Below, piece after piece: positions 1-64,000 of a stretch of 64,000 bases of DNA. The stretch comes from Clostridiales bacterium (GTDB lineage Bacteria > Bacillota > Clostridia > Oscillospirales > Acutalibacteraceae). The position numbers were made by a program, and so were the translations under genes. How positions within the stretch are numbered: position 1 is the stretch's first letter; the number at the start of each line of letters is the position of its first letter. The notes beneath the pieces were generated by a model. That model was not told where the DNA came from. It did not search any database and was given only the letters and a program-made list of their open reading frames with translations. Location of the stretch: assembly GCA_012839185.1 (NCBI GenBank), contig DUNU01000015.1, forward strand, positions 62,001-126,000, in the 5' to 3' direction.

Positions 1-2306
1 ACCTTAATTTCCGTATTTGCCTTTGTTGTACGTACCCAGAAAGCACGAACACCGCCGATAAAGGCAATCTTATCGGGACCGATTATTTCTCCGCCGCTTA
101 CTTTAACTGAAACAGCGTTGTTTGCATAGGTCAGACGATTGTTGTTCTGATCGATTGCTTCAAGTTCAATTCTTGTTACGTCATAGGTATCGCCGTGATA
201 AAGTTCGGTTGAATCGGGGGTGGCGGTAAAGTCAACACTATTGCAGGCTGTCTTTGTGATAGATTTAACAAGCTTGGAATCTTTATAGCCTTCGTATGTA
301 TAAGTAATCTGTTCGTCTCCCCAATTTGCAACATATTTTGTAAGTAAATCAATAAACTGCGGTAAAGTCTTACCGGAAGTTAAGAAACCGGCTGCGAGTT
401 TTAAGTAATACTGCGGAGGAATAAGGAAGCCGTCCATACTTGCCCTGACGATAACATCGCGAAGTAAATTAGCGGGTAGATTTTTTAGATTTTCAACTGT
501 TTTAAGGTCGTCACCCAGATAGTCATCGGGAGTCATCGGAGCGTGAGCAAGGTGTGGGAACATCTTTTTGTTCGGATAGACAACACTCTTTAATTTTCCG
601 TTTTTGTAAACCTTGACATAATCACAGTTTGTGAAGATATAAACCTGACCTCTGAACCCGCCGGGGTGATCGCCGATGTCCATAGATGAACTTACTTCCA
701 TAACAGGGAACTCATCTTGTTGAGAAGCATATACGGAAGCGGCGAGTTTAGGAATGCGGAACATATCCGTTACACCGTGATAACAAATTCTGTCGCCCGA
801 ACCAAAGTCTTTGTGTGTGTTATAATCAGCCATGCACCAGCCGATAGCTCCTGAAATTCGCTTGTTGCCGTAAGCGGCATTTTGAACTCTTGCGTGACGC
901 AGAGCATGTTCCGTGCGAACTCCCTCTTTGTCGAATGACTTTGTGGGGAACATGTGTCCGTTATATTCGGTAACAAGATAGGGAGCAGTTACGCCTGTTA
1001 CGATTGCAGGAGGAAGCAGAGTGATTTTGCCGCCGCTATGAGAGAAGTCATTATAGGTGTAGACATCTTCAAGGAGGCTGCTTCTGGGCATATTCCTTAC
1101 ACCGCCGGTCTGACGAGTTGGGTCAAGCTCACGACAGAGTTTGTTTGTTTCAGTATAGAATTCATCGCAGTCAACGCCTTCATTTACACGAACACCCCAA
1201 AGGATGACTGAAGGATGGTTGCGGTCACGAAGCACCATTTTGCGAATATTTTCAAGACAGTTTTCTCTCCATTCGCCTTCACCCAAATGCTGCCAGGAGG
1301 GCATTTCTGTAAATACCAAAAGACCGATTTCATCACATTTATTTAAGAAATGGATGCTGTCGGGATAATGTGCCGTGCGAACTAAATTACAGCCCAATCT
1401 GTTTTTCATCAATAAAGCATCAGCCTCTTGTGCAGATTTCGGCATTGCATTGCCGACATAAGGATATGACTGATGTCTGTTAAGACCTCTCAGTTGCAAT
1501 TTTTCGCCGTTTAAGTAAAATCCGTCTCTCTTGAATTGAGCAGTTCTGAACCCGAATCTTTCGCTTTTTTCATCTTCTTCATATTTTACTTTAAATGTGT
1601 AAAGTTGTGGAGCATCAAGTGTCCAGAGTTTTAAGTCGGGAAGACGCCATTTAATGTTTAACTTTTTACCTTTGACATTGCAAGTTTGGTTTGCAATCTC
1701 TTTTTCGTCGTCAAATAAGGCAAGATTTACTTTACCTTCTGCAAAATCAGAGAATGAAATGTCAGCGTCGATAACTTTCTTGCTCGCAAGAGTATCAAGA
1801 GTACGAATGAAAATATCGTCAATATAGACCTTTTCAACAATCTCAAGCCATACTTCGCGATATATTCCGCCATATACAAGATAGTCAACCATATGACCGA
1901 AAGGAGGAATTTCTTTGCGTTCAGTTGAATCAAGCATTACGGAGATAACATTCTCTTTTGTGTTGATAAATTCGGTAATATCAAATGTAAATGGGGTATA
2001 TCCGCCCTTATGAGAGCCGACTTCTTTGCCGTTAAGATAAACTACGGCATAGTTTGCCGCACCTTCAAAATGAAGCAAAACTCTTCTGTCGTTTTTATAT
2101 GCTTCGGCAGGGAGTGTAAAACTTTTACGATAGCAAGATACAAATTGGAACATACGCTCATCAAAATAATTAAGCGGAATTTCCTTGTTGCAGTGGGGGA
2201 TGTCAACGGAAATAAAGTCAGAATCATCATATGACTTTTTGAACATTTCAGGCTCAAATTTCTCGTTGTATTTCCAATCGAAATTTAGCGGGATTACTTT
2301 ACGCAT
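1..2306 (-). CDS. Glycoside hydrolase family 2 enzyme (beta-galactosidase/beta-glucuronidase-like), C-terminus cut by window edge
   Basis: The open frame runs from an ATG at 2304-2306 off the left edge (about 768 codons visible). The start follows GGAGG and overlaps the last codons of the cca gene by 13 bases, so translation is probably coupled. The N-terminus looks like a GH2 sugar-binding domain. About residues 302-315 read NRLGCNLVRTAHYPDS, a GH2 barrel signature. E376 in WGVRVNEG is the expected acid/base and E447 in LVTEYNGHMFP the expected nucleophile. C-terminal Ig-like repeats follow and are incomplete. No signal peptide is seen, so it is probably cytoplasmic and acts on imported oligosaccharides. 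Family assignment is firm; substrate (galactoside, glucuronide or other) is not resolvable from sequence. Confidence 0.93.
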   Translation of the reverse strand, partial: MRKVIPLNFDWKYNEKFEPEMFKKSYDDSDFISVDIPHCNKEIPLNYFDERMFQFVSCYRKSFTLPAEAYKNDRRVLLHFEGAANYAVVYLNGKEVGSHKGGYTPFTFDITEFINTKENVISVMLDSTERKEIPPFGHMVDYLVYGGIYREVWLEIVEKVYIDDIFIRTLDTLASKKVIDADISFSDFAEGKVNLALFDDEKEIANQTCNVKGKKLNIKWRLPDLKLWTLDAPQLYTFKVKYEEDEKSERFGFRTAQFKRDGFYLNGEKLQLRGLNRHQSYPYVGNAMPKSAQEADALLMKNRLGCNLVRTAHYPDSIHFLNKCDEIGLLVFTEMPSWQHLGEGEWRENCLENIRKMVLRDRNHPSVILWGVRVNEGVDCDEFYTETNKLCRELDPTRQTGGVRNMPRSSLLEDVYTYNDFSHSGGKITLLPPAIVTGVTAPYLVTEYNGHMFPTKSFDKEGVRTEHALRHARVQNAAYGNKRISGAIGWCMADYNTHKDFGSGDRICYHGVTDMFRIPKLAASVYASQQDEFPVMEVSSSMDIGDHPGGFRGQVYIFTNCDYVKVYKNGKLKSVVYPNKKMFPHLAHAPMTPDDYLGDDLKTVENLKNLPANLLRDVIVRASMDGFLIPPQYYLKLAAGFLTSGKTLPQFIDLLTKYVANWGDEQITYTYEGYKDSKLVKSITKTACNSVDFTATPDSTELYHGDTYDVTRIELEAIDQNNNRLTYANNAVSVKVSGGEIIGPDKIAFIGGVRAFWVRTTKANTEIK

Positions 2307-3628
2307 AACATATCCTCCAAGTAGTCTAATATATTTTTTTTCTTGTTTGGAATAACTTCTTCAATCACGGCATCAAGAGCTGTATTTAGCATATCTCCGA
2401 CTTTTTCACCCGTAATGCCGATTTTTATTAAATCATTTCCTGTAATATGAAGTTGATTTAATGAATAACATTCATTATTTTCTTTGATTTGAGCATACCA
2501 AGACAATGCATTTTGAACTTCATGGCTTATGTCATTGAAACCGTCCGACAATGCTCCTCTGTCCGCTTTTCGTATTTTCATCATACGAAGGAAATTTTCA
2601 TCTCCCGTATCACGCAAATACTTTTTAACATCAATTTTTGTAAGCGGAACACGTTTGTCGTGAATACCGACCAGATAAGAAACCGTATCAACGGTTTTGT
2701 TATCGAGTTTAAGTCGTTTAAGAACTTTTAATGCAATCTCTCCACCGACAGCAGCGTGATTTTTGAATGTGCTGTTACCGTCTACATCAAAGCTTTCAGT
2801 CGGAACTTTGCCGATATCATGAAGCAGCATGGTAAGCCTTAATATTTTGTCTTTTTCGATATTATTAATAGCATGACAAGTATGATTCCAAATATCATAA
2901 GCATGTTTTTTGCCTATTTGTTCGTGTTTATATTCACATTCAAGTTCGGGAATAAATTCAAATATTACAGGTCCGTATTCGCTTAAAACTTCGCAGGCAT
3001 ATTCGCCGCATAAAAGTTTTATAAGTTCAGCGGCAAGACGTTCCACACTGATGTTTTTAAGGAGGTGCTTGTTTCTGAAAATGGATTCTTTTGTTTTTTC
3101 TTCAATAGCAAATCCAAGTTGTGCTGCAAAGCGAATCGCACGCATAATACGCAAAGCGTCTTCATTGAATCTCTTGTCCGGCTCGCCTACGGCACGGATA
3201 ATCTTGTTTGCCAAATCCTCCAAACCGCCAAGTTTATCGACAAACCCTTCTTTTATACTATAGCACAGGGTGTTTATCGTGAAATCCCGTCTTAATAAAT
3301 CATCGGTAAGATTTCTTGAGAATATTACTTCTTCCGGATGACGATTGTCTTTATAGTTTCCGTCAATTCGATATGTTGTAACTTCGACGTTAATTTTGTC
3401 AGTAACGACGGTGACGGTACCGTGTTTAATTCCGGTGGGTACTGTGCGATAATCGTTGAACAATTCGATAATTTGATCGGGTGTGGCATTTGTGGTAATA
3501 TCCCAATCAAAGTTTTCTCTTTTGAGAATTGAATCGCGAACACATCCGCCCACCAAATATCCTTCGTATCCGTTATCGGAAAAACGAGTAAGAAGTTTTT
3601 TTATTGAAGTCGGTAATTTTATTTCCAT
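2294..3628 (-). CDS. cca: CCA tRNA nucleotidyltransferase with HD domain
   Basis: Predicted to add or repair the 3' CCA of tRNAs. The N-terminal class II nucleotidyltransferase fold shows LVGGCVRDS and the catalytic DxD in NFDWDITTNATP. It is followed by the RNA-binding region (LRIMRAIRFAAQLGF) and a C-terminal HD domain (LTMLLHDIGKV). The chosen ATG at 3626-3628 has GGAG six bases upstream; longer in-frame starts lack a ribosome site and extend into the promoter. Length 444 residues is normal for the family. Because at least one tRNA in this window (24153-24228) already encodes CCA, the role here may be mainly repair. It is the first gene of a two-gene unit with the GH2 hydrolase. Confidence 0.95.
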   Translation of the reverse strand: MEIKLPTSIKKLLTRFSDNGYEGYLVGGCVRDSILKRENFDWDITTNATPDQIIELFNDYRTVPTGIKHGTVTVVTDKINVEVTTYRIDGNYKDNRHPEEVIFSRNLTDDLLRRDFTINTLCYSIKEGFVDKLGGLEDLANKIIRAVGEPDKRFNEDALRIMRAIRFAAQLGFAIEEKTKESIFRNKHLLKNISVERLAAELIKLLCGEYACEVLSEYGPVIFEFIPELECEYKHEQIGKKHAYDIWNHTCHAINNIEKDKILRLTMLLHDIGKVPTESFDVDGNSTFKNHAAVGGEIALKVLKRLKLDNKTVDTVSYLVGIHDKRVPLTKIDVKKYLRDTGDENFLRMMKIRKADRGALSDGFNDISHEVQNALSWYAQIKENNECYSLNQLHITGNDLIKIGITGEKVGDMLNTALDAVIEEVIPNKKKNILDYLEDMLCVK

Positions 3629-3654
3629 ATATAACTCCATTATAATATGGATAT

Positions 3655-3683
3655 ATAATATCATTTTTACTTTCAAATGTCAA
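3655..3683 (-). promoter_or_regulatory. Sigma-A promoter for cca-GH2
   Basis: On the minus strand TTGACA (3678-3683) and TATTAT (3655-3660) are separated by 17 bases, ending 27 bases before the cca start codon. Confidence 0.75.
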
Positions 3684-3693
3684 GTATTATGAC

Positions 3694-3721
3694 TTGCATT
3701 TTTATGCTTTTATGGTATAAT
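3694..3721 (+). promoter_or_regulatory. Sigma-A promoter for nitroreductase
   Basis: TTGCAT (3694-3699) and TATAAT (3716-3721), spacer 16. Its -35 lies only 10 bases from the -35 of the divergent cca promoter. Confidence 0.7.
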
Positions 3722-3738
3722 GAATATGAGGTGATATT

Positions 3739-4281
3739 ATGAATGAAACAATTAAAGCAATAATCGAACGAAGAACGATCAGAGATTATACTGATCAACA
3801 AATATCTGACGAACAGTTGAATATTTTGCTCGACTCGGCAATCTGGGCACCGAGTGCAAGAAATAAACAACCTTTGTTAATTCGTGTCTTACAAGGTAAA
3901 GATATTCTTGACAAGATGAATTTTGATTTCAAGGAAACTGTCGGTTGGGATACCCCCGCTTATACCCGTTATAATGAAAATCCTGTTCATCATAACGCTC
4001 CGACAATGATATTTTTGTTTGCAGACAGTGAAAATTCCTGTGCAATGGATGCGGGAATTATGGTTGAAAATATTGCGATTGCAGCGGAAAGCATAGGTTT
4101 GGGTACAGCAATAATCGGAAGTGTTCGAGAATTATTCGGTGGACAATTTGCTGATAAGTGGTATGATATTTTGGATATTCCGAAAACAAATCCGTTTATG
4201 ATTGCTATTTCTGTCGGTTACAAGGCAGAAAACCCTGAACCGAAAGAACGAAAAGAAAACATGGTAAAAATTATAAAATAA
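3739..4281 (+). CDS. Nitroreductase family FMN-dependent oxidoreductase
   Basis: A 180-residue protein of the NfsB/FRP-like nitroreductase family, which uses FMN and NAD(P)H to reduce nitro compounds, quinones or flavins. The FMN-phosphate binding motif RRTIRDYTDQQI is at residues 12-23, WAPSARNKQP follows near residue 36, and IGLGTAIIGSVRE near residue 120 matches the cofactor/dimer region. GAGGTGAT lies just before the ATG at 3739. It is monocistronic, bounded by its own promoter and a strong terminator. The physiological substrate cannot be told from sequence. Confidence 0.9.
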   Translation: MNETIKAIIERRTIRDYTDQQISDEQLNILLDSAIWAPSARNKQPLLIRVLQGKDILDKMNFDFKETVGWDTPAYTRYNENPVHHNAPTMIFLFADSENSCAMDAGIMVENIAIAAESIGLGTAIIGSVRELFGGQFADKWYDILDIPKTNPFMIAISVGYKAENPEPKERKENMVKIIK

Positions 4282-4283
4282 GC

Positions 4284-4312
4284 AAGAGGTGGAGAAAAAT
4301 CCACCTCTTTTT
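4284..4312. terminator. Rho-independent terminator, shared by convergent genes
   Basis: A 10-bp stem, AAGAGGTGGA (4284-4293) with TCCACCTCTT (4300-4309), 6-base loop, followed by T-rich sequence. It sits between the nitroreductase and the convergent permease gene. Confidence 0.85.
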
Positions 4313-4330
4313 GTGTTTTATCGAGAGTTT

Positions 4331-5728
4331 TTATTCCTGACCTCTCTCTGCTTGGTATTCTTCATCTGTTTTAAGGATGATATTATCAGCATTCTTTTTA
4401 TAGAATGCAAATGCAGCGAGAATAAATACAATACAGATTGCCGCATAAAGAATGAAAGCAAGTTTTACACAAGCACCTGAGAAGATGATAAGGGAGCCGA
4501 TGGAGGCAAGGATGGGACTGATAAGTCCGAGGAATATGTTTTTGATTTCTCCTTTTTTCCATAGTTGAATAACATGAACATAGAGGATGATATAGAGAAG
4601 ATAAAGAACGCAAATGGAAATTTCGGAAATGTCCAAACCGGATACAAAATCATTTTTGCTGTTTAAGAAAAGCTGGTTAAGAAGAAGATATGCCATAGAA
4701 AGAGCATAGACAAGAACTGCGGAGTTTGTGGGCATTCCTCCCAATTTATTGTTTTCTTTCTTAAATATCTTTGATGCAGGCATCATGTTACGAAGTGCAA
4801 GGGAATAGGGAAGTCGGATAAGACCGAGAACAACGCCGTTTACAGTACCCAATATAGAGATTACTACGGCAATAAGAACAAGTTTTGAGCCAAAATCGCC
4901 GAAGAGTTGATTTGAGGCAACACTGATAGCATCATCACCTAATTCCATAACAACTTCGGGAGATAAATAAGATGTGATACCCAAGAAATATGCTACATAT
5001 ACAACGAGAACAAAAATCGGAGCGACAGTAAGAGCAAGAGGTAGGTTTCTTTTGGATTTTTTGATTTCATGACAAATTGATGTTGAAACAATCCAGCCGT
5101 CATAAGAGAATGCAATGGGACCGAATGCGGCGAGCCAGCCGAGATTTTTGATGCTTGAAGTGAATGCATCTCCGGATGCTCCGGTCAACATTTCGCCGGT
5201 ATTTCCTTTGATTAAACCAATGACAGAAATAAGGATAAGCGGAATAATCTTAATAACCATTGATGCGTTTTGGAAGAAGCCGCCGAGTTTTGCCGAGAGT
5301 GCATTTGCAAGATAGAGGAAAGTCAGGACTATTGCACCTATGATTGTATTCCTTGTAACTGAGAAACCCTCAAAGCCCAAAACTTGGCTTAAATAGATTC
5401 CCGATGCCCAGGCAACAACGGCAGAAAGTGTAGGCAGATAGAGAAATGATTCAAACCAACCGAATACTGTTGCCATACCTATACCGTAGGAATCCTCAGC
5501 ATATGAAACAAGTCCGCCGGGTTTGTCGGTACGAATGGCAAGTTGAGAAATCGAGAGTGCACCGAAGACAACGGCTATTGCCGCCACAACGAAGATGATA
5601 ACGCCAAGCCATACATTTCCGTTAGCGTATCTGAGAATGTCGTCTGCTTTGAAGAAAATACCTGAACCGATAACAATACCGGTTATCATGGTGATCGCTG
5701 TGAACAGACCGTAATTTCTTTTATGCAT
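4331..5728 (-). CDS. APC-superfamily amino acid permease
   Basis: About 465 residues with roughly twelve hydrophobic segments. The first segment carries ITGIVIGSGIFFKADDIL, the helix-1 substrate-site signature (GSGIF) of the LAT/APC amino acid-polyamine transporters. A helix-6-type FAFGPIAFSYDGW region matches the family. It is predicted to exchange or take up amino acids at the plasma membrane. The start MHKRNYG is preceded by AAGGAG; an upstream TTG start would add 26 residues without a ribosome site. It is a single gene with its own promoter. Substrate unknown. Confidence 0.9.
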   Translation of the reverse strand: MHKRNYGLFTAITMITGIVIGSGIFFKADDILRYANGNVWLGVIIFVVAAIAVVFGALSISQLAIRTDKPGGLVSYAEDSYGIGMATVFGWFESFLYLPTLSAVVAWASGIYLSQVLGFEGFSVTRNTIIGAIVLTFLYLANALSAKLGGFFQNASMVIKIIPLILISVIGLIKGNTGEMLTGASGDAFTSSIKNLGWLAAFGPIAFSYDGWIVSTSICHEIKKSKRNLPLALTVAPIFVLVVYVAYFLGITSYLSPEVVMELGDDAISVASNQLFGDFGSKLVLIAVVISILGTVNGVVLGLIRLPYSLALRNMMPASKIFKKENNKLGGMPTNSAVLVYALSMAYLLLNQLFLNSKNDFVSGLDISEISICVLYLLYIILYVHVIQLWKKGEIKNIFLGLISPILASIGSLIIFSGACVKLAFILYAAICIVFILAAFAFYKKNADNIILKTDEEYQAERGQE

Positions 5729-5842
5729 TTTTAACTCCTTTTTTGGATTATGATACAATATTTTACGGATATCAGTCCGTGAAATACAAGCACATAAATT
5801 GCTCAATTTTAGCTATTTTTATGAAAATTTAATTATGTTCCA

Positions 5843-5871
5843 TTTATACCATTTTTTTTAAAAAAGGTCAA
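5843..5871 (-). promoter_or_regulatory. Promoter for amino acid permease
   Basis: Minus strand TTGACC (5866-5871) and TATAAA (5843-5848), spacer 17, with an A/T-run spacer. Confidence 0.6.
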
Positions 5872-5903
5872 GCATTATTTTTACAAAATAAATAATTTAG
5901 TGC

Positions 5904-5932
5904 TTGAAATTTTCGGATGAACATGTTATTAT
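5904..5932 (+). promoter_or_regulatory. Promoter for the GH109-like/GtrA/GH51 operon
   Basis: TTGAAA (5904-5909) and TATTAT (5927-5932), spacer 17, about 48 bases before the first start codon. Confidence 0.6.
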
Positions 5933-5979
5933 GTTGTCTGATATATTATTAACGACTTTTTTTGAATAGGAAGGCAGTT

Positions 5980-7215
5980 ATGAAAACAGCAAATTTTGGT
6001 GTTATAGGTTTAAGCGGTAGAGGCAGCGGTATGCTTCGTGAGTTTTTGGCAGTACCCGGGGTAAACGTGGTTGCAGTTTGTGATTTATATGAAGATCGTG
6101 CAAAAGACGGTTTTAATATTGTAAAAGAAATTGCAGGAAATGAACCGGCGGTTTATCTTGACTACAAAGAAATGCTCAAGAGAGATGATATTGACGCAAT
6201 TTTCTGTGCAACAACCTGGATAACGCATGCCCGTATTGCAGTTGATTCTATGCGTGCCGGCAAGCATGTAGGTGTTGAAGTCGGCGGTGCTGCATCCGTT
6301 GAAGAATGTTGGCAGATGGTTAGAGCCTCAGAAGAAACCGGCAAGTTTTGTATGCTTCTTGAAAACTGTTGTTATGACCGTACAGAGATGGCGGTTTTTA
6401 ACATGTATAAGATGGGACTTTTTGGAGAGGTCGTTCATCTTGAAGGTGGTTACCGTCATGACCTTCGTGATGAAATATCCATGGGCAGAGAACTTCGTCA
6501 TGGCAGATTGGTCAACTTTAAGCACAGATGCGGTGACCTTTATCCGACACATCAACTCGGTCCGATTTGCAAACTTATTGACATTAACCGCGGCAACAGA
6601 CTTTTGACTATTTCATCCATCCCATCGAAAACAAGAGGACTTCGTGATTGGATTCGCAAAAACAAAGGTGTAGATGATATAGATGCCAATTACGAATTTT
6701 GTCAAGGTGATGTTGTTTCGTCCATGATTAAATGTGCGAATGGTGAAACTATTACATTACATCATGACTGTTCACTTCCTCGTCCATATTCCCGTGATTA
6801 TGTTGTTCAGGGAACAAAGGGAATGTATGAAGAAGATAAAGGTTTTTACTTGGATACTCCCGAATTTAAGGAAAAATACGGCAGCCATAATTGGGCTCCT
6901 GTTGATGAAATTCGTGCTGAATATGAACATCCCATTTGGAAAGAATATGAGCAGGAAAGTGCAAATCACGGTCACGGAGGCATGGATTTTTTGGTTTTAT
7001 CCGCTTTTGCCGAAGCAGTAATCAATGATGTAAAACCGCCGATTGACGTATATGATACGGCAACTTGGATGGTTATCACTTGCCTTTCGGAGCAAAGTTG
7101 TGCTATGGGCGGTATGCCCGTACCAATTCCCGATTTTACAAATGGTGCTTGGATAGACAGAGAACCTTATCGTAAGGGTAAATTTTGTCTTGAAGAAGTC
7201 TGTGTCGAAGAATAG
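5980..7215 (+). CDS. Gfo/Idh/MocA-fold protein resembling GH109 (NAD-dependent alpha-N-acetylgalactosaminidase-like)
   Basis: 411 residues. The N-terminal Rossmann domain has GVIGLSGRGSG (residues 7-17) and VAVCDLYEDR. Several positions match what I know of GH109: LLENCCYDR near 127-134, EGGYRHDLR near 155-163, YPTHQLGP at 188-195, a later LPRPYSRDY, and GHGGMD near the C-terminus. GH109 enzymes hydrolyse glycosides through an NAD-dependent oxidation at C3. No signal peptide is present, so a cytosolic glycosidase or sugar dehydrogenase is likely. The ATG at 5980 follows AGGAAGG; a TTG 18 bases upstream is less likely. It leads an operon with GtrA and GH51 genes. Plain oxidoreductase activity remains possible. 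Confidence 0.8.
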   Translation: MKTANFGVIGLSGRGSGMLREFLAVPGVNVVAVCDLYEDRAKDGFNIVKEIAGNEPAVYLDYKEMLKRDDIDAIFCATTWITHARIAVDSMRAGKHVGVEVGGAASVEECWQMVRASEETGKFCMLLENCCYDRTEMAVFNMYKMGLFGEVVHLEGGYRHDLRDEISMGRELRHGRLVNFKHRCGDLYPTHQLGPICKLIDINRGNRLLTISSIPSKTRGLRDWIRKNKGVDDIDANYEFCQGDVVSSMIKCANGETITLHHDCSLPRPYSRDYVVQGTKGMYEEDKGFYLDTPEFKEKYGSHNWAPVDEIRAEYEHPIWKEYEQESANHGHGGMDFLVLSAFAEAVINDVKPPIDVYDTATWMVITCLSEQSCAMGGMPVPIPDFTNGAWIDREPYRKGKFCLEEVCVEE

Positions 7216-7224
7216 GGGGAAACT

Positions 7225-7689
7225 ATGTCAGAACAGAAATTATCTAAAAAAGAAAACATCATTCAGATGGTGAAATTTGCTTTATTTTCAACGTCTGCCG
7301 GAATTATTCAAATCGGTTCTTTTACCGCATTGACTGAACTACCTCCGAGATTATTTGAAAAGGAACTTCCGTATTGGATTTGTTATCTGGTTTCTCTTGC
7401 ATTATCTGTCATATGGAATTTTACATTTAATCGTAAATTTACATTCAAATCTGCAAATAATATTCCGATAGCAATGCTTAAAGTTGCTGCATTTTACGCA
7501 GTATTCACGCCCGTTTCTACCTATTTGGGACACCTTGCAACTGAAAACGGTGCAAATCATTATTTGGTTGAAATTGTTACAATGCTTGCAAACTTGGTTA
7601 CGGAATATATTTACCAACGTTTCGTCGTATTCCGAAACTCGATTAATACGGCTGAGAAGAAAGCTAAAAAAGATAATGAGGGAGAATAA
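7225..7689 (+). CDS. GtrA-like small membrane protein
   Basis: 154 residues with four predicted membrane helices (about residues 15-35, 48-66, 85-105, 112-130). The sequence WNFTFNRKFTF between helices two and three is the typical GtrA family motif. GtrA proteins are thought to help flip or transfer lipid-linked sugars. A GGGGGAAAC ribosome site precedes the ATG, and the stop overlaps the GH51 start by one base (TAATG), so the two are translated together. Presence between two glycosidase-type genes is unusual and its role here is unknown. Confidence 0.85.
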   Translation: MSEQKLSKKENIIQMVKFALFSTSAGIIQIGSFTALTELPPRLFEKELPYWICYLVSLALSVIWNFTFNRKFTFKSANNIPIAMLKVAAFYAVFTPVSTYLGHLATENGANHYLVEIVTMLANLVTEYIYQRFVVFRNSINTAEKKAKKDNEGE

Positions 7690-9191
7690 TGGTTAAGGCA
7701 AAGATTATTATTAATAAAGAATTCGTTATCGGTGATGTTGATAAGAGGATTTACGGTTCATTCATTGAGCATTTAGGCAGAGCGGTATATCACGGAATAT
7801 ATGAACCCGATCATCCGCTTGCAGATGAAGACGGCTTTCGCACGGATGTTCTTGACCTGATTAAAGAAATTGATGTGCCGATAGTTCGTTACCCCGGCGG
7901 AAATTTCGTATCCGGTTATAATTGGACTGACGGTATCGGTCCAAAGGAGTTTCGTCCTCGTACTCTTGAACTTGCTTGGAGCACAACCGAAACCAATCAA
8001 TTTGGTACCGATGAGTTTGCGAAATGGTGTAAAAAAGCAAATACTGAAGCAATGATGGCGGTAAATTTAGGAACAAAAGGTATTGATGAAGCTCGTCATA
8101 TGGTTGAATATTGCAATCATAAATCAGGTTCATATTGGAGCGACCTTCGTATTAAAAACGGCACTTTTGAACCGCATGATTTCAAACTTTGGTGTCTTGG
8201 AAATGAAATGGATGGACCTTGGCAAATCGGTCATATGGAAGCCCACCACTACGGACTTAAAGCCAATTCCGCATCTCGTGCAATGAAGATGGTTGACCCT
8301 TCGATTGAAACCGTTTTATGCGGAAGTTCTGCAAGAAGCATGAAGACTTTCGGTGCTTGGGAAGCACAAACATTAGATTTATGTTATGATACCGTTGATT
8401 ATGTATCTCTTCATACATATTTCAATAATAATGAAGGCGATGTAAAAAACTTTCTTGCAAAATCTGTGGATTTAGAAGGTTTTATTGAAGATGTTGTTGC
8501 TGTCTGTGATTTTGTCAAGGCAAAGAGACACAGCAAAAAAACAATCAATTTGTCGGTAGATGAGTGGAATGTCTGGTATCATTCAAACGGTGCTCCTTTT
8601 GAAAGATGGAGTGAAGCACCGCATATTCTTGAGGATATTTATGATTTTGCCGATGTTTTGGTTGTCGGGCTTATGATGAATGCAATGCTCCGTCACTGTG
8701 ACAGGGTAAAAATAGCTTGTCTTGCTCAGCTCGTCAATGTTATTGCACCGATAATGACAGAAAACGGCGGAAAAGCATGGCGACAGACGATTTTCTATCC
8801 CTATAAATATGTTTCTCAATATGGCAGAGGCAAAGTCCTTCGTGCTTTATCACATTCAACAAAACATGATACCCGTGAATATACGGACGTTCCCGATATT
8901 GATACCGTTTCAATTCTTTCCGAAGACGAGGAATATGTCAATGTTTTCGCAATCAATCGTGATATGGAGAAAAAGGGCATTTTAGCAATCGAAATGCAGT
9001 GTCTTGACGGATATATTCCCGTTGAACATATCGAGATTTCCGGTTATGAACCTTCTGTAACAAATTCTGTTAATAAAGAAGTTGTAAGCCCTAAGGCCGC
9101 AGATTTGCCTGTCTTTGAAGACGGGGAATATAAATGCAGTCTATCTGCAATGTCATGGAATCTATTGAGATTCAAAAAAATTAATAATTAG
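7689..9191 (+). CDS. abfA: GH51 alpha-L-arabinofuranosidase
   Basis: 500 residues, the usual length for intracellular GH51 enzymes that remove L-arabinofuranose from arabinan or arabinoxylan fragments. RYPGGNFVSGYNW (67-79) is the conserved early barrel motif. E173 in WCLGNEMDGPW is the expected acid/base and E292 in LSVDEWNVWYH the expected nucleophile. The C-terminal part (about 380-500) is the beta-sandwich. There is no signal peptide, so it should act on imported arabino-oligosaccharides. It is the last gene of the operon starting at 5980. Confidence 0.95.
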   Translation: MVKAKIIINKEFVIGDVDKRIYGSFIEHLGRAVYHGIYEPDHPLADEDGFRTDVLDLIKEIDVPIVRYPGGNFVSGYNWTDGIGPKEFRPRTLELAWSTTETNQFGTDEFAKWCKKANTEAMMAVNLGTKGIDEARHMVEYCNHKSGSYWSDLRIKNGTFEPHDFKLWCLGNEMDGPWQIGHMEAHHYGLKANSASRAMKMVDPSIETVLCGSSARSMKTFGAWEAQTLDLCYDTVDYVSLHTYFNNNEGDVKNFLAKSVDLEGFIEDVVAVCDFVKAKRHSKKTINLSVDEWNVWYHSNGAPFERWSEAPHILEDIYDFADVLVVGLMMNAMLRHCDRVKIACLAQLVNVIAPIMTENGGKAWRQTIFYPYKYVSQYGRGKVLRALSHSTKHDTREYTDVPDIDTVSILSEDEEYVNVFAINRDMEKKGILAIEMQCLDGYIPVEHIEISGYEPSVTNSVNKEVVSPKAADLPVFEDGEYKCSLSAMSWNLLRFKKINN

Positions 9192-9196
9192 GATAT

Positions 9197-9220
9197 AAGA
9201 CGGGTTATATCCCGTCTTTG
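9197..9220 (+). terminator. Possible terminator after GH51
   Basis: An 8-bp stem AAGACGGG (9197-9204) / CCCGTCTT (9211-9218) with a 6-base loop. The following T-tract is poor (TGTAGTTT), so it may be leaky or act as an mRNA stabilising hairpin before the next gene. Confidence 0.5.
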
Positions 9221-9230
9221 TAGTTTAAAA

Positions 9231-9638
9231 ATGAAAAAATTAGTTTTGCTTTTAGTCTTAATTCTGTGTTTTTCTGTTTTTGCTGCATGTTCAAAAGGAA
9301 ATACAAAGCCTAATGATGATGAAAACATTGAAAGCACAACAGAATTGAAATATAAGTCATTTACCTTAGTTGTTTATGACCCTGACGGAAATACTGAAGC
9401 ATTTGCTGTTTCAACTGACTATGAAACTGTCGGAGAGATATTACTTGAAAAAGGATATATCGACGGAGAGGTCAGCGAAGACGGACTTTTAGTAAAAACC
9501 GTAAATGGTATAACTCTTGACCAAGCACAAGACGGAATGCATTGGGCTTTTTATATTAACGGCGAATATGCTGTAAGCAATGTCGATAAAACTCCGGTAA
9601 CCGACGGATTTATTTATGAATTCAGAGCAGAAAACTAA
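9231..9638 (+). CDS. DUF4430 lipoprotein
   Basis: 135 residues. The lipoprotein signal peptide has a hydrophobic core LVLLLVLILCFSVF and lipobox FAAC, giving a lipid-anchored cysteine at position 20. The mature part ends with MHWAFYINGEYAVSNVD, the hallmark of the DUF4430 (transcobalamin-like C-terminal) domain seen in cell-surface proteins of Firmicutes. No good Shine-Dalgarno sequence is visible before the ATG, which is odd for this window. Ligand unknown; cobinamide or cobalamin binding has been suggested for relatives but nothing here proves it. Confidence 0.82.
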   Translation: MKKLVLLLVLILCFSVFAACSKGNTKPNDDENIESTTELKYKSFTLVVYDPDGNTEAFAVSTDYETVGEILLEKGYIDGEVSEDGLLVKTVNGITLDQAQDGMHWAFYINGEYAVSNVDKTPVTDGFIYEFRAEN

Positions 9639-9863
9639 ACTTTTTGGAACAAAGGATTTCTATATCTGAGTAATTAAACTGACTTTGCCGATTATGATTA
9701 AAAGCTGCAATGCAAATTTTAGCAGTGTGCTTGATAATATTATTATTTTTTGCTCTATAAGATGAGTGGAGTTTTAATTGTAATCAACTCTCGTTTTTAA
9801 TATTATTGTTTTTGGTGTCATTTGCAGAACAATACCGATTGTTTGCTCTAATTCTATTCTTCA

Positions 9864-9869
9864 TATAAT
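9864..9869 (+). promoter_or_regulatory. Candidate -10 element for the ABC permease
   Basis: TATAAT with no convincing -35 upstream (GTTTGC at 17 bases). Weak -35 would be consistent with a regulated promoter; see palindrome at 9888-9904. Confidence 0.4.
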
Positions 9870-9887
9870 ATAAATAATGTTGTCGGC

Positions 9888-9904
9888 AGTGTTACAGTAA
9901 CACT
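9888..9904. promoter_or_regulatory. 17-bp perfect palindrome, candidate repressor operator
   Basis: AGTGTTAC-A-GTAACACT is a perfect inverted repeat with a 1-base centre, 18 bases downstream of the TATAAT at 9864 and 20 bases before the permease start. Size and position suit a TetR-family operator; a TetR gene lies just beyond the permease. Binding partner is inferred. Confidence 0.55.
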
Positions 9905-9924
9905 ATTGCGAAGTAGGTGATAAT

Positions 9925-11514
9925 TTGTTTTGGAAATTGCTTAGGCTGAGATTTATTGAAATTTTCACTGCAAAGATTAATACAAACACAAAAGGGAAAA
10001 AGAAGGTTTCGTCAAGAATAATCAGTCTACTTGTTATGCTGTATGTTTTTGTGTTTTTCTCTTTTTCGTTTGCAAACACCTTTAATCAGATCATAGCTTT
10101 TGCTGAACCTGCATTATATCTTTCCGTTGTCTTTTGTTTAGCATTCTTTATCACATTTATGGGCTCAGTATTTACCGTTCAGTACAGGGTGTTTGAGCCG
10201 AAGGATAATGATTTGCTATTAAGTTTGCCGATAAAACCTCGTGATATTATTCTTTCGAGATTGATGTCAATATTTGTATATTCTCTGCTTTGGGAGGCAG
10301 CGGCATATGTTCCTGCGATAGTAGTTTGGGCAAGGTTTGAAAAACTGAATTTTTCCCATTATATTTTTGCTGTAACAGCCTTTTTTCTGCTTGGAATATT
10401 TACATTAACCGTATCATTCATTATTGCTGCATTTTTGCAGAGAGTTACACGAAATTTCAAAAATAAATCCGCAGTTATCACTGTGTTATCCGTTATAATG
10501 ATGCTTGGATATTTTGTTGTCTATTATGGCTTTAATTCAATCATTCGAGTGTTTGCTGACAATGTGGATAAGGTTGCAAATGTCTTTTCAACCTACTTGA
10601 AACCGATATATTATTTTGGAAAAACAGTTGCGGAAAACAATTTTTTATACTTGTCAATTTCTATCTTTATAATAGTCGGTCTGTTTCTTATCATTTTATA
10701 TTTTGTATCAAAAAACATTAGCAAGCTAAATGTAAAGACAAACGGAAAAGCAAATAAGAAATTTGAGCATAAAAAAGAAGACTATAATCAATCGTCGGTT
10801 GTCCGGACATTGATAAAAAAAGAAAGAAAACGATTTTTGTCGTCTTCCGTCTATTTTCTTAATGCAGGTTTGGGAGTTATCCTTACACCAATCATATTTT
10901 TAGTTCTTGCAATATATCCTAACTTTGTTTTGTTGTTCTCCACATCCTTCGGAATGATGCCACTTACACCTGCTACCTTTTGTGTGCTTATTATGATGCT
11001 TATGTCAACGGTTTTTATATCGGCTTGCTCAATAACTGTTGAAGGTAAGAGTTTTTGGATTGTAAGTTCTCTGCCCATAAACCCAAGACTTTTGCTTATA
11101 TCAAAAGCGTTGAATCACATAATTTTGGCAAGTGCCAGTTCACTAATTTCTTCATTATTTGCAATAGTTTTAACTATACGACTTGGAGTTTCTGATGCTT
11201 TCGGCTCAATTCTTTTGATTATATCACCGATTTCGCTTAATATTCTGATTGCCTTTGCAGGTGTTTTGGTTGATGCAATAAATCCGAGACTGAATGCAAG
11301 AGATGAAGTTAAAGCGATAAAACAAAATGTAACAGTCGGAATTTTTATGTTCATTGCTCTAATTATTGTTATCCTGTTAACATTGCCTGCTTTGATGCTG
11401 CCGCAGTATTCGTCTTTGATATTGCTTATTGAAACTATTGGTTTTTTGCTAATATCCGGAATTATTTTATTGTTGTTGAAGCGAGTTGCAAATCGACTTA
11501 TTCTAAAAAATTAG
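9925..11514 (+). CDS. Putative ABC-2-type exporter permease subunit
   Basis: 529 residues with about twelve hydrophobic segments in two groups separated by a charged cytoplasmic stretch near residues 265-300 (KTNGKANKKFEHKKED). The arrangement FEPKDNDLLLSLPIKPRDIILSR near residues 90-112 is typical of large ABC-2 export permeases in Clostridia, which move lipids, peptides or drugs. The start is TTG, chosen because AGGTGATAA precedes it and no ATG fits. No ATP-binding subunit is adjacent in this window, so it must use one encoded elsewhere or be a different kind of transporter. Confidence 0.75.
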   Translation: MFWKLLRLRFIEIFTAKINTNTKGKKKVSSRIISLLVMLYVFVFFSFSFANTFNQIIAFAEPALYLSVVFCLAFFITFMGSVFTVQYRVFEPKDNDLLLSLPIKPRDIILSRLMSIFVYSLLWEAAAYVPAIVVWARFEKLNFSHYIFAVTAFFLLGIFTLTVSFIIAAFLQRVTRNFKNKSAVITVLSVIMMLGYFVVYYGFNSIIRVFADNVDKVANVFSTYLKPIYYFGKTVAENNFLYLSISIFIIVGLFLIILYFVSKNISKLNVKTNGKANKKFEHKKEDYNQSSVVRTLIKKERKRFLSSSVYFLNAGLGVILTPIIFLVLAIYPNFVLLFSTSFGMMPLTPATFCVLIMMLMSTVFISACSITVEGKSFWIVSSLPINPRLLLISKALNHIILASASSLISSLFAIVLTIRLGVSDAFGSILLIISPISLNILIAFAGVLVDAINPRLNARDEVKAIKQNVTVGIFMFIALIIVILLTLPALMLPQYSSLILLIETIGFLLISGIILLLLKRVANRLILKN

Positions 11515-11552
11515 AATAACCACCGAAAAACCGGTGGTTATTTCTCTTCTTC
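11515..11552. terminator. Bidirectional terminator between permease and TetR genes
   Basis: 11-bp stem AATAACCACCG (11515-11525) / CGGTGGTTATT (11532-11542), followed by T-rich sequence. The distal arm contains the stop codon of the TetR gene. Confidence 0.85.
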
Positions 11553-12167
11553 TTTTTTTTTGTCTTTTTCCCCTTCATCTTCGTAAATATGTCCGACTGT
11601 GTTTCGGATTATATCCGAAAGAATTTGATTTAGTCTCTCAGGGCTGACCTCGATCGTACCGTTGAGCCAGTTAGTTAAAACTGTAGCAATAGCAGTAGTA
11701 TAGAAAATCACATATAATTTGACTTCACTGATTTGTTCGTTGGTTTCACCAGCATGGTTTTTCTTGTAATCTTCATCATTGAATACATTTATAAGTCGTT
11801 CTTGTAATTCTCTCAGAAACAGCACATTGTCTTTTGCCAAAAACAGAGCTTTGTAGTATTCAAAATCGCGGTCAATGTAAGCCATAAGTGTAGTAAAAAC
11901 AAATTCAGGCTCTCGAACAATCTCCATTACACCGTTTGCAATAAGATATTCGGAAAAAAGATTAAGCTCCTCATTGAGGATTACGTTCAGAAGTCCGTAA
12001 ACATCAGAATAATGTGCATAGAATGTCCCTCTGCTAATTCCTGCACGTTCAATTATATCTGTAACAGTAATTTTATCAATCTTCTTTTCGCGAAGAAGTT
12101 CTGCAAAAGCTTTTTTTATTAAGATTTTAGATCTTTTTGCACTGCGATATTCTGCTTTTTGAGCCAT
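11538..12167 (-). CDS. TetR/AcrR family transcriptional regulator
   Basis: 209 residues. The N-terminal helix-turn-helix shows ITVTDIIERAGISRGTFYAHYSD at about residues 34-56, the standard TetR DNA-binding signature. The remainder is an all-helical ligand domain of the TetR_C type, ending in a lysine/glutamate-rich tail (GEKDKKKEEEK). GGAGGAT precedes the ATG. It is convergent with the ABC permease, and the perfect palindrome upstream of that permease (9888-9904) is a plausible target. Ligand unknown. Confidence 0.92.
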   Translation of the reverse strand: MAQKAEYRSAKRSKILIKKAFAELLREKKIDKITVTDIIERAGISRGTFYAHYSDVYGLLNVILNEELNLFSEYLIANGVMEIVREPEFVFTTLMAYIDRDFEYYKALFLAKDNVLFLRELQERLINVFNDEDYKKNHAGETNEQISEVKLYVIFYTTAIATVLTNWLNGTIEVSPERLNQILSDIIRNTVGHIYEDEGEKDKKKEEEK

Positions 12168-12287
12168 TTAAGAATATCCTCCGGATAAATGTTATCTATA
12201 TATTACACCATTTTGTCAAAAAAGCAACATTCTCGAAATATAGTTTACAAAATATTAACATTTATGGCAAATAATCACAATAACTTA

Positions 12288-12818
12288 TCAGCAAAAACAG
12301 TTTCTATAGTTGTCAATACACTTTTGAATTACAGCGATAGCATTGTCTCTGTTTGTTGCTTCGTCAACAACTGTATCCTTGCCTTCAAGAGATTTGTATA
12401 CAGAAAAGAAATGAGTCATCTCTTCGAAAATATGCGGAGGTAGGTCAGATATATCTTTGTAAGTACAGTAGTTAGGATCGTTAAACGGAATGGCAATAAT
12501 TTTCTCGTCAACTTTGCCACCGTCAAGCATTGTAATAACTCCTATTGGATAGCAACGAACCATAGTAAGTTGATCAAGAGTGGATGAGCAGAGAACAAGG
12601 ACATCCAACGGATCGCCGTCATCGCCGAATGTTCTCGGGATAAAGCCGTAGTTAGCAGGGTAGTGCGTAGATGTATAAAGAATACGGTCAAGTATAAGCA
12701 TTCCGGTTTCTTTATCTAGTTCATATTTTTTCTTTGAGCCTTTTGGAATTTCAATTACCGCTATAAAATCTTCGGCTGAAATTCTTTTCGGATTCATGTC
12801 ATGCCAGATATCAGCCAT
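12288..12818 (-). CDS. ppa: Inorganic pyrophosphatase (family I)
   Basis: 176 residues, soluble family I pyrophosphatase hydrolysing PPi to phosphate with Mg2+. The signature GDDGDPLDVLVL (about 65-76) contains the catalytic aspartates; HYPANYGFIPRT just before it is also conserved. GGAGAAAA precedes the ATG. It is 12 bases downstream of proC and is probably the last gene of the queA-proBAC transcript. PPi removal would favour the ATP-using biosynthetic steps generally. Confidence 0.96.
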   Translation of the reverse strand: MADIWHDMNPKRISAEDFIAVIEIPKGSKKKYELDKETGMLILDRILYTSTHYPANYGFIPRTFGDDGDPLDVLVLCSSTLDQLTMVRCYPIGVITMLDGGKVDEKIIAIPFNDPNYCTYKDISDLPPHIFEEMTHFFSVYKSLEGKDTVVDEATNRDNAIAVIQKCIDNYRNCFC

Positions 12819-12830
12819 ATTTTTTCTCCG

Positions 12831-13613
12831 TTATAGATTTTTTGTTTTTTCGTATGTTGCTCGGACTGCGTCCATTACAATTCCTCGAAATGCACTGCTC
12901 TCAAGGACATTTACTCCTTCGATAGTTGTGCCGGCGGGACTGCACACCATATCTTTAATTTCTGCGGGTGTAAGTTCGTATTCCGTAACAAGACCGGCTG
13001 TTCCGTACATGGTTTGAGCAGCATAAATATATGCCGTATTGCGAGGAATTCCGCAAGCCACCAAACCATCAGCCATTGCCTCAATCATTACTGCGACAAA
13101 GGCAGGACCACTTCCGGTAACGGCAGATGCTGCATCAATTTTTGATTCTTCGATGATACAAATTTCACCCGCTTTTGAAAAATCAGTTTTGATTTGTTGT
13201 ATATCTTGGGTTGAAATCAATTTATTACCGGCACAGATAAGCATACCTTTACCGATAACACAGGGGATATTGGGCATAATTCTGAATATTGAGCGATTAC
13301 CGAGCAAGTTTTCAATTTTCTGTATTGATGTGCCTGCAAGCATTGAAATAATGCCGGTATTTTCTTTTAACAAAGGTTTTATTTCGTTTGCTAAATCTTC
13401 TAATCCCTGAGGTTTTATTCCGAGAACAATGTAGTCTGCGAAAGTGATAACATCCTCAATTGAGCCTTTTTTACAATTATATTTTGCAACAAATTCATCT
13501 CTGGCGGTTAAGTTTGTGTCTGTAACAATAACATTATTACTGTCAACAGTTTTTAAGACCGAAACAGCAAGAGCCAAACCCATTTTCCCGACACCGATAA
13601 AACCGTATTTCAT
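12831..13613 (-). CDS. proC: Pyrroline-5-carboxylate reductase
   Basis: 260 residues. Final step of proline synthesis, reducing 1-pyrroline-5-carboxylate with NAD(P)H. N-terminal Rossmann motif GFIGVGKMGLAL (4-15); the C-terminal dimer domain has AVTGSGPAFVAVMIEAMADG (about 163-182) and DMVCSPAGTTIEGV, both diagnostic. Its ATG overlaps the proA stop by four bases (ATGA). Confidence 0.97.
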   Translation of the reverse strand: MKYGFIGVGKMGLALAVSVLKTVDSNNVIVTDTNLTARDEFVAKYNCKKGSIEDVITFADYIVLGIKPQGLEDLANEIKPLLKENTGIISMLAGTSIQKIENLLGNRSIFRIMPNIPCVIGKGMLICAGNKLISTQDIQQIKTDFSKAGEICIIEESKIDAASAVTGSGPAFVAVMIEAMADGLVACGIPRNTAYIYAAQTMYGTAGLVTEYELTPAEIKDMVCSPAGTTIEGVNVLESSAFRGIVMDAVRATYEKTKNL

Positions 13614-14854
13614 CGAATTTGCCCCTTTCCTTTTACGACATAGTGATATGTCATAAGTTCGCGAAGTCCCATCGGACCCCTTGCGTGGAGTTTTTGAGTT
13701 GATATTCCCATCTCACATCCCAAACCGAACTCTCCGCCGTCTGTAAAACGAGTGGATGCATTGACATATACTGCGGCAGAATCAGTGTTGTTTAAGAAAT
13801 ATTCGGTAGCAACAGCATCATTTGATATTATTGCATCGCTGTGTCCGGTTGCATGAATTGAAATATGTTCAACGGCTTCTTTATATGAGTTGACAATTTT
13901 AATAGCCAAAATGTAATCTAAAAATTCGGTATCAAAGCTATCCTCATCAGCGGGATTTGCAGGAATAATTTTACAAACTTCCTCATCACCGATAATTCTT
14001 ACGGGATTTGGCGTATCTTTTGTGAGTTTGTCGTATAGTTTCGGTAGGAAATCAGCAGCTATGTCTTTATCTATGACACAAACCTCACAAGCATTGCATA
14101 CAGAAGGACGAGAAGTTTTTGCATTGTGAATAATATTAAGTGCCATATCAAAATCCGCTGTTTTTTCAACATAGATATGACAAATTCCCGTACCGGTTGC
14201 AATGCAGTTAACTTTTGCATTTTCAATACAAGCACGAATTAAACCTTTTCCGCCTCTGGGAATAAGCAAATCTATATATCCGACTGCAGTCATCATGTCA
14301 ATAGAGCTTTGACGGGTAGTATCATCAATAAGTTGAACTGCATCTGGATTTATATTTGATTTTTCAAGACCGCGACGAAGAGCATTTACAATAGCTTTTG
14401 CTGAATTATACGCCTCTTTTCCGCTTCTTAACACACATACATTAGAACTTTTGAAACATAGGACAGCAGCATCGCTTGTAACATTCGGTCTGCTTTCGTA
14501 AATTATGCCGATAACCCCCATGGGTACCAAAGTCTTTTCAATAACAAGACCGTTTGGGCGTGTTACGGTTTCTAATATTTCACCATTTGGATCCGGCAAG
14601 GCGGCAACTTCTCGCATACCCTTTGCCATACCTTCAATTCGCTCAACACTTAATGCTAAACGATCAATCATGGCATCTGAAATTACGCCCTTTGCTTTTT
14701 CAATATCGATAGCATTGTTTTTAAGTATTTCGTCGGTACTGTTAATCAGTTCGACTGCCATATTCTCAATGGCTGCATTTTTTATCTCGGTTGACAGATT
14801 CCGTATTTCAGAAACTGCCGCATGTGCATTTTTGAATATTTCCAGTGTAGTCAT
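13610..14854 (-). CDS. proA: Glutamate-5-semialdehyde dehydrogenase (gamma-glutamyl phosphate reductase)
   Basis: 414 residues, second step of proline synthesis: NADPH-dependent reduction of glutamyl-5-phosphate. Recognised by GVIGIIYESRPNVTSDAAVLC near residues 107-127, the catalytic-cysteine region SVCNACEVC near 249-257, and the C-terminal ASTRFTDGGEFGLGCEMGIS. AGGAGAAAA precedes the ATG. Lies 28 bases after proB and overlaps proC. Confidence 0.97.
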   Translation of the reverse strand: MTTLEIFKNAHAAVSEIRNLSTEIKNAAIENMAVELINSTDEILKNNAIDIEKAKGVISDAMIDRLALSVERIEGMAKGMREVAALPDPNGEILETVTRPNGLVIEKTLVPMGVIGIIYESRPNVTSDAAVLCFKSSNVCVLRSGKEAYNSAKAIVNALRRGLEKSNINPDAVQLIDDTTRQSSIDMMTAVGYIDLLIPRGGKGLIRACIENAKVNCIATGTGICHIYVEKTADFDMALNIIHNAKTSRPSVCNACEVCVIDKDIAADFLPKLYDKLTKDTPNPVRIIGDEEVCKIIPANPADEDSFDTEFLDYILAIKIVNSYKEAVEHISIHATGHSDAIISNDAVATEYFLNNTDSAAVYVNASTRFTDGGEFGLGCEMGISTQKLHARGPMGLRELMTYHYVVKGKGQIR

Positions 14855-14882
14855 TATTTTCTCCTGTTCTTAAAACATTTGG

Positions 14883-15650
14883 TCAGGCTTTACCATAGAA
14901 CCTTGTGCCAACATCCTTATCTTCAACAATATCATACAAAACAGTCGGATTTGAGCCGTTTGCAATGACCATATCAATGCCGGCGTCCATAACTTTCTTT
15001 GCTGCAAGCAGTTTAGTTTTCATTCCGCCTGTGCCAAGCTCGGAGCCTTTGCCTGCACCCATTTGCAGAATGTCTTCATCAATTTCATAGACATCTTTTA
15101 TCAAAACAGCATCGGGATTAGTCTTGGGGTTGCAATCATACAGCCCGTCAATGTCTGAGAGCAAAATAAGCAAATTAGCACCGATGCTTGTGGCAACTAT
15201 TGCTGCCAATGAATCGTTATCTCCGATACCCAATTCAGCAGTGGAAACAGTATCATTTTCGTTGATAATTGGCAATGCATTAAGTTCAAGCAAACGATTG
15301 ATGGTGTTGCGGAAATTGTTAAGTGCTTCGTCATCATTGACAACGGAGTTTGTAATCAGAATTTGTGCAATAGTGTGATTGTATTTGGAAAATTGACGGT
15401 CATAGACATACATAAGCTCACACTGACCTATTGCTGCAACTGCTTGTTTTGTGGGGATATCTTCGGGACGTTTGGACATGGAAAGTTTGCCCACACCCAT
15501 ACCGATTGAACCTGATGTAACCAAAATAACTTCATGACCGGAATTTTTAAGGTCACTGATTACTTTACATAGAGTTTCAAATCTGCGAATATTTAATAAA
15601 CCGGCTTCATGTGTTAATGTTGAAGTTCCGATTTTGATAACAACTTTCAT
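14883..15650 (-). CDS. proB: Glutamate 5-kinase, short form without PUA domain
   Basis: 255 residues. Phosphorylates glutamate with ATP, the committed and usually proline-inhibited step. VVIKIGTSTL at the N-terminus, LVTSGSIGMG, INENDTVST and GTGGMKTKLLAA are amino acid kinase family landmarks. The protein stops after the kinase domain; the C-terminal PUA domain of the E. coli enzyme (about 367 residues) is absent, as in many Firmicutes. ATG at 15648-15650 is chosen because AGGTGAT precedes it; an upstream GTG would sit on that site. Confidence 0.95.
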   Translation of the reverse strand: MKVVIKIGTSTLTHEAGLLNIRRFETLCKVISDLKNSGHEVILVTSGSIGMGVGKLSMSKRPEDIPTKQAVAAIGQCELMYVYDRQFSKYNHTIAQILITNSVVNDDEALNNFRNTINRLLELNALPIINENDTVSTAELGIGDNDSLAAIVATSIGANLLILLSDIDGLYDCNPKTNPDAVLIKDVYEIDEDILQMGAGKGSELGTGGMKTKLLAAKKVMDAGIDMVIANGSNPTVLYDIVEDKDVGTRFYGKA

Positions 15651-15667
15651 AAAAATCACCTTTTGTG

Positions 15668-16690
15668 TCAGATAATAATCATTGCATCGCCAAAACTGAA
15701 GAATCGATATTTTTCTTCAACAGCGATTTTGTATGCATTAAGTACATTTTCACGCCCTGCAAATGCGGATACTAGCATAATTAGGGTGCTTTCGGGGAGA
15801 TGAAAATTTGTAATAAGTCCGTCAATACACTTAAATTTGTATGGAGGATATATGAAAATATTTGTATCTTGAGATACCTCTTTGAGAAAACCATCTTTAT
15901 TGACAGCGGATTCAAGCGTTCTTGTGCATGTTGTGCCGACGGCAATAACCCTTCCGCCGTTTTGTTTTGTTCTATTGATTAAATCAGCGGTAGTTTGAGG
16001 AATATGATAAAACTCAGAGTGCATCTTATGGTCTTCAACATTTTCGGTTTTTACCGGTCTGAATGTTCCAATTCCGACATGTAGGGTAACAAAGGCTATG
16101 TTTATTCCCCTATTTTTAATTTCATCGAGAAGTTGAGGTGTAAAATGAAATCCTGCCGTTGGTGCAGCTGCGGAGCCTGATTCTTTTGCATAAACGGTTT
16201 GATAACGGTCTTTATCTTGAAGTTTTTCCGTAATGTAGTGGGGAAGCGGCATTTCTCCGATTTCATTGAGAATATCCATAAATATTCCGTCATAATTAAA
16301 TTTAACAAGTCGATTACCGTTTTCAAGAACATCAACAATATCAGCCGTCATTTGAGGACAAAAATCAAATTTTGTGCCTTTTGTTGCTCGTTTACCGGGA
16401 CCTGTGATACATTCCCAAACATCATCACCCATATCTTTAAGCAATAGAAATTCAACTTTTGCACCGGTGGGATTTTTTATACCGTATATTCTTGCGGGTA
16501 AGACTTTTGTATCATTTAATACAAGACAATCGCCCGGTTTTAAGAATTTTACAACGTCGTAAAAATGCAGATGTTCAATCTTTCCCGTAGCCTTATCCAT
16601 GTAAAGCAATCTGCTTGAAGAACGTTCTTTTAACGGATGTTGAGCAATAAGCTCTTCGGGTAAGTCGTAAAAAAAGTCCGATTTTTTCAT
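15668..16690 (-). CDS. queA: S-adenosylmethionine:tRNA ribosyltransferase-isomerase
   Basis: 340 residues. Transfers the ribose of SAM to 7-aminomethyl-7-deazaguanine in tRNA to make epoxyqueuosine. [43 protein letters not shown] and [17 protein letters not shown] are diagnostic. GGAG precedes the ATG at 16688-16690; longer starts would run through the promoter. It is the first gene of the queA-proB-proA-proC-ppa unit; no other queuosine gene is nearby. Confidence 0.97.
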
Positions 16691-16708
16691 TTGAACTCCG
16701 AAAATGTA

Positions 16709-16737
16709 TTGACTAAAAATTGAAAATATGTTATGAT
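16709..16737 (+). promoter_or_regulatory. Promoter for asd-dapA operon
   Basis: TTGACT (16709-16714) and TATGAT (16732-16737), spacer 17; predicted transcript start near 16744. It overlaps the region into which the divergent queA promoter fires. Confidence 0.65.
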
Positions 16738-16742
16738 ATATT

Positions 16743-16771
16743 AGTATACACCAAACGGTGTAGAATTTCAA
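16743..16771 (-). promoter_or_regulatory. Promoter for queA-proBAC-ppa
   Basis: Minus strand TTGAAA (16766-16771) and TATACT (16743-16748), spacer 17. The spacer contains almost all of the palindrome at 16747-16762. Confidence 0.65.
16747..16762. promoter_or_regulatory. Palindrome shared by queA-pro and asd-dapA promoters
   Basis: TACACC-AAAC-GGTGTA. It lies within the -35/-10 spacer of the queA promoter and at about +4 to +19 of the asd transcript, so one bound repressor could block both operons. As RNA it could instead form a 6-bp 5' hairpin. The binding protein is unknown. Confidence 0.5.
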
Positions 16772-16797
16772 GCTTTTTTTATTCAGGAGAAACATTT

Positions 16798-17880
16798 ATG
16801 AAACAGTACAATGTAGGTATTATCGGTGCAACAGGTATGGTCGGTCAGAGGTTTGCTCTGATTTTGGAAAATCATCCGTGGTTTAAGGTTACGGCTCTTG
16901 CTGCCAGTTCTCGCTCTGCAGGCAAGACATATGCCGAAGCTGTCGGTGATCGTTGGAAAATCCTCACACCGATGCCTGAAAAATATAAAGACATGATTAT
17001 CCTCGATGCAGATAAAGACATCGACAAGATGAAAGAACTTGTTGATTTTGTTTTCTGTGCTGTTGATATGAAAAAAGATGAAATCAAGGCTCTTGAGGAA
17101 CGCTATGCGAAAGCAGAGATTCCCGTAATGTCAAATAACTCAGCCCACAGATTCACTCCCGATGTGCCGATGCTTATTCCCGAAATTAACGATGCTCACG
17201 CAGATGTTATTTATGACCAGAGAAAGCGATTAGGAACGAAGAAAGGATTTATTGCTGTTAAATCCAACTGTTCTTTGCAGTCCTATGTTCCTGCTATTTA
17301 TCCGCTTGATGAGAAGTTTGGGGTAAAGGATGTTCTTGTCTCAACTTATCAGGCTATTTCCGGTGCAGGAAAGACTTTTGACTCTTGGCCCGAAATGATT
17401 GATAACTGCATTCCCTATATCGGCGGTGAAGAAGAAAAGAGCGAAAAAGAGCCTTTGAAGATTTGGGGCAAGATTGAAAACGGAGAAATCGCTCTTGCAG
17501 GCAGACCGAATTTCACTGCACAATGCATACGTGTTCCCGTATCGGATGGTCATCTTGCCGCTGTTTTTGTGCGTTTTGACAAGAAACCCACCAAGGATGA
17601 AATTCTTGATATCTGGACAAACTTTAAGGGTGCTCCTCAAGAACTTAAACTTCCTTCTGCTCCTGAAATTTTCTTAAAATATTATGAAGAAGATAATATG
17701 CCACAAACAAAGTTAGTTCGTGATAATGAGAATGGAATGCAGGTATCTATCGGTCGTCTTCGTGAAGATACGCAATACGACTATAAGTTTGTTTGCATTT
17801 CTCATAATACTTTACGCGGTGCCGCAGGTGGTGCGGTTTTGATGGCTGAACTTCTTTGTGCAAAAGGATTTGTTGACTAA
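16798..17880 (+). CDS. asd: Aspartate-semialdehyde dehydrogenase
   Basis: 360 residues, reduces aspartyl-4-phosphate with NADPH, the branch point to lysine/diaminopimelate, threonine and methionine. GIIGATGMVGQRF (8-20) is the NADP site; the catalytic cysteine is C158 in KSNCSLQSY and the base is in VPVSDGHLA. Overall it resembles the archaeal/fungal-type Asd subgroup. AGGAGAAAC precedes the ATG at 16798; an in-frame upstream ATG would fall within the promoter. First gene of a probable five-gene operon. Confidence 0.95.
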   Translation: MKQYNVGIIGATGMVGQRFALILENHPWFKVTALAASSRSAGKTYAEAVGDRWKILTPMPEKYKDMIILDADKDIDKMKELVDFVFCAVDMKKDEIKALEERYAKAEIPVMSNNSAHRFTPDVPMLIPEINDAHADVIYDQRKRLGTKKGFIAVKSNCSLQSYVPAIYPLDEKFGVKDVLVSTYQAISGAGKTFDSWPEMIDNCIPYIGGEEEKSEKEPLKIWGKIENGEIALAGRPNFTAQCIRVPVSDGHLAAVFVRFDKKPTKDEILDIWTNFKGAPQELKLPSAPEIFLKYYEEDNMPQTKLVRDNENGMQVSIGRLREDTQYDYKFVCISHNTLRGAAGGAVLMAELLCAKGFVD

Positions 17881-17928
17881 ATTGGTTACAGGTGAATGCT
17901 TTTTACACAGTCTCATAGAGGTGTTGTT

Positions 17929-18819
17929 ATGAAAACCAAAATTTTTACAGGTTCTGCTATTGCAATTGTTACACCTTTTACCGCTGACGGCTCAAAGGTT
18001 AATTATGCAAAATTAGAGGAAATTATTGACTATCAGATATGTAATGGTACAGATGCTATTGTAGTTTGCGGTACTACCGGTGAAGCTCCGACGCTTGAAG
18101 ATCCGGAACATGTTGAGTGTATTCGAACTGCTGTAAAAGCTGCGTCAAAACGAGTCCCCGTAATTGCCGGTACCGGAAGCAATTTTACCGCACACGCTGT
18201 ATGGATGAGTAATGAGGCGGAGAAATGCGGTGCAGATGCTTTGCTCTGTGTTACTCCGTATTACAACAAAACAAGTCAGGATGGTTTAATTACACACTAT
18301 AACTTCTTGGCAGATAATACAAACCTTCCGATGATTGTGTATAATGTCCCCTCCAGAACGGGAGTAAATATTGCTCCTTCCACTTATTTCGAGCTTTCAA
18401 AACATCCAAGGATAAACGGAATAAAAGAAGCGAGTGGAAATCTTTCCGAGTTTGCCAAAACGGTTGCGTTATGTGGTGATACGTTAAATTATTACAGTGG
18501 CAATGACGATCAGATTGTTCCGATAATGTCATTAGGCGGAAGTGGTGTAATATCAGTTTTGGCACATGTGGCACCTAAAATTGCTCACGACATCCCGACA
18601 CTTTATCTTGAGGGAAAAACAAACGAATCGGCAAAACTTCAGCTTGAATGGCTGGATTTATGCAATGCACTTTTCTGCGATGTCAATCCGATTCCTGTTA
18701 AAGCAGCATTGAATTTAATGGGATTTGACGTTGGACCTTGTCGTCTGCCTTTGGTTGGTATGAACGAAAAAAATCTGAATATTCTAAAAACAGCTCTTAA
18801 AAATCATGAGCTAATCTGA
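17929..18819 (+). CDS. dapA: 4-hydroxy-tetrahydrodipicolinate synthase
   Basis: 296 residues. Condenses aspartate semialdehyde with pyruvate, first step of the diaminopimelate/lysine branch. CGTTGEAPTL, the proton-relay tyrosine in VYNVPSRTGVN, and the Schiff-base lysine in NGIKEASGN are present. AGAGGTG precedes the ATG at 17929. Lies 48 bases after asd, which supplies its substrate. No dapB is in the window. Confidence 0.96.
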   Translation: MKTKIFTGSAIAIVTPFTADGSKVNYAKLEEIIDYQICNGTDAIVVCGTTGEAPTLEDPEHVECIRTAVKAASKRVPVIAGTGSNFTAHAVWMSNEAEKCGADALLCVTPYYNKTSQDGLITHYNFLADNTNLPMIVYNVPSRTGVNIAPSTYFELSKHPRINGIKEASGNLSEFAKTVALCGDTLNYYSGNDDQIVPIMSLGGSGVISVLAHVAPKIAHDIPTLYLEGKTNESAKLQLEWLDLCNALFCDVNPIPVKAALNLMGFDVGPCRLPLVGMNEKNLNILKTALKNHELI

Positions 18820-18831
18820 TAAGGAAATTAA

Positions 18832-20346
18832 ATGACTAAGAACCGACTTTTTGAAAAATTTAAGGAATCACTGGCAGCAGTGCTTCCGATTGTTTTTATT
18901 GTATTAGCATTATCTTTTACGATTACACCGCTGGAATCAGGCACGTTGCTGACTTTCTTGGTTGGGTCGGCATTATTGATATTTGGTATGGTCTTATTTT
19001 CATTAGGTTCTGAACTTGCAATGGAACCTATGGGAGAAAGATTGGGAGCAAGAATTACTGCATCAAAGAAATTACCCTTAGTGTTGATTTTGACTTTTGC
19101 AATCGGATTTATGATAGCAATAACAGAGCCTGATTTGCAGGTTCTTGCAGGGCAAATGCAGGCAATTCCGCCTAAAACTTTGATTTTGACCATCGCATGC
19201 GGTGTCGGTTTGTTTTTGTTGCTGGCGGTTGTTCGTATGCTTATAGGCATGACTTTACGCACGCTGTTGTTAATTTCATATGCCATAATTTTTATACTTT
19301 GTATATTTGCACCGCCAGCATTATTACCCGTTTCATTTGATGCAGGTGGTGTTACTACCGGACCTATGGTCGTACCTTTTGTTATGGCTTTTGGTATCGG
19401 TATTTCTTCAATCCGTAGGGATAAACATGCTGCAGATGACAGTTTTGGTTTGGTTTCGTTATGTACAGCCGGTCCGATTGTAGCAGTACTTCTTCTTGGA
19501 GTTATTTTTAAGCCGGACTCAATTCAGTTCTCAGAAACATTGGTTCCGAATGTTGAACATTCGCTTGAGCTAAGTAAGATGTTTTTGTCGGAAATTCCAA
19601 TTTATCTTAAGGAAATGGCAAGTGCACTTTTCCCCTTGTGTGTTTTTTATGGTGTATTTCAACTTATCACACGTTCTGCTGAAAAGAGAGCGTTGAAAAG
19701 GATTGTTGTCGGTGTTTTATACACATTTTTCGGATTATCGATTTTTTTAACAGGTGTCAATGTCGGATTTATGCCGGTAGGTTACCTTTTAGGCAGTGCC
19801 TTGGCAGGGTATAGCATTAAATGGATTGTTGTTCCGGTTGGTATGCTTATCGGTTATTTCATTGTAAAAGCGGAGCCTGCTGTGCCTATTTTAATTAAGC
19901 AGGTTGAAGAACTTACTGACGGACAGATTTCCGGAAAATCCCTTAATCTTAGTCTGTCAATCGGTGTAAGTGTATCTGTTGGTTTAGCGATGATCAGAGC
20001 AATTACGGGAATTTCTATATTATGGTTAGTTGTTCCGGGATATTTTATTGCTTTTTTGCTGTCCTTCTTTGTTCCGAGGATATTTACTGCGATTGCTTTT
20101 GACTCAGGTTCCGTTGCGTCAGGACCTATGACTGCAACATTCTTAGTCGCTTTTGCAATGGGTGCTTGTGCTGCGGTAGGAGGAAATATTGCATCGGATG
20201 CATTTGGTGCTGTTGCCATGGTTGCAATGACTCCGGTTATAACTATGCAAATTTTCGGTGTGGTTTATAAAATGAAAGCAAAGGGTGCAGACATTGAAAC
20301 AGTTACGGCGGATGTAGATGATTACGCAATCATCGAGTTGATGTAG
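18832..20346 (+). CDS. DUF1538 integral membrane protein, internally duplicated
   Basis: 504 residues, about twelve membrane segments in two homologous halves. The duplication is visible directly: SFDAGGVTTGPMVVPFVMAF near residues 165-184 and AFDSGSVASGPMTATFLVAF near 423-442. Each half also has an IAITEPD- or KAEPAVP-type segment. The family is a predicted transporter of unknown substrate, usually paired with the PII-like protein encoded next. It starts 12 bases after dapA. The duplicated acidic FD.G...GPM motifs in each half suggest an inverted-repeat or two-domain ion/solute channel fold (inference). Confidence 0.88.
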   Translation: MTKNRLFEKFKESLAAVLPIVFIVLALSFTITPLESGTLLTFLVGSALLIFGMVLFSLGSELAMEPMGERLGARITASKKLPLVLILTFAIGFMIAITEPDLQVLAGQMQAIPPKTLILTIACGVGLFLLLAVVRMLIGMTLRTLLLISYAIIFILCIFAPPALLPVSFDAGGVTTGPMVVPFVMAFGIGISSIRRDKHAADDSFGLVSLCTAGPIVAVLLLGVIFKPDSIQFSETLVPNVEHSLELSKMFLSEIPIYLKEMASALFPLCVFYGVFQLITRSAEKRALKRIVVGVLYTFFGLSIFLTGVNVGFMPVGYLLGSALAGYSIKWIVVPVGMLIGYFIVKAEPAVPILIKQVEELTDGQISGKSLNLSLSIGVSVSVGLAMIRAITGISILWLVVPGYFIAFLLSFFVPRIFTAIAFDSGSVASGPMTATFLVAFAMGACAAVGGNIASDAFGAVAMVAMTPVITMQIFGVVYKMKAKGADIETVTADVDDYAIIELM

Positions 20347-20355
20347 GAGGCAGTT

Positions 20356-21048
20356 ATGTTACATTTGATGGTTACGATTACAGACAGACATCGTCTTGCT
20401 GATTTTATTTCGCTCTATCGGACAAATAATATTTTAATCAATTATATTACATTGGGGCATGGTACGGCTGCCAATGAAATACTTGATTTGTTGGGCTTGG
20501 CGGAGAAAGAAAGAGCTGTATGTTTTGCGGTTGTTGATGATGAAACTTGGTTTTCATCCAAACGAACATTGGAAAGAAAAATGAAAATAGACGTTCCCGG
20601 TACCGGAATAGCGTTCACCGTTCCCATGAGCAGTATCGGTGGAGGCAGGGAACTTAAAATGTTTACCGGTGGATTTAATTATCAAAGAGGCGAGGTGTCT
20701 GAGTTGAAGAAAACAGATCATGAACTTATAGTAGTTATTTGCAATCAAGGTTATAGTGGTCAGGTAATGGATGCGGCAAGAGAGGTCGGTGCCGGTGGCG
20801 GGACAATCATTCATGCAAAAGGCACTGGTATGAAAGAAGCTGAAAAATTCCTCGGAATTACTCTTGCAAGTGAGAAGGAAATGATATTTATTGTATCAAG
20901 AACTCATCGTAAGAATGCAATTATGCAGGCAATAATGGAAAAAGCAGGTTTGGATACAAAAGCAAAAGCTGTTACTTTTTCATTACCTGTAACAGATACA
21001 GCCGGATTGAGGCTTATTGAAGATGAGTCCAATGGTGAGGAAATATAA
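20356..21048 (+). CDS. Tandem PII-like nitrogen regulatory protein
   Basis: 230 residues composed of two PII-like modules. The C-terminal one (about 119-220) reads IVVICNQGYSGQVMDAAR...GGGTIIHAKGTG, typical of GlnB/GlnK. The N-terminal half aligns with it: GHGTAANEILDLLGL with AKGTGMKEAEKFLGI, and GIAFTVPMSS with AVTFSLPVTD. PII proteins sense ATP/ADP and 2-oxoglutarate or other small ligands and gate partner proteins. Starting 10 bases after the DUF1538 gene, it most likely regulates that membrane protein. Confidence 0.88.
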   Translation: MLHLMVTITDRHRLADFISLYRTNNILINYITLGHGTAANEILDLLGLAEKERAVCFAVVDDETWFSSKRTLERKMKIDVPGTGIAFTVPMSSIGGGRELKMFTGGFNYQRGEVSELKKTDHELIVVICNQGYSGQVMDAAREVGAGGGTIIHAKGTGMKEAEKFLGITLASEKEMIFIVSRTHRKNAIMQAIMEKAGLDTKAKAVTFSLPVTDTAGLRLIEDESNGEEI

Positions 21049-21092
21049 ATACAGAATTCAGTATATCAAAATAAAATCAAAGGAGCAACACT

Positions 21093-21683
21093 ATGGCAAA
21101 GATGTATTATCAAGGTCACGGCAGTTTCCGTTTGACAACTGATAAAGGTACAGTAATTTACGTCGATCCCTATGCAGGTAAGGGCTATGATGTTCCCGCT
21201 GATTTAATTTTAATTACGCATGAGCATTATGACCATACCGCTGTTGAGAAGGTTAATTGTAAAGATTCATGCAAGGTGTACAGAAGCGGAGATACATTGG
21301 TAAACGGAGATTATAAGACATTTGTTGAAAAAGATGTTAAGTTCACGGCTGTTCCGGCTACCAATAAAAATCATTCTATTGATAAATGTGTCGGGTATAT
21401 CATAGAAATTGACGGGCTGAAAATTTATGCTGCCGGCGATACTTCAACTACCGAGTTTATGCCAAAAATGGCTGATATGAATATTGATTACGCAATTTTA
21501 CCGACCGACGGAATTTACAACATGGATCCCGTTGAAGCATCAAAATGTGCCGAAATGATAAAGGCAAAAACGACAATTCCCATTCACAACAAGCCGGGCG
21601 AACTCTTTGATGTTTCTATGGCTGATAAATTCCATTGTGAAGGTAAAAAAGTTGTTTTACCCGATGAGGAAATAGTACTGTAA
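21093..21683 (+). CDS. Metallo-beta-lactamase-fold hydrolase
   Basis: 196 residues, single-domain MBL fold resembling the UPF0173/YtkL-like group. Metal ligands HxHxDH are H43, H45, D47, H48 in THEHYDH, with AAGDTST later as the bridging aspartate and IPIHNKPG as the final histidine. No signal peptide. AAGGAGCAAC precedes the ATG. Probably the last gene of the asd operon. Substrate unknown. Confidence 0.9.
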   Translation: MAKMYYQGHGSFRLTTDKGTVIYVDPYAGKGYDVPADLILITHEHYDHTAVEKVNCKDSCKVYRSGDTLVNGDYKTFVEKDVKFTAVPATNKNHSIDKCVGYIIEIDGLKIYAAGDTSTTEFMPKMADMNIDYAILPTDGIYNMDPVEASKCAEMIKAKTTIPIHNKPGELFDVSMADKFHCEGKKVVLPDEEIVL

Positions 21684-21699
21684 TTTCATTGATTTGCTA

Positions 21700-21728
21700 T
21701 TGACAAAAAAGGGATAATGATGTACAAT
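21700..21728 (+). promoter_or_regulatory. Promoter for metK riboswitch transcript
   Basis: TTGACA (21700-21705) and TACAAT (21723-21728), spacer 17, directly ahead of the S-box element. Confidence 0.8.
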
Positions 21729-21744
21729 AAATCAAATTAAATAC

Positions 21745-21848
21745 TCACCTTATTAAAGAGCAGTGGAGGGAACGGCCCTATGAAACTGCAGCAACCTACA
21801 TTTGCAAGGTGCCAAATCCGACGGTTTAAGCCGAGAGATAAGGGTATC
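21745..21848 (+). ncRNA. SAM-I (S-box) riboswitch
   Basis: The conserved core is plain: GCAGTGGAGGGAACGGCCC with ATGAAACTGCAGCAACC, then AAGGTGCCAAATCC and GAGAGATAAGG. P1 pairs ACCTTAT at the 5' end with ATAAGGGT at the 3' end. It precedes metK, so high SAM should shut off SAM synthetase expression through the terminator at 21849-21878. Confidence 0.96.
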
Positions 21849-21878
21849 ATGCTCATCTCTTGGTGAGCATTTTTTTAT
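21849..21878 (+). terminator. Riboswitch-controlled terminator of metK
   Basis: Stem ATGCTCA / TGAGCAT with an 8-base loop, followed by seven T residues, immediately downstream of the S-box aptamer. Confidence 0.88.
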
Positions 21879-21902
21879 AGAAAACGAAGGCAGGATTACA
21901 TA

Positions 21903-23087
21903 ATGAAAAGATTTTTTACCAGCGAATCTGTAACGGAAGGACATCCCGATAAAGTGTGCGATCGGATTAGCGATGCAGTTGTTGATGCCATGCTTGCACA
22001 AGACCCGTATTCTCGTGTTGCTTGTGAAACAATTGTAACTACCGGAATGACTTTGATTATGGGAGAAATTACAACTAAAGCAGTTGTTGACATTCCCGCA
22101 ATTGCTCGACGTGTAATCAACAGCATTGGCTATACTCATCCCGAATATGGTTTTGACGGAAATACTTGTGCGGTACTTACTAATATCGATAAACAGTCGA
22201 CTGATATTGATATGGGTGTATCTAAATCTCTGGAACATAAATGCGGAGAAGAAGACGATTATAACCTTTACGGTGCGGGAGATCAAGGTATGATGTTTGG
22301 TTTCGCTTGCACAGACACGCCCGAATTTATGCCGCTTCCCATTTCGCTTGCACAGCAACTTGCAAAACGACTTGCCGATATTCGTAAAGACGGCACTCTT
22401 TCTTATCTTCGTCCCGACGGAAAAACACAAGTTACTGTTGAATATGATGAAAATAATAAGCCCGTTCGCGTTGAAGCAGTAGTAATTTCAACTCAACATG
22501 ACGAGGATGCAACTTGTGAGCAGATTCGGGCAGATATGATTGAACATGTTATTAAGCCGATTATTCCTGAGAAATATCTCGATGACGATACAAAATATTT
22601 TGTTAATCCTACCGGCAGATTTGTTATCGGCGGTCCCGCAGGCGACAGCGGTTTAACCGGAAGAAAGATTATAGTCGATACTTACGGCGGATATGCCTCA
22701 CATGGCGGAGGTGCTTTTTCCGGTAAGGATCCGACAAAAGTTGACAGAAGTGCAACTTATGCTGCTCGTTATGTTGCAAAAAATATTGTTGCTGCAGGAT
22801 TGGCGGATAGAGCACAGATTGAAATTGCTTATGCTATAGGTGTTGCAAATCCGGTTTCCGTAATGGTTGATACATTCGGTACCGGTAAATTTTCTGACGA
22901 AGAGATTTCAAAAGCTGTCGAAAAAGTATTTGATCTTCGTCCTGCAGCTATTATAGACAAGCTTGACCTTCGCAAACCCATATATGAGCCTCTTGCTGCT
23001 TACGGTCATTTTGGAAGAACAGACCTTGACTTATCTTGGGAAAAGACAGATAAGGTTGACGAGCTTCTTGCAGTTATAAATAAATAG
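21903..23087 (+). CDS. metK: S-adenosylmethionine synthetase
   Basis: 394 residues. Makes SAM from methionine and [18 protein letters not shown] at the N-terminus, [12 protein letters not shown] and [16 protein letters not shown] are the family signatures, and the length is standard. It is under S-box control and is followed after 5 bases by a Gfo/Idh/MocA gene. Confidence 0.98.
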
Positions 23088-23092
23088 TTAAT

Positions 23093-24073
23093 ATGATAAA
23101 ACTTGCCACAATAGGAACCTCCTGGATAACTGCCGATTTCGTGAAAGCGGCACAGACCGTAGAGGGTATTGAATATGTTGGTGCATATTCGAGAGATATT
23201 ATTAAAGCACGTGTGTTTGCAGCCAAATTTGGTGGCAAGCTTTGTTTTGATGACCTTGATGAATTTGCGTGTTCCGAAGATTTTGATTCGGTATATATCG
23301 CAAGTCCGAATGTATTTCATTATGAGCAGTCAAAGTTATTACTGAATGCAGGGAAAAATGTAATATGTGAGAAGCCGATTACTGTTACTCCAGAACAGCT
23401 TTCTGAACTTCAAACTCTTGCAAAGGAAAAAGATTTGGTTTATATGGAAGCCATTATGTTTTTGCATATTCCCGAACTGCAAATTCTGAAAGACACCATG
23501 AAAACTATCGGAAATATCACATCTGCACATCTCGATTTTTCGCAATTATCATCAAAATATAAACTTCTTACCCCTGATTTTGTCCCAAATATTTTTAATC
23601 CGAGAATGGCTGCCGGCTGTCTTATGGATATCGGTATATACAACGTGTATACGGCACTTGAACTTTTCGGTGTTCCCGAAACAATAAAGGCGGATTCATA
23701 TTTTATGTCTACCGGTGCTGACAGTCACGGTGTCGCTGTTTTTAATTATCCGGACAAACAGGTTACTTTGAATTATTCAAAAGTGGCACAAAGTTACGGA
23801 TATTCACAGATTTTCGGAGATAACGGTACGATACTTATTCCGTCAATATCACAACTTAACAATATGAAAGTAATTTACTCCGATGGTATAGAAAAAATAT
23901 TATCCGAAGATTTAAGTCGTACATACATTATGTCTTGCGAGGCAAAAGCTTTTCGTAATTATATCGAAAAGAAAGATAATTACCCTGAATACAATTATGT
24001 ATCTGATATCGCTCTTAAAACATCGAAAGCAATGTTTGAAATAAGAAAGCAAAATCCTGAGTTTTTGTTTTAG
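23093..24073 (+). CDS. Gfo/Idh/MocA family oxidoreductase
   Basis: 326 residues, NAD(P)-dependent dehydrogenase fold. The N-terminal start MIKLATIGTSWITADFV is a slightly altered dinucleotide motif; NVICEKPITVT carries the EKP motif with the catalytic lysine; MAAGCLMDIGIYNVY is the usual C-domain signature. Substrate is probably a sugar or polyol but cannot be assigned. It begins 5 bases after metK without a clear Shine-Dalgarno, so it is probably cotranscribed with metK and would fall under the same SAM control. Confidence 0.9.
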   Translation: MIKLATIGTSWITADFVKAAQTVEGIEYVGAYSRDIIKARVFAAKFGGKLCFDDLDEFACSEDFDSVYIASPNVFHYEQSKLLLNAGKNVICEKPITVTPEQLSELQTLAKEKDLVYMEAIMFLHIPELQILKDTMKTIGNITSAHLDFSQLSSKYKLLTPDFVPNIFNPRMAAGCLMDIGIYNVYTALELFGVPETIKADSYFMSTGADSHGVAVFNYPDKQVTLNYSKVAQSYGYSQIFGDNGTILIPSISQLNNMKVIYSDGIEKILSEDLSRTYIMSCEAKAFRNYIEKKDNYPEYNYVSDIALKTSKAMFEIRKQNPEFLF

Positions 24074-24122
24074 TATATGCATTGTAAAGCAAGATTTTGC
24101 ACATAAATTCCTGATAACATAG

Positions 24123-24150
24123 AAAAAGACCGAAATTAACGGTCTTTTTT
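24123..24150. terminator. Bidirectional terminator
   Basis: AAAAAGACCG (24123-24132) pairs with CGGTCTTTTT (24140-24149) around a 7-base loop. It ends the metK unit on the plus strand and the tRNA-Ala transcript on the minus strand. Confidence 0.88.
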
Positions 24151-24152
24151 AT

Positions 24153-24228
24153 TGGTGGATCTGAAGGGATTCGAACCCTCTACCTCTCGAATGCGAACCG
24201 AACGCTCTCCCAAGTGAGCTACAGCCCC
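24153..24228 (-). tRNA. tRNA-Ala(CGC)
   Basis: 76 nt cloverleaf with encoded CCA. Anticodon loop TTCGCAT gives anticodon CGC (codon GCG). The acceptor GGGGCTG pairs with CAGATCC and includes the G3-U70 pair that specifies alanine. The fourth acceptor pair is G4-A69, a mismatch. T-arm GAGGG TTCGAAT CCCTT is canonical. Confidence 0.93.
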
Positions 24229-24240
24229 GTTTATGTTCAA

Positions 24241-24269
24241 ATGATATCATATTTATAATTTCCTGTCAA
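24241..24269 (-). promoter_or_regulatory. Promoter for tRNA-Ala
   Basis: Minus strand TTGACA (24264-24269) and TATCAT (24241-24246), spacer 17, 13 bases from the tRNA 5' end. Confidence 0.7.
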
Positions 24270-24281
24270 CTGTTTTTTCTC

Positions 24282-24310
24282 TTGCAAATTTGTATCAAGT
24301 ATGATACAAT
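24282..24310 (+). promoter_or_regulatory. Promoter for flavoprotein-cmk-ispH unit
   Basis: TTGCAA (24282-24287) and TACAAT (24305-24310), spacer 17. Confidence 0.65.
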
Positions 24311-24338
24311 GAAACGGATGTTATTTGAAAGGCAAAGT

Positions 24339-25571
24339 ATGAGTAAAGTAATAGTAATCGGAGCAGGTGCGGCAGGCTTGATTGCTGCGGGATTTGCTGC
24401 ACAAAACGGTAATGAAGTGATATTACTTGAACGAAATCCCAGACCGGCACGAAAGCTTATGATAACAGGCAAGGGAAGGTGTAATGTTACTCATTTTACT
24501 ACCCTGATAAACGATTTAATCGAAGCTGTTCCGGTAAACGGCAGATTTTTATATTCCGCATTTACTCGCTTTATGCCAGCAGATACTATGGATTTTTTTG
24601 AAGAGCTTGGTGTTCCATTGATAGTGGAACGAGGTGACAGGGTATTTCCCGAATCTCAAAAGGCAGTTGATATTGTCGATGCTCTTGTTAAGTTTGCAAA
24701 ACAAAATAAGGTAAAGATTATTGTAGGCAGAGCAAAACATTTTAATACAGAAAACGGTATTATCAAAGCTGTAATTACGGAAGATAATGAAGAAATATCA
24801 GGCGATGATTTTATCGTTGCCACAGGTGGTATGTCATATCCGCTGACAGGTTCAACGGGCGACGGTTATTCTTTGGCAAAAGAACTCGGTCATACAATAA
24901 TCACACCTAAACCTTCATTGGTTCCCCTTGAAATATCGGAAGAATGGTGTGCTGATTTGCAAGGCTTATCTCTTCGTAATGTAAGTATTTCCATTCGCAA
25001 TATTAACACCTATACCGAAATTTATAAGGATTTCGGTGAAATGCTCTTTACTCATTTCGGAGTATCGGGGCCGATTATTCTTTCGGCAAGTTCGCATATC
25101 CGTGATTGTAAAAGCGGTCAATATATTATTGAACTTGACCTTAAGCCTGCATTATCAAGAGAACAACTTGATGCAAGGATACTTCGTGACATTGCCGAAT
25201 TTGCAAATAAGACATTAAACAATGCTTTAGTTAAATTGTTACCAAAGGCATTGATTCCCGTTGTGCTGGATTTAGCTGATTTGAATCCAAATATTAAAGC
25301 TAATCAGTTAACAAAAGAAATGCGTTCCGATTTGGTTGAAACGTTAAAATGTATGACAATGACAATTGAAGGTTTTCGACCGATTGAAGAAGCGATTGTT
25401 ACGTCCGGTGGAGTATCAGCTAACGAAATTGATCCGAAAACTATGCGGTCAAAATGGTGTGAAAACTTATATTTTGCAGGTGAAGTGATTGATGTTGATG
25501 CATATACCGGAGGTTATAATTTACAAATTGCGTTTTCCACCGGAAAACTCGCTGGAAGCAGTATATATTAA
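24339..25571 (+). CDS. BaiN/HI0933-family NAD(P)/FAD-dependent oxidoreductase
   Basis: 410 residues. N-terminal FAD-binding motif VIVIGAGAAGLIAAGFAA, then ARKLMITGKGRCNVTH, a strong signature of the HI0933/YhiN/BaiN family, and the C-terminal EAIVTSGGVSANEID...YFAGEVIDVDAYTGGYNLQIAFSTG. Relatives are annotated aminoacetone oxidase-like; BaiN of Clostridium scindens is linked to bile acid dehydroxylation, but the family is widespread and the reaction here is unknown. AAAGGC precedes the ATG at 24339. It is followed by cmk after 11 bases, a common Clostridia arrangement. Confidence 0.92.
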   Translation: MSKVIVIGAGAAGLIAAGFAAQNGNEVILLERNPRPARKLMITGKGRCNVTHFTTLINDLIEAVPVNGRFLYSAFTRFMPADTMDFFEELGVPLIVERGDRVFPESQKAVDIVDALVKFAKQNKVKIIVGRAKHFNTENGIIKAVITEDNEEISGDDFIVATGGMSYPLTGSTGDGYSLAKELGHTIITPKPSLVPLEISEEWCADLQGLSLRNVSISIRNINTYTEIYKDFGEMLFTHFGVSGPIILSASSHIRDCKSGQYIIELDLKPALSREQLDARILRDIAEFANKTLNNALVKLLPKALIPVVLDLADLNPNIKANQLTKEMRSDLVETLKCMTMTIEGFRPIEEAIVTSGGVSANEIDPKTMRSKWCENLYFAGEVIDVDAYTGGYNLQIAFSTGKLAGSSIY

Positions 25572-25582
25572 GGAGAAGAATT

Positions 25583-26242
25583 ATGATAAACATTGCAATT
25601 GACGGTCCTGCCGGTGCAGGAAAAAGCACGGCGGCAAAAGCAGCTGCAGCAAAATTGGGATTCATTTATGTTGATACTGGAGCCTTGTATCGTGCGGTAG
25701 GGATCAATGCGTTACGCAGAAACATTGAAACTACCGATGTTGAGGGTGTTATTTCAACTCTTGACGGACTTTCAATTTCAATTCGCTTTATTGATGGAAC
25801 GCAACATGTGTATATCGGAGATGAAGATGTTTCAGTTGATATTCGTTTGCCGGAAGCATCAATGGCAGCATCAAATGTATCAAAAATTCCCGAAGTGCGG
25901 GCATTCTTATTTGACCTTCAGCGAAATCTTGCCGCAGAAAATAATTGTGTAATGGATGGCAGGGATATAGGCACTGTTGTTCTTCCTGATGCACAAATTA
26001 AAATATTTTTAACCGCATCTCCCGAAATTAGGGCAAAAAGACGTTATAATGAACTTATTGAAAAGGGTACTCCCGTTGATTTCGATGTTCTTTTAGCTGA
26101 AATAATCCAAAGAGATTATAACGATTCTCACAGAGAGATTGCTCCGTTAAAGCCCAGTGAAGACGGAATAGTAATCGATACAAGTGGCATGACTATTGAC
26201 GAAACGGCAGATATAATTGTCGATTTGGTAAATAAATTATGA
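25583..26242 (+). CDS. cmk: Cytidylate kinase
   Basis: 219 residues. Phosphorylates CMP/dCMP. P-loop GPAGAGKST (8-16), VDTGALYRAVGI, DGRDIGTVVLPDA and RRYNELIEKG are the family landmarks. AAGGAGAAG precedes the ATG, and the stop overlaps the ispH start by four bases (ATGA). Confidence 0.97.
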   Translation: MINIAIDGPAGAGKSTAAKAAAAKLGFIYVDTGALYRAVGINALRRNIETTDVEGVISTLDGLSISIRFIDGTQHVYIGDEDVSVDIRLPEASMAASNVSKIPEVRAFLFDLQRNLAAENNCVMDGRDIGTVVLPDAQIKIFLTASPEIRAKRRYNELIEKGTPVDFDVLLAEIIQRDYNDSHREIAPLKPSEDGIVIDTSGMTIDETADIIVDLVNKL

Positions 26243-27105
26243 TTACAATAGCAAAAACGGCAGGCTTCTGTTTTGGTGTTGCTCGTGCGGTTGATATGCT
26301 TGAAAAAATGATAGCTGAAGGAACAAAAGTTGCTACCCTCGGCTCTCTTATTCATAATCCCATTTATGTTGACAGCTTAAAGCAACGGGGAGTAATTATT
26401 GCTCAATCAATTGACGAAGTTCCCGAAGACTATACTTTAGTATTGAGAACTCATGGTGTTCCGCTTGAAATTAAAAACGAGCTTGATAAACGACAAATAA
26501 AATATATTGATGCCACTTGTCCTTTTGTTCGCAAGATTCAAAAAATCGCATATGAAAACACCGCAGATGACACTGTTACACTGATTGCCGGTGATAAAGT
26601 TCATCCCGAAGTCGTTGCCATAAAAAGCTATTGCAAAGGCGAGTGTATGATATTTGGGGATCTTGATGAGCTTGAGAATATAGTCCGATATAACAGTTTT
26701 GATGGCAAAAAAGTAATCGTTGTTTCTCAGACGACTTTTAATGTTGTTGTATTTGAATCGTGTGTTGAATATATTAAAGAAAAAATACCCGATGCTATTA
26801 TTTACAATACGATTTGTAAAGCTACCGAAGACAGACAAGAAGAGGCACGAAAGCTGTCAAAAGAAAGTGATTTGATGATAGTATTGGGTGGCTCAAATAG
26901 CTCAAACACTAAAAAATTAGGTGATGTATGTCAGGAGAATACGAAAACACTTGTTGTTGAATCAGCCAAGGAGTTACAATCATTTGACTTTTCAAAGTAT
27001 TCTGCTATCGGTATCACAGCAGGTGCGTCAACTCCCTCAAATATTATCGATGAAATGAATAATTTGTTGAAAGTATACAAAAAACAAGTTGAAAATTCTA
27101 CATAA
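26239..27105 (+). CDS. ispH: 4-hydroxy-3-methylbut-2-enyl diphosphate reductase
   Basis: 288 residues. Last step of the MEP isoprenoid pathway, a [4Fe-4S] enzyme. The three cluster cysteines are in AGFCFGVARAV (C11), DATCPFVRK and YNTICKATEDRQ. In many Firmicutes this domain is fused to ribosomal protein S1; here the two are separate, with S1 encoded 129 bases downstream under its own promoter. With dxr and ispG elsewhere in the window this shows use of the MEP route. Confidence 0.97.
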   Translation: MITIAKTAGFCFGVARAVDMLEKMIAEGTKVATLGSLIHNPIYVDSLKQRGVIIAQSIDEVPEDYTLVLRTHGVPLEIKNELDKRQIKYIDATCPFVRKIQKIAYENTADDTVTLIAGDKVHPEVVAIKSYCKGECMIFGDLDELENIVRYNSFDGKKVIVVSQTTFNVVVFESCVEYIKEKIPDAIIYNTICKATEDRQEEARKLSKESDLMIVLGGSNSSNTKKLGDVCQENTKTLVVESAKELQSFDFSKYSAIGITAGASTPSNIIDEMNNLLKVYKKQVENST

Positions 27106-27123
27106 CTTTTCCGAAAATAAGTG

Positions 27124-27152
27124 TGTACAAAATTCATTTTATATGTTATAAT
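27124..27152 (+). promoter_or_regulatory. Promoter for ribosomal protein S1
   Basis: TGTACA (27124-27129) and TATAAT (27147-27152), spacer 17. Confidence 0.5.
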
Positions 27153-27158
27153 ATTTGT

Positions 27159-27179
27159 TACGTATTCTGTAAATACGTA
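27159..27179 (+). promoter_or_regulatory. Inverted repeat in the S1 mRNA leader
   Basis: TACGTATT-CTGTA-AATACGTA, a perfect 8-bp stem with a 5-base loop located at the start of the predicted S1 transcript, 55 bases before the start codon. It could be an RNA hairpin or a DNA operator; no T-tract follows. Confidence 0.5.
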
Positions 27180-27234
27180 TGTACGCAAAGGGTTCGGAAA
27201 TTCCCGCTCCCAAAATAAGGAGGTTCGTGACGAT

Positions 27235-28446
27235 ATGTCCGACATTATCAAAGAAGAAGTTAACCAGGAATTCTTATGTGCTATTGAAGCTATTGACGAT
27301 CAAAACAGCAAAGTAGTCATAGGAACCGTGCTCCACATCATGCCTAATGAAATACAGGTAGATGTCGGAAGAAAGCAGACAGGAATTATTGCCCTTGAGG
27401 ATTATTCCAATGACCCGAACGCCGATCCGGCAGCTGAATTACAGCCCGGCGATGAGATCACCTGTATAATCATGAGAACAAACGATTCGGAGGGCACCAT
27501 TCAGCTTTCAAAGCGTCTTTACGACTCCGTTAAGAATTGGGAAATTATTGCCAATGCCTACAAAAATGATGAAGTGCTTCACGGCAAGGTAACAGATGTT
27601 ATCAAGGGTGGTGTAGTTGTTACAGTTTCAGGTGTTCGCGTGTTTGTTCCCGCATCTCATGCTACTCTCTACAGACAGGATGACATCGATGCAGCTTTAG
27701 CCGAGCTTCGTGATCAGGATGTTGATATTAAGATTATTGATATTCGTGAACGCAGAGGCAGAAAAGAAGCAATCGGTTCAATCCGTTTAGTTCTCCGTGA
27801 TCAGAAAAAAGAACTTCGCGACCAGTTTTGGGCTGACATTGAAGTAGGAAAGAAATTTACCGGCATTGTTAAGTCAATCACCGATTTTGGTTGCTTTGTT
27901 GACTTAGGTGTAACAGATGGCTTAGTACACCGTAGTGAGCTTTCATGGCAAAGATTTAAGCATCCGTCGGACATAGTTTCTGTTGGTCAGGAAATTGAAG
28001 TCTTTGTTAAGTCCTATGATCCTGAAAAGAGAAAGATTTCTTTGGGTCATAAGAAAATTGAAGATAATCCGTGGGAAATTCTTAAGAGAGATTATCCCGT
28101 TGGCACAGATTGTGATGTTACAATCGCAAATTTTGCTTCCTTTGGTGCATTTGCTCACATTATTCCCGGTATTGACGGTCTCATCTATATCGGAGAAATT
28201 ACAAATCATAGAATCAATGAACCCTCCGAAGTACTTGAAATTGGTCAGGTTGTTCGTGCAAGAATTATTGATATTGATTTTAATAAGAAGAGAATCAGTC
28301 TCTCTTGCAAGGCTCTTATGGATGTTCCGGAAGAAGTTGTTGAAGAATATGATGGTGTTGATGAAACACATGATGAACCTGTACCCATCTCCATTGATGA
28401 ACTTGCAGCTAATGCTGATAAGCTTTTTGACACAGACGAAGAATAA
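27235..28446 (+). CDS. rpsA: 30S ribosomal protein S1-like protein with four S1 domains
   Basis: 403 residues. Four OB-fold S1 RNA-binding repeats begin near residues 21, 115, 200 and 285; the third (FTGIVKSITDFGCFVDLG...DGLVHRSELSW) and fourth are the most canonical. The acidic C-terminal tail (about 375-403) is typical. Function is mRNA binding/translation initiation or a related RNA role. The ATG at 27235 follows AAGGAGG at a rather long spacing of about 11 bases. The position downstream of cmk-ispH is conserved in Clostridia. Confidence 0.92.
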   Translation: MSDIIKEEVNQEFLCAIEAIDDQNSKVVIGTVLHIMPNEIQVDVGRKQTGIIALEDYSNDPNADPAAELQPGDEITCIIMRTNDSEGTIQLSKRLYDSVKNWEIIANAYKNDEVLHGKVTDVIKGGVVVTVSGVRVFVPASHATLYRQDDIDAALAELRDQDVDIKIIDIRERRGRKEAIGSIRLVLRDQKKELRDQFWADIEVGKKFTGIVKSITDFGCFVDLGVTDGLVHRSELSWQRFKHPSDIVSVGQEIEVFVKSYDPEKRKISLGHKKIEDNPWEILKRDYPVGTDCDVTIANFASFGAFAHIIPGIDGLIYIGEITNHRINEPSEVLEIGQVVRARIIDIDFNKKRISLSCKALMDVPEEVVEEYDGVDETHDEPVPISIDELAANADKLFDTDEE

Positions 28447-28452
28447 ATTTTG

Positions 28453-28479
28453 AGGACGGACTTTATGCCCGTCCTTTTC
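28453..28479 (+). terminator. Probable terminator after S1
   Basis: AGGACGG (28453-28459) pairs with CCGTCCT (28469-28475), followed by a short T run (TTTC). Confidence 0.6.
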
Positions 28480-28511
28480 AAAGAAACATTGTTTTCTGAA
28501 ACGGGAATGTT

Positions 28512-28961
28512 ATGAATTATCAAGAAAAATCAAGAGAACTATTTCGTCAAGGCTATAATTGTTCGCAAGCTGTATTTGGTGCGTTTGCAGACAAAATGAA
28601 TATTGATAAAGATATTGCTTTTAAGATTTCCGGTCCTCTTGGCGGAGGGCTTGCTCGCAGAAGAGAAATGTGTGGTGCGGTCATCGGAATGCTTATGGTT
28701 TATGGATTCTTTCATGGAAATGCAATTGCTGAAAATCAAGAAGAAAAAGCACGAGTTTACAACGAATCTCGAGCTTTAATTCGGGAGTTTGAAAGAATTT
28801 GGGGTACTTGCTATTGTAATAAATTGATGGGTGTTGAAGAGGATTTAGACTCTGTTGTCACGGTCGGAGCAAGAACTTTTGAGTACTATGCTTCAAGACC
28901 TTGTGAAAAGTGTGTTATGTCTGCTGCAAAAATTGTAGAGGAGATGGTTATTAATGGGTAA
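28512..28961 (+). CDS. C_GCAxxG_C_C family redox protein
   Basis: 149 residues. The family pattern is visible: GYNCSQAVF with C17, SGPLGGGLARRREMCGAVIG (the CGAxxG core), then WGTCYCNKLMG and ASRPCEKCV near the C-terminus. The family is a putative redox-active or metal-binding cysteine protein common in anaerobes; no reaction is established. The ATG at 28512 has no strong Shine-Dalgarno. The next gene (GH16) overlaps its last 8 bases in another frame. Confidence 0.9.
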   Translation: MNYQEKSRELFRQGYNCSQAVFGAFADKMNIDKDIAFKISGPLGGGLARRREMCGAVIGMLMVYGFFHGNAIAENQEEKARVYNESRALIREFERIWGTCYCNKLMGVEEDLDSVVTVGARTFEYYASRPCEKCVMSAAKIVEEMVING

Positions 28962-29796
28962 GTTTTGGGGTGGCGTTGCAAATCTTGCTGCTGCAATAGG
29001 TCATGCTTTTTTAGTTCCTGCAAAGAGAAAAAAGATTTCCAAATATACGGAAAAGTTAGATTTAACCGGATATCATCTTACATTGGAAGATCATTTCGAA
29101 GGTAATGAGTTGAACACAGATATTTGGTCATCTCATGGCGAAGGTGTCCGCCGAGGCGGATATTGGGATATAAATCAATGCACCGTAAAAGATTCGAATC
29201 TGATTATAACCACCGAATACAAAACTGACGGGAAATTTGGTCCGGGCTGGTATACGGCAGGGCTTCAGTCCGCAGGCAAATTCGAACAGGCGTTCGGGTA
29301 TTTTGAATGTCGTTGTATTTTACCGAAAGGGCATGGATTATGGTCAGCATTCTGGATGATGAATGCGGAAGTACATCATGTCTTTGGAAATGGCAGACAA
29401 GGTACAGAGATAGATATATACGAATCTCCATTTTATCATTTAGGCAAAAAAGGCTATATTGTTACAAGCAACTTGCATTATAACGGTTATGGAATAGAAA
29501 CCAGAATGACAAATATTTGCATTTGTGAGCTTGACAATAACCCTTATGAAAACTATAATACCTATGGTTTGCTTTGGACGCCGGATGAATATCAAATATA
29601 TATCAATGGTATAAAAGTCGGTTCTTCATCATTTGGCGGAGTATCTCAAAACCCTGAATATATGTTGCTTTCTTGTGAAGTTGACGGAATATCTGCTGTT
29701 CCTCAATTTGGCTGGAGCGGACATCTTAAAAATAATCCTGCAGGATTTAAGGGTGAGTTTATAGTTGACTATGTAAAAGTATATTCAAAAGATTAG
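28954..29796 (+). CDS. GH16 family glycoside hydrolase (beta-glucanase/laminarinase-like), no signal peptide
   Basis: 280 residues. The catalytic GH16 motif ExDxxE is E152, D154, E157 in GTEIDIYESPF; WSAFWMMN just before it and TYGLLWTPDEYQIYING after it fit the beta-jellyroll. GH16 enzymes usually cut beta-1,3/1,4-glucans or galactans outside the cell. The N-terminus here (GKFWGGVANLAAAIGHAFLV then KRKKISK) has a mild hydrophobic patch but not the order of a signal peptide, so the location is uncertain. It overlaps the upstream redox gene by 8 bases and so is translationally linked. Confidence 0.9.
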   Translation: MGKFWGGVANLAAAIGHAFLVPAKRKKISKYTEKLDLTGYHLTLEDHFEGNELNTDIWSSHGEGVRRGGYWDINQCTVKDSNLIITTEYKTDGKFGPGWYTAGLQSAGKFEQAFGYFECRCILPKGHGLWSAFWMMNAEVHHVFGNGRQGTEIDIYESPFYHLGKKGYIVTSNLHYNGYGIETRMTNICICELDNNPYENYNTYGLLWTPDEYQIYINGIKVGSSSFGGVSQNPEYMLLSCEVDGISAVPQFGWSGHLKNNPAGFKGEFIVDYVKVYSKD

Positions 29797-29826
29797 TGCA
29801 GTAAATTATTAAATCGGGAGAACGAT

Positions 29827-31035
29827 ATGGATTACGAAGTATTTAATGCAATTAACGCAGAACTTGCACGTCAGCGTGCCAATATTGAGTTAATTGCATC
29901 GGAAAACATTGTTTCTAAAGAGGTTTTAGAGGCAGCAGGCAGTGTATTGACAAATAAATATGCAGAAGGCTATCCTGCAAAAAGATATTACGGCGGTTGC
30001 GAAAAAGTTGATATTGTTGAGGATTTAGCACGTGACAGAGCAAAGCTTCTTTTTGGTGCTGAGCATGCAAATGTACAGCCTCACAGTGGTGCAAATGCTA
30101 ATTTGGCTGCATTTTTTGCTTTTCTGAATGTCGGTGATACCGTTATGGGTATGAATCTTCAACAAGGCGGTCATCTTTCTCATGGTTCTCCCGTAAACAT
30201 TTCCGGTAAATATTGGAATATCGTTCCTTATGGTGTCAATGATGAAACCGAAATGATTGACTATGACGAGATGAGAAAGATTGCTCTTGAATGTAAACCA
30301 AAGATGGTAGTTGTCGGTGCTTCTGCATATTCAAGAATAATTGACTTTAAGCGTTGCAGAGAAATTGCCGATGAAGTCGGTGCATATTTAATGGTTGATA
30401 TGGCTCATATTGCAGGCTTGATTGCTGCCGGTGTTCATCCGTCTCCTGTTCCTTACGCAGATGTAGTTACAACCACAACTCATAAAACTTTACGTGGCCC
30501 TCGTGGGGGTATGATTCTTTGCAAGGAAGAGCATGCAAAAACTGTTGATAAAGCGATTTTCCCCGGCACTCAGGGTGGTCCTCTTATGCATATCATCGCA
30601 GCGAAAGCGGTTGCATTGGGCGAAGCACTTACTCCCGAATTTAAGGTTTACGGTCAAAAAGTAGTTGATAATGCACAAGTTCTATGTAATGAACTGAAAT
30701 CTCGCGGTGTTGACATTGTTTCCGGCGGTACAGATAATCATCTTATGTCCCTTAAATTGCTTGGTCACAATGTAACAGGTAAAGAACTTGAAAAAGATCT
30801 TGATGAAGTACATATTACAGCAAACAAGAATACAATCCCGAATGACCCTCAAAGTCCCTTTATTACAAGTGGTCTTCGTATCGGTACTCCTGCTGTTACA
30901 ACTCGTGGCTTCGGTGTTGATGAAATGAAGTTAATTGCCGGATTTATCGCTGACATACTTGATGATTTCGAGGGTAATAAAGAAAGAGTTAAAGCTCAGG
31001 TTGCTGAACTTTGTGCAAAATTCCCGATTTATTAA
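29827..31035 (+). CDS. glyA: Serine hydroxymethyltransferase
   Basis: 402 residues. PLP enzyme converting serine and tetrahydrofolate to glycine and 5,10-methylene-THF, which feeds MetF and MetH encoded elsewhere in the window. [36 protein letters not shown] and the PLP-lysine motif [14 protein letters not shown] are present. GGGAGAACG precedes the ATG. Confidence 0.98.
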
Positions 31036-31040
31036 AACAA

Positions 31041-31073
31041 AAAAGGTCGTTTTTAATTAAGCGATCTTTTTTA
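31041..31073 (+). terminator. Terminator of glyA
   Basis: AAAAGGTCG (31041-31049) pairs with CGATCTTTT (31062-31070) with one G-U pair, followed by TTTT. Confidence 0.8.
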
Positions 31074-31078
31074 TTTCC

Positions 31079-31107
31079 TTGACAAATTCGAATTATAATA
31101 TTATAAT
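31079..31107 (+). promoter_or_regulatory. Consensus promoter for PHP protein
   Basis: TTGACA (31079-31084) and TATAAT (31102-31107), spacer 17; perfect consensus hexamers. Confidence 0.85.
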
Positions 31108-31137
31108 ATATTCAATAAATAACTAAAGAGGTATGTT

Positions 31138-32517
31138 ATGAAAATTAAACTAAGAAAAACAGTTTCAATCATTCTCTCCATGCTTATCTTAACATCTTGT
31201 TTTGTTTTAAGTATTTCGGCAGAAAATGATTACACGATTATTTCCCCTTACGCAGACGTAATATGGGAAGGTGAAGGTGCTTACAAGGCATATAAAGGCA
31301 ATCTTCATACTCATTCAACCGCAAGTGATGCAGACGTAAATCTCAATGAGATGATATTGGAGCATTATAATCAAAACTTTGATTTCCTTGCAATGACTGA
31401 TCACGGTGTAACCGGTGTTGAATGGAATAAAAAGCCGGTTGAAAGAATTTTGTATGCATATCAACAGATCATCGGTAACAAAGTTGTCCCCTTGACAGAT
31501 GAGCAGTATGAGGGTGTTTTGTCAGGCACTTATCCTCTCTATGACGGAACCGAGAGAGGCTTTGGTATGACTTGTGTAACCGGAGGAAATGAGCTTAACG
31601 CATTGACGCTTTCCAAAAGTCATGTTAACGGATATTTTTTGCCGCATAATTACGGCAATGCGAATTTCGGATATGAAAATGGTTTCGAATATGCAGTAAA
31701 CCAAGTTGATAAAATCGGCGGATTGTCAATTATCAACCATCCGGGAGATTGGCTTGAAACCAATTCGAACATGAATAATGCCGATGATGAAAAGAGTCTG
31801 AATATGTTTGCCGACATATTGCTTCGTTACGATACTTGTCTGGGGATAGAAGTGTTTAATGAAGATAACGGAACAGAAGGGTATACTCGTAGAATTTGGG
31901 ATAATCTTTTGATGAAAACATTGCCTTACGGAAGGAATATTATCGGATTCTCAAACAACGATGCTCATTCATTCAATAAGGTTGATTCTTCATATTCCAT
32001 ATTTATGATGGAAGAGAATAATGTTGAGAATATTAAGAAAACCATGCAGAGCGGTGCTTTCTTTATGGTTTCTCATACGGCAAGAGCAGACGACAGAATT
32101 GGTCCTGCTGAAGGTTTTGATGTTCAAAACTGCGGATTGCCTGTTCCTGAATTTAAGAAAGTCGAAGTTGACGGACATAAAATCAATTTTGTAGTTGATA
32201 ACACAAACAACATTTCATTTGTAGCAAACGGCAATGCGTTTTTGACTTTTGATATTGAAAATGATGGGGAATATACATATACCCTTGACCTTGATACGAT
32301 TGAAGGCAGTGAAGATTTCTTGTATGTTCGTGCTCAAATTATTGGTGACGGCGGTATTACATTAACTCAGGCACTCGTAATTGACAAGGGAGTGGAGTAT
32401 CCCGAATACGTTCAAGATATGTCCATTGAAGCCAGATTTGAAAGATTTTTATTCAAACTTCGCAGCTCAAGAATATTTGTACTTTTCCAAGAAATATTCA
32501 GAGCAATCTTTAGATAA
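31138..32517 (+). CDS. Secreted PHP-domain phosphoesterase
   Basis: 459 residues. The N-terminus has basic residues, a hydrophobic core and SISAEN, giving a likely signal-peptidase cut near residue 28; LTSC inside the core resembles a lipobox but hydrophobic residues continue after it. PHP metal-binding motifs follow: GNLHTHSTASDAD, FLAMTDHG, SIINHPGDW and FSNNDAHSF. PHP enzymes are metal-dependent phosphoesterases. The last ~150 residues form an unassigned beta-rich domain ending in a basic/hydrophobic tail (FKLRSSRIFVLFQEIFRAIF) that may associate with the membrane. AGAGG precedes the ATG. Confidence 0.88.
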   Translation: MKIKLRKTVSIILSMLILTSCFVLSISAENDYTIISPYADVIWEGEGAYKAYKGNLHTHSTASDADVNLNEMILEHYNQNFDFLAMTDHGVTGVEWNKKPVERILYAYQQIIGNKVVPLTDEQYEGVLSGTYPLYDGTERGFGMTCVTGGNELNALTLSKSHVNGYFLPHNYGNANFGYENGFEYAVNQVDKIGGLSIINHPGDWLETNSNMNNADDEKSLNMFADILLRYDTCLGIEVFNEDNGTEGYTRRIWDNLLMKTLPYGRNIIGFSNNDAHSFNKVDSSYSIFMMEENNVENIKKTMQSGAFFMVSHTARADDRIGPAEGFDVQNCGLPVPEFKKVEVDGHKINFVVDNTNNISFVANGNAFLTFDIENDGEYTYTLDLDTIEGSEDFLYVRAQIIGDGGITLTQALVIDKGVEYPEYVQDMSIEARFERFLFKLRSSRIFVLFQEIFRAIFR

Positions 32518-32540
32518 AGTTCACAGATTGTTAAATATTC

Positions 32541-32557
32541 TTTAAGGTTTCTTTAAA
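32541..32557 (+). promoter_or_regulatory. CiaR-like direct repeat upstream of htrA
   Basis: TTTAAG (32541-32546), 5 bases, TTTAAA (32552-32557). This matches the NTTAAG-N5-WTTAAG pattern of streptococcal CiaR except for the last base, and ends 10 bases before the -10 element TAGAAT (32568-32573), the spacing known for CiaR-activated promoters. No response regulator gene is in the window. Confidence 0.55.
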
Positions 32558-32567
32558 ATTTCGGTGG

Positions 32568-32573
32568 TAGAAT
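32568..32573 (+). promoter_or_regulatory. Extended -10 element of htrA promoter
   Basis: TGG-TAGAAT (32565-32573) with no sigma-A -35; the CiaR-like repeats occupy that position, which suggests an activator-dependent promoter. Confidence 0.5.
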
Positions 32574-32594
32574 AAGCAAAAAGGAGTGATTAAA

Positions 32595-34055
32595 ATGAAT
32601 GAAGAATTCAATGAAAATATTAACCCGATAAAGGATAACTCAGTTTCCGAAATAACACAAGAGCCGATTGTTGAACAAACATCTGCTCCTGAAAATCAGT
32701 CGCCTCCTGTTTATTCTCCACCGATATATAATCAATCTCCGCAGTATCGTCCTCCCTACAATCCATATACTTCTCCTGTTGCTCCGCCAACCCCTTCAAA
32801 GCCAAAGAAGGAGAAGAAAAAGCATCAAATCGGCATGGTACCGCTTATTATTTTAGTGATTGTCTGCTCGCTTATCGCGGGTGCTTTCGGTGCATCATTA
32901 TCAAGAGGCTCAAAGTCATCAAATAATGGTACAAGTACTGAGATAAATAAGGGAAACAGAGAGCCTGTTAAAATTGAGATAAATGAAGTTGATACCTCAA
33001 AAGTCCATACTGCTGCTGAAGTTTATGCTCAAAATGTTCAAAGCACAGTTGGTATTACGACTACCATTACAGTCAACTACTGGGGATACAGAACGAATCA
33101 AGCTGCCGCCGGTTCAGGTTTTATTATTACAGCTGACGGATATATTCTTACGAATTATCATGTAATTGAAGATTCAAACAAAGTAACAGTTACCATGTTC
33201 GATGATACAGAATATGAAGCAAAGGTTATCGGTTATGACGAATCAAATGATATTGCAATAATCAAGATTGAGGCAGAAGGTTTAACGCCTGTTGTTTTGG
33301 GTAATTCTGATGAGATCAATGTCGGTGATGAAGTTGTGGCAATCGGAAATCCTTTGGGGGAACTTACTTTTTCTCTTACAAAAGGTGTTGTTTCTGCCAT
33401 TGACAGAGATGTAACATTCTCTGATGGTGTTACAATGAAACTTATCCAAACAGATTGTTCGATAAATTCAGGTAATTCCGGCGGTGCATTATTTAATATG
33501 TACGGTGAAGTTATAGGTATTACGAACGCGAAATATAGCGGCTCCTCTTCTGAGGCTTCTGTTGACAATATCGGTTTTGCTATCCCGATTTCAAAGGTAT
33601 ATTCAATAGTTGAATCCATTATTGAAAAGGGATATATTTCAAAACCATATATCGGCGTGTCAGTGTTGACCGTTGACGAAAACTCAACAAGTTACGGCAT
33701 TCCTGCAGGTGCAGGGGTTAAGGAAGTTACCAAAGACGGACCCGCTGATAAAGCAGGCTTAATGGTTAATGACATTATTACTGCGGTAAATGGAGAGGAA
33801 ATCTCAAAAAGTGATGAGCTTGTTGCAATAGTTGCTGAGAGCAAAGTCGGAGATGAGCTTGAGTTTAGCATATATAGAAGTGGCGAAGAAATGATTCTTA
33901 CAATTGAAGTTGAAGAAAAAATCACTTCGGCAAACGCTGCCGATGATAATCAGTCAGACGAAAGTGGTAATTATGGCGATGAAGGTTATCAAGGCGGTTA
34001 TAATGGTGGCTATCCCTTTAATTTTGAAGATTTCTTTGGTCAATTCTTTGGTTAA
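32595..34055 (+). CDS. htrA: HtrA/DegP-like membrane-anchored serine protease with PDZ domain
   Basis: 486 residues. A proline/glutamine-rich cytoplasmic N-terminus (about 1-75), one membrane helix (about 81-102), then a trypsin-like domain with H189 (LTNYHVIED), D219 (SNDIAIIKI) and S295 (NSGNSGGALF). A C-terminal PDZ domain spans about 350-450 and the tail is Gly/Tyr/Phe-rich (GDEGYQGGYNGGYPF). It is predicted to degrade misfolded envelope proteins outside the membrane. ATG at 32595 is favoured over GTG at 32586 because AAAGGAG is correctly placed. Confidence 0.95.
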   Translation: MNEEFNENINPIKDNSVSEITQEPIVEQTSAPENQSPPVYSPPIYNQSPQYRPPYNPYTSPVAPPTPSKPKKEKKKHQIGMVPLIILVIVCSLIAGAFGASLSRGSKSSNNGTSTEINKGNREPVKIEINEVDTSKVHTAAEVYAQNVQSTVGITTTITVNYWGYRTNQAAAGSGFIITADGYILTNYHVIEDSNKVTVTMFDDTEYEAKVIGYDESNDIAIIKIEAEGLTPVVLGNSDEINVGDEVVAIGNPLGELTFSLTKGVVSAIDRDVTFSDGVTMKLIQTDCSINSGNSGGALFNMYGEVIGITNAKYSGSSSEASVDNIGFAIPISKVYSIVESIIEKGYISKPYIGVSVLTVDENSTSYGIPAGAGVKEVTKDGPADKAGLMVNDIITAVNGEEISKSDELVAIVAESKVGDELEFSIYRSGEEMILTIEVEEKITSANAADDNQSDESGNYGDEGYQGGYNGGYPFNFEDFFGQFFG

Positions 34056-34059
34056 TATA

Positions 34060-34089
34060 AATGGCAGACATTTTGTCTGTCATTTTTTG
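34060..34089 (+). terminator. Terminator of htrA
   Basis: AATGGCAGACA (34060-34070) pairs with TGTCTGTCATT (34074-34084) with one G-U, followed by TTTTTG. Confidence 0.85.
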
Positions 34090-34098
34090 AAAAAATAC

Positions 34099-34127
34099 TT
34101 GACAAATATGATGAATAGTGTTATAAT
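34099..34127 (+). promoter_or_regulatory. Consensus promoter for leader-symporter transcript
   Basis: TTGACA (34099-34104) and TATAAT (34122-34127), spacer 17; predicted start near 34134, about 25 bases before the leader ORF. Confidence 0.88.
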
Positions 34128-34148
34128 TTGTGCAATATAAAAGAAGGG

Positions 34149-34291
34149 GGCAGTCGTAATGGCAATTAAAAGTAATCTTTTGAGCTCAAATTACTCTTAT
34201 TATTATATTATCGGCTGCCAATCTGAGATTTAGCAAGTTTCAGAAAATTAAGGCGGCCTTGTTTGCGTTATACGAGGTCGTCTGTATTTTT
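34149..34291 (+). promoter_or_regulatory. Attenuator with mutually exclusive hairpins
   Basis: Four segments: 1, GGCAGTCG (34149-34156); 2, CGGCTGCC (34212-34219); 3, AGGCGGCCTTG (34251-34261); 4, CGAGGTCGTCT (34273-34283). Segment 1 pairs with 2 (8 bp, one G-U). Segment 2 pairs with 3 (GGCTGCC/GGCGGCC, 7 bp, one G-U). Segment 3 pairs with 4 (11 bp, three G-U) and is followed by GTATTTTTTT. Pairing 2:3 excludes the 3:4 terminator. Tyr codons end five bases before segment 2. Confidence 0.75.
34159..34233 (+). CDS. Tyrosine-rich 24-residue leader peptide
   Basis: ATG 34159-34161, stop TAG 34231-34233. AAGGGGG (34144-34150) is a strong ribosome site. Residues 9-18 read SSNYSYYYII, so four of five codons from 12 to 16 are Tyr (TAC, TAT, TAT, TAT). 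It sits between a consensus promoter and a terminator hairpin with a competing antiterminator (see 34149-34291), the classic layout of a ribosome-mediated transcription attenuator. Peptide function is regulatory by inference; no family is known to me. Confidence 0.75.
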   Translation: MAIKSNLLSSNYSYYYIIGCQSEI

Positions 34292-34293
34292 TT
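34251..34293 (+). terminator. Attenuator terminator before the symporter
   Basis: Hairpin of segments 3 and 4 described above, 11-base loop and a T-tract from 34287. Confidence 0.82.
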
Positions 34294-34308
34294 ATTTAGG
34301 AGAAAGCT

Positions 34309-35865
34309 ATGTTAATTAAAGTAATGTTTCTGGTAGTGTTTTTCGGTGTAATGTTGGGTGTCGGATTGTATTCTCGTAAAAAAGCAACCGATGTGGACGG
34401 TTTTGTTATGGGTGGTCGTTCTATCGGTCCTTGGATGACGGCATTTTCATACGGAACAACATATTTTTCCGCTGTAATTTTTGTAGGTTACGCAGGACAA
34501 TTTGGTTGGCGTTTTGGTATTGCATCAACGTGGATTGGTATTGGTAACGCTTTAATCGGCTCACTTCTTGCTTGGGTAATATTAGGTCGTCGTACCCGCG
34601 TTATGACACAGCATTTAGGTTCAGCCACAATGCCGCAGTTTTTTGAAAAGAGATTTAATTCAAAAGCAATGAAGCTTATTTCTTCCATTATTATTTTCGT
34701 ATTCTTAATTCCTTATACCGCATCGTTATATAATGGTTTAAGTCGTCTTTTTGGTATGGCTTTTGACATTGACTACACAATTTGTATAATCGCTGTTGCA
34801 TTATTTACTGCTGTCTATGTTGTCGCAGGCGGATATTTGGCAGCTTCGGTAAATGACTTTATACAGGGTATAGTAATGCTGGTTGGTATAGTTATGATTA
34901 TTGTATCCATCCTTAAAGTAAACGGTGGTTTTCTCGGCTCACTTGATGCTCTTGCTCATGTTTCAGATACTTCTGTATCAACCTCTCCCGGCGTATTTGC
35001 TTCCTTCTTCGGACCGGATCCGACATCTTTGTTCGCTGTTGTAATTCTTACTTCTTTAGGTACTTGGGGACTTCCTCAGATGGTGCAAAAATTTTATGCA
35101 ATCAAGAGTGAGGATGCCATCAATAAGGGTACAGTCATTTCCACTCTATTTGCTATCATAATAGCCGGCGGTTGCTACTTTTTAGGCGGTTTCGGCAGAA
35201 TATTTAATGTTGATGTTGCAAATGAAGGCTTTGATGCAATTATTCCGACAATGCTTTCAGGTCTGTCCGATGTAATTTTTGCAATGGCGGTTGTATTGGT
35301 GCTTTCCGCCTCGATGTCAACGCTTGCATCTTTGGTATTAACCTCAAGCTCTACTTTGACTCTTGATTTTATTGTTCCTCTGTTTTTAAAGAATAAAAAA
35401 GATGATAAGAAGAACATGCTCATTATCAGAATTTTTATCGCAGTATTCATTGTTATTTCCGCTGTTATCGCTATTAATCAGCATAAGAATGCAAACTCAT
35501 TTATTGCACAGCTTATGGGACTTTCTTGGGGTGCACTTGCCGGTGCGTTTTTAGCTCCTTTCCTTTACAGTTTATATTGGAAACGTGTTACAAAGCCTGC
35601 ATGTATTGCATCATTTATCAGCGGTACCGGAATAATGCTTTCCAATATGTTCTTTAAGGATGCATTCCCGGAAATTCTCAAAAGTCCTATTAATTGCGGT
35701 GCATTTGCAATGGTTGTTGGGCTTATCATCGTTCCTGTTGTGAGTTTAATAACAAAAGCTCCGAAAGAAGAACATCTGGAGAAAACATTTGCGTGCTATG
35801 AAGAGACGGTTACTGTTCCTATAACCGAAGCTCTTAATGTTGTTAAGAAAGCAAAAAAGAAATAA
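34309..35865 (+). CDS. Sodium:solute symporter (SSS family), predicted tyrosine or aromatic amino acid related
   Basis: 518 residues, about thirteen membrane helices of the SSS/LeuT-fold family. Helix-1 region GLYSRKKATDVDGFVMGGRSIGPWMTAFSYGTTYFSA is the typical SSS start; VVAGGYLAASVNDFIQG and GTWGLPQMVQKFYAIKS are also family landmarks. It takes up a solute with Na+. From sequence alone the substrate is open, but the upstream Tyr-rich leader suggests regulation by tyrosine supply, hence tyrosine or a related compound. AGGAG precedes the ATG. No terminator is obvious after the stop. Confidence 0.92.
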   Translation: MLIKVMFLVVFFGVMLGVGLYSRKKATDVDGFVMGGRSIGPWMTAFSYGTTYFSAVIFVGYAGQFGWRFGIASTWIGIGNALIGSLLAWVILGRRTRVMTQHLGSATMPQFFEKRFNSKAMKLISSIIIFVFLIPYTASLYNGLSRLFGMAFDIDYTICIIAVALFTAVYVVAGGYLAASVNDFIQGIVMLVGIVMIIVSILKVNGGFLGSLDALAHVSDTSVSTSPGVFASFFGPDPTSLFAVVILTSLGTWGLPQMVQKFYAIKSEDAINKGTVISTLFAIIIAGGCYFLGGFGRIFNVDVANEGFDAIIPTMLSGLSDVIFAMAVVLVLSASMSTLASLVLTSSSTLTLDFIVPLFLKNKKDDKKNMLIIRIFIAVFIVISAVIAINQHKNANSFIAQLMGLSWGALAGAFLAPFLYSLYWKRVTKPACIASFISGTGIMLSNMFFKDAFPEILKSPINCGAFAMVVGLIIVPVVSLITKAPKEEHLEKTFACYEETVTVPITEALNVVKKAKKK

Positions 35866-35952
35866 ACAAATATTTTCTATTCAATACATTCTCAAAGTTA
35901 GACTTTTTAAGCATAGCAGTCAGTAAAAATCATTTAAGTTGTTCGTATTTGG

Positions 35953-35968
35953 TAAACTGATTAGTTTA
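35953..35968. repeat. Inverted repeat before the phosphotransferase gene
   Basis: TAAACT-GATT-AGTTTA, 6-bp arms, 46 bases before the start codon. The rest of the 35866-36013 gap shows no clear promoter. Confidence 0.35.
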
Positions 35969-36013
35969 TAGATAAAAAGCATACATACTTATAGAGGAAC
36001 AGGAGTGGAGAAA

Positions 36014-36961
36014 ATGATAAATGTTCTTGATAACAGCGACAAACATTTAAGACCTATATTAGCCAAAATTGTTTTTGAAAAACTAAATAAGAAAGTTGAT
36101 GAATTAAAGTTTATCGGCGGCGGCAGTTTCGGCAGAGTTTATAAGGCAGTTCTTGACAATGGTGAAAAACTTGCACTGAAAGCTTATAGATTACAAGGCT
36201 CGCAATATGTAGAAGCCCAACAGCTTAATATTCTTTCAGAGAATACAAAAGTAACGATGCCTAAGGTTGTTTTTACTTATGAAGATGAGGAAAATGCTAT
36301 ATTAGCAATGACTTTTGTTGATGGTAAGAATGTATTAAATCCGTTATTTTTATTAAAAAGCAAGAAACAAAAACAAGATTTTGCGGATACGGTTATTTCC
36401 GGTATGCTTGAATGGCATAGCGTTACAAATATTAAATTCGGTGAATTATCTGACCCTGTTTATGATAGTTGGATAGGATACTATAAAAAAGAAAAGCAGG
36501 AACCTTGGCTCAAAGCTTTGAAAGATTTATCTGAAAAAGGAAAGTACAGCAAGAAAAACTTGAAACTTCTTTATGATGTAACGGAAATTTTTAACAAACT
36601 GCCTGAAGACAACACTGTTCCAGTACTTATTCATGGCGACCTTAATATAATGAACATTATGGCTGATCCGAAAACTCTAAAGCTTACTGCATTTATAGAC
36701 CCATGCGGAAGTCTTTGGGCTGACAGGGAATATGATTTATTCCAACTTCGCAATATGTGGGGTGATGCCTATGGTTTGTATGAAACATATAAAAGAAACT
36801 ATAAACTATCTGAATTTGCTGATTTTAGAGTTGCTTATTATGCCTCCATGCACGAAGCATCAATGAGGCTCAAAGGGGGGCTTATTTTCCCCTTATGGGA
36901 AGTTTTAAATAATGCACGACTTAAAAAGGAAATGAAACTTCTAAAAGAAAAGATTGAATAA
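36014..36961 (+). CDS. Aminoglycoside phosphotransferase/fructosamine kinase-like small-molecule kinase
   Basis: 315 residues with a protein kinase-like fold. FIGGGSFGRVYKAVL is a glycine-rich loop, LALKAYRL carries the ATP lysine, VLIHGDLNIMNIM is the catalytic HGDxxxxN loop, and LTAFIDPCGSLWADREYDL the metal-binding aspartate. Relatives phosphorylate aminoglycosides, homoserine, choline or fructosamines; nothing here assigns the substrate or implies drug resistance. ATG at 36014 is preceded by AGGAG at 8 bases; a GTG at 36005 overlaps that site. Confidence 0.85.
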   Translation: MINVLDNSDKHLRPILAKIVFEKLNKKVDELKFIGGGSFGRVYKAVLDNGEKLALKAYRLQGSQYVEAQQLNILSENTKVTMPKVVFTYEDEENAILAMTFVDGKNVLNPLFLLKSKKQKQDFADTVISGMLEWHSVTNIKFGELSDPVYDSWIGYYKKEKQEPWLKALKDLSEKGKYSKKNLKLLYDVTEIFNKLPEDNTVPVLIHGDLNIMNIMADPKTLKLTAFIDPCGSLWADREYDLFQLRNMWGDAYGLYETYKRNYKLSEFADFRVAYYASMHEASMRLKGGLIFPLWEVLNNARLKKEMKLLKEKIE

Positions 36962-37016
36962 GATATAACTCCTGATATTAAAATTACAACAGTGCAATAA
37001 TTAATTGACTATATTA

Positions 37017-37045
37017 ACTGCTCTCTTTTTGAGGGCAGTTTTTGT
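37017..37045 (+). terminator. Terminator of the kinase gene
   Basis: ACTGCTCTC (37017-37025) pairs with GAGGGCAGT (37031-37039) with one G-U, then TTTTTG. Confidence 0.85.
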
Positions 37046-37097
37046 TTGCATTTGAGAAAACATCTCAAATTATAAAATCAATAAATAGGCTGAGAAA

Positions 37098-37117
37098 GAA
37101 AAAAGCCCCGAAGGGCT
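37098..37117 (-). terminator. Terminator of the 37.1-38.3 kb lipoprotein gene
   Basis: Minus strand AGCCC-TTCG-GGGCT (37104-37117), a UUCG tetraloop hairpin followed by TTTTTTC. Confidence 0.85.
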
Positions 37118-37128
37118 AATTCTAATAA

Positions 37129-38331
37129 TTATTCTTCAATATCAGCAGTCCAGTCACAACCGATTTTATAAATATCAGTAAACTTAAATGTGATTTCAAA
37201 CTCTCCCAAATACTCAAAATCTCCAACACCTTTTGCAGTTGCTGTGATATAAGAAATCTTTGTTAGTTTAAGCTCTTCAAGTTGGTCGGTAATTCTGTCT
37301 GCCATAACTTCGATTTTACAATCAGCAATTTTTGTTTCATATTCGTCTGCAACATCGACAAAAGCTGAGAGCTTATCAAATTCAGCGGTAATTTCTTTTG
37401 GGGTGATAGTGGGAATGCAGCCGAAAGCACCTTCATACAGAGCTTCGCTTTCAATCTTACCTAAATTAATTAAGATTTTATACATGATATCACTTTCGAT
37501 ACAGGAAGCAGAAAATTCGTCATCATTGAGGTATTCATCACTGAAAGGAATTTCATCTATAGCGACTATATCAAAGTTCTCCTCGCCAAATTCAACTACT
37601 TCGGGAACCGGCATAAACTCATCGGATTTTGCATTATCAAGGAATATATTGCGAAGTATATTTCTTGCGGAGCGAAGAAGTTGTATTGCTGAATCGTCGT
37701 CTGTCCCGATAGGAGCAAGCTCAACATCATCAACTTTATAATCTCTTGAGAAAGAGATGTAGGGTTTTCCTTCATTTACTATATCAACAAGACCGTTAAC
37801 ATAGGCAAAAATACGACCTGCATCTTGCATCCAGATTTCGCCCTCAGGATTATGAAGAAAACCGAGGCTGTTCGCGGGATTTGTATCAGAGATTTCAATA
37901 TTTTCATTGCTGAAAAGACCGGTTTTCTCGATGCGTTTATTGTTCTCATCAAGGGTTGAATATGTTTTGTAGTACCAATAATTGTTTTCACTTGCAAAAT
38001 CAGCAGCATAGGAATTATCAACACAAATGATAACAGTGTTTTTATCAATAATATCTTTCTCGATAAATTTAACACTTGCGGGAATATCAATAGAAACAAG
38101 GGTTTTTCCTGCAAGCATTTCGGCAGTAATTTCTTTAGCTCCGTCTTGTATAACGAGCTTTTCGCCTTTAATTTGGCTAACAAGAATATCGGGAACTTTT
38201 ACATTTTTCGATTTACTCTCAACATAAGGTTGGACTTCGTCTTCATTGGATTCAGTCAACGAACAACCGCTAAAACAACTGATGATGGATATGCTTAATA
38301 ATATAATAAAGAATAATCTAATTTTTTTCAT
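37129..38331 (-). CDS. Lipoprotein of unknown function with a BspA-like stretch
   Basis: 400 residues. Lipoprotein signal: MKKIRLFFIILL hydrophobic core and FSGC lipobox (cysteine near residue 24). Residues about 70-115 (SIDIPASVKFI, then CVDNSYAADFASENN) resemble the edge of a BspA-type leucine-rich repeat. The remainder, acidic and helix-rich with no metal or catalytic motif I recognise, is unassigned. AGAGG lies before the ATG at 38331. Single gene with its own promoter and terminator; probably surface-exposed. Confidence 0.82.
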   Translation of the reverse strand: MKKIRLFFIILLSISIISCFSGCSLTESNEDEVQPYVESKSKNVKVPDILVSQIKGEKLVIQDGAKEITAEMLAGKTLVSIDIPASVKFIEKDIIDKNTVIICVDNSYAADFASENNYWYYKTYSTLDENNKRIEKTGLFSNENIEISDTNPANSLGFLHNPEGEIWMQDAGRIFAYVNGLVDIVNEGKPYISFSRDYKVDDVELAPIGTDDDSAIQLLRSARNILRNIFLDNAKSDEFMPVPEVVEFGEENFDIVAIDEIPFSDEYLNDDEFSASCIESDIMYKILINLGKIESEALYEGAFGCIPTITPKEITAEFDKLSAFVDVADEYETKIADCKIEVMADRITDQLEELKLTKISYITATAKGVGDFEYLGEFEITFKFTDIYKIGCDWTADIEE

Positions 38332-38363
38332 TACGCACAAACCTCTTGCATTATAATAAACTA

Positions 38364-38392
38364 ATTATAACATAAGTTTGTATAAATTTCAA
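38364..38392 (-). promoter_or_regulatory. Promoter for the lipoprotein gene
   Basis: Minus strand TTGAAA (38387-38392) and TATAAT (38364-38369), spacer 17. Confidence 0.75.
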
Positions 38393-38403
38393 GTATTTTC
38401 TTA

Positions 38404-38432
38404 TAGACAAATCAAAATTTTTATGATATAAT
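38404..38432 (+). promoter_or_regulatory. Promoter for serine hydrolase-MFS-LRR operon
   Basis: TAGACA (38404-38409) and TATAAT (38427-38432), spacer 17; 11 bases from the divergent -35. Confidence 0.7.
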
Positions 38433-38466
38433 ACTATAAAACATACAAAAAGAAAGAGGTGTATTC

Positions 38467-39324
38467 TTGAGCAGATTTCTCAAAAACTTTGCTGAGTTTT
38501 TGGACGAACAACCGTTTGACATTATTCGAGCCACTGAAATTCATGATGGAAAAAGAGAGACTTTGGAACGTATCAGGGCAAACTATTGTCAAAATACCTA
38601 TTCAGTTGCAAAATTTTTCACTATGACTGCTATCGGACTTCTGGTTGATGACGGCAAGCTTTCCGTTAAGGATAAGATTACGGATATTTTTGCAGATGAA
38701 CTGCCTAAAAATATTGATGAGCGATGGGATATTACGACCGTTTCTACTTGCTTAACGCATAAAATCGGATTACCCGGCGGGTTTTTAGATATCGATTGTC
38801 AGAAATCAAGTGAATTTTCAGAAGACTACCTGAAATATATGTTTGAATATCCGCTTTTATATACTCCTGAAACTGACAGAAAATATACTGACGGAGCGTA
38901 TTATCTTCTTGCAAGAGTGGTTGAGAAGATAACAGGTGATAATGTTGAAGATTTCTTATGGAAAAAAATACTTTTTCAGATGGATTTTCAAGAAATAGCT
39001 TGGAGTCATTGCCCCAAAGGATATTCTATGGGAGGAACAGGTTTATATATAGGTTCTCCCGATATGGCAAAAATGGGACAGCTTTATCTTAACGGTGGTG
39101 TGTACAACGGTGTTCATCTTTTATCAGAAAACTGGGTTAAGACTTCAATTGAAAACCGTTATGCGATTGACAGTGATCCCGATGAAATTATTTTCTTCAA
39201 AGGTGGTATGTATGGTCAAAAACTAATATTCTGTCCTTCTCAAAATCGTGTGCTTGCCATTCAAAGCTATGATGCAAACGGTGATTTAATGGCAAAATTT
39301 TTAATAAACTACAAGGAGGAATAA
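38467..39324 (+). CDS. Serine hydrolase of the beta-lactamase class C/AmpC-like family
   Basis: 285 residues. S46-V-A-K49 in NTYSVAKFFTM is the SxxK motif; YTDGAYYLLARVVEKITG corresponds to the usual YxN region but with D in place of N; KGGMYGQ near the C-terminus is the third-motif region. No signal peptide, so a cytoplasmic esterase/peptidase is more likely than an antibiotic-cleaving enzyme. The start is TTG, selected because GAGGTG precedes it. The stop abuts the ATG of the transporter gene. Confidence 0.87.
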   Translation: MSRFLKNFAEFLDEQPFDIIRATEIHDGKRETLERIRANYCQNTYSVAKFFTMTAIGLLVDDGKLSVKDKITDIFADELPKNIDERWDITTVSTCLTHKIGLPGGFLDIDCQKSSEFSEDYLKYMFEYPLLYTPETDRKYTDGAYYLLARVVEKITGDNVEDFLWKKILFQMDFQEIAWSHCPKGYSMGGTGLYIGSPDMAKMGQLYLNGGVYNGVHLLSENWVKTSIENRYAIDSDPDEIIFFKGGMYGQKLIFCPSQNRVLAIQSYDANGDLMAKFLINYKEE

Positions 39325-41082
39325 ATGGCTAAATTTGTTGAAAAAGCAAAGGGTCTTTACAAGGAAATAAGGACTCATTGGAAAGAACCTGCACCGGGGA
39401 ATTATGTTCCGTATAAGGAATACAAAGATGTAATCTTTGCTGTTGGTGCGAATTATGCAGGAGAAAAGACAATCAGAACCTATATAGGTTTCTGGGCAGG
39501 TTGCTATTTGATGATGTATCATTACAAGCTGCCGTACCTCACCTATTCTATTATCGGCATTATCAATATGCCACTCGGTTATATCTGGACTTTGATCTGG
39601 TGGTTTGTTTGCGATAATTTAGGTTTTATGCAAAAGAAGACCGAGAGGATATTGTATGCGATCTATTTTTCACTGACGGCAATAGGTATTGCAATGATTG
39701 CTATCAATTTCACACCAATGCTTAATCCTACAAATTCTCTTGTTAAATATCTCAACGGTTTAGAAGGTATAAATTGTGCGTCGGCGATAAAGATTTTGGG
39801 TACGCATATTTTTTATAACGGCTATGTCGGTATGAGAAATATTTTCTGGCGTAAAAAATTGATTCCCAAGTATGGAAGGTACAAATATTCTTTGTATTCC
39901 GATATTGTACCGAAAACAATAATGGTATTTTTAATCGGCTGGCTTCCTTTCTATAAAATTCCCGATGTAACCACTCGTGTTTGGGTAGCAAACTTATTAT
40001 TTGCAATATATAATTGCTACGGTTTTGGAAATTATCTTGAGACATGTGCTGAAAATATTTCTCCCAATCCAAGAGAAAGAATTTTGGTTCGCACCTATCC
40101 GATTAAAATATCTCATATTTTCCACTCTCTGATCGCAATCATCATCCCTGCTGCTATCGGTGCTTTCAGATATGAATGGGCAGATATAAATGTTTTCAGA
40201 TATTTGATTCCCGGTGTTTTTTTGATATTTGCTGTTATAACTGTTATATATGCCCCACGAATTCAAGAACGGATACCGCAGCCTCCTCTTGAAAAAAAGG
40301 TCGGAATAAAATTCTGGGACGGATTATTTGGTGTATTGAGCAACAAGTATCATTGGATATTGACTATAGTCGGACTACTTGACTCTTTGGGCAACGGAAT
40401 GCTTGCGTTTACCACTATTTTATATCTTTATACCTTCAGATTATCCGGACTGTCATACTCGCTTCTTGTTACTTTGGTAGCGTTCACCGGCACTCCACCG
40501 GATTTCTTTACACCATATTTTATAAAACGATTTTCGTATAAGCAGGTAATGATATTCTTCCAGCTTTCTCGTGCAATCGGCTATTCACTTGTAATTTTGG
40601 CTTTGGTGTTCTGTCGGGATAATGTTATCCTCTGTGGTACAGTTTGTGTAATCGTTCTCATATTTATGGAAATGACTCAGACAGTGCCTAAATCAATTGA
40701 TCGTGATATGGCTATCAGAATCAGGGACTATCAGATGTATATTTCAGGTGAACGCCTTGAAAGTTTCGCAGGTATATTCGGTTGGTTTACCGGTCCGATT
40801 ACTTCATTTGTAAGTTTGATTATCCCCTTACTGCTTTTGAAATTCGGATTTAACAGTAACTGGGATGTTCTCTTTATAGATGAATCAAGGGTTAATATTG
40901 TTGTTATTCCGATTTTAATTGATGTAATTGGCTTCTTCTTAATGACAATTCCCTTCTTGTTGTGGGACTATGATGCAGAGAAACACCGTCAAGTTATGGC
41001 GGTGCTAAAACGGCGAGCGGAAGTAACTGAAAAACAAGCGATAGAAGAAGGAGATGACATCTCCGGCAGCTTTACTGGTTAG
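39325..41082 (+). CDS. MFS-type transporter
   Basis: 585 residues, about twelve membrane helices, longer than the common ~450. The cytoplasmic N-terminus (KEPAPGNYVPYKEYKDVIFAVGANYAGEK) precedes the first helix. Features such as IPKYGRYKYSLYSD between helices and PKSIDRDMAIRIRDYQMYISGERLE resemble the glycoside-pentoside-hexuronide/MFS_2 type of cation symporter. Substrate unknown. It follows the serine hydrolase with no gap and is followed by the LRR gene after 11 bases. Confidence 0.85.
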   Translation: MAKFVEKAKGLYKEIRTHWKEPAPGNYVPYKEYKDVIFAVGANYAGEKTIRTYIGFWAGCYLMMYHYKLPYLTYSIIGIINMPLGYIWTLIWWFVCDNLGFMQKKTERILYAIYFSLTAIGIAMIAINFTPMLNPTNSLVKYLNGLEGINCASAIKILGTHIFYNGYVGMRNIFWRKKLIPKYGRYKYSLYSDIVPKTIMVFLIGWLPFYKIPDVTTRVWVANLLFAIYNCYGFGNYLETCAENISPNPRERILVRTYPIKISHIFHSLIAIIIPAAIGAFRYEWADINVFRYLIPGVFLIFAVITVIYAPRIQERIPQPPLEKKVGIKFWDGLFGVLSNKYHWILTIVGLLDSLGNGMLAFTTILYLYTFRLSGLSYSLLVTLVAFTGTPPDFFTPYFIKRFSYKQVMIFFQLSRAIGYSLVILALVFCRDNVILCGTVCVIVLIFMEMTQTVPKSIDRDMAIRIRDYQMYISGERLESFAGIFGWFTGPITSFVSLIIPLLLLKFGFNSNWDVLFIDESRVNIVVIPILIDVIGFFLMTIPFLLWDYDAEKHRQVMAVLKRRAEVTEKQAIEEGDDISGSFTG

Positions 41083-41093
41083 GAGGTCTTGAT

Positions 41094-42260
41094 ATGAAAA
41101 AGAACGAAGAAAAGACCAAGCATGAAATTATTGAAGATATCGAACTTGATATTCCCGAAGATGAAATCTGGACTTATCAAATTCCGGGATTAGCTGCACC
41201 GCATATTAACAGAGAATATAAAAATGCCGGAATAAAGCGTGCTTTGCTTGTTATTGCGATTGTTATTGCAGTTTTTCTGTCCATTTATTTTAGTGTTCGA
41301 GCAGTTTCAAGTGAAACTTTTGAATATAAAGATCTTGGAAACGGAACTTATGAATTTTTTAAGTTTTCGAATACTGTCGATACCGAAGAAATTGATATCG
41401 ACTACTGTCTTAATGTTCGTTATTTGAAAGAGAAAGAATCTGAAAACCATGACGATTTTTATGTTTTTGAAAAAGATGAGAGCAAACCAATAAGTGCTGT
41501 CCGTGAGTATTGTTTTAACTGTGATGAAAGGATTAAAATAATAAATATCGGTAAGGATGTTGAGGTTATTGACGGAAAATCTTTTTACAGCTGTTGGAAT
41601 TTAGAGGCAATATTTGTTGATGATGCAAATGAGAACTATTGTGATATTGATGGAGTTTTGTATACAAAAGATTTAAGCAAAGTCATTTGTTATCCTATAA
41701 ATCACGATGAATATTTGCGTCAAAAATACGGATATACAATAGAACCAGCACAAGATTCTCCGGAATTTGCCCAATATGAAAAGGATGTTCTCACTTATGT
41801 TCTTCCTCTTGAAACAAAAATTGTCGGTAAATTGGCTTTCAACTATGCAGAAATAAAGAACATTTACCTTCCTGATACTTTGATCGAAATCCAAACTCTC
41901 GGCTTTTTTAAGTCAACTCGTCTTGCAAATGTTTATTCATACATTGCAACTCCCGATGATGCTTACATTTCGCTTCCCAATTCGTTAACACGTATCGAAA
42001 GTGATGCATTTTCCTATGACCAGGATTTAACATATATGTTTATTCCGAAAAACGTCGAATATATCGGTCATCATGCATTTTGGGATACGGTATATGATGA
42101 AGATGGTGAACTTCATGGAATAACTGAAATATTTGTTGAATTGTCAGAAGATGATTTCCATAAGAAGGTTACTTGCGGAGACCAGTGGAGAGGGAAGTAT
42201 GACTACAGGCTTTTTAAGAAGTCTGTTGATGTAAACTATTCTGCAGAAAGAAAAAATTGA
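41094..42260 (+). CDS. Membrane-anchored leucine-rich repeat (BspA-like) protein
   Basis: 388 residues. Acidic cytoplasmic N-terminus, one membrane helix at about residues 48-68 (ALLVIAIVIAVFLSIYFSV), then an extracytoplasmic region with BspA/LRR_5-type repeats: NIGKDVEVIDGKSFYSCWNLEAI, LETKIVGKLAFNYAEIKNIYLPDTLIEI and NSLTRIESDAFSYDQDLTYMFIPKNVEYI. Such repeats bind proteins or glycans. AGGAGG precedes the ATG. Being the third gene of the operon, it may form a surface complex with the transporter (inference). Confidence 0.85.
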   Translation: MKKNEEKTKHEIIEDIELDIPEDEIWTYQIPGLAAPHINREYKNAGIKRALLVIAIVIAVFLSIYFSVRAVSSETFEYKDLGNGTYEFFKFSNTVDTEEIDIDYCLNVRYLKEKESENHDDFYVFEKDESKPISAVREYCFNCDERIKIINIGKDVEVIDGKSFYSCWNLEAIFVDDANENYCDIDGVLYTKDLSKVICYPINHDEYLRQKYGYTIEPAQDSPEFAQYEKDVLTYVLPLETKIVGKLAFNYAEIKNIYLPDTLIEIQTLGFFKSTRLANVYSYIATPDDAYISLPNSLTRIESDAFSYDQDLTYMFIPKNVEYIGHHAFWDTVYDEDGELHGITEIFVELSEDDFHKKVTCGDQWRGKYDYRLFKKSVDVNYSAERKN

Positions 42261-42271
42261 TTCTGTAATAT

Positions 42272-42299
42272 AAAAGGCTCGCTTTGTTGAGCCTTTTTC
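42272..42299 (+). terminator. Terminator of the serine hydrolase-MFS-LRR operon
   Basis: AAAAGGCTC (42272-42280) pairs with GAGCCTTTT (42289-42297) around an 8-base loop. Confidence 0.9.
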
Positions 42300-42324
42300 C
42301 GTTGGAGATTATATGTTTTTATGC

Positions 42325-42353
42325 TTGCAAATATCATTCAAGTGTAGTATAAT
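42325..42353 (+). promoter_or_regulatory. Promoter for GDPD gene
   Basis: TTGCAA (42325-42330) and TATAAT (42348-42353), spacer 17. Confidence 0.75.
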
Positions 42354-42379
42354 AAAGAAAAAATTGAAAGGAAAACATT

Positions 42380-43369
42380 ATGAAGAAGATTTTGAAGACA
42401 TTGGCTATCGGTGTTGTGGCTGTCGGTGTTGTTGCAGGCGGACTTGCAATTTTATTCCGACATGATTGGAAGGATGAACCGATTGAAAAAGATGACAGCA
42501 TGACAAATCCCGCTATTACCGATTTAGGCAAGACATTGGTTTCCGCACATCGTTCCGGCGGAGATATTTTCCCCGAAAACACGATGATGGCATTTAGGGG
42601 AAATATCGAGTCTGAAGATTTCAAAACCGATACTTTTGAATTTGATGTTCATCTTACAAAAGATAAAGAACTTATCATTCTGCATGATGATACTTTTGAT
42701 CGCACATCAGATGCTTGTGAGCTTTTTAATGCAACTGATATCCATGCAGAAGATTATACTTATGAGGAACTTCGTCAGCTTAATTTAGGTGAATTTTTCG
42801 TTGCTCTTGACGGCTCAACTCCCTATAAGGGACTTCGTGGGGAAGATGTTCCCGATGACCTTCGTGTTGCACGTGCTTATGATGTTCTTTCCTATCTTAA
42901 ATCTCAGGGAGATTTCGATTATATTATTGAAATTAAGAACGAAAAACAATTAGGCTGTGATGCTGCCGACAGATTATATGCGATTCTGAAAGAATTAGGT
43001 CTGCTTGACAAGGCAATTATCGGTACATTCCATAATGAAATTACTCGATATATGGAGGAAGTATATCCTGATATGCTTCGCTCGGCAGGGGTTAATGAAG
43101 TAATAAAGTTTTACTTCTCCGCACTTTTGAATATCAAGCATAAACCCGGCTACTTTAAGTTTGATGCTCTTCAGATTCCTGCTAATCAATATCCGATTCA
43201 TTTAGGAAATGCCAAGATTGTAAATTATGCTCATAGAAATAACATAGCTGTTCAGTATTGGACAATAAATAACCCCGAGGACATGAAGCTTTTACAAAAT
43301 GCCGGAGCGGACTGTATTATGAGTGATAATCCCGCTGAGTGCTATAGGGTATTAAATAACTGTAATTAA
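42380..43369 (+). CDS. Membrane-anchored glycerophosphodiester phosphodiesterase
   Basis: 329 residues. An N-terminal helix (about 8-26) likely anchors it outside the membrane. GDPD motifs: SAHRSGGDIFPENTMMAF, EFDVHLTKDKELIILHDDTFDRTS, IIEIKN, and the C-terminal VQYWTINNPEDMKLLQNAGADCIMSDNP. It should hydrolyse glycerophosphodiesters to glycerol-3-phosphate and an alcohol. AAAGGAAAAC precedes the ATG. Single gene. Confidence 0.93.
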   Translation: MKKILKTLAIGVVAVGVVAGGLAILFRHDWKDEPIEKDDSMTNPAITDLGKTLVSAHRSGGDIFPENTMMAFRGNIESEDFKTDTFEFDVHLTKDKELIILHDDTFDRTSDACELFNATDIHAEDYTYEELRQLNLGEFFVALDGSTPYKGLRGEDVPDDLRVARAYDVLSYLKSQGDFDYIIEIKNEKQLGCDAADRLYAILKELGLLDKAIIGTFHNEITRYMEEVYPDMLRSAGVNEVIKFYFSALLNIKHKPGYFKFDALQIPANQYPIHLGNAKIVNYAHRNNIAVQYWTINNPEDMKLLQNAGADCIMSDNPAECYRVLNNCN

Positions 43370-43392
43370 ATCGGCTTTACGTTGTTGAATTA

Positions 43393-43428
43393 AATAATAT
43401 CCGCTGCTTGGCAACGGATATTATTTTA
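43393..43428. terminator. Bidirectional terminator between GDPD and flavin oxidoreductase genes
   Basis: AATAATATCCG (43393-43403) pairs perfectly with CGGATATTATT (43415-43425), 11-base loop, followed by T-rich sequence on both strands. Confidence 0.88.
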
Positions 43429-45492
43429 TATGATACTCTTAACAAGTTCAAATGCTGCTTTTGTAGCATCTGCAATTCTGCCGGGTTTTGTACAGTCACC
43501 TATACTGAACAACCGCTTAACCTTGCCGTTTAACTCATCTTTTAGGGAGTTATCCGGAGTGGTGCCTAAGGCTAAAACGGTCATATCAACATGGTGTTCT
43601 GTGTTTTCACCCGTTATGGTATTTTTAGTGATAATTTTGTCAGGGAACACAGAAATAAGTTTTTCATTTGTATATATTTCGGTACCCGCATTTTTTAGTC
43701 TGGGTATAATATCATCAACATGTTGCATCCAAGTGCCGGGTGCAACACTGCTTGCCATCTCAATTACAATGGTTTTGCATCCATGGTCGTTTAAGTATTC
43801 AGCAGTTTCAAGACCCGTCATTCCGGAACCAATGACAGCCACCTTTTTATTCTCTGGAGTAATTTTGCCGCTTAAAATATCTTCAAATGTAAGCAGGTCT
43901 TTATACTCATATTTCCCGTCAAATATGGGTTTGATCGGCTTGATACCTGTTGCGAGAATCACAGCCCAAGGATTATATTCTTCAATAATCTCGGGTGTTG
44001 CAATAGTGTTTAATCTAAATTCAACGCCGTTTTCGTCGCACAGATTTTTGTAATCTTCAATAAACCATCCGATTTTTTCCTTTGAGGGTGATGCACTTGT
44101 AAGATTTAGCTGACCGCCGATTTTGGTTGATTTTTCAATTATCGTTACATCAAAATCACGCTTTGCAAGAAGATAAGCAGCGACAAGACCTGCGGGACCG
44201 GAACCTGCAATCACGATTTTTCTGCGTCTGCCGTTAATACGCATATTTGTATTTTCTTTACCGACATAAGGATTAACGGCACATTCTCCGTGATAGCCGA
44301 TATAAGCGTTGTTCTGCATTGATTCAATGCAATTTAAGCAACAAATACAACGATTGATAGTGTCTCCGTTTTGAGCTTTATTTGCCCAATGTGGGTCTGC
44401 AATGTGAGGACGACCAAGAGAGATAAAGTCTTGAGTTCCTTCTTCAATTTGAGCCGCGGCTTGTTCGGAGGAACGTATCAAGTTTGCTGCAATAACAGGG
44501 ATGCTGACAACATCCTTAACTGCTTTTGCAAGATATTTTCTCCAACCGCATTCAAAAGAAACAGGTTCAAGCCAATAATTAAAGGTATCATATCCGGCAC
44601 TTGAAACATCAATTGCATCAACACCCAAATCTTCGAGTGCTTTTGCTATTTTCAATCCTTCTTCAAGGTTATAGCCCTTGCCTTTTTGTCCGATTTTATC
44701 ATAAAATTCATCAACTGTCAGGCGAACAACAAGGGGGAAATCACCGCATTTTTCACGAATACCGGTAATAATATTTTTAATAAACCGCATACGATTTTCA
44801 AAACTTCCGCCGTATTCATCAGTGCGTTTGTTTGTAACCGGACTGAAAAATTGTTGAAATAAATAGCCGTGAGAAGCATGAAGCTCGATACCGTCGCAAC
44901 CGGATTTTTTTACTCTGACGGCTGCATCAATGAAATTTTGTTCAAGTTCTAAGATTTCATCATGAGTAAGTTCACGAACTTTTCCGCCGGAAAAATATGC
45001 AGGCTCGCATTTGGAAGGAGCAACACTTGAGGGTGTAATATTCTTTTTAATAAGCATCGGTCCCAATGAGGGAGTGAGCTTAAAGAGAATTTTGGAATAA
45101 AGTCCTTTTGTTAAATTCTCTGCCTTGATTGAAAGCGGAACAGTGCCGACCAAAAGCCCGATATTCTGTCGTCCCGGGTGATGAAGTTGAACAAAAACTT
45201 TTGAATTGTGCTTATGTATACGTTCTGCTAATTTTGACAAGCCTTCGATATTTTCATCGCTTGATGCGGAAAGTTGTGCAAATGCGGCTGAACCATGCTT
45301 GTCATTGACGCGAGTAATTTCGGTAATAATTAAGCCTGTACCGCCTTTTGCTCTTTCTTCATAATAATCAAGCAGTTTATTGGTAGGTGTGCCGTCCAAA
45401 TTGGCAAAGCCCATAAGCATGGGTGCCATAATAATTCGATTTTTTATTTCGCAAGTTCCGATATTTTTCGGAGTAAAAAGTATATCATTCAT
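43426..45492 (-). CDS. Old yellow enzyme-type NADH:flavin oxidoreductase with Fe-S and FAD/NAD domains (enoate/2,4-dienoyl-CoA reductase family)
   Basis: 688 residues. An FMN TIM barrel (about 1-350; IELHASHGYLFQQFFSPVTNKRTDEYGGS is diagnostic), a [4Fe-4S] site in CICCLNCIESMQNN...GECAVNP (about 384-410), then an FAD/NAD(P) reductase module (KIVIAGSGPAGLVAAYLLAKR and KVAVIGSGMTGLETAEYL). The family includes 2,4-dienoyl-CoA reductase, enoate reductase and the bile-acid enzymes BaiCD/BaiH. Substrate is an activated double bond but not identified. Its start overlaps the upstream SDR gene by 8 bases. Confidence 0.92.
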   Translation of the reverse strand: MNDILFTPKNIGTCEIKNRIIMAPMLMGFANLDGTPTNKLLDYYEERAKGGTGLIITEITRVNDKHGSAAFAQLSASSDENIEGLSKLAERIHKHNSKVFVQLHHPGRQNIGLLVGTVPLSIKAENLTKGLYSKILFKLTPSLGPMLIKKNITPSSVAPSKCEPAYFSGGKVRELTHDEILELEQNFIDAAVRVKKSGCDGIELHASHGYLFQQFFSPVTNKRTDEYGGSFENRMRFIKNIITGIREKCGDFPLVVRLTVDEFYDKIGQKGKGYNLEEGLKIAKALEDLGVDAIDVSSAGYDTFNYWLEPVSFECGWRKYLAKAVKDVVSIPVIAANLIRSSEQAAAQIEEGTQDFISLGRPHIADPHWANKAQNGDTINRCICCLNCIESMQNNAYIGYHGECAVNPYVGKENTNMRINGRRRKIVIAGSGPAGLVAAYLLAKRDFDVTIIEKSTKIGGQLNLTSASPSKEKIGWFIEDYKNLCDENGVEFRLNTIATPEIIEEYNPWAVILATGIKPIKPIFDGKYEYKDLLTFEDILSGKITPENKKVAVIGSGMTGLETAEYLNDHGCKTIVIEMASSVAPGTWMQHVDDIIPRLKNAGTEIYTNEKLISVFPDKIITKNTITGENTEHHVDMTVLALGTTPDNSLKDELNGKVKRLFSIGDCTKPGRIADATKAAFELVKSII

Positions 45493-46285
45493 CCCACTTT
45501 ACCCCTGTTTTGTTTTTAATGTTGTTCTTGAATTCAGCAAATTTCTTCTTTTCCAATCCCCAATATACTGTACGAACAGGAGGAATAATCCCCATAAGAA
45601 TTTTCGATATGTCAAAAAGCAAGCAGGGACTGACCTTTGATTTTCCGCTTTCAATACCTTCAACCATCTTTTTTGCAACCAATTCAGGTTCTTGTACGGG
45701 GAAAGGTTTTTTGAATTGAATATCATTTGCGACACGGAAGAAGTTAGTATTTGTCGCAACGGGATAAAGGCAAGTAAGCTGAACATTATCGGGTTTTTCA
45801 AGTCGAACGCCTTGTTGAAATCCGTGCATGGCAAACTTTGAAGATGAATATATCGTAAATCCGGGCATTGCCATTTCCCCGATAGCAGAAACGGTTATTG
45901 CCATAACACCTTTTCTGCCGTCCAAATATTTAACGTATTTCTGATAAGAATAGATAGGAGAGAAAACATTTGTCTCGAACATAGCCGAAACACGATTCCA
46001 ATCGGTGTAATTCATTTCTTCGTAATAAGGATAGCCAGCATTTGCGTAGAAAATATCAATAAAGTCAAATATTTCTTCCGCTTTTACAAAAATTGCATCA
46101 ACAGCCTCTTGTGTAGATACGTCAATTTGCATTATTGTAACTTTTTCGGGATCAAATTTTTTAAGGTTATCTATATTTTTATCAACTGCGAGAATGTGAT
46201 TATTGCCCTTAACGAGAATTTTAAGCACCTCTAAACCGATTCCGCTGTCGCAACCGGTTAAGACAATATTTTTTCCTGTTATCAT
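45485..46285 (-). CDS. Short-chain dehydrogenase/reductase
   Basis: 266 residues. Cofactor motif TGCDSGIG (10-17; D at +1 gives NAD(P) preference that cannot be decided), YANAGYPYY as the NAG motif, and catalytic S...YSSSK. The C-terminal part (FDISKILMGIIPPVRTVYWGLEKKKFAE) extends past the fold like steroid/fatty-acid SDRs. It is cotranslated with the flavin oxidoreductase gene, so the two likely act on one substrate, oxidising an alcohol and reducing an adjacent double bond or vice versa. AGGAGG precedes the ATG. Confidence 0.9.
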   Translation of the reverse strand: MITGKNIVLTGCDSGIGLEVLKILVKGNNHILAVDKNIDNLKKFDPEKVTIMQIDVSTQEAVDAIFVKAEEIFDFIDIFYANAGYPYYEEMNYTDWNRVSAMFETNVFSPIYSYQKYVKYLDGRKGVMAITVSAIGEMAMPGFTIYSSSKFAMHGFQQGVRLEKPDNVQLTCLYPVATNTNFFRVANDIQFKKPFPVQEPELVAKKMVEGIESGKSKVSPCLLFDISKILMGIIPPVRTVYWGLEKKKFAEFKNNIKNKTGVKWDE

Positions 46286-46314
46286 ATTTTCCTCCTAACT
46301 TTTTGAAAGCATAT

Positions 46315-48714
46315 TCAGTGCAAACTTTCAGCGATTCTTACTCCGGTCAAAGCGTCTTTTGCGTAAAAATCCGCACCGATTTCGTCTGCATATTCTTGTG
46401 TCAAAACTGCACCGCCGACTATTATTTTACAATCCGGAACATTTGATTTGATTAGTTTGATAGTTTCTGCCATAGCGGGAACGGTTGTTGTCATCAATGC
46501 ACTCAGTCCGACTAATTTTATATCGTTTCTCTTAACACAATCAAGCACGGTTTCGGGGGAAACATCTCTGCCTAAATCCATTACATCATAACCGTAATTT
46601 TCAAACATCAGCTTTACGATATTTTTCCCTATATCGTGAATATCTCCCTTTACTGTTGCCAAAGCAACTTTTTCTTTTGTCGGTTTTCTGTCGGGATAAA
46701 ATGCTTTAATCTCGGCAAAAGCAGCACTTGCTGCATTTGCACTCATCAAAAGTCCGGGCAAAAATATCCGTTGTTTATCATATTCCTCACCGACTAAATT
46801 TAGTGCCGGGATAATGTGTTCGTTTATTATATCGAGAGGTTCACAGGTCTTAAGAAGTGATTTTGTTAAATCGGCACTTTCATCACAAAGCCCTTTGAAT
46901 ACAGCATTTTTAAGCGTATTTTCAGTTGTTACGGCTTGGGTTTTTTGAGATGTTGAAATATTTTTATTTATGTATTCTTCAAAATTTTCATCAAGACCGT
47001 TTAACGCATTGTATGACAAAAATGCGTTCATCATCTCTTCGCTGTTTACGTTTATTATTGCTGCACTTAACCCGTTATTTAAGCATAAGGTAAAGAATGT
47101 GCGGTTTATTTCAGGTCGATTAGGGAGACCAAATGAAATATTTGACACTCCCAGACTGGTTTTTAAGCCCATATTATTAAGCATTTTTACTGCTTTAAGG
47201 GTTGTTTTTCCGCTGTTTGCGTCAGCACTAATTGTTAAAGCAAGCGGGTCAAAAATAATATCAGCAGGGCTAATATCATATTTAGCCGCTTCTTTTATTA
47301 TTTTCTTAGCAATTTCAACACGTTCTTCTGCAGTTTCAGGAATACCGTTTTCATCCAATGTCAGAGCAATAAGAACTCCGCCGTATTTTTTTAAAAGCGG
47401 AAATACTTTATCCATAGATGATTGTTTGCCGCTGACTGAATTGACCAAGGGTTTTCCGTTATATATTCGCATGGATTTTTCCATAGCCTTAAAATCAGAG
47501 GTATCTATCTGTAACGGCAGGGAAGTAACCGATTGAATTTTTGTTATAAGATTCGGTAGTTTTTCGCTTTCATCTATATCCGGAATTCCGACATTGACAT
47601 CAAGAATATCTGCACCTTTTTCGACCTGAATCAATGCCTCATTGAGAATGTAGGCATCATCATTTTCGATAAGTGCCTGCTTTAATTTCTTTTTGCCTGT
47701 CGGATTTATTCTTTCGCCGATAAGTATACATTTATTGTCAAATATACAAGTTTTTGCAGAACTTGCAACCGAAGTAATATTTTTTTTGTCTATCGGAACA
47801 GGTTGAATATTCTCAATTTTTGAATTTAGTTTCCTTATATATTCGGGTGTAGTTCCGCAACAGCCGCCGCACATACGAATACCGTCTTTAACTAATTTTG
47901 CAACAATTTCTGCAAATTCGTCATCAGTGGTATTAAAAACGGTATTTCCGTCAACAACAACAGGCAGTCCGGCATTTGGTTTAAGAATGACGGGTGTTGA
48001 TGAATAACTTAAATATTTTTTTGCTATCGGAATAAGTTCTTTAGGACCTAAAGAACAGTTCATTCCCAATGCGTCTGCACCTAAACCTTCGAGAATTGTA
48101 ACCGCTTCACGAGGGGAAGTTCCGGATAAAAGTTTTCCGTTTTCATCATAAGCATTTGAAACAAATATAGGTAAATCGGAATTTTCTTTAGCGGCAATTA
48201 TTGCGGCTTTAGTCTCGTAATTATCGGTAAAAGTTTCAAAAAATAAGGCATCAATATTCAGTTTTGAACCGATTTTAATAATTTTTGCAAAAGCATTTAC
48301 CGCATCTTCAAACTCTAAGTCACCGAGAGGCTTTAACAGTTTGCCCAAAGGTCCGATGTCTAAAACAATGAAAACTTCTTGCGTATGGGGGGTAGTTTTT
48401 ATATACTCATTTTTTGCACAATTTGCAATATTTACTGCAGAAGTGATGATATTTTCAAGTTCATCGTCGGAATATTTAAGCGGATTTGCACCGAAAGTAT
48501 TGGTAGCAATAATATTTGCTCCCGCTTTAAGATAACTCAAATGAACATTCTGCACTTCGTCCGGATGCGAAATATTCCAACTTTCAGTTTTTTCATTGCA
48601 TGATAAACCACAGGACTGGAGTTGTGTTCCCATGCCACCGTCCATAATTGTGATATTTTGATTAATGTAAGTAATTATTGAATTCTCGTTACGGTTATAA
48701 TCACAATTATTCAT
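46315..48714 (-). CDS. metH: Cobalamin-dependent methionine synthase, short form without the reactivation domain
   Basis: 799 residues. Homocysteine domain (about 1-300) with Zn ligands C220, C285 and C286 (MCGGCCGTTPEY); pterin/THF-binding domain (about 330-580, ILIGERINPTGKKK, LPLQIDTSDF); cap and B12 domain with the lower-axial histidine in GDIHDIGKNIV (H693). The protein stops after the B12 domain; the SAM-binding reactivation domain of E. coli MetH (1227 residues) is missing and would need a separate subunit. AGAGG precedes the ATG; 10 bases after uppS. No S-box is seen upstream. Confidence 0.95.
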   Translation of the reverse strand: MNNCDYNRNENSIITYINQNITIMDGGMGTQLQSCGLSCNEKTESWNISHPDEVQNVHLSYLKAGANIIATNTFGANPLKYSDDELENIITSAVNIANCAKNEYIKTTPHTQEVFIVLDIGPLGKLLKPLGDLEFEDAVNAFAKIIKIGSKLNIDALFFETFTDNYETKAAIIAAKENSDLPIFVSNAYDENGKLLSGTSPREAVTILEGLGADALGMNCSLGPKELIPIAKKYLSYSSTPVILKPNAGLPVVVDGNTVFNTTDDEFAEIVAKLVKDGIRMCGGCCGTTPEYIRKLNSKIENIQPVPIDKKNITSVASSAKTCIFDNKCILIGERINPTGKKKLKQALIENDDAYILNEALIQVEKGADILDVNVGIPDIDESEKLPNLITKIQSVTSLPLQIDTSDFKAMEKSMRIYNGKPLVNSVSGKQSSMDKVFPLLKKYGGVLIALTLDENGIPETAEERVEIAKKIIKEAAKYDISPADIIFDPLALTISADANSGKTTLKAVKMLNNMGLKTSLGVSNISFGLPNRPEINRTFFTLCLNNGLSAAIINVNSEEMMNAFLSYNALNGLDENFEEYINKNISTSQKTQAVTTENTLKNAVFKGLCDESADLTKSLLKTCEPLDIINEHIIPALNLVGEEYDKQRIFLPGLLMSANAASAAFAEIKAFYPDRKPTKEKVALATVKGDIHDIGKNIVKLMFENYGYDVMDLGRDVSPETVLDCVKRNDIKLVGLSALMTTTVPAMAETIKLIKSNVPDCKIIVGGAVLTQEYADEIGADFYAKDALTGVRIAESLH

Positions 48715-48723
48715 ATTAACCTC

Positions 48724-49452
48724 TTAAATTCCGCCAAAACGACGGTTTCTTTTTTCAAAAGCTCGAAGAGCTTCATCAAAATCCTCTTCAGTAAAATCAG
48801 GCCAAAGTATATCAGAAAACCAAAATTCCGAATACGCACTTTGCCAAGTTAAAAAGTTTGACAATCTGTATTCTCCGCTTGGTCTGATAATTAAATCCGG
48901 ATCGGGTAAATTGGCGGTATAAAGTCCGTCTGAAATCATATTTATATCAATATCATCGGGCACAATTTCGCCACCTTGAATACGAGAAGCGATTTCTTTT
49001 ACGCTTTTTAATATCTCTTGACGTCCGCCGTAGTTTACGGCAACATTAACCGTAATACGAGTTTTATCACTTGACAAATCTGTCAAGCCCATTGCCATTT
49101 CAAATATATCTGCATCAAGACCGGTCAAATCACCTATAAAACGAACTCTCATCCCTCGTTCTTCGTTTTCCGCCTGTCTTTCTTTTGCTTCATCAAGATA
49201 GTCGCGGAAAAGATCCATTATAGCATTTACTTCAAGTTCCGGACGTGACCAATTTTCAGTGGAAAAAGCATAAAATGTGATTACGGGTATTCCTAAATCA
49301 CAAGCATAATTTGCAATTTTACGAAAAGTTTCGGCTCCTTCTTTATGTCCTGCGGTACGGGGCAGATTGCGAAGTTTCGCCCATCTGCCGTTTCCGTCCA
49401 TTATAACACCGACATGTGAAGGTAATATGGTAAAGTCAGATGATTTACTCAT
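48724..49452 (-). CDS. uppS: Isoprenyl transferase (undecaprenyl diphosphate synthase)
   Basis: 242 residues. Condenses isopentenyl diphosphates to the C55 cell-wall carrier lipid. GVIMDGNGRWAKLRNLPR with the catalytic aspartate, HKEGAETFRKI, FYAFSTENWSRP and DLIIRPSGEYRLSNFL are all family motifs. The start overlaps the frr stop by four bases. Confidence 0.97.
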   Translation of the reverse strand: MSKSSDFTILPSHVGVIMDGNGRWAKLRNLPRTAGHKEGAETFRKIANYACDLGIPVITFYAFSTENWSRPELEVNAIMDLFRDYLDEAKERQAENEERGMRVRFIGDLTGLDADIFEMAMGLTDLSSDKTRITVNVAVNYGGRQEILKSVKEIASRIQGGEIVPDDIDINMISDGLYTANLPDPDLIIRPSGEYRLSNFLTWQSAYSEFWFSDILWPDFTEEDFDEALRAFEKRNRRFGGI

Positions 49453-50009
49453 ATTGCCATAATTTCTTTTTCTTTTTCGGCTGCTAATTCGTCAATTTGT
49501 TTGATATAGTCATCAGTTATTTCTTGAATTCTTTTTTCTCCAAGTTTCTGATCGTCTTCAGTAACTTCGTTATCTTTTTTCATTGCTTTGAGTTTATCAA
49601 TAGCATCTCTGCGACGTTGACGAATGTTAATTTTGTAGTCCTCTGCCATCTTCGCCACATCCTTGGTTAATGCTTTACGGCGTTCCTCGGTGAGGGGTGG
49701 GAAGGTAAGACGAATAACAACACCGTCATTTTGCGGATGGATGCCTAAATCGGATTGCTGGATAGCTTTTTCAATGTTTGTCAATGAAGACTTGTCCCAA
49801 GGTTGAATAACTAAAATACGAGCTTCTGATACAGAAATTGCCGCAAGCTGGTTGATAGGGGTAGCCGTGCCATAATAGTCAACATAGATTCTGTCAAGTA
49901 CGGCAGGATTTGCTCGACCTGCACGGATTGTGTTGAAGTCACCGTTGAGTGCGTTGATAGCCTTGTCCATAGAGGCTTCGGTTTCATTGTAGAGTTCTTT
50001 GAGTGCCAT
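49449..50009 (-). CDS. frr: Ribosome recycling factor
   Basis: 186 residues, standard length. FNTIRAGRANPAVLDRIYVDYYGTATPINQLA and VVIRLTFPPLTEERRKALTKDVAKMAEDYKI are diagnostic. It splits post-termination ribosomes with EF-G. Located 18 bases after pyrH, the usual bacterial order. AAGGAGATAAAT precedes the ATG. Confidence 0.98.
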   Translation of the reverse strand: MALKELYNETEASMDKAINALNGDFNTIRAGRANPAVLDRIYVDYYGTATPINQLAAISVSEARILVIQPWDKSSLTNIEKAIQQSDLGIHPQNDGVVIRLTFPPLTEERRKALTKDVAKMAEDYKINIRQRRRDAIDKLKAMKKDNEVTEDDQKLGEKRIQEITDDYIKQIDELAAEKEKEIMAI

Positions 50010-50027
50010 ATTTATCTCCTTAAAATT

Positions 50028-50738
50028 TTAATTGCATTCTACGATTGTTCCGACATTTTCACCTGAAACAGCGCGAACAATGTTTTGTGGGTCATTTAAG
50101 TTAAATACGAGTATCGGAAGATTATTTTCTCTGCATAATGCTGCTGCGGTTGCATCCATAACGCGAAGATCGTTTGCAAGAATATCTGTCTGACAGATTT
50201 TGTCATATTTAACGGCGTCCGGATATTTGTTTGGGTCTTTATCATAAACACCATCAACATTAGTTGATTTAAAGAAAATATCCGCTCCGATTTCAATAGC
50301 CCTTAAAGCAGCACCTGAATCTGTGGAGAAACAAGGATTTCCTGTACCGCCACCGAATATAACTACAAAACCTTTGTCAAGATATTCACGAGCTTTATCG
50401 ACCGTAAATAATTCAGCAATTTTAGGCATATCGAATGCAGTCATTACTTTTGCATTGACTCCCTTTTGAATAAGTGCATCAGCAAGTGCAAGTGCATTCA
50501 TAACAGTTGCGAGCATACCGATACTGTCGGCTTTGCTTTTGTCCATATCGGTGTGTGCACGACCACGCCAGAAGTTTCCACCGCCAACAACTATTGCAAC
50601 ACGAACACCGGCATCTGTACAAGTCTTAATTGCGTCGCAAATGGGGAATACGGTTTCATAGTCAATTCCTGCACCGACTTTTCCACCTAATACTTCGCCG
50701 CTGATTTTAAGCATTATCGTCTTATAGATAGGTTTCAT
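50028..50738 (-). CDS. pyrH: UMP kinase
   Basis: 236 residues, amino acid kinase fold. IMLKISGEVLGG at the N-terminus, VVGGGNFWRG, and GGGTGNPCFSTDSGAALRAIEIGAD are signatures of bacterial hexameric UMP kinase. Two adjacent ATGs (50741 and 50738) are possible; GAAGGTG fits the second better. First gene of a probable pyrH-frr-uppS-metH-SDR-flavin oxidoreductase transcript. Confidence 0.97.
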   Translation of the reverse strand: MKPIYKTIMLKISGEVLGGKVGAGIDYETVFPICDAIKTCTDAGVRVAIVVGGGNFWRGRAHTDMDKSKADSIGMLATVMNALALADALIQKGVNAKVMTAFDMPKIAELFTVDKAREYLDKGFVVIFGGGTGNPCFSTDSGAALRAIEIGADIFFKSTNVDGVYDKDPNKYPDAVKYDKICQTDILANDLRVMDATAAALCRENNLPILVFNLNDPQNIVRAVSGENVGTIVECN

Positions 50739-50769
50739 CATTTCACCTTCCAACTCATATTCGTTATAT

Positions 50770-50798
50770 ATTATATACAATTTTTCTTAATTTGTAAA
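50770..50798 (-). promoter_or_regulatory. Promoter for pyrH operon
   Basis: Minus strand TTTACA (50793-50798) and TATAAT (50770-50775), spacer 17. Confidence 0.7.
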
Positions 50799-50824
50799 GT
50801 ACATTTTAAATTTATTTATTTTTA

Positions 50825-50853
50825 TTGACAAATACAAGTAAATACATTATAAT
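50825..50853 (+). promoter_or_regulatory. Consensus promoter for metF operon
   Basis: TTGACA (50825-50830) and TATAAT (50848-50853), spacer 17; divergent from the pyrH promoter. Confidence 0.82.
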
Positions 50854-50891
50854 TTATAATGAATAAGTGTTTACATAAAAGGAGAAAATTA

Positions 50892-51764
50892 ATGAAGATA
50901 ACTGAATTATTAAAAAGTGATAAACTGACAATGTCATTTGAAGTATTTCCTCCGAAAACGGATACAAGTTTTGAAAGTGTAAAAAAAGCTACTGAGGAAA
51001 TTGCTCAGATGCGTCCGGCATATATGAGTGTAACATATGGAGCCGGTGGTGGTACAAGTAAGTATACTCTTGATATTGCTCAGAACATTATGAAAACCTG
51101 TGGTGTTCCCACTCTTGCACATTTGACCTGCATTTCTTCCGACAGGGATACAATTCATCAAAGAATAAAGGAGATTAAGGAAGCAGGAATAAAGAATGTT
51201 TTAGCTTTAAGAGGTGACTTAACTCCGGAACTCATGCTCGACAGAAGTGGTTGTGATTATCAATATGCAGCAGAACTAGTACGGGATCTTAAAGAAAGCG
51301 GTGCAGACTTTTGCATCGGAGGTGCGTGTTACCCCGAAATACATATTGAAAGCAAAAATTATCGTGAGGATATTGCACATTTAAAAGAAAAAGTTGATGC
51401 CGGTTGTGAGTTTTTAACAACACAAATGTTTTTTGATAATAATATTTTCTATAACTATATGTGGAAACTTCGAGAAGCCGGAATTAATGTCCCGATCATT
51501 CCCGGTATTATGCCAATAACCAACGGAAACCAAATTGATAGAGCTATAAAACTCTCAAATTCGTTTATGCCGCGTCGTTTTAGAATGTTGGTTGATAAAT
51601 TCGGCGACAATCCTGATGCTATGAAGCAAGCCGGAATTGCATATACAACAGAACAGGTCATAGGTCTTTATGCAAACGGAATTAAGAATGTTCACATCTA
51701 CACAATGAATAAGCCCGATATTGCAAAAGCATTACTTGAAAATCTTTCTGATATTTTGGGATAG
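50892..51764 (+). CDS. metF: 5,10-methylenetetrahydrofolate reductase
   Basis: 290 residues, flavoprotein supplying 5-methyl-THF to MetH. MSFEVFPPKTDTSFES (about 14-29), SVTYGAGGGTS, LALRGD and FLTTQMFFDN are the expected motifs. ATG at 50892 follows AAAGGAGAAAA; an upstream in-frame ATG lies close to the -10. No riboswitch precedes it. First gene of the operon that continues into cdsA. Confidence 0.97.
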   Translation: MKITELLKSDKLTMSFEVFPPKTDTSFESVKKATEEIAQMRPAYMSVTYGAGGGTSKYTLDIAQNIMKTCGVPTLAHLTCISSDRDTIHQRIKEIKEAGIKNVLALRGDLTPELMLDRSGCDYQYAAELVRDLKESGADFCIGGACYPEIHIESKNYREDIAHLKEKVDAGCEFLTTQMFFDNNIFYNYMWKLREAGINVPIIPGIMPITNGNQIDRAIKLSNSFMPRRFRMLVDKFGDNPDAMKQAGIAYTTEQVIGLYANGIKNVHIYTMNKPDIAKALLENLSDILG

Positions 51765-51773
51765 GAAATAATT

Positions 51774-52655
51774 ATGAAACAAAGAATTATTACGGGTGCT
51801 GTTATTGCTGTAGTATTTGCAGCCATGTTAGCCGGACTTTTTACGCCAGTATTTGCCGTTGCACTCGTGTTCTTGTGTGCAATGAGCGTGCATGAGATAA
51901 TGAATTGTATCGGACTTAAGAATGTACCGATGCGTATTTTAGCATATATATCTGCTATTACAATACCACTGATTGTAAATTACAAGAATACTCTTGAAAT
52001 TGTTGAGAAAATCTCTCAATTTGCTGTACCGGCTTTAATTTTGTATGTGATATTACAGTTGGTTTTTATGGTATTTCGATTCAAAAATACAGATTTTTCC
52101 AAAGCAGCAGTTGTAATATTTACCAGTATCGCCGTTCCTGAGAGTTTTTCGATTATTGCTCGTCTTCGTGATTTATATTTAACCAATGTTGACCTTTTCC
52201 CGCAGAAAAGCATGTGCGTATTTATAATTTTAATTGCTATGTCTTGCTCTTGGGTAAGTGATGTATTTGCTTTATTTGTCGGCTCAAAATTCGGCAAGCA
52301 TAAGCTTTGTCCGAATATTTCACCGAAAAAGACAATTGAAGGAGCAATCGGCGGTGTATTAAGTGTGCCCATTGTAAATATTCTTGCATATTTGGTGATG
52401 AATCACTTTTTCTTTACAAGCGAAAGTCCTGTTATATCTTGGCGTTTTTTAATTCCTGTTTCGTTCATTTTGCCTATTGTAAGCATATTTGGCGATCTTT
52501 CAGCAAGTATTATGAAACGTAATTTCAATGTGAAAGATTTCGGAAAACTCATGCCCGGACACGGCGGAATTATGGATAGATTTGATTCCACGATATTTGT
52601 TTTGGCGGTATTGTATGCTGTTTTACAGATTTATATTAAGGGAATTGCATTATGA
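51774..52655 (+). CDS. cdsA: Phosphatidate cytidylyltransferase (CDP-diglyceride synthase)
   Basis: 293 residues, about seven membrane helices. The CDP-DAG synthase signature spans SDVFALFVGSKFGKHKL...ISPKKTIEGAIGG (about 160-200) and ends with LMPGHGGIMDRFDST. Makes CDP-diacylglycerol for phospholipid synthesis. The stop overlaps dxr by four bases. Confidence 0.96.
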   Translation: MKQRIITGAVIAVVFAAMLAGLFTPVFAVALVFLCAMSVHEIMNCIGLKNVPMRILAYISAITIPLIVNYKNTLEIVEKISQFAVPALILYVILQLVFMVFRFKNTDFSKAAVVIFTSIAVPESFSIIARLRDLYLTNVDLFPQKSMCVFIILIAMSCSWVSDVFALFVGSKFGKHKLCPNISPKKTIEGAIGGVLSVPIVNILAYLVMNHFFFTSESPVISWRFLIPVSFILPIVSIFGDLSASIMKRNFNVKDFGKLMPGHGGIMDRFDSTIFVLAVLYAVLQIYIKGIAL

Positions 52656-53800
52656 AAAGACTTTGCATTTTAGGCTCAACAGGCTCAATCGGCACTCAAT
52701 CCCTTGATGTTGTTCGCATGTCGCAAAGCATTGATGAGCTTCGTTATCAAGTTGATTCTCTTACTGCAAACAAAAATACTGACATTATCGAACAACAAGC
52801 TCGTGAATTTAAGCCTCGAATGGTTGCAATGCTTGATGAAAAATCTGCAAATGATTTGAAAATTCGTTTGGGCGATACTGATATTAAGGTATATTCAGGT
52901 GTTGAAGGTATATGTGAATGTGCCGAAGCCGATTCATCAGATACTGTTATCAATGCAATAGTGGGACTTGCAGGACTGAAACCAACCTTGTCTGCATTAT
53001 CTGCCGGAAAGACGCTTGCACTTGCCAATAAAGAAACTTTGGTAGCAGGCGGGCATTTGGTTACTGATTTGGCTAAAAAAAATAATGTGCCTATTTTACC
53101 GGTTGACAGTGAACATTCTGCGATATTCCAATGCTTACAAGCGGCACCACCTAATAAAGCGTTAAAGAAAATCATTTTGACCGCATCCGGTGGTCCGTTT
53201 TTCGGGAAAACGCGTGAAGAACTAAAAAGTGTTACCGTTGAGCAGGCACTTAAACATCCGAATTGGGATATGGGTGCGAAAATTACAATAGACAGTGCAA
53301 CAATGTTTAATAAAGGGCTTGAACTGATTGAAGCAGTCCGTCTTTTCGATGTGACGGAAGATATGATTGATATAATCGTTCATCGTGAAAGCATTGTTCA
53401 TTCCATGATAGAATTTGATGATAACTCAATTCTTGCTCAGATGGGTGTTCCCGATATGCGTATTCCTATCCAATACGCATTAACTTATCCGAATCGCTAT
53501 TCTTCGCCTGTTGAGGAACTTGATTTCAGGAAACATTCAAATCTCAGCTTTTTTGAGCCGGATTATGAGGCTTTTGATTGTCTCGGTATTTGCAGAAAAG
53601 CAGTAAAAATGGGCGGACTTTATCCTGCTGCCGTAAATTCCGCAAATGAGGTTGCAAATTATAAATTCCGAAAAGGTGAGATTTCATTTTTAGAGATTGG
53701 CGAGAAAATCCGAAAGGCTTTTGATATTGCTCCGAATGTTTCGTATTTTACCGCTGATGATATATTCACACTCGACGAGGAAATTAGGAGATTGATATAA
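52652..53800 (+). CDS. dxr: 1-deoxy-D-xylulose 5-phosphate reductoisomerase
   Basis: 382 residues. NADPH motif LGSTGSIGTQSLDVV (6-20), ALANKETLVAGG, VDSEHSAIFQCL and ASGGPFF are diagnostic. Commits DXP to the MEP pathway, matching ispH and ispG in this window. Overlaps cdsA upstream and shares the last base with the rseP start. Confidence 0.97.
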   Translation: MKRLCILGSTGSIGTQSLDVVRMSQSIDELRYQVDSLTANKNTDIIEQQAREFKPRMVAMLDEKSANDLKIRLGDTDIKVYSGVEGICECAEADSSDTVINAIVGLAGLKPTLSALSAGKTLALANKETLVAGGHLVTDLAKKNNVPILPVDSEHSAIFQCLQAAPPNKALKKIILTASGGPFFGKTREELKSVTVEQALKHPNWDMGAKITIDSATMFNKGLELIEAVRLFDVTEDMIDIIVHRESIVHSMIEFDDNSILAQMGVPDMRIPIQYALTYPNRYSSPVEELDFRKHSNLSFFEPDYEAFDCLGICRKAVKMGGLYPAAVNSANEVANYKFRKGEISFLEIGEKIRKAFDIAPNVSYFTADDIFTLDEEIRRLI

Positions 53801-54873
53801 TGGCAGAAATTTGGTCAAAGATATGGCAAATATTGCTTGCAATAGTCTTCTTTGGTATTATTATATTTGTGCATGAACTCGGTCATTTTGTTTTTGCAAA
53901 ACTTTTTAAGGTTAAAGTTAATGAGTTTGCTTTAGGCATGGGACCGCGTCTTTTCGGTTTCACCAAGGGCGATACAAAGTATTCGTTGCGACTTTTCCCG
54001 ATAGGCGGTTATTGTGCTATGGAAGGGGAAAATGAAGACAGCGAGGACAGCGGTGCATTTTGCAACAAGAAAGTTTGGCAGAGAATAATTATCGTAGCCG
54101 CAGGAGCGACTATGAACATCCTTTTGGGTTTTATTATTTTCGGCATATTAAATTCATCGGCTGATTTGGTCGGAACGACAAAAATAGCCCGATTTGATGA
54201 TAATGCAGTCAGTGCAACCTGTGACCTTAAAGAAGGGGACAGGATAATCAAAATTGACGGTACTCGTATTTTTACTGCTACGGATATGGCATATTGTTTA
54301 ACTCGCGGTGATGACCAATATGTTGATATGACTATTGAGCGTGACGGCAAAAAGATCGAACTTGTCGAGGTGGAATTCCCGCAGGAAGAATACGAAGGGA
54401 GAACAATTTTAATTCGTGACTTCTGGCTTTTGGGAGAGGAGCCTAATTTCTTCAATCGACTTTCCTATACCTTAAAAGAAACTATTGCAACCGAAAATAT
54501 GGTCAGACTTTCGCTGCTTGATATGATAACAGGGAAATACGGACTGAAAGATCTGTCAGGACCTATCGGGACAATGGAGATTATTTCCGATGCCGCAGGC
54601 GATATTTCGAGTGATGATAAAGAGGAACGCAAGGCGGCAATTGAATATCTGCTGTTCCTGATGGCGTTTATTTCAATAAATATCGGTATGGTTAATGTCC
54701 TTCCGATTCCGGCTCTTGACGGCGGTCGGCTGTTTTTCTTGGTAATTGAAGCAATACGCAGAAAACCGATACCGCAAAAGTATGAAGCCTATGTTCACGC
54801 AGCAGGTATGATCTTGCTTCTTGCACTTATCGCAGTGATTTCTCTCAAAGACATTATTTATTTGTTTAAGTAG
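53800..54873 (+). CDS. rseP: RIP metalloprotease (site-2 protease, RseP)
   Basis: 357 residues. Zinc motif HELGH at residues 25-29 in the first helix, PDZ domain near 120-200, and the third ligand in IPALDGGRLFFL near the C-terminus. Intramembrane protease of anti-sigma factors and remnant signal peptides. Position between dxr and ispG is conserved in Firmicutes. Confidence 0.96.
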   Translation: MAEIWSKIWQILLAIVFFGIIIFVHELGHFVFAKLFKVKVNEFALGMGPRLFGFTKGDTKYSLRLFPIGGYCAMEGENEDSEDSGAFCNKKVWQRIIIVAAGATMNILLGFIIFGILNSSADLVGTTKIARFDDNAVSATCDLKEGDRIIKIDGTRIFTATDMAYCLTRGDDQYVDMTIERDGKKIELVEVEFPQEEYEGRTILIRDFWLLGEEPNFFNRLSYTLKETIATENMVRLSLLDMITGKYGLKDLSGPIGTMEIISDAAGDISSDDKEERKAAIEYLLFLMAFISINIGMVNVLPIPALDGGRLFFLVIEAIRRKPIPQKYEAYVHAAGMILLLALIAVISLKDIIYLFK

Positions 54874-54881
54874 GTGATATT

Positions 54882-55931
54882 GTGTCTAAGGTTGTTAAAA
54901 TAGGTAGTCTGTTTATCGGCGGAGATGATTTTAATAAAAAACATATTCCCGTCCAGTCAATGTTAAATACACCTTCACGAGATACTGAAAAATGTGTTGC
55001 ACAAGCGATTGAACTTGAAAAAGCGGGTTGTGAAATTATACGCGTTGCCGTTCCTGATATGGAAAGCGTAAAGACCGTATCTGCACTTAAAGAAAATGTC
55101 AAAACTCCGATTGTTGCCGATATTCATTTTGATTACAGATTGGCTCTTGAATCCGTTGCAGCAGGCGTTGACAAGGTTCGTATAAATCCCGGCAATATCG
55201 GTGCCGATGAAAATGTTAAGGCAGTTGCCAATGCTTGTTTTAATAAGAATATTCCTATTCGTATCGGTGTAAATTCCGGTTCTGTTGAAAAGGAGATATT
55301 AAAAAAATTCGGAGGGCCAACCCCCGAAGCGATGGTTGAAAGTGCTTTATATCACGCCTCATTACTCGAAAAATTTGATTTTGATAATATTGTACTTTCA
55401 GTTAAATCTTCCGATGTTTCAAATACCGTTAAGTGCTATGAATTGCTTTCTGCAAAAACGAATTATCCTCTTCATCTCGGCGTAACCGAGGCGGGAACTT
55501 CAAGGATGGGGCTTATTAAATCGTCTGCAGGTATCGGTTCACTCTTGCTTCATAATATTGGCGACACCATTCGCGTGTCTCTTACCGCAAATCCCGTTGA
55601 GGAAGTGTATGCGGGGATTGATTTATTGAAAGCTGTCGGAGTTCGTAAAAACGGTGTAAAATTTGTGTCTTGTCCCACTTGCGGCAGAACAAAAATTGAT
55701 TTAATCGGGCTTGCAATAGAAGTTGAAAATGCTCTTCGCAATTGTCAGAAAAATATAACTGTTGCGGTTATGGGCTGTGTTGTCAACGGCCCCGGAGAAG
55801 CAAAAGAAGCAGACATCGGCGTTGCAGGCGGAGACGGATGCGGAATCATATTCAGCCATGGGGAAGTTCTGAGAAAAGTAGACGAAAAAGATCTCCTCTT
55901 TGCACTTCTTGAAGAGGTTGAAAAATTATAG
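54882..55931 (+). CDS. ispG: 4-hydroxy-3-methylbut-2-en-1-yl diphosphate synthase
   Basis: 349 residues. [4Fe-4S] enzyme of the MEP pathway. IPVQSMLNTPSRD, VDKVRINPGNIG, the cluster cysteines in SCPTCGRTKID and VMGCVVNGPGEAKEADIG are present. The start is GTG, chosen because AGGTGAT precedes it eight bases after the rseP stop. Confidence 0.97.
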   Translation: MSKVVKIGSLFIGGDDFNKKHIPVQSMLNTPSRDTEKCVAQAIELEKAGCEIIRVAVPDMESVKTVSALKENVKTPIVADIHFDYRLALESVAAGVDKVRINPGNIGADENVKAVANACFNKNIPIRIGVNSGSVEKEILKKFGGPTPEAMVESALYHASLLEKFDFDNIVLSVKSSDVSNTVKCYELLSAKTNYPLHLGVTEAGTSRMGLIKSSAGIGSLLLHNIGDTIRVSLTANPVEEVYAGIDLLKAVGVRKNGVKFVSCPTCGRTKIDLIGLAIEVENALRNCQKNITVAVMGCVVNGPGEAKEADIGVAGGDGCGIIFSHGEVLRKVDEKDLLFALLEEVEKL

Positions 55932-55968
55932 TTTTAGCAACCATATGCTGAGATACACAGATATAATA

Positions 55969-55981
55969 TGCAAAATTTGCA
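55969..55981. repeat. Short palindrome after ispG
   Basis: TGCAAA-A-TTTGCA, 25 bases before the next gene and right after a TATAAT-like hexamer. Function not known. Confidence 0.3.
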
Positions 55982-56005
55982 GATATTGATGTGAGGAGAG
56001 AACTT

Positions 56006-56341
56006 ATGAATAATGATTGGATTATTTTTTTCTTGATTTTTCTTGTTTTCTTTATGTTATATTTGAATAATAAAGAGGCGGATAAATATATTGAAGCGAA
56101 AATAAGACGAAGAAAGGGAGATAAAGAAATGCAGGAATTGGCAAAAAGATTATTAGGTAAAGATGTATTTATAAATACGGTTGCTTCCGGAACTGTCGAT
56201 GGAATTCTGAAGGAAGTTGTCGACAATTCAATTGTTATTGAAAAAGAAGGAAACGAATCTTTTGTAAATTTAGATTATGTTATTCGTATAAGAGAATACC
56301 CTATGAATAAAATGGGTAAGAGAAAAATTATATGGGGTTGA
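56006..56341 (+). CDS. Small membrane protein of unknown function
   Basis: 111 residues. One N-terminal membrane helix (about 4-22), a highly charged stretch (EAKIRRRKGDKEMQ), then a small beta-rich domain (LGKDVFINTVASGTVDGILKEVVDNSIVI) ending in a basic tail. The beta part resembles Sm-like or YajC-type small folds but I cannot assign it. AGGAGAG precedes the ATG at 56006. It follows ispG after 74 bases. Confidence 0.75.
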   Translation: MNNDWIIFFLIFLVFFMLYLNNKEADKYIEAKIRRRKGDKEMQELAKRLLGKDVFINTVASGTVDGILKEVVDNSIVIEKEGNESFVNLDYVIRIREYPMNKMGKRKIIWG

Positions 56342-56462
56342 GACCTTGTCTTAAGTAACAAAGAAAGTAAAAATATAATGATATAAACACAATAAAGTAA
56401 TCGCTTAAAACAGCAGTTGCCAATATTATGTTTATGAAAATTATTTATATAAGGAAAAATAA

Positions 56463-58256
56463 ATGAAAATAACCAAAGATATAAAATACATCGGCGTAAA
56501 AGATCATGAAATTGATTTGTTTGAAGGACAATATGCAGTGCCGAACGGGATGTCATATAATTCATACATGATTATTGACGAAAAGATTGCGGTAATTGAT
56601 ACGGTGGATGCGAATTTCACTCATCAATGGCTTGATAATATTCAAAATGCGTTGGGCGACCGTCAGCCGGAATACCTTATTGTTCAGCATATGGAACCGG
56701 ATCATTCTGCGAATATCGTTCAATTTGCAAAAATGTATCCCGATGCAAGAATTGTTTCGTCTGCAAAGTCATTTGTAATGATGAAAAACTTTTTCGGCGT
56801 TGACTTTGAAGACAGAAGAATTGTTGTCGGAGAAGGTGATACTTTGTCTCTCGGCAGCCACAATCTAACTTTTGTTACTGCTCCGATGGTTCATTGGCCC
56901 GAAGTTATAGTTACCTATGACAGCACCGATAAGGTCTTGTTTTCTGCCGATGCTTTCGGAAAGTTCGGTGCAGCGGATGTTGAGGAAGATTGGATATCTG
57001 AGGCAAGACGATATTATATCGGCATTGTCGGAAAGTACGGAGTTCAGGTGCAAAATCTTCTTAAAAAAGCTGCCGACTTGGATATTCAAACCATCTGTCC
57101 CCTGCATGGCCCTGTTCTCAAAGAAAATCTCGGACAATATATCGGGATATATCAGACATGGTCAAGTTATCAACCCGAAGAAGAGGGTGTTGTTATTGCT
57201 TATACCTCTGTTTACGGCAATACCAAAAAAGCGGTTCTTCAACTGGCAGATAAGTTGCGTCAAAACGGATGCCCCAATATTGTTATAAATGATTTGGCAC
57301 GCTGTGACATGTCAAAAACTGTTGCAGATGCGTTCAGATACAGCAAATTAGTACTTGCAACAACCACCTATAATGCAGATATTTTCCCTTTTATGCGGGA
57401 GTTTATCGAGCATTTAACAGAGCGTAATTTCAGCAATCGTACAGTTTCTTTTATTGAAAACGGAAGTTGGGCACCTATGGCAACTAAAACGATGCGTTCT
57501 ATGTTGGAAAATTGCAAAAATCTGACATATACCGAAGCAACGGTTAAGATTATGTCCGCACTTAATGAAGAAAGTTCAATGCAACTTCATTTATTGGCGG
57601 AAGAATTATGTAAAGACTATATTTCTCTACAGGATTCCGCTGTCAACAAGAATGATTATACAGCACTTTTCCGCATCGGTTACGGTCTTTATGTCGTAAC
57701 TTGTAACGACGGCAAGAAAGACAACGGTATGATTGTCAATACGGTAACTCAGGTAACCAACACGCCTAATCGAATTGCGGTTACAATCAACAAGAATAAC
57801 TATTCTCACCATGTGATTAAACAGACGGAAACAATGAATATAAATTGTCTGACGGTTGATACCCCATTTAGTATCTTTGAAACATTCGGCTTTGCAAGCG
57901 GAAGAAATGTCAATAAGTTCGATGACAGTAAACAACTTCGTTCCGATAACGGCTTGGTAATTTTACCGCAATATATCAATGCCTATATGTCCTTAACAGT
58001 TGAACAGTATGTGGATTTGGATACTCACGGAATGTTTATTTGTTTCGTTACGGAGGCAAGAGTGATTTCCGACAGGGAAACAATTTCTTACACATACTAT
58101 CAGAATAATGTTAAACCCAAGCCTAAAACCAAAGATAAAAAAGGATATGTCTGTACTATATGCGGATATATTTACGAAGGCGAAAATCTCCCAGATGATT
58201 TTATCTGTCCTATTTGCAAGCACGGTGCTGAAGTTTTTGAAAAGATAAAGGATTGA
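56463..58256 (+). CDS. Flavodiiron protein with fused flavin reductase and rubredoxin domains
   Basis: 597 residues in four modules. Diiron MBL domain (1-250) with H76, E78, D80, H81 in QHMEPDHSAN, the histidine in APMVHWPEV, FSADAFG and CPLHGPVL; flavodoxin-like domain (about 255-395, AYTSVYGNTKKAVL); flavin reductase-like domain (about 405-560); C-terminal rubredoxin (563-597) with CTICGYIY and CPICKHG. It should reduce O2 or NO to water or N2O without outside electron carriers except NAD(P)H or a donor. This argues for an anaerobe exposed to oxidative stress. AAGGAAAAA precedes the ATG. Confidence 0.95.
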   Translation: MKITKDIKYIGVKDHEIDLFEGQYAVPNGMSYNSYMIIDEKIAVIDTVDANFTHQWLDNIQNALGDRQPEYLIVQHMEPDHSANIVQFAKMYPDARIVSSAKSFVMMKNFFGVDFEDRRIVVGEGDTLSLGSHNLTFVTAPMVHWPEVIVTYDSTDKVLFSADAFGKFGAADVEEDWISEARRYYIGIVGKYGVQVQNLLKKAADLDIQTICPLHGPVLKENLGQYIGIYQTWSSYQPEEEGVVIAYTSVYGNTKKAVLQLADKLRQNGCPNIVINDLARCDMSKTVADAFRYSKLVLATTTYNADIFPFMREFIEHLTERNFSNRTVSFIENGSWAPMATKTMRSMLENCKNLTYTEATVKIMSALNEESSMQLHLLAEELCKDYISLQDSAVNKNDYTALFRIGYGLYVVTCNDGKKDNGMIVNTVTQVTNTPNRIAVTINKNNYSHHVIKQTETMNINCLTVDTPFSIFETFGFASGRNVNKFDDSKQLRSDNGLVILPQYINAYMSLTVEQYVDLDTHGMFICFVTEARVISDRETISYTYYQNNVKPKPKTKDKKGYVCTICGYIYEGENLPDDFICPICKHGAEVFEKIKD

Positions 58257-58467
58257 TTTTGATAACCCATCCGTGTTGCAAAGGTTTTGAGAAGATTTAT
58301 ATGGCACGACAGAATTCATGCCAAAGCGATGTTCAGAATGGGAATTGCGACTTTTGGAGTTGACGTTATTCCCAACATATTTTATTTTTCTAAATAAGGA
58401 GATGCATGATAATCTATCAGGCTCCCTTCTTAATTAAATAATTTTACAGAAAGGAAAAAGAAAAACC

Positions 58468-58626
58468 ATGAAATACGTATGTGATGTTTGCGGCTGGGAA
58501 TACGATGAATCAATCGGCGATCCCGATAACGGTATCGCTCCCGGCACAAAGTTCGAAGACCTGCCCGCCGATTTTGAATGCCCCCTCTGCGGAGTCGGTA
58601 AGGATATGTTCTCAAAAGCAGAATAA
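58468..58626 (+). CDS. Rubredoxin
   Basis: 52 residues. The Fe(Cys)4 site is formed by CDVCG (C5, C8) and CPLCG (C38, C41); [12 protein letters not shown] and PADFECP are canonical. One-electron carrier. AAAGGAAAAAG precedes the ATG. It is separate from, but 211 bases after, the flavodiiron gene that already carries its own rubredoxin domain. Confidence 0.95.
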
Positions 58627-58660
58627 TCAACAGGTTGAAATATTAGGATAAAAATAGAAT

Positions 58661-58697
58661 AACGCTACGGTTTATTATGTCAGTAGCGTTGTTTTAA
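58661..58697 (+). terminator. Terminator of rubredoxin
   Basis: AACGCTAC (58661-58668) pairs with GTAGCGTT (58683-58690), then GTTTTAA. Confidence 0.7.
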
Positions 58698-58836
58698 TGC
58701 TAATCTTCTGTAAATTAAACATCGGTTATTCAATGTTTATCACATCATGATTTACAAAGAGATTTATTGAAAATTTAATTTTATAAATTACTGTTTTTGA
58801 AGTGAAAAAATATTTATATTTATTCCCAAATAATTG

Positions 58837-58865
58837 TTGCAAAATCTAAAAGGTTATGGTATAAT
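58837..58865 (+). promoter_or_regulatory. Promoter for zinc-ribbon protein
   Basis: TTGCAA (58837-58842) and TATAAT (58860-58865), spacer 17. Confidence 0.75.
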
Positions 58866-58892
58866 CAACAAAAATACCGTATGAGGTTTGCT

Positions 58893-60068
58893 ATGGAAAA
58901 TATGAATTATACGATTTGCCCAAAATGCAATAATCAGGTTATATTCGGCAGTACATTCTGTAGTTCTTGCGGTCATCGTTTTGAAAATAAAACAAGGATA
59001 TGTCCGTCTTGTAATAACAGTATTTCTGCTGATAATTTGTTTTGCACAAATTGCGGATATAAATTCAAAACAGAGAATGTGCAATTTTGTGCTGAGTGCG
59101 GAAATGCTTTATCGGGTGCTGATTTATTTTGTACGAAATGCGGTGCTAAAGTTTCGCCAACAAATCAAGCCAATGTTGAGGTTAAATCGCAGATTGTACA
59201 GCCAACTCCGGTGTATCAACCAATTCCTGCTTATCAACCATCTGTTCCGGTTCAAAAAGATAACAAAAAAGTAATTATCCCTATTCTCTGTGCCGTAATT
59301 GTGTTACTTGTTGCCGCCATAATTGCAATTGTATTGGTTAAAAACAAAGATAAACCGTCAGTTTTGCCAAATTCCACGACTGAAACGGAATCTAATGACA
59401 CAACGACCACAATAAATACTACCGCAAATGCTACTACAGCCGATAAGACAACTGTGGCACCGATACATACAAATCCACCGTATAACAATGAAGGGTGGGC
59501 TGAGGCTTACGTTAATACAAAAAGAGATGACTTAAATCTTCGAAATTCGGCTTACGATGGCGATATAATTGACACAATGCCCAAGGATAGCACTCTATAT
59601 GTACTTGATTATGGTGCTAAGTATAATAATTTCTATTACGTATGTTTTGACGGAATATATGGTTATGCAAGTTGTGATTATGTAAAACTTTATTCCGGAC
59701 AAACACCGGATAATGTTTCTTTCCCTGATTACATTGGGAAGTTTTATTCAAAATATTGTGAAGATATGGATTATAAATGGGAATTCTATGATTACATACG
59801 AATCCGTAAGGATAAAATAATCCTTTGCATAAATTATCTTGAAGGCTTGGCATACGCGGAAGCGACATATAATGTTTCGCCTGATGGTAAAACTTTAACC
59901 CTGGGAACCGTTTATTACACAAACGGTGTAATGGCTTTGTCTGCAGGTGCAACAATAGAATATCTGGGGAATGATGTTTTGCAAGTATATGGCTTTGAAG
60001 CATACAGTTACGAATTTATGATCCCGATTTCTCCGGCATATGAATCAGGCTTGATTTTTTATCGATAA
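58893..60068 (+). CDS. Membrane protein with three zinc ribbons and an SH3-like extracellular domain
   Basis: 391 residues. Three zinc-ribbon pairs in the N-terminal 90 residues: CPKC...CSSC, CPSC...CTNC, CAEC...CTKC. A proline-rich linker, one membrane helix (VIIPILCAVIVLLVAAIIAIVL), a Thr/Asn-rich stalk, then an SH3b-type domain (RDDLNLRNSAYDGDIIDTMPKDSTLYVLDYG) and an unassigned beta domain. Zinc ribbons would be cytoplasmic, SH3 outside. Start at 58893 is preferred over 58881 because AGG is correctly spaced. Function unknown; cell-wall binding is plausible. Confidence 0.85.
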   Translation: MENMNYTICPKCNNQVIFGSTFCSSCGHRFENKTRICPSCNNSISADNLFCTNCGYKFKTENVQFCAECGNALSGADLFCTKCGAKVSPTNQANVEVKSQIVQPTPVYQPIPAYQPSVPVQKDNKKVIIPILCAVIVLLVAAIIAIVLVKNKDKPSVLPNSTTETESNDTTTTINTTANATTADKTTVAPIHTNPPYNNEGWAEAYVNTKRDDLNLRNSAYDGDIIDTMPKDSTLYVLDYGAKYNNFYYVCFDGIYGYASCDYVKLYSGQTPDNVSFPDYIGKFYSKYCEDMDYKWEFYDYIRIRKDKIILCINYLEGLAYAEATYNVSPDGKTLTLGTVYYTNGVMALSAGATIEYLGNDVLQVYGFEAYSYEFMIPISPAYESGLIFYR

Positions 60069-60154
60069 AGCAAGCATGATTTTAGAGAATGATCTTGATT
60101 GATTTTATGTGAAAATTCAGGGAAGATTAAGAAAATTAACTCGGTAAACAATAT

Positions 60155-60196
60155 AATGACTGTGCATTGCGGTTTTGAAGACACAGTCATTTTTTA
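60155..60196 (+). terminator. Terminator of zinc-ribbon gene
   Basis: AATGACTGTG (60155-60164) pairs perfectly with CACAGTCATT (60182-60191), followed by TTTTT. Confidence 0.9.
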
Positions 60197-60382
60197 ATTT
60201 GCGAGATATTCTTAAGAGATTTTCGTTCACAAATTTGAAAAATAGAAAATTGTTATTGGTTTCCTAAAATGAAAAATGATTCTCAATGTTCCCGGCTGTC
60301 ATTTTCGGAAAAACTATTGACAATAATACTTATTTATGATAAATGTCTTTTTCGATTTTGCATAAATTTTAATAATAAATGA
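60197..60382. other. AT-rich intergenic sequence
   Basis: Between the terminator at 60155 and the promoter at 60383 I see no ORF with a ribosome site, no RNA motif and no repeat; it is AT-rich spacer. Confidence 0.5.
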
Positions 60383-60411
60383 TTGACAAATCCATTATTA
60401 GGTGATATAAT
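60383..60411 (+). promoter_or_regulatory. Consensus promoter for the dockerin/beta-propeller gene
   Basis: TTGACA (60383-60388) and TATAAT (60406-60411), spacer 17. It gives a 5' leader of about 157 bases, long for this window. Confidence 0.82.
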
Positions 60412-60574
60412 TGTTTCGTAAGAATGGCTAATAATTCGCAAGAAATATTTCAAAAATTAGTTTGACTGCTCAACTCCCCAGCGAAAGAATAATTATGATA
60501 AACAAAGTGAGAGATTGTACCAGTTTAGATTTAAGAATCAAAAAAAGAATTTTATATAAAAGGAAGCGTTTTAA

Positions 60575-62938
60575 ATGAAAAATAAAATTAAATCACGAGG
60601 CATCCTTTCATTGCCGGGGCTTCTCATTTCCGGTATCTTGATAATCAGCCTTCTCGTAAGTGTAATTATAACCCCTGTTTCAGCAACTGAGGGATTTGTT
60701 ATCGGCGACGTTAACCGCGACAACAATGTCAATGCAAGCGATGCACGATTAGTCTTAAGACATGCGATGGGATTAGAAACTAATGGTGAATTTGATGTAA
60801 CACTGGCGGATTGGGATAATGATGAGAAAATAAGTCTAAGCGATGCGAGGAATATTCTCCGATATGCATTGGGACTTATCGGATTACCTGATTGGTACGA
60901 ATCCACTGATCCGCCTACAGATGTTCAGACCATACCTGTATCCCAAATCGAATTGTCAACCGTGGAACCGACAGATACGTCTGACTCTTTTGTAAAAACT
61001 TATCAGCCCTTAGCATTTACCCCCGTTTATCCTGATGGAAGCAAGACTTTTGATGATTATGACGGTATTTTGAAGCTTTTTACAAATCAGGCAAAAGATT
61101 TGACTGAGCAAGGTGGGTATTTTGATGGTATGTATTATAAAGATACAGTAATCAATGCTACTCGTGCGGAAATCGCAGAAACACAATCTCCGCAACCTGA
61201 TGATAGTGCAAGTAACGGAGAACGAGAGTTTTCGGAAACCAATTTACAGGTTGAAGGTATTGATGAAGCGGATATAATCAAAACAAATGGTGAATATGTT
61301 TTCGTTGTGAGCAGTAATTCTGATGAAAATTCTGAAACTTATTCTTACCCTGCTTTGCGGATGGTTGATGCTTATATGCCCTATTCTTCTTACAAAGATG
61401 CTATTAAGATTATCGATATCAATAACCTTGAAGATCCTGTTCATGTAAATACCCTTATCCCGAAAAAGCAGACTGAATGCGGATACAACATCAAGGATAT
61501 GTATCTGTCGGGAGAAACTTTAGCAATTATCGTAGACTATTACATTTATTCTAAAGAAGAATACCCGGTTGAACAGGAAACGGGCATTGAATTTGACGTA
61601 GAAGAATCAGAAATTTGGCTTGCTACTCAATATTCGGGTGTAATTATTTATGATATAAGCGATATTAAAAATATTGCTGAAACTGCTCGCTATACAACCA
61701 AAGGTACAAATCTTGACAGCAGACTTATCAATGGAAATCTTATTCTTATCAATAATTATTACGTAGATATCTGGTCGGTATATAATGGGAGGACAAGCGG
61801 AAATACCTGTATACCGTCTGTAATTACCGAAGAAGGGGAGAAATATTTGAATAGTGATTCTATCATTGTGTTAGATGATAAATCAACTCAATATGTCAAT
61901 CTCTTAAGTGTTGCTCTTGACGGCTCACGTGAAGAACAAGCTCTTTCGATTTTGGGTACGGCAAATGAGATTTTCTGCAACGGAGATAATCTCTATGTAA
62001 CAAGTGAAAACTGGAGTTGGAGCTGGAATGGGGATAGTGAAGAAAAAAGGGTATTCACTTCCTCTACGGGTGAAACATATGAAGTTTACTCCTCAACAAC
62101 CATCTTCAAATTCGATATTTCTGACGGTTCAATCACTTTTACCGCAGACGGAACAATTCCCGGAGTTGCAAACGGCAGTTTTGCTCTTGATGAATATAAG
62201 GGATATTTCAGAACAGCCGTTACTGTACGAGATACCGATTTCAATGTCCGCTCCGCAGTCTTTGTTCTTGACAAAGCTCTGAATATTGTCGGTTCGATTG
62301 ACGAACTTCAAGCGGGCGAAGAAGTCAAGGGTGTTCGTTTTATGGGAGATACGGCTTATGTTGTAACTTTCATGCAGACCGACCCGCTTTTCGTTCTTGA
62401 TATGTCAGACCCGATAAATCCGATTGAAAAAGGACAATTAAAAATCACCGGATTTTCTGATTATCTTCATCCCTACGGCGAATATATGATAGGTATCGGT
62501 TATGACGGCACGGAGGACGGTCTTAACAGCGGAACTAAATTCAGTCTGTTTGATGTATCCGATATGTCCAATCCGACAGAAGGCGACAAAATAACAATTG
62601 CAAGTGCCGGTATCTATAATTTTTCAAGTCGTGCATTCACAGTTGGCAAGAACGGACTTTTTGGTGTACCTGTAGAGATTTACCAAACATATACGGATAA
62701 TGTGTATTATTCAACATCAATTAAAGGTATCCAGACTTTCTCGGTTGTTGACGGAAAATTGGTCGGTGGCGGATTCTATGCCGCATCAAATATCGAACCC
62801 AATGAAAGTTATTACTATTACACTCAAATCCTTCGCGGTATAATCGTAAATGATTATATTTTAGTCGTTACCGAACGTAGTGTTGATGCCTACAAAATCG
62901 GCGAAACCTTCGAACCTGTTAAATCCATTACATTCTAA
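60575..62938 (+). CDS. Secreted beta-propeller protein with N-terminal dockerin-like module
   Basis: 787 residues. Signal peptide (hydrophobic LLISGILIISLLVSVII, cut near VSA). Residues about 43-106 are two Ca-binding dockerin repeats: GDVNRDNNVNASDARLVLRH and ADWDNDEKISLSDARNILRY. After a linker, LQVEGIDEADIIKTNGEYVF (near 223) is the hallmark of the C-terminal beta-propeller (Beta_propel) family; WD-like blades such as ISDIKNIAETARY and DMSDPINPIEKGQ follow. Dockerins dock on cohesins, so it may join a cell-surface complex. AAAGGAAGCG precedes the ATG. No cohesin is in the window. Confidence 0.9.
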   Translation: MKNKIKSRGILSLPGLLISGILIISLLVSVIITPVSATEGFVIGDVNRDNNVNASDARLVLRHAMGLETNGEFDVTLADWDNDEKISLSDARNILRYALGLIGLPDWYESTDPPTDVQTIPVSQIELSTVEPTDTSDSFVKTYQPLAFTPVYPDGSKTFDDYDGILKLFTNQAKDLTEQGGYFDGMYYKDTVINATRAEIAETQSPQPDDSASNGEREFSETNLQVEGIDEADIIKTNGEYVFVVSSNSDENSETYSYPALRMVDAYMPYSSYKDAIKIIDINNLEDPVHVNTLIPKKQTECGYNIKDMYLSGETLAIIVDYYIYSKEEYPVEQETGIEFDVEESEIWLATQYSGVIIYDISDIKNIAETARYTTKGTNLDSRLINGNLILINNYYVDIWSVYNGRTSGNTCIPSVITEEGEKYLNSDSIIVLDDKSTQYVNLLSVALDGSREEQALSILGTANEIFCNGDNLYVTSENWSWSWNGDSEEKRVFTSSTGETYEVYSSTTIFKFDISDGSITFTADGTIPGVANGSFALDEYKGYFRTAVTVRDTDFNVRSAVFVLDKALNIVGSIDELQAGEEVKGVRFMGDTAYVVTFMQTDPLFVLDMSDPINPIEKGQLKITGFSDYLHPYGEYMIGIGYDGTEDGLNSGTKFSLFDVSDMSNPTEGDKITIASAGIYNFSSRAFTVGKNGLFGVPVEIYQTYTDNVYYSTSIKGIQTFSVVDGKLVGGGFYAASNIEPNESYYYYTQILRGIIVNDYILVVTERSVDAYKIGETFEPVKSITF

Positions 62939-62946
62939 ACATAGAT

Positions 62947-62985
62947 AACTCCGAGGGTTTTTGCTCTCGGAGTTGTTTGCTTTTA
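62947..62985 (+). terminator. Terminator of the beta-propeller gene
   Basis: AACTCCGAG (62947-62955) pairs with CTCGGAGTT (62966-62974), then GTTTGCTTTT. Confidence 0.85.
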
Positions 62986-63069
62986 GCAAGAAAGAATGAT
63001 GTGAAACCGATAGAATGAGATTATAACTATGAAGTTTTTGCTGAAAATCTGAAAAAATACCGTAAATAC

Positions 63070-63098
63070 TTGATTTTTCTTTAATTTTATGTTATACT
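63070..63098 (+). promoter_or_regulatory. Promoter for the SAM riboswitch-91 aa gene transcript
   Basis: TTGATT (63070-63075) and TATACT (63093-63098), spacer 17, immediately upstream of the riboswitch. Confidence 0.7.
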
Positions 63099-63101
63099 GT
63101 T

Positions 63102-63192
63102 ATCACCATATAGAGTGCGTGAGGGACAAGCCCGTTGACCGCACAGCAACCTGCCGAAAGGTAAGGTGCTAATGCTTGATCGATGGGGTGAT
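63102..63192 (+). ncRNA. SAM-I-type (S-box or SAM-I/IV variant) riboswitch
   Basis: Core matches the SAM-I family: GTGCG-TGAGGGA-CAA-GCCC-GTTGAC-CGCAC forms P2 with the kink, then AGCAACCT, a GAAA-capped P3, and AAGGTGCTAA. P1 pairs ATCACCAT (63102-63109) with ATGGGGTGAT (63183-63192). P4 seems short or missing, which may place it in the SAM-I/IV variant. Followed by a terminator, as for an off-switch. Confidence 0.85.
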
Positions 63193-63207
63193 GAATTATT
63201 GATTTTC

Positions 63208-63240
63208 AAATCCTGTCGGTAACGATGGGATTTTTCGTTT
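63208..63240 (+). terminator. Riboswitch-associated terminator
   Basis: AAATCCTGTCG (63208-63218) pairs with CGATGGGATTT (63223-63233), GTAA tetraloop, two G-U pairs, followed by TTCGTTT. Confidence 0.82.
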
Positions 63241-63283
63241 CCTCTGTATTCTGTATGGTAATAAATTATATGGAGGAAATATA

Positions 63284-63559
63284 ATGTTTAACCTTTCAGA
63301 ATTTGCAAAAAGCAACAGCAAACCTATTTTTGTTTACCTTGCCGACAATCAGACGGCTTTGCGTTTTCTGCAAGATGTTGAAAATCAGGGCTTCACATTT
63401 CCAGATGGCACAAAACCAACTGAAAAACAGCCGAATTCATTCTTTGCTGTTCATTCCGATATGTCAATAAATTATATTGGCTTTATTGGTCGGATAGCAT
63501 ATCAGTGTAAATCCGGTAGTATTATTCGTCTGGATTATGCTGAAAAAATAGCGGAGTGA
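63284..63559 (+). CDS. 91-residue protein of unknown function under SAM riboswitch
   Basis: 91 residues, no membrane segment, no signal peptide. Composition is ordinary soluble with a glycine/aromatic centre (SINYIGFIGRIAYQCKSGS). I see no catalytic or metal-binding motif and only one cysteine. GGAGGAAATATA gives a strong ribosome site. It is the only gene on a transcript starting with a SAM-I-type riboswitch and its terminator; no methionine or transport gene follows in the window. Confidence 0.8.
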   Translation: MFNLSEFAKSNSKPIFVYLADNQTALRFLQDVENQGFTFPDGTKPTEKQPNSFFAVHSDMSINYIGFIGRIAYQCKSGSIIRLDYAEKIAE

Positions 63560-63628
63560 AAAATATCACTTTAACTCTGTGCTTGTTTTGTCAACATTAA
63601 TTATTATGCAAGTATACACCGAAAGCAA

Positions 63629-63660
63629 AAGAGGATAGCCACGTTGCTGACCTCTTAGAT
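63629..63660 (+). terminator. Possible terminator after the 91-residue gene
   Basis: AAGAGGATAGC (63629-63639) pairs with GCTGACCTCTT (63646-63656), with one mismatch and one G-U; the T-tract is weak. Confidence 0.5.
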
Positions 63661-63911
63661 TTTATATTGCATGGTGTCGCATATTCTATTAATATAGTAT
63701 AAGTTAATCCAATATTGGAGGGCATATTTTTAATAATTTGGCAAGTTCTGATTTTTTATCTTTCTTAATAATTCATTTTTGAAACAATAGAGTGTCAATA
63801 TATTATCATCACTATCAAGAGAATAGTTTGTTATGTTTTGCACCTTGAATGAAAAGGATTATTCAAGTATACTTAAATTGTAAGGAGCTGATTTTGCGAA
63901 ACAAGACATAA
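63661..63911. other. AT-rich intergenic sequence
   Basis: No ORF of credible size, RNA motif or repeat recognised between the hairpin at 63629 and the gene tail at 63912. Confidence 0.5.
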
Positions 63912-64000
63912 TTATATTTTTCCGAACTCGTCTTTGACCGCGAAGTAAGAAGGTTTTTCATTTTCATCGCAAGTAACAAGTCCCCAACGAGTTTCAGTTG
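63912..64000 (-). CDS. C-terminal tail of a probable glycoside hydrolase, cut by window edge
   Basis: Reading right to left from 64000, the frame encodes TETRWGLVTCDENEKPSYFA followed by VKDEFGKI and a TAA at 63912-63914. The RWGLVT-D--EKPSY-AVK pattern is the usual end of several (beta/alpha)8 glycosidases, such as beta-xylosidases or cellulases. Only 29 codons are visible, so the family is a guess. Confidence 0.5.
   Translation of the reverse strand, partial: TETRWGLVTCDENEKPSYFAVKDEFGKI

Follow-up and report, generated by a model that had tools for sequence, protein, structure and literature searches.

The locus considered here raises the question of why the gene of a sodium:solute symporter should be separated from its promoter by a short reading frame rich in tyrosine codons, and what this arrangement tells about the compound that the symporter imports. 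It lies in a stretch of 64,000 nucleotides from a bacterium of the Clostridia, which is referred to as a whole as the window. A first-pass annotation had read the region as a tyrosine-codon attenuator. The parts of the locus are as follows:

34099-34127, forward strand: promoter, with the -35 box TTGACA at 34099-34104, a 17-nt spacer, and the -10 box TATAAT at 34122-34127 (direct reading)
34144-34150, forward strand: Shine-Dalgarno sequence of the leader, AAGGGGG (direct reading)
34149-34156, forward strand: segment 1, GGCAGTCG, between the Shine-Dalgarno sequence and the start codon; partner of segment 2, with covariation across seven loci
34159-34233, forward strand: leader peptide reading frame, MAIKSNLLSSNYSYYYIIGCQSEI, 24 codons, with ATG at 34159 and TAG at 34231-34233
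34192-34206, forward strand: control codons 12-16, TAC TCT TAT TAT TAT, four of them for Tyr (codons 12, 14, 15, and 16)
34212-34219, forward strand: segment 2, CGGCTGCC, partner of segment 1 or segment 3
34222-34244, forward strand: extra hairpin of 10 bp between segments 2 and 3 (34222-34231 with 34235-34244), the conservation of which is not clear
34251-34262, forward strand: segment 3, AGGCGGCCTTGT, of which 34252-34258 pair with segment 2 and the entire length with segment 4
34272-34293, forward strand: segment 4, ACGAGGTCGTCT (34272-34283), followed by GTA and the T7 tract at 34287-34293; predicted intrinsic terminator together with segment 3
34309-35865, forward strand: sodium:solute symporter (SSF, PF00474), the gene under the proposed control

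In the window, pairing 1:2 joins 34149-34156 with 34212-34219, pairing 2:3 joins 34213-34219 with 34252-34258, and pairing 3:4 joins 34251-34262 with 34272-34283, the T7 tract coming next. The promoter, the Shine-Dalgarno sequence, the 24-codon reading frame, the four Tyr codons, and the three pairings were thus recovered base for base as first annotated, while the hairpin formed by 34222-34231 and 34235-34244 was missing from that list. An intrinsic terminator, as expected of an attenuator, is present upstream of the symporter structural gene, and its hairpin has an energy of -16.8 kcal/mol. The fold of 34132-34299 amounts to -49.6 kcal/mol, compared to -31.9 ± 3.35 kcal/mol for shuffled sequences (z = -5.3), and the minimum free energy structure contains 1:2, 3:4, and one additional 10-bp hairpin.

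Relatives were fetched with the symporter as query, and the leader set consists of the window and six further loci (L033, L034, L037, L038, L039, and L045), six of the closest relatives, whose symporters are 70-74% identical to that of the window. All seven loci have an equally placed, translatable short reading frame of 17-24 codons with 3-6 Tyr codons in the run, its start close behind a TTGAC(A)-TA(N3)T promoter pair at comparable distance, and a purine-rich Shine-Dalgarno sequence at the same position. The mutually exclusive pairings 1:2, 2:3, and 3:4 are likewise found at every one of them, with a single mismatch in the 2:3 pairing of L038. Pairings 1:2 and 2:3 were tested by permuting the segments among loci, while pair counts in the alignment were applied to 3:4 only. 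For 1:2, the pairing of each segment with its own partner ranks first among the 5,040 permutations, the observed one included (i.e., it beats all 5,039 swaps); for 2:3 it ranks in the top 21 of 5,040. Segments with shuffled letters never reached the observed totals of pairing energy. For 3:4, 95.7% of the cells are paired across loci, compared to 27-66% once the segments are slid. The letters of the segments vary between loci with the pairing kept, and it is the coding run that is conserved. Architecture, conservation, covariation, regulon, and genome context are thus direct readings of the compared sequences, and, at this level, the match of the leader features to the attenuator plan is beyond chance. 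The attenuator reading also held among the homologues, where seven members of the clade retain the Tyr runs and all three exclusive pairings with compensatory changes.

The symporter tree places the seven leader-bearing proteins in a single clade of ten rows with a support of 99. Inside this clade, 7 of the 10 symporters are preceded by a short reading frame with YYY, compared to 1 of the 129 upstream regions outside it, and the sole outside case (L158) carries a tyrosine T-box instead. No match to the covariance model R1 was found at 75 loci with more distant symporters, and the leader is therefore confined to one clade. When the window's own genome was searched by DNA similarity with the leader as query, only the leader itself matched, because the sequence diverges while the structure is kept; R1 was thus required.

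Three clade members lack the leader in their upstream regions, namely L035, L032, and L036. The latter two are Spirochaetota symporter sequences nested in the Clostridia clade, for which horizontal transfer is probable (or else contamination of the metagenome-assembled genomes). L035 is a near twin of L033 in which the promoter region is kept and the leader and terminator are gone between promoter and gene, the control region having been deleted naturally some 100 nt ahead of the symporter. As a separate observation, L033, L034, and L035 share an element of about CGCTTTTAA(G/T)CGCTAAAGTATTGACA immediately ahead of the -35 box of the symporter promoter, and this element is possibly the operator of a DNA-binding regulator.

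The geometry was evaluated with ribosome footprints of the standard E. coli values, the host here being one of the Clostridia. At all seven loci, a ribosome stalled with the first Tyr codon in its A site would have its front edge 5-10 nt before segment 2, and one at the stop codon would hide 5-8 nt of segment 2, with segment 3 beginning 4-16 nt further. In the window, a ribosome stalled on either of the last two Tyr codons would partly cover segment 2, while codons 12 and 14 would leave it free. Pairing 2:3 is weaker than 3:4 at every locus, and it must therefore form first.

When charged tRNA-Tyr is ample, the leader ribosome would thus reach the TAG codon and cover segment 2, so that 3:4 would form and transcription would terminate before the symporter. 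When it is scarce, the ribosome would halt a few bases before segment 2, on the first Tyr codons, and prevent 1:2 from re-forming, which would leave segment 2 to pair with segment 3 once the latter is made. With 2:3 formed, no terminator would arise and the symporter would be transcribed. An untranslated leader, finally, would form 1:2 in the ribosome-binding region and, further downstream, the terminator.

With the start codon as reference, segment 1 falls at -12 to 0 at 7/7 loci, which is not the classical trp-type placement. Because it lies between the Shine-Dalgarno sequence and the start codon, the ribosome-binding region of the leader itself is folded up in 1:2. The first-pass annotation had invoked a following, initiating ribosome to hide segment 1. 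The spacing indicates that at six of the seven loci a ribosome arrested on the first Tyr codon is itself near segment 1 and could block 1:2 without a second ribosome, which makes the proposed help unneeded there; in the window, where the leader is longer, the blocking may be aided by a following ribosome. Taken together, the region 34134-34308 very probably works as a ribosome-mediated transcription attenuator, with charged tRNA-Tyr as the signal that is sensed and the symporter gene as the target, controlled through stalling and termination. The annotated function is thereby upheld by the conserved Tyr runs, the pairings, the ribosome spacing, and the Tyr T-boxes found on homologous genes.

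These T-boxes provide a second view of the tyrosine input. In at least six related genomes a T-box with a UAC (Tyr) specifier precedes a homologous symporter, the loci that score above the RF00230 cut-off being L041, L078, L142, L148, L153, and L158. The specifier contexts read GAA-TAC-A or GAA-TAC-C, and GAAA-TAC-A in L158, in a frame calibrated on the T-boxes of leuA (GAA-CTC-A) and trpB (GAA-TGG-A). The specifiers of L003 and L150 (GAATTACC) are ambiguous between UAC and UUA and were left out of the firm count, as was the T-box of L080, which lies on the opposite strand. The UAC T-boxes support a response to tRNA-Tyr independently of the leader. Since leader peptide and T-box are unrelated RNAs, tRNA-Tyr is reported twice to the same kind of gene, and the presence of two such predicted sensors on one importer suggests that the cargo is tyrosine or a precursor of tyrosine. 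The window's own genome has 8 T-box matches, so that leader peptides coexist with T-boxes.

With R1, another leader was found in this genome (G000:C8:348425-348562, minus strand). It encodes the peptide MKYFDSFYYYYFNKDCPFFLEFGIL, has its own 1:2, 2:3, and 3:4 pairings, and heads the complete shikimate-Phe-Tyr operon of aroF, pheA, aroB, aroC, aroE-aroK, aroQ, aroA, and tyrA. A Tyr/Phe leader on the aromatic operon of the same genome supports the tyrosine specificity of the symporter leader. Covariance models R1 and R2 were run against 394 genomes from the order and 391 from the class. In the order, Tyr/Phe leaders precede aroF, pheA, and a PLP aminotransferase gene, and in the class they precede aroF, pheA, and ABC importers (TrpX-type binding protein, ABC permease). 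Leaders with 5-6 Tyr codons precede the TrpX-type binding protein in L240 and L242 and the ABC permease in L241, pointing to leader-controlled import of aromatic amino acids in other Clostridia. The runs of the symporter leaders contain Tyr only; in those of the biosynthetic leaders, Tyr and Phe codons occur together. The window device would thus be one of a family of Tyr/Phe leader attenuators in Clostridia, another member of which governs aromatic biosynthesis in the same genome. The weak matches to R1 and R2 were set aside (L194, L196-L199, L202, L212, L213, L216-L220, L222, L232-L235, and L238), as these are plain terminators or A/T-rich stretches with no convincing aromatic leader.

Turning to the cargo, the symporter matches SSF PF00474 over its full length (residues 32-439) with 193 bits, above the gathering threshold. 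Homologues of 64-68% identity lie in operons of the order ligase-symporter-IorA-IorB-PaaK, in which IorA is above the TIGR03336 cut-off. The ligase or IorA of such operons carries Tyr T-boxes (L043, L105, and L135, the last in G060) or Phe T-boxes (L111, L146, L163, and the IorA of L105), which suggests salvage of 4-hydroxyphenylacetate or phenylacetate. In three Tyr-leader genomes, the CoA ligase carries a Tyr T-box (L181, L182, and L183, that of L182 by sequence inspection alone), and importer and ligase would then be read in some cells by two unrelated tRNA-Tyr sensors. The imported arylacetate would be ligated to CoA, reductively carboxylated to the arylpyruvate by IorAB, and transaminated to the aromatic amino acid. 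An AMP-forming ligase beside IOR has been argued to indicate biosynthesis (PMC13285125), and the production of phenylalanine from phenylacetate by rumen bacteria has been known since the 1960s (PMC7356843 and references there). It is somewhat probable, on the basis of this gene context, that the symporter imports an arylacetate, namely 4-hydroxyphenylacetate or phenylacetate, and that the pathway runs in the direction of synthesis.

The genome of the window has a PaaK-IorA-IorB-ACT operon. The operon-type CoA ligase was not found in this genome, and the region upstream of its PaaK-IorAB operon has no Tyr leader; neither do the upstream regions of IorA and PaaK inspected in the Tyr-leader genomes. 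The link to arylacetate is therefore indirect in the window's genome. It was also noted that the ACT-domain-like protein of this operon (L180:6823-7254) might sense an aromatic amino acid.

We have also considered that the same attenuator serves a symporter that imports tyrosine or another aromatic amino acid, as the PutP-type members import proline. Its highest NCBIfam similarity is indeed to PutP/SSS, but below the cut-offs, and for PutP itself far below (TIGR02121, 218.5 bits against the 515.5 required). The window's symporter stands alone in a genome without the operon-type ligase, and the full shikimate-tyrosine pathway of this genome means that tyrosine uptake would also make sense. In addition, the similar leaders on TrpX-type importers of other Clostridia demonstrate that leader control of amino-acid import exists. 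However, the ligase-IorAB-PaaK operons of the close homologues process aryl acids rather than amino acids, and the ligase is under a Tyr T-box in three Tyr-leader genomes. Tyrosine as the cargo is therefore possible but doubtful. The annotation had proposed tyrosine or an aromatic compound; the aromatic link is strengthened by the T-boxes and operons, while tyrosine itself need not be the cargo, an arylacetate being at least as well supported.

A further alternative, in which the ligase-symporter-IorAB-PaaK genes run toward fermentation and an excreted aryl acid is what the symporter handles, would agree with the role of IOR in oxidizing arylpyruvates during peptide and amino-acid fermentation (PMC13285125). 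Genes induced by uncharged tRNA-Tyr or tRNA-Phe should, however, supply Tyr and Phe and not consume them, the ligases are AMP-forming, which favors acyl-CoA synthesis (PMC13285125), and the operon of the window's genome includes the ACT-domain-like gene. Such direction is thus improbable. That a constitutive promoter, an ordinary terminator, and a chance Tyr-rich frame occur together with no regulation at all is hardly credible: terminators and short reading frames are common and the weak model matches do include plain terminators, but the leader, stems, and ribosome spacing are kept at seven loci with compensatory changes, and these comparative data, like the parallel Tyr T-boxes, already contradict it. 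It is just as hard to accept that a metabolite-binding riboswitch or T-box has been mistaken for an attenuator, both T-boxes and SAM riboswitches being present in the genome, since 34080-34330 has no Rfam match up to E = 1, and hence none to the T-box RF00230 with its Stem I, specifier loop, and antiterminator with TGGNACCGCG, and since the conservation resides in the coding run with the segments varying and the pairing kept.

The attenuator with a probable arylacetate importer as its target can then be compared to known systems. Like trpL, hisL, and pheL of Proteobacteria, the leader has a short reading frame with a run of cognate codons, three exclusive pairings, and an intrinsic terminator. 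It differs from them in its Tyr codons, its host among the Clostridia, and its symporter target, as well as in segment 1, which lies between the Shine-Dalgarno sequence and the start codon whereas theirs is inside the coding part, and in segment 2, which is inside the leader reading frame directly after the control codons. The Rfam covariance models of the Trp, His, Phe, Leu, and Thr leaders gave no match to the Tyr/Phe leaders.

Firmicutes are generally described as sensing aminoacyl-tRNA by T-boxes, and the first-pass annotation had accordingly called a Tyr peptide attenuator on an SSS transporter unusual. T-boxes are indeed found on the related symporters, and the device belongs to a wider leader family in Clostridia. 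The Tyr T-boxes of Firmicutes (RF00230; tyrS, NhaC-type transporters) share with it the input, uncharged tRNA-Tyr, the output, antitermination, and in related genomes the symporter target; they bind the tRNA directly with no leader peptide needed, whereas the window device uses one. Tyr T-boxes have been listed on NhaC and NSS transporters and on no SSS transporter (PMC2494555).

A search of the open-access literature yielded no account of leader-peptide attenuators for Tyr in Firmicutes. The nearest description is that of the uORFC-13-1 motif upstream of aroF in Acholeplasma, a predicted leader-frame attenuator with Phe codons and a terminator (PMC8632094). This motif occurs in other bacteria, with Phe only, 24 representatives, and aroF as the only target, whereas the Clostridia leaders carry Tyr or Tyr and Phe runs and reach pheA, the aminotransferase, and transporters. 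The window would thus hold a Tyr-specific leader attenuator with segment 1 in the leader's ribosome-binding region, part of a Clostridia family that is apparently undescribed so far.

For the proposed role of the symporter there is a counterpart in PaaL of Pseudomonas putida, an SSS-family protein. PaaL is a phenylacetate permease and resembles the proposed symporter in providing uptake for CoA ligation (PMC3224230), while its system differs in serving aerobic catabolism under sigma54 control.

We judge it an even call whether Tyr and Tyr/Phe leaders form a hitherto undescribed family across the Clostridia that replaces or complements the aromatic T-boxes, with one branch recruited to an arylacetate importer for salvage upon starvation. 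If this is true, tyrosine starvation would switch on the salvage of 4-hydroxyphenylacetate or phenylacetate via CoA ligation and reductive carboxylation. In the attenuator reading as such, a tiny Tyr-rich peptide gene of a gut- or rumen-type Clostridia bacterium very probably acts as a gauge that switches on an importer at low tyrosine. The regulation points to genes for the phenylacetate-to-phenylalanine route of the rumen (PMC7356843). A symporter lineage with the leader, next to relatives with Tyr T-boxes, makes the exchange of tRNA sensors directly comparable. The regulation also offers a way toward the function of a large symporter subfamily of gut and rumen bacteria that has no name, and the analysis yields a covariance model and a target list for an RNA family absent from Rfam.

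Other regulated loci were seen in passing. Two proteins of about 765 aa with an XRE-like N-terminus (L122, in contig C12 of the window's genome, and L125, in C8; L224:1491-3779 and L223:12845-15142), in which cupin and AMP-ligase parts are suspected by eye, lie behind T-boxes with specifiers that look like Val (GTA) and Ile (ATC). These are perhaps involved in the salvage of branched-chain acids into Val and Ile, in parallel to the aromatic case. VorB-like 2-oxoacid oxidoreductase genes (L225, in C6 of the same genome, and L119) lie behind a T-box reading as Ile. The window itself contains two SAM riboswitches (RF00162), at 21747-21844 and 63103-63189.

Follow-up and report, generated by a model that had tools for sequence, protein, structure and literature searches.

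S-box riboswitches are the textbook control of methionine and S-adenosylmethionine (SAM) genes. Among the classes closest to the one considered here, SAM-I/IV aptamers have an undivided P2, lack the pseudoknot PK-1 and possess a P4 stem, and SAM-IV aptamers have PK-2 and P5 downstream of P1 and a four-nucleotide turn; the SAM-contact positions of SAM-I are listed in the same source (PMC6890682). A known variant class of SAM-I has switched its ligand to spermidine, with changes in J1/2 and the P3 loop; these variants keep four stems, and the study describing them also used a metK construct (PMC10853860).

The locus described here lies in a 64,000-nucleotide stretch of DNA from a Clostridiales bacterium (the window), in which a SAM-I-type riboswitch with a promoter, an 11-bp terminator and one small open reading frame (ORF) with a strong ribosome site, and with no methionine gene, had originally been predicted. 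These elements are all present, together with a second hairpin that was absent from the original prediction; coordinates, strand and basis are as follows.

21747-21844, + strand: the other SAM-I riboswitch of the genome, P4 present, upstream of metK (RF00162)
63070-63098, + strand: promoter-like site TTGATT-17-TATACT, TG-extended and sigma-70-like (consensus match only)
63097-63195, + strand: P4-less SAM-I aptamer (RF00162 match, family model R1, covariation)
63183-63194, + strand: P1 3' strand, able to pair with the 5' arm of the terminator (antiterminator; duplex energy)
63208-63235, + strand: intrinsic terminator, 11-bp stem and U run, called at 63208-63233 by the finder (hairpin finder)
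about 63237-63280, + strand: second hairpin pairing TTTCCTC with the Shine-Dalgarno sequence GAGGAAA (leader comparison)
63284-63559, + strand: 91-codon ORF with Shine-Dalgarno sequence (SD) GGAGG, encoding a 91-aa orphan protein with an alpha/beta fold (translation, homologues, AlphaFold2)

The promoter-like site alone is weak evidence, because shuffled sequences yield such sites as often. No methionine gene lies downstream of the window switch, and no recognisable prophage surrounds this copy of the gene. Only two SAM-I switches occur in the source genome (1.93 Mb, 98% complete), so the S-box regulon of this organism consists of metK and the gene for the 91-aa protein.

Positions 63103-63189 score 57.3 bits with RF00162 (SAM-I), whose cut-off is 44.4 (E 1.3e-10; Rfam, cmscan), the best score of any SAM-clan model; RF01725 (SAM-I/IV), at 35.7 against 41.1, falls below its cut-off. 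The covariance search proposed with the original prediction thus places the core within the SAM clan. The family covariance model R1, built from 31 aptamers, gives the window aptamer 106.3 bits, a score to be read with the window's membership of the training set. The aptamer comprises P1, P2a/P2b with a kink-turn-like bulge, P3 and a CAAG/CUUG pseudoknot. P4 had been described as reduced; it is indeed altered, but the stem, part of the four-way junction, is absent altogether from the window and from every aligned family leader. The P4 that appears in RF00162 matches of 117-124 nt was rejected as an artefact in which the model threads P4/P1 through the terminator. The window aptamer is a P4-less variant of SAM-I and not a standard member; no description of such a subclass was found in the open-access literature, the part covered by the search.

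The pseudoknot between the P2 loop and J3/4 is paired in 31/31 sequences, with compensatory changes at 2/4 pairs; both sides are altered in 5/31 sequences (CAAG/CUUG, CAGA/UCUG, CAGC/GCUG), and P1 and P2b covary as well. Across 82 aptamers the contact positions A6, U7, G11, A12, C44, A46, C47, U57, G58, A87 and U88 are invariant, and the exceptions are C8 to A in 65, A45 to G in 6 and C59 to G in 12. With C8 replaced by A in 65/82 aptamers, the ligand-adjacent C8-G86 pair is usually lost, and this systematic change is the chief ground for doubting SAM as the ligand. J1/2 and the P3 internal loop, the parts that differ in the spermidine class, keep their SAM-I form here, and SAM therefore very probably remains the ligand.

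Downstream of the aptamer, the P1 3' strand (CCGATRGG in the family consensus) can pair with the 5' arm of the terminator; the duplex energy is -10.8 kcal/mol in the window against -5.3 for shuffles, and averages -10.5 kcal/mol over 68 leaders, compared with -5.5 when the arms are shuffled, a signal diluted by about a dozen leaders in which the SD hairpin was chosen and not the terminator. Terminators were found in 68/76 leaders (none in the other 8 with the finder used), and the region contains two such sites, as opposed to 0.5 in shuffles. The predicted layout is that of a typical S-box OFF switch. In 67.5% of 80 family leaders the whole SD lies within paired sequence, as against 9.6% of 228 control genes (other genes of the same loci); the upstream partner of the SD is a CTCTTT-like motif, both sides of the hairpin change together in 5/7 pairs, and the same SD-sequestering hairpin precedes unrelated genes under the P4-less switch.

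The protein was originally called unrecognised, and no significant profile match was found in Pfam, NCBIfam, PHROGs, PADLOC or the PDB; among the weak matches are phage families of unknown function, the best hint being phrog_28738, also of unknown function (6/48 relatives match, best E 2.6e-4). A single-sequence search of the genome contigs returned no match, and homologues were found by profile search: one draw of 300 genomes of the same taxonomic family yielded 30 family genes in 24 genomes, and four genomes elsewhere in the class also carry homologues. The 49 named genome loci belong to Clostridia wherever a group is named (two are named only as Bacillota), including Ruminococcus, Oscillospiraceae and Lachnospiraceae. 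The one congeneric genome compared lacks the family gene, and a flanking neighbour gene has no orthologue there; a plasmid search gave no match. A median pN/pS of 0.23 over 98 close, non-independent pairs, with conserved residues that include F28, E33, G36, D41, G42, P45, G66 and G69, indicates purifying selection and a real protein family. Structure prediction, suggested with the original prediction, gave a mean pLDDT of 93.5 from a 48-sequence alignment (AlphaFold2); a PDB fold search with the model found nothing significant (best Z 3.0), and its best Foldseek matches are small uncharacterised phage proteins. A search of the open-access literature yielded no description of the family, and a protein family whose synthesis is predicted to be confined to low SAM appears so far to be undescribed.

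Several relatives have other architectures. Two family domains stand in tandem at L041 (1396-2013) and L043 (5135-5749), and at L085 (6319-6915) the domain is fused to an extra C-terminal part. At L066 (7908-8225) and L088 (6999-7184) the C-terminal part of the family protein is joined to a lipoprotein-like leader, without a riboswitch and downstream of a flavodoxin-like gene.

Switch and gene recur together. In the 300-genome draw, 27/30 family genes have an R1 match of at least 83 bits directly upstream, the others being G276:C128 and two copies on G087:C2; in the 49 named loci, which overlap partly with that draw so that the two counts are not independent, a complete aptamer is present at 41, a truncated one at two (L057, where the contig ends, and L042, of which the 3' half alone is left) and no aptamer at six. 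Most homologue loci score above the RF00162 cut-off. Conservation of the riboswitch upstream of homologues, the check named in the original prediction, is thus seen in both samples, which consist mainly of genes carrying the switch and not of switchless homologues in unrelated contexts. Among loci without an aptamer, L058 still has a hairpin of terminator type, and L075 has a short stretch similar to the 3' half of the aptamer, remnants that suggest decay or recombination of the leader. In the leaders of L042, L058 and L075 the 5' part of the aptamer has been replaced. The viral homologues first found, on eight IMG/VR contigs and in Ruminococcus phage NatCom_28274, all have the aptamer (9/9), and a separate DNA-pattern scan of viral contigs gave 14 stretches, including one from a contig of the earlier set.

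The surroundings of the gene vary. The next gene is on the same strand in 33/57 loci, and bacterial copies occupy diverse positions, with relaxases or recombinases close to some of them and no methylase next to many. A single phage lineage has the gene in convergent orientation to a C5 DNA methylase gene, which the end of the gene overlaps, followed by an N6/N4 methylase; on three IMG/VR contigs (L091, L093, L095) a MetK homologue (PF00438) stands beside the two methylases. A constant association of gene and methylase was considered and rejected, this arrangement being found in that one phage lineage only. By its distribution the gene is evidently accessory, patchy and carried by phages, and does not belong to the core methionine genes. 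At L034, Cas9-like (1354 aa), Cas1-, Cas2- and Csn2-like ORFs, recognised from sequence, occupy 11339-17284, about 3.8 kb downstream of the gene and just past the end of the window.

The original prediction also held the switch to be dedicated to the 91-aa protein, which is nearly right for the gene but not for the RNA. R1 matches above 75 bits in the 300 genomes number 43, of which 27 precede the 91-aa family; the P4-less RNA is not dedicated, because it also precedes metK (L130), an amidohydrolase gene (L124/L164) and several unrelated small orphans (L151, L160, L161, and another on the phage contig L143). The amidohydrolase resembles MTA/SAH deaminases on reading of its sequence, Pfam giving only amidohydrolase; an N-formylglutamate amidohydrolase gene (L121/L163) is also preceded by the aptamer. 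Of 14 inspected matches of 53-66 bits, 13 precede metK and one (L168) ends at the aptamer; two of those before metK (L165, L169) are P4-less too and less closely related. We infer that P4-less metK-type leaders may be a lineage reused in front of accessory genes. A second orphan family of about 140 aa, with the motif FRTGDGRVYFSICDGWGEKDG, is found under the same P4-less switch at L156, L157, L158, L154, L159 and on the phage contig L140. At two loci in two genera (L005 below 377 and L153 below 1704, both on the - strand) a P4-less SAM-I aptamer is followed only by a conserved 11-codon ORF, MxENKRxYKPP.

The reading that we prefer, with a probability of roughly 0.6, is a SAM-OFF attenuator without P4 that makes an accessory protein of phage or mobile-element type during SAM shortage. 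With SAM bound, P1 would form and leave the terminator free to fold, turning the gene off; without SAM, the P1 3' strand would pair with the terminator 5' arm and transcription would proceed, both steps being strongly supported by comparison of the leader sequences. That the second hairpin would conceal the ribosome site and hold translation low too is supported by the leader comparison, as is, by its patchy occurrence in Clostridia and their phages, the assignment of the product as a small accessory protein of this type. The protein is thus presumably made when SAM is scarce; our guess is that its target is restriction or methylation, or that it saves SAM. An action on a SAM-dependent process, most likely the balance of DNA methylation and restriction, is a tentative further step, which would include, for example, holding back a restriction enzyme or a methyltransferase at times when SAM does not suffice for complete methylation; it leans mainly on one phage lineage, because many bacterial copies are not beside methylases. 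Equally speculative is the wider proposal of a SAM-depletion regulon borne by clostridial phages and mobile elements, in which the P4-less switch precedes several unrelated small effectors that would oppose restriction or restore the methylation balance just when there is not enough SAM to methylate the DNA of these elements.

Other readings account for parts of these observations. It is possible, if doubtful, that the protein is a host factor of SAM homeostasis that boosts MetK or methionine uptake or brakes methyltransferases, with no phage-host conflict: metK is the sole co-regulated SAM-I gene in the genome, metK and the deaminase-like gene stand elsewhere under the same P4-less leader, and a metK gene is nearby in phages; yet a patchy gene (24/300 genomes of the same family, absent from a congeneric genome) that occurs in phages, under a switch common to several unrelated small proteins, is not what such a factor predicts. 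Sensing of a related ligand such as SAH, decarboxylated SAM or a polyamine is unlikely: the systematic change of C8 to A, the loss of P4 and the precedent of the spermidine-sensing variants (PMC10853860) speak for it, but the remaining contact positions are nearly invariant and J1/2 and the P3 internal loop are intact, unlike those of the spermidine class. The presence of metK under the same form also argues against another ligand, although not decisively, because the spermidine study used a metK construct as well (PMC10853860).

A tightly locked toxin-like protein, whose leakage would be blocked by the terminator and the concealed ribosome site and whose release on loss of SAM would lead to growth arrest or abortive infection, would fit the conserved SD-sequestering hairpin and the accessory distribution; it is nevertheless improbable, given that no toxin or defence family match was found and that no cognate partner gene recurs. 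The transcript might matter instead of the protein, by acting under SAM control as antisense RNA against the convergent gene, in the manner reported for the Clostridium ubiG S-box antisense RNA; that precedent and the overlap of the phage gene end with the convergent methylase gene notwithstanding, this is very improbable, as the median pN/pS and the conserved residues point to a selected protein and at many loci the gene that follows has the same orientation.

A P4-less subclass of SAM-I is tied here to an undescribed protein family of bacteria and phages (27/30 in one draw), a switch-plus-gene pair that recurs in gut and rumen Clostridia and their phages, and also to unrelated small proteins. 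A riboswitch of known ligand class upstream of an unknown gene is a direct handle on function, and the proteins under the P4-less switch are predicted to be made only at low SAM. Should the association with methylases and MetK in phages prove true, metabolite sensing would be joined to the contest of restriction and modification.

Compared with known systems, the protein has a predicted fold similar to those of uncharacterised small phage proteins such as D4N4K7 of Leuconostoc phage 1-A4 (Foldseek probability 1.00, TM 0.59/0.65, E 0.023); a sequence comparison with an 81-aa ORF of that phage, taken for D4N4K7 because of its length, showed no significant similarity. Among riboswitches, the spermidine variants are likewise divergent SAM-I aptamers that switch expression off by termination, but they have four stems and an altered J1/2 and P3 loop, whereas the window aptamer has lost P4 and keeps J1/2 and the P3 loop. 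SAM-I/IV (RF01725) shares the clan and the core, and differs in that P2a/P2b and the pseudoknot are present here and P4 is absent. SAM-IV resembles the window aptamer in lacking P4 and in having PK-1 and P2a/P2b; the best clan match is nevertheless RF00162, and PK-2, P5 and the four-nucleotide turn are features of SAM-IV in the published description. With SAM-I (RF00162) itself the locus shares the core, the kink-turn region, the pseudoknot, the ligand contacts and the terminator/antiterminator OFF logic, and it departs from that class in the absence of P4, the predominance of A at C8, the extra SD-sequestering hairpin and the control of orphan small proteins.
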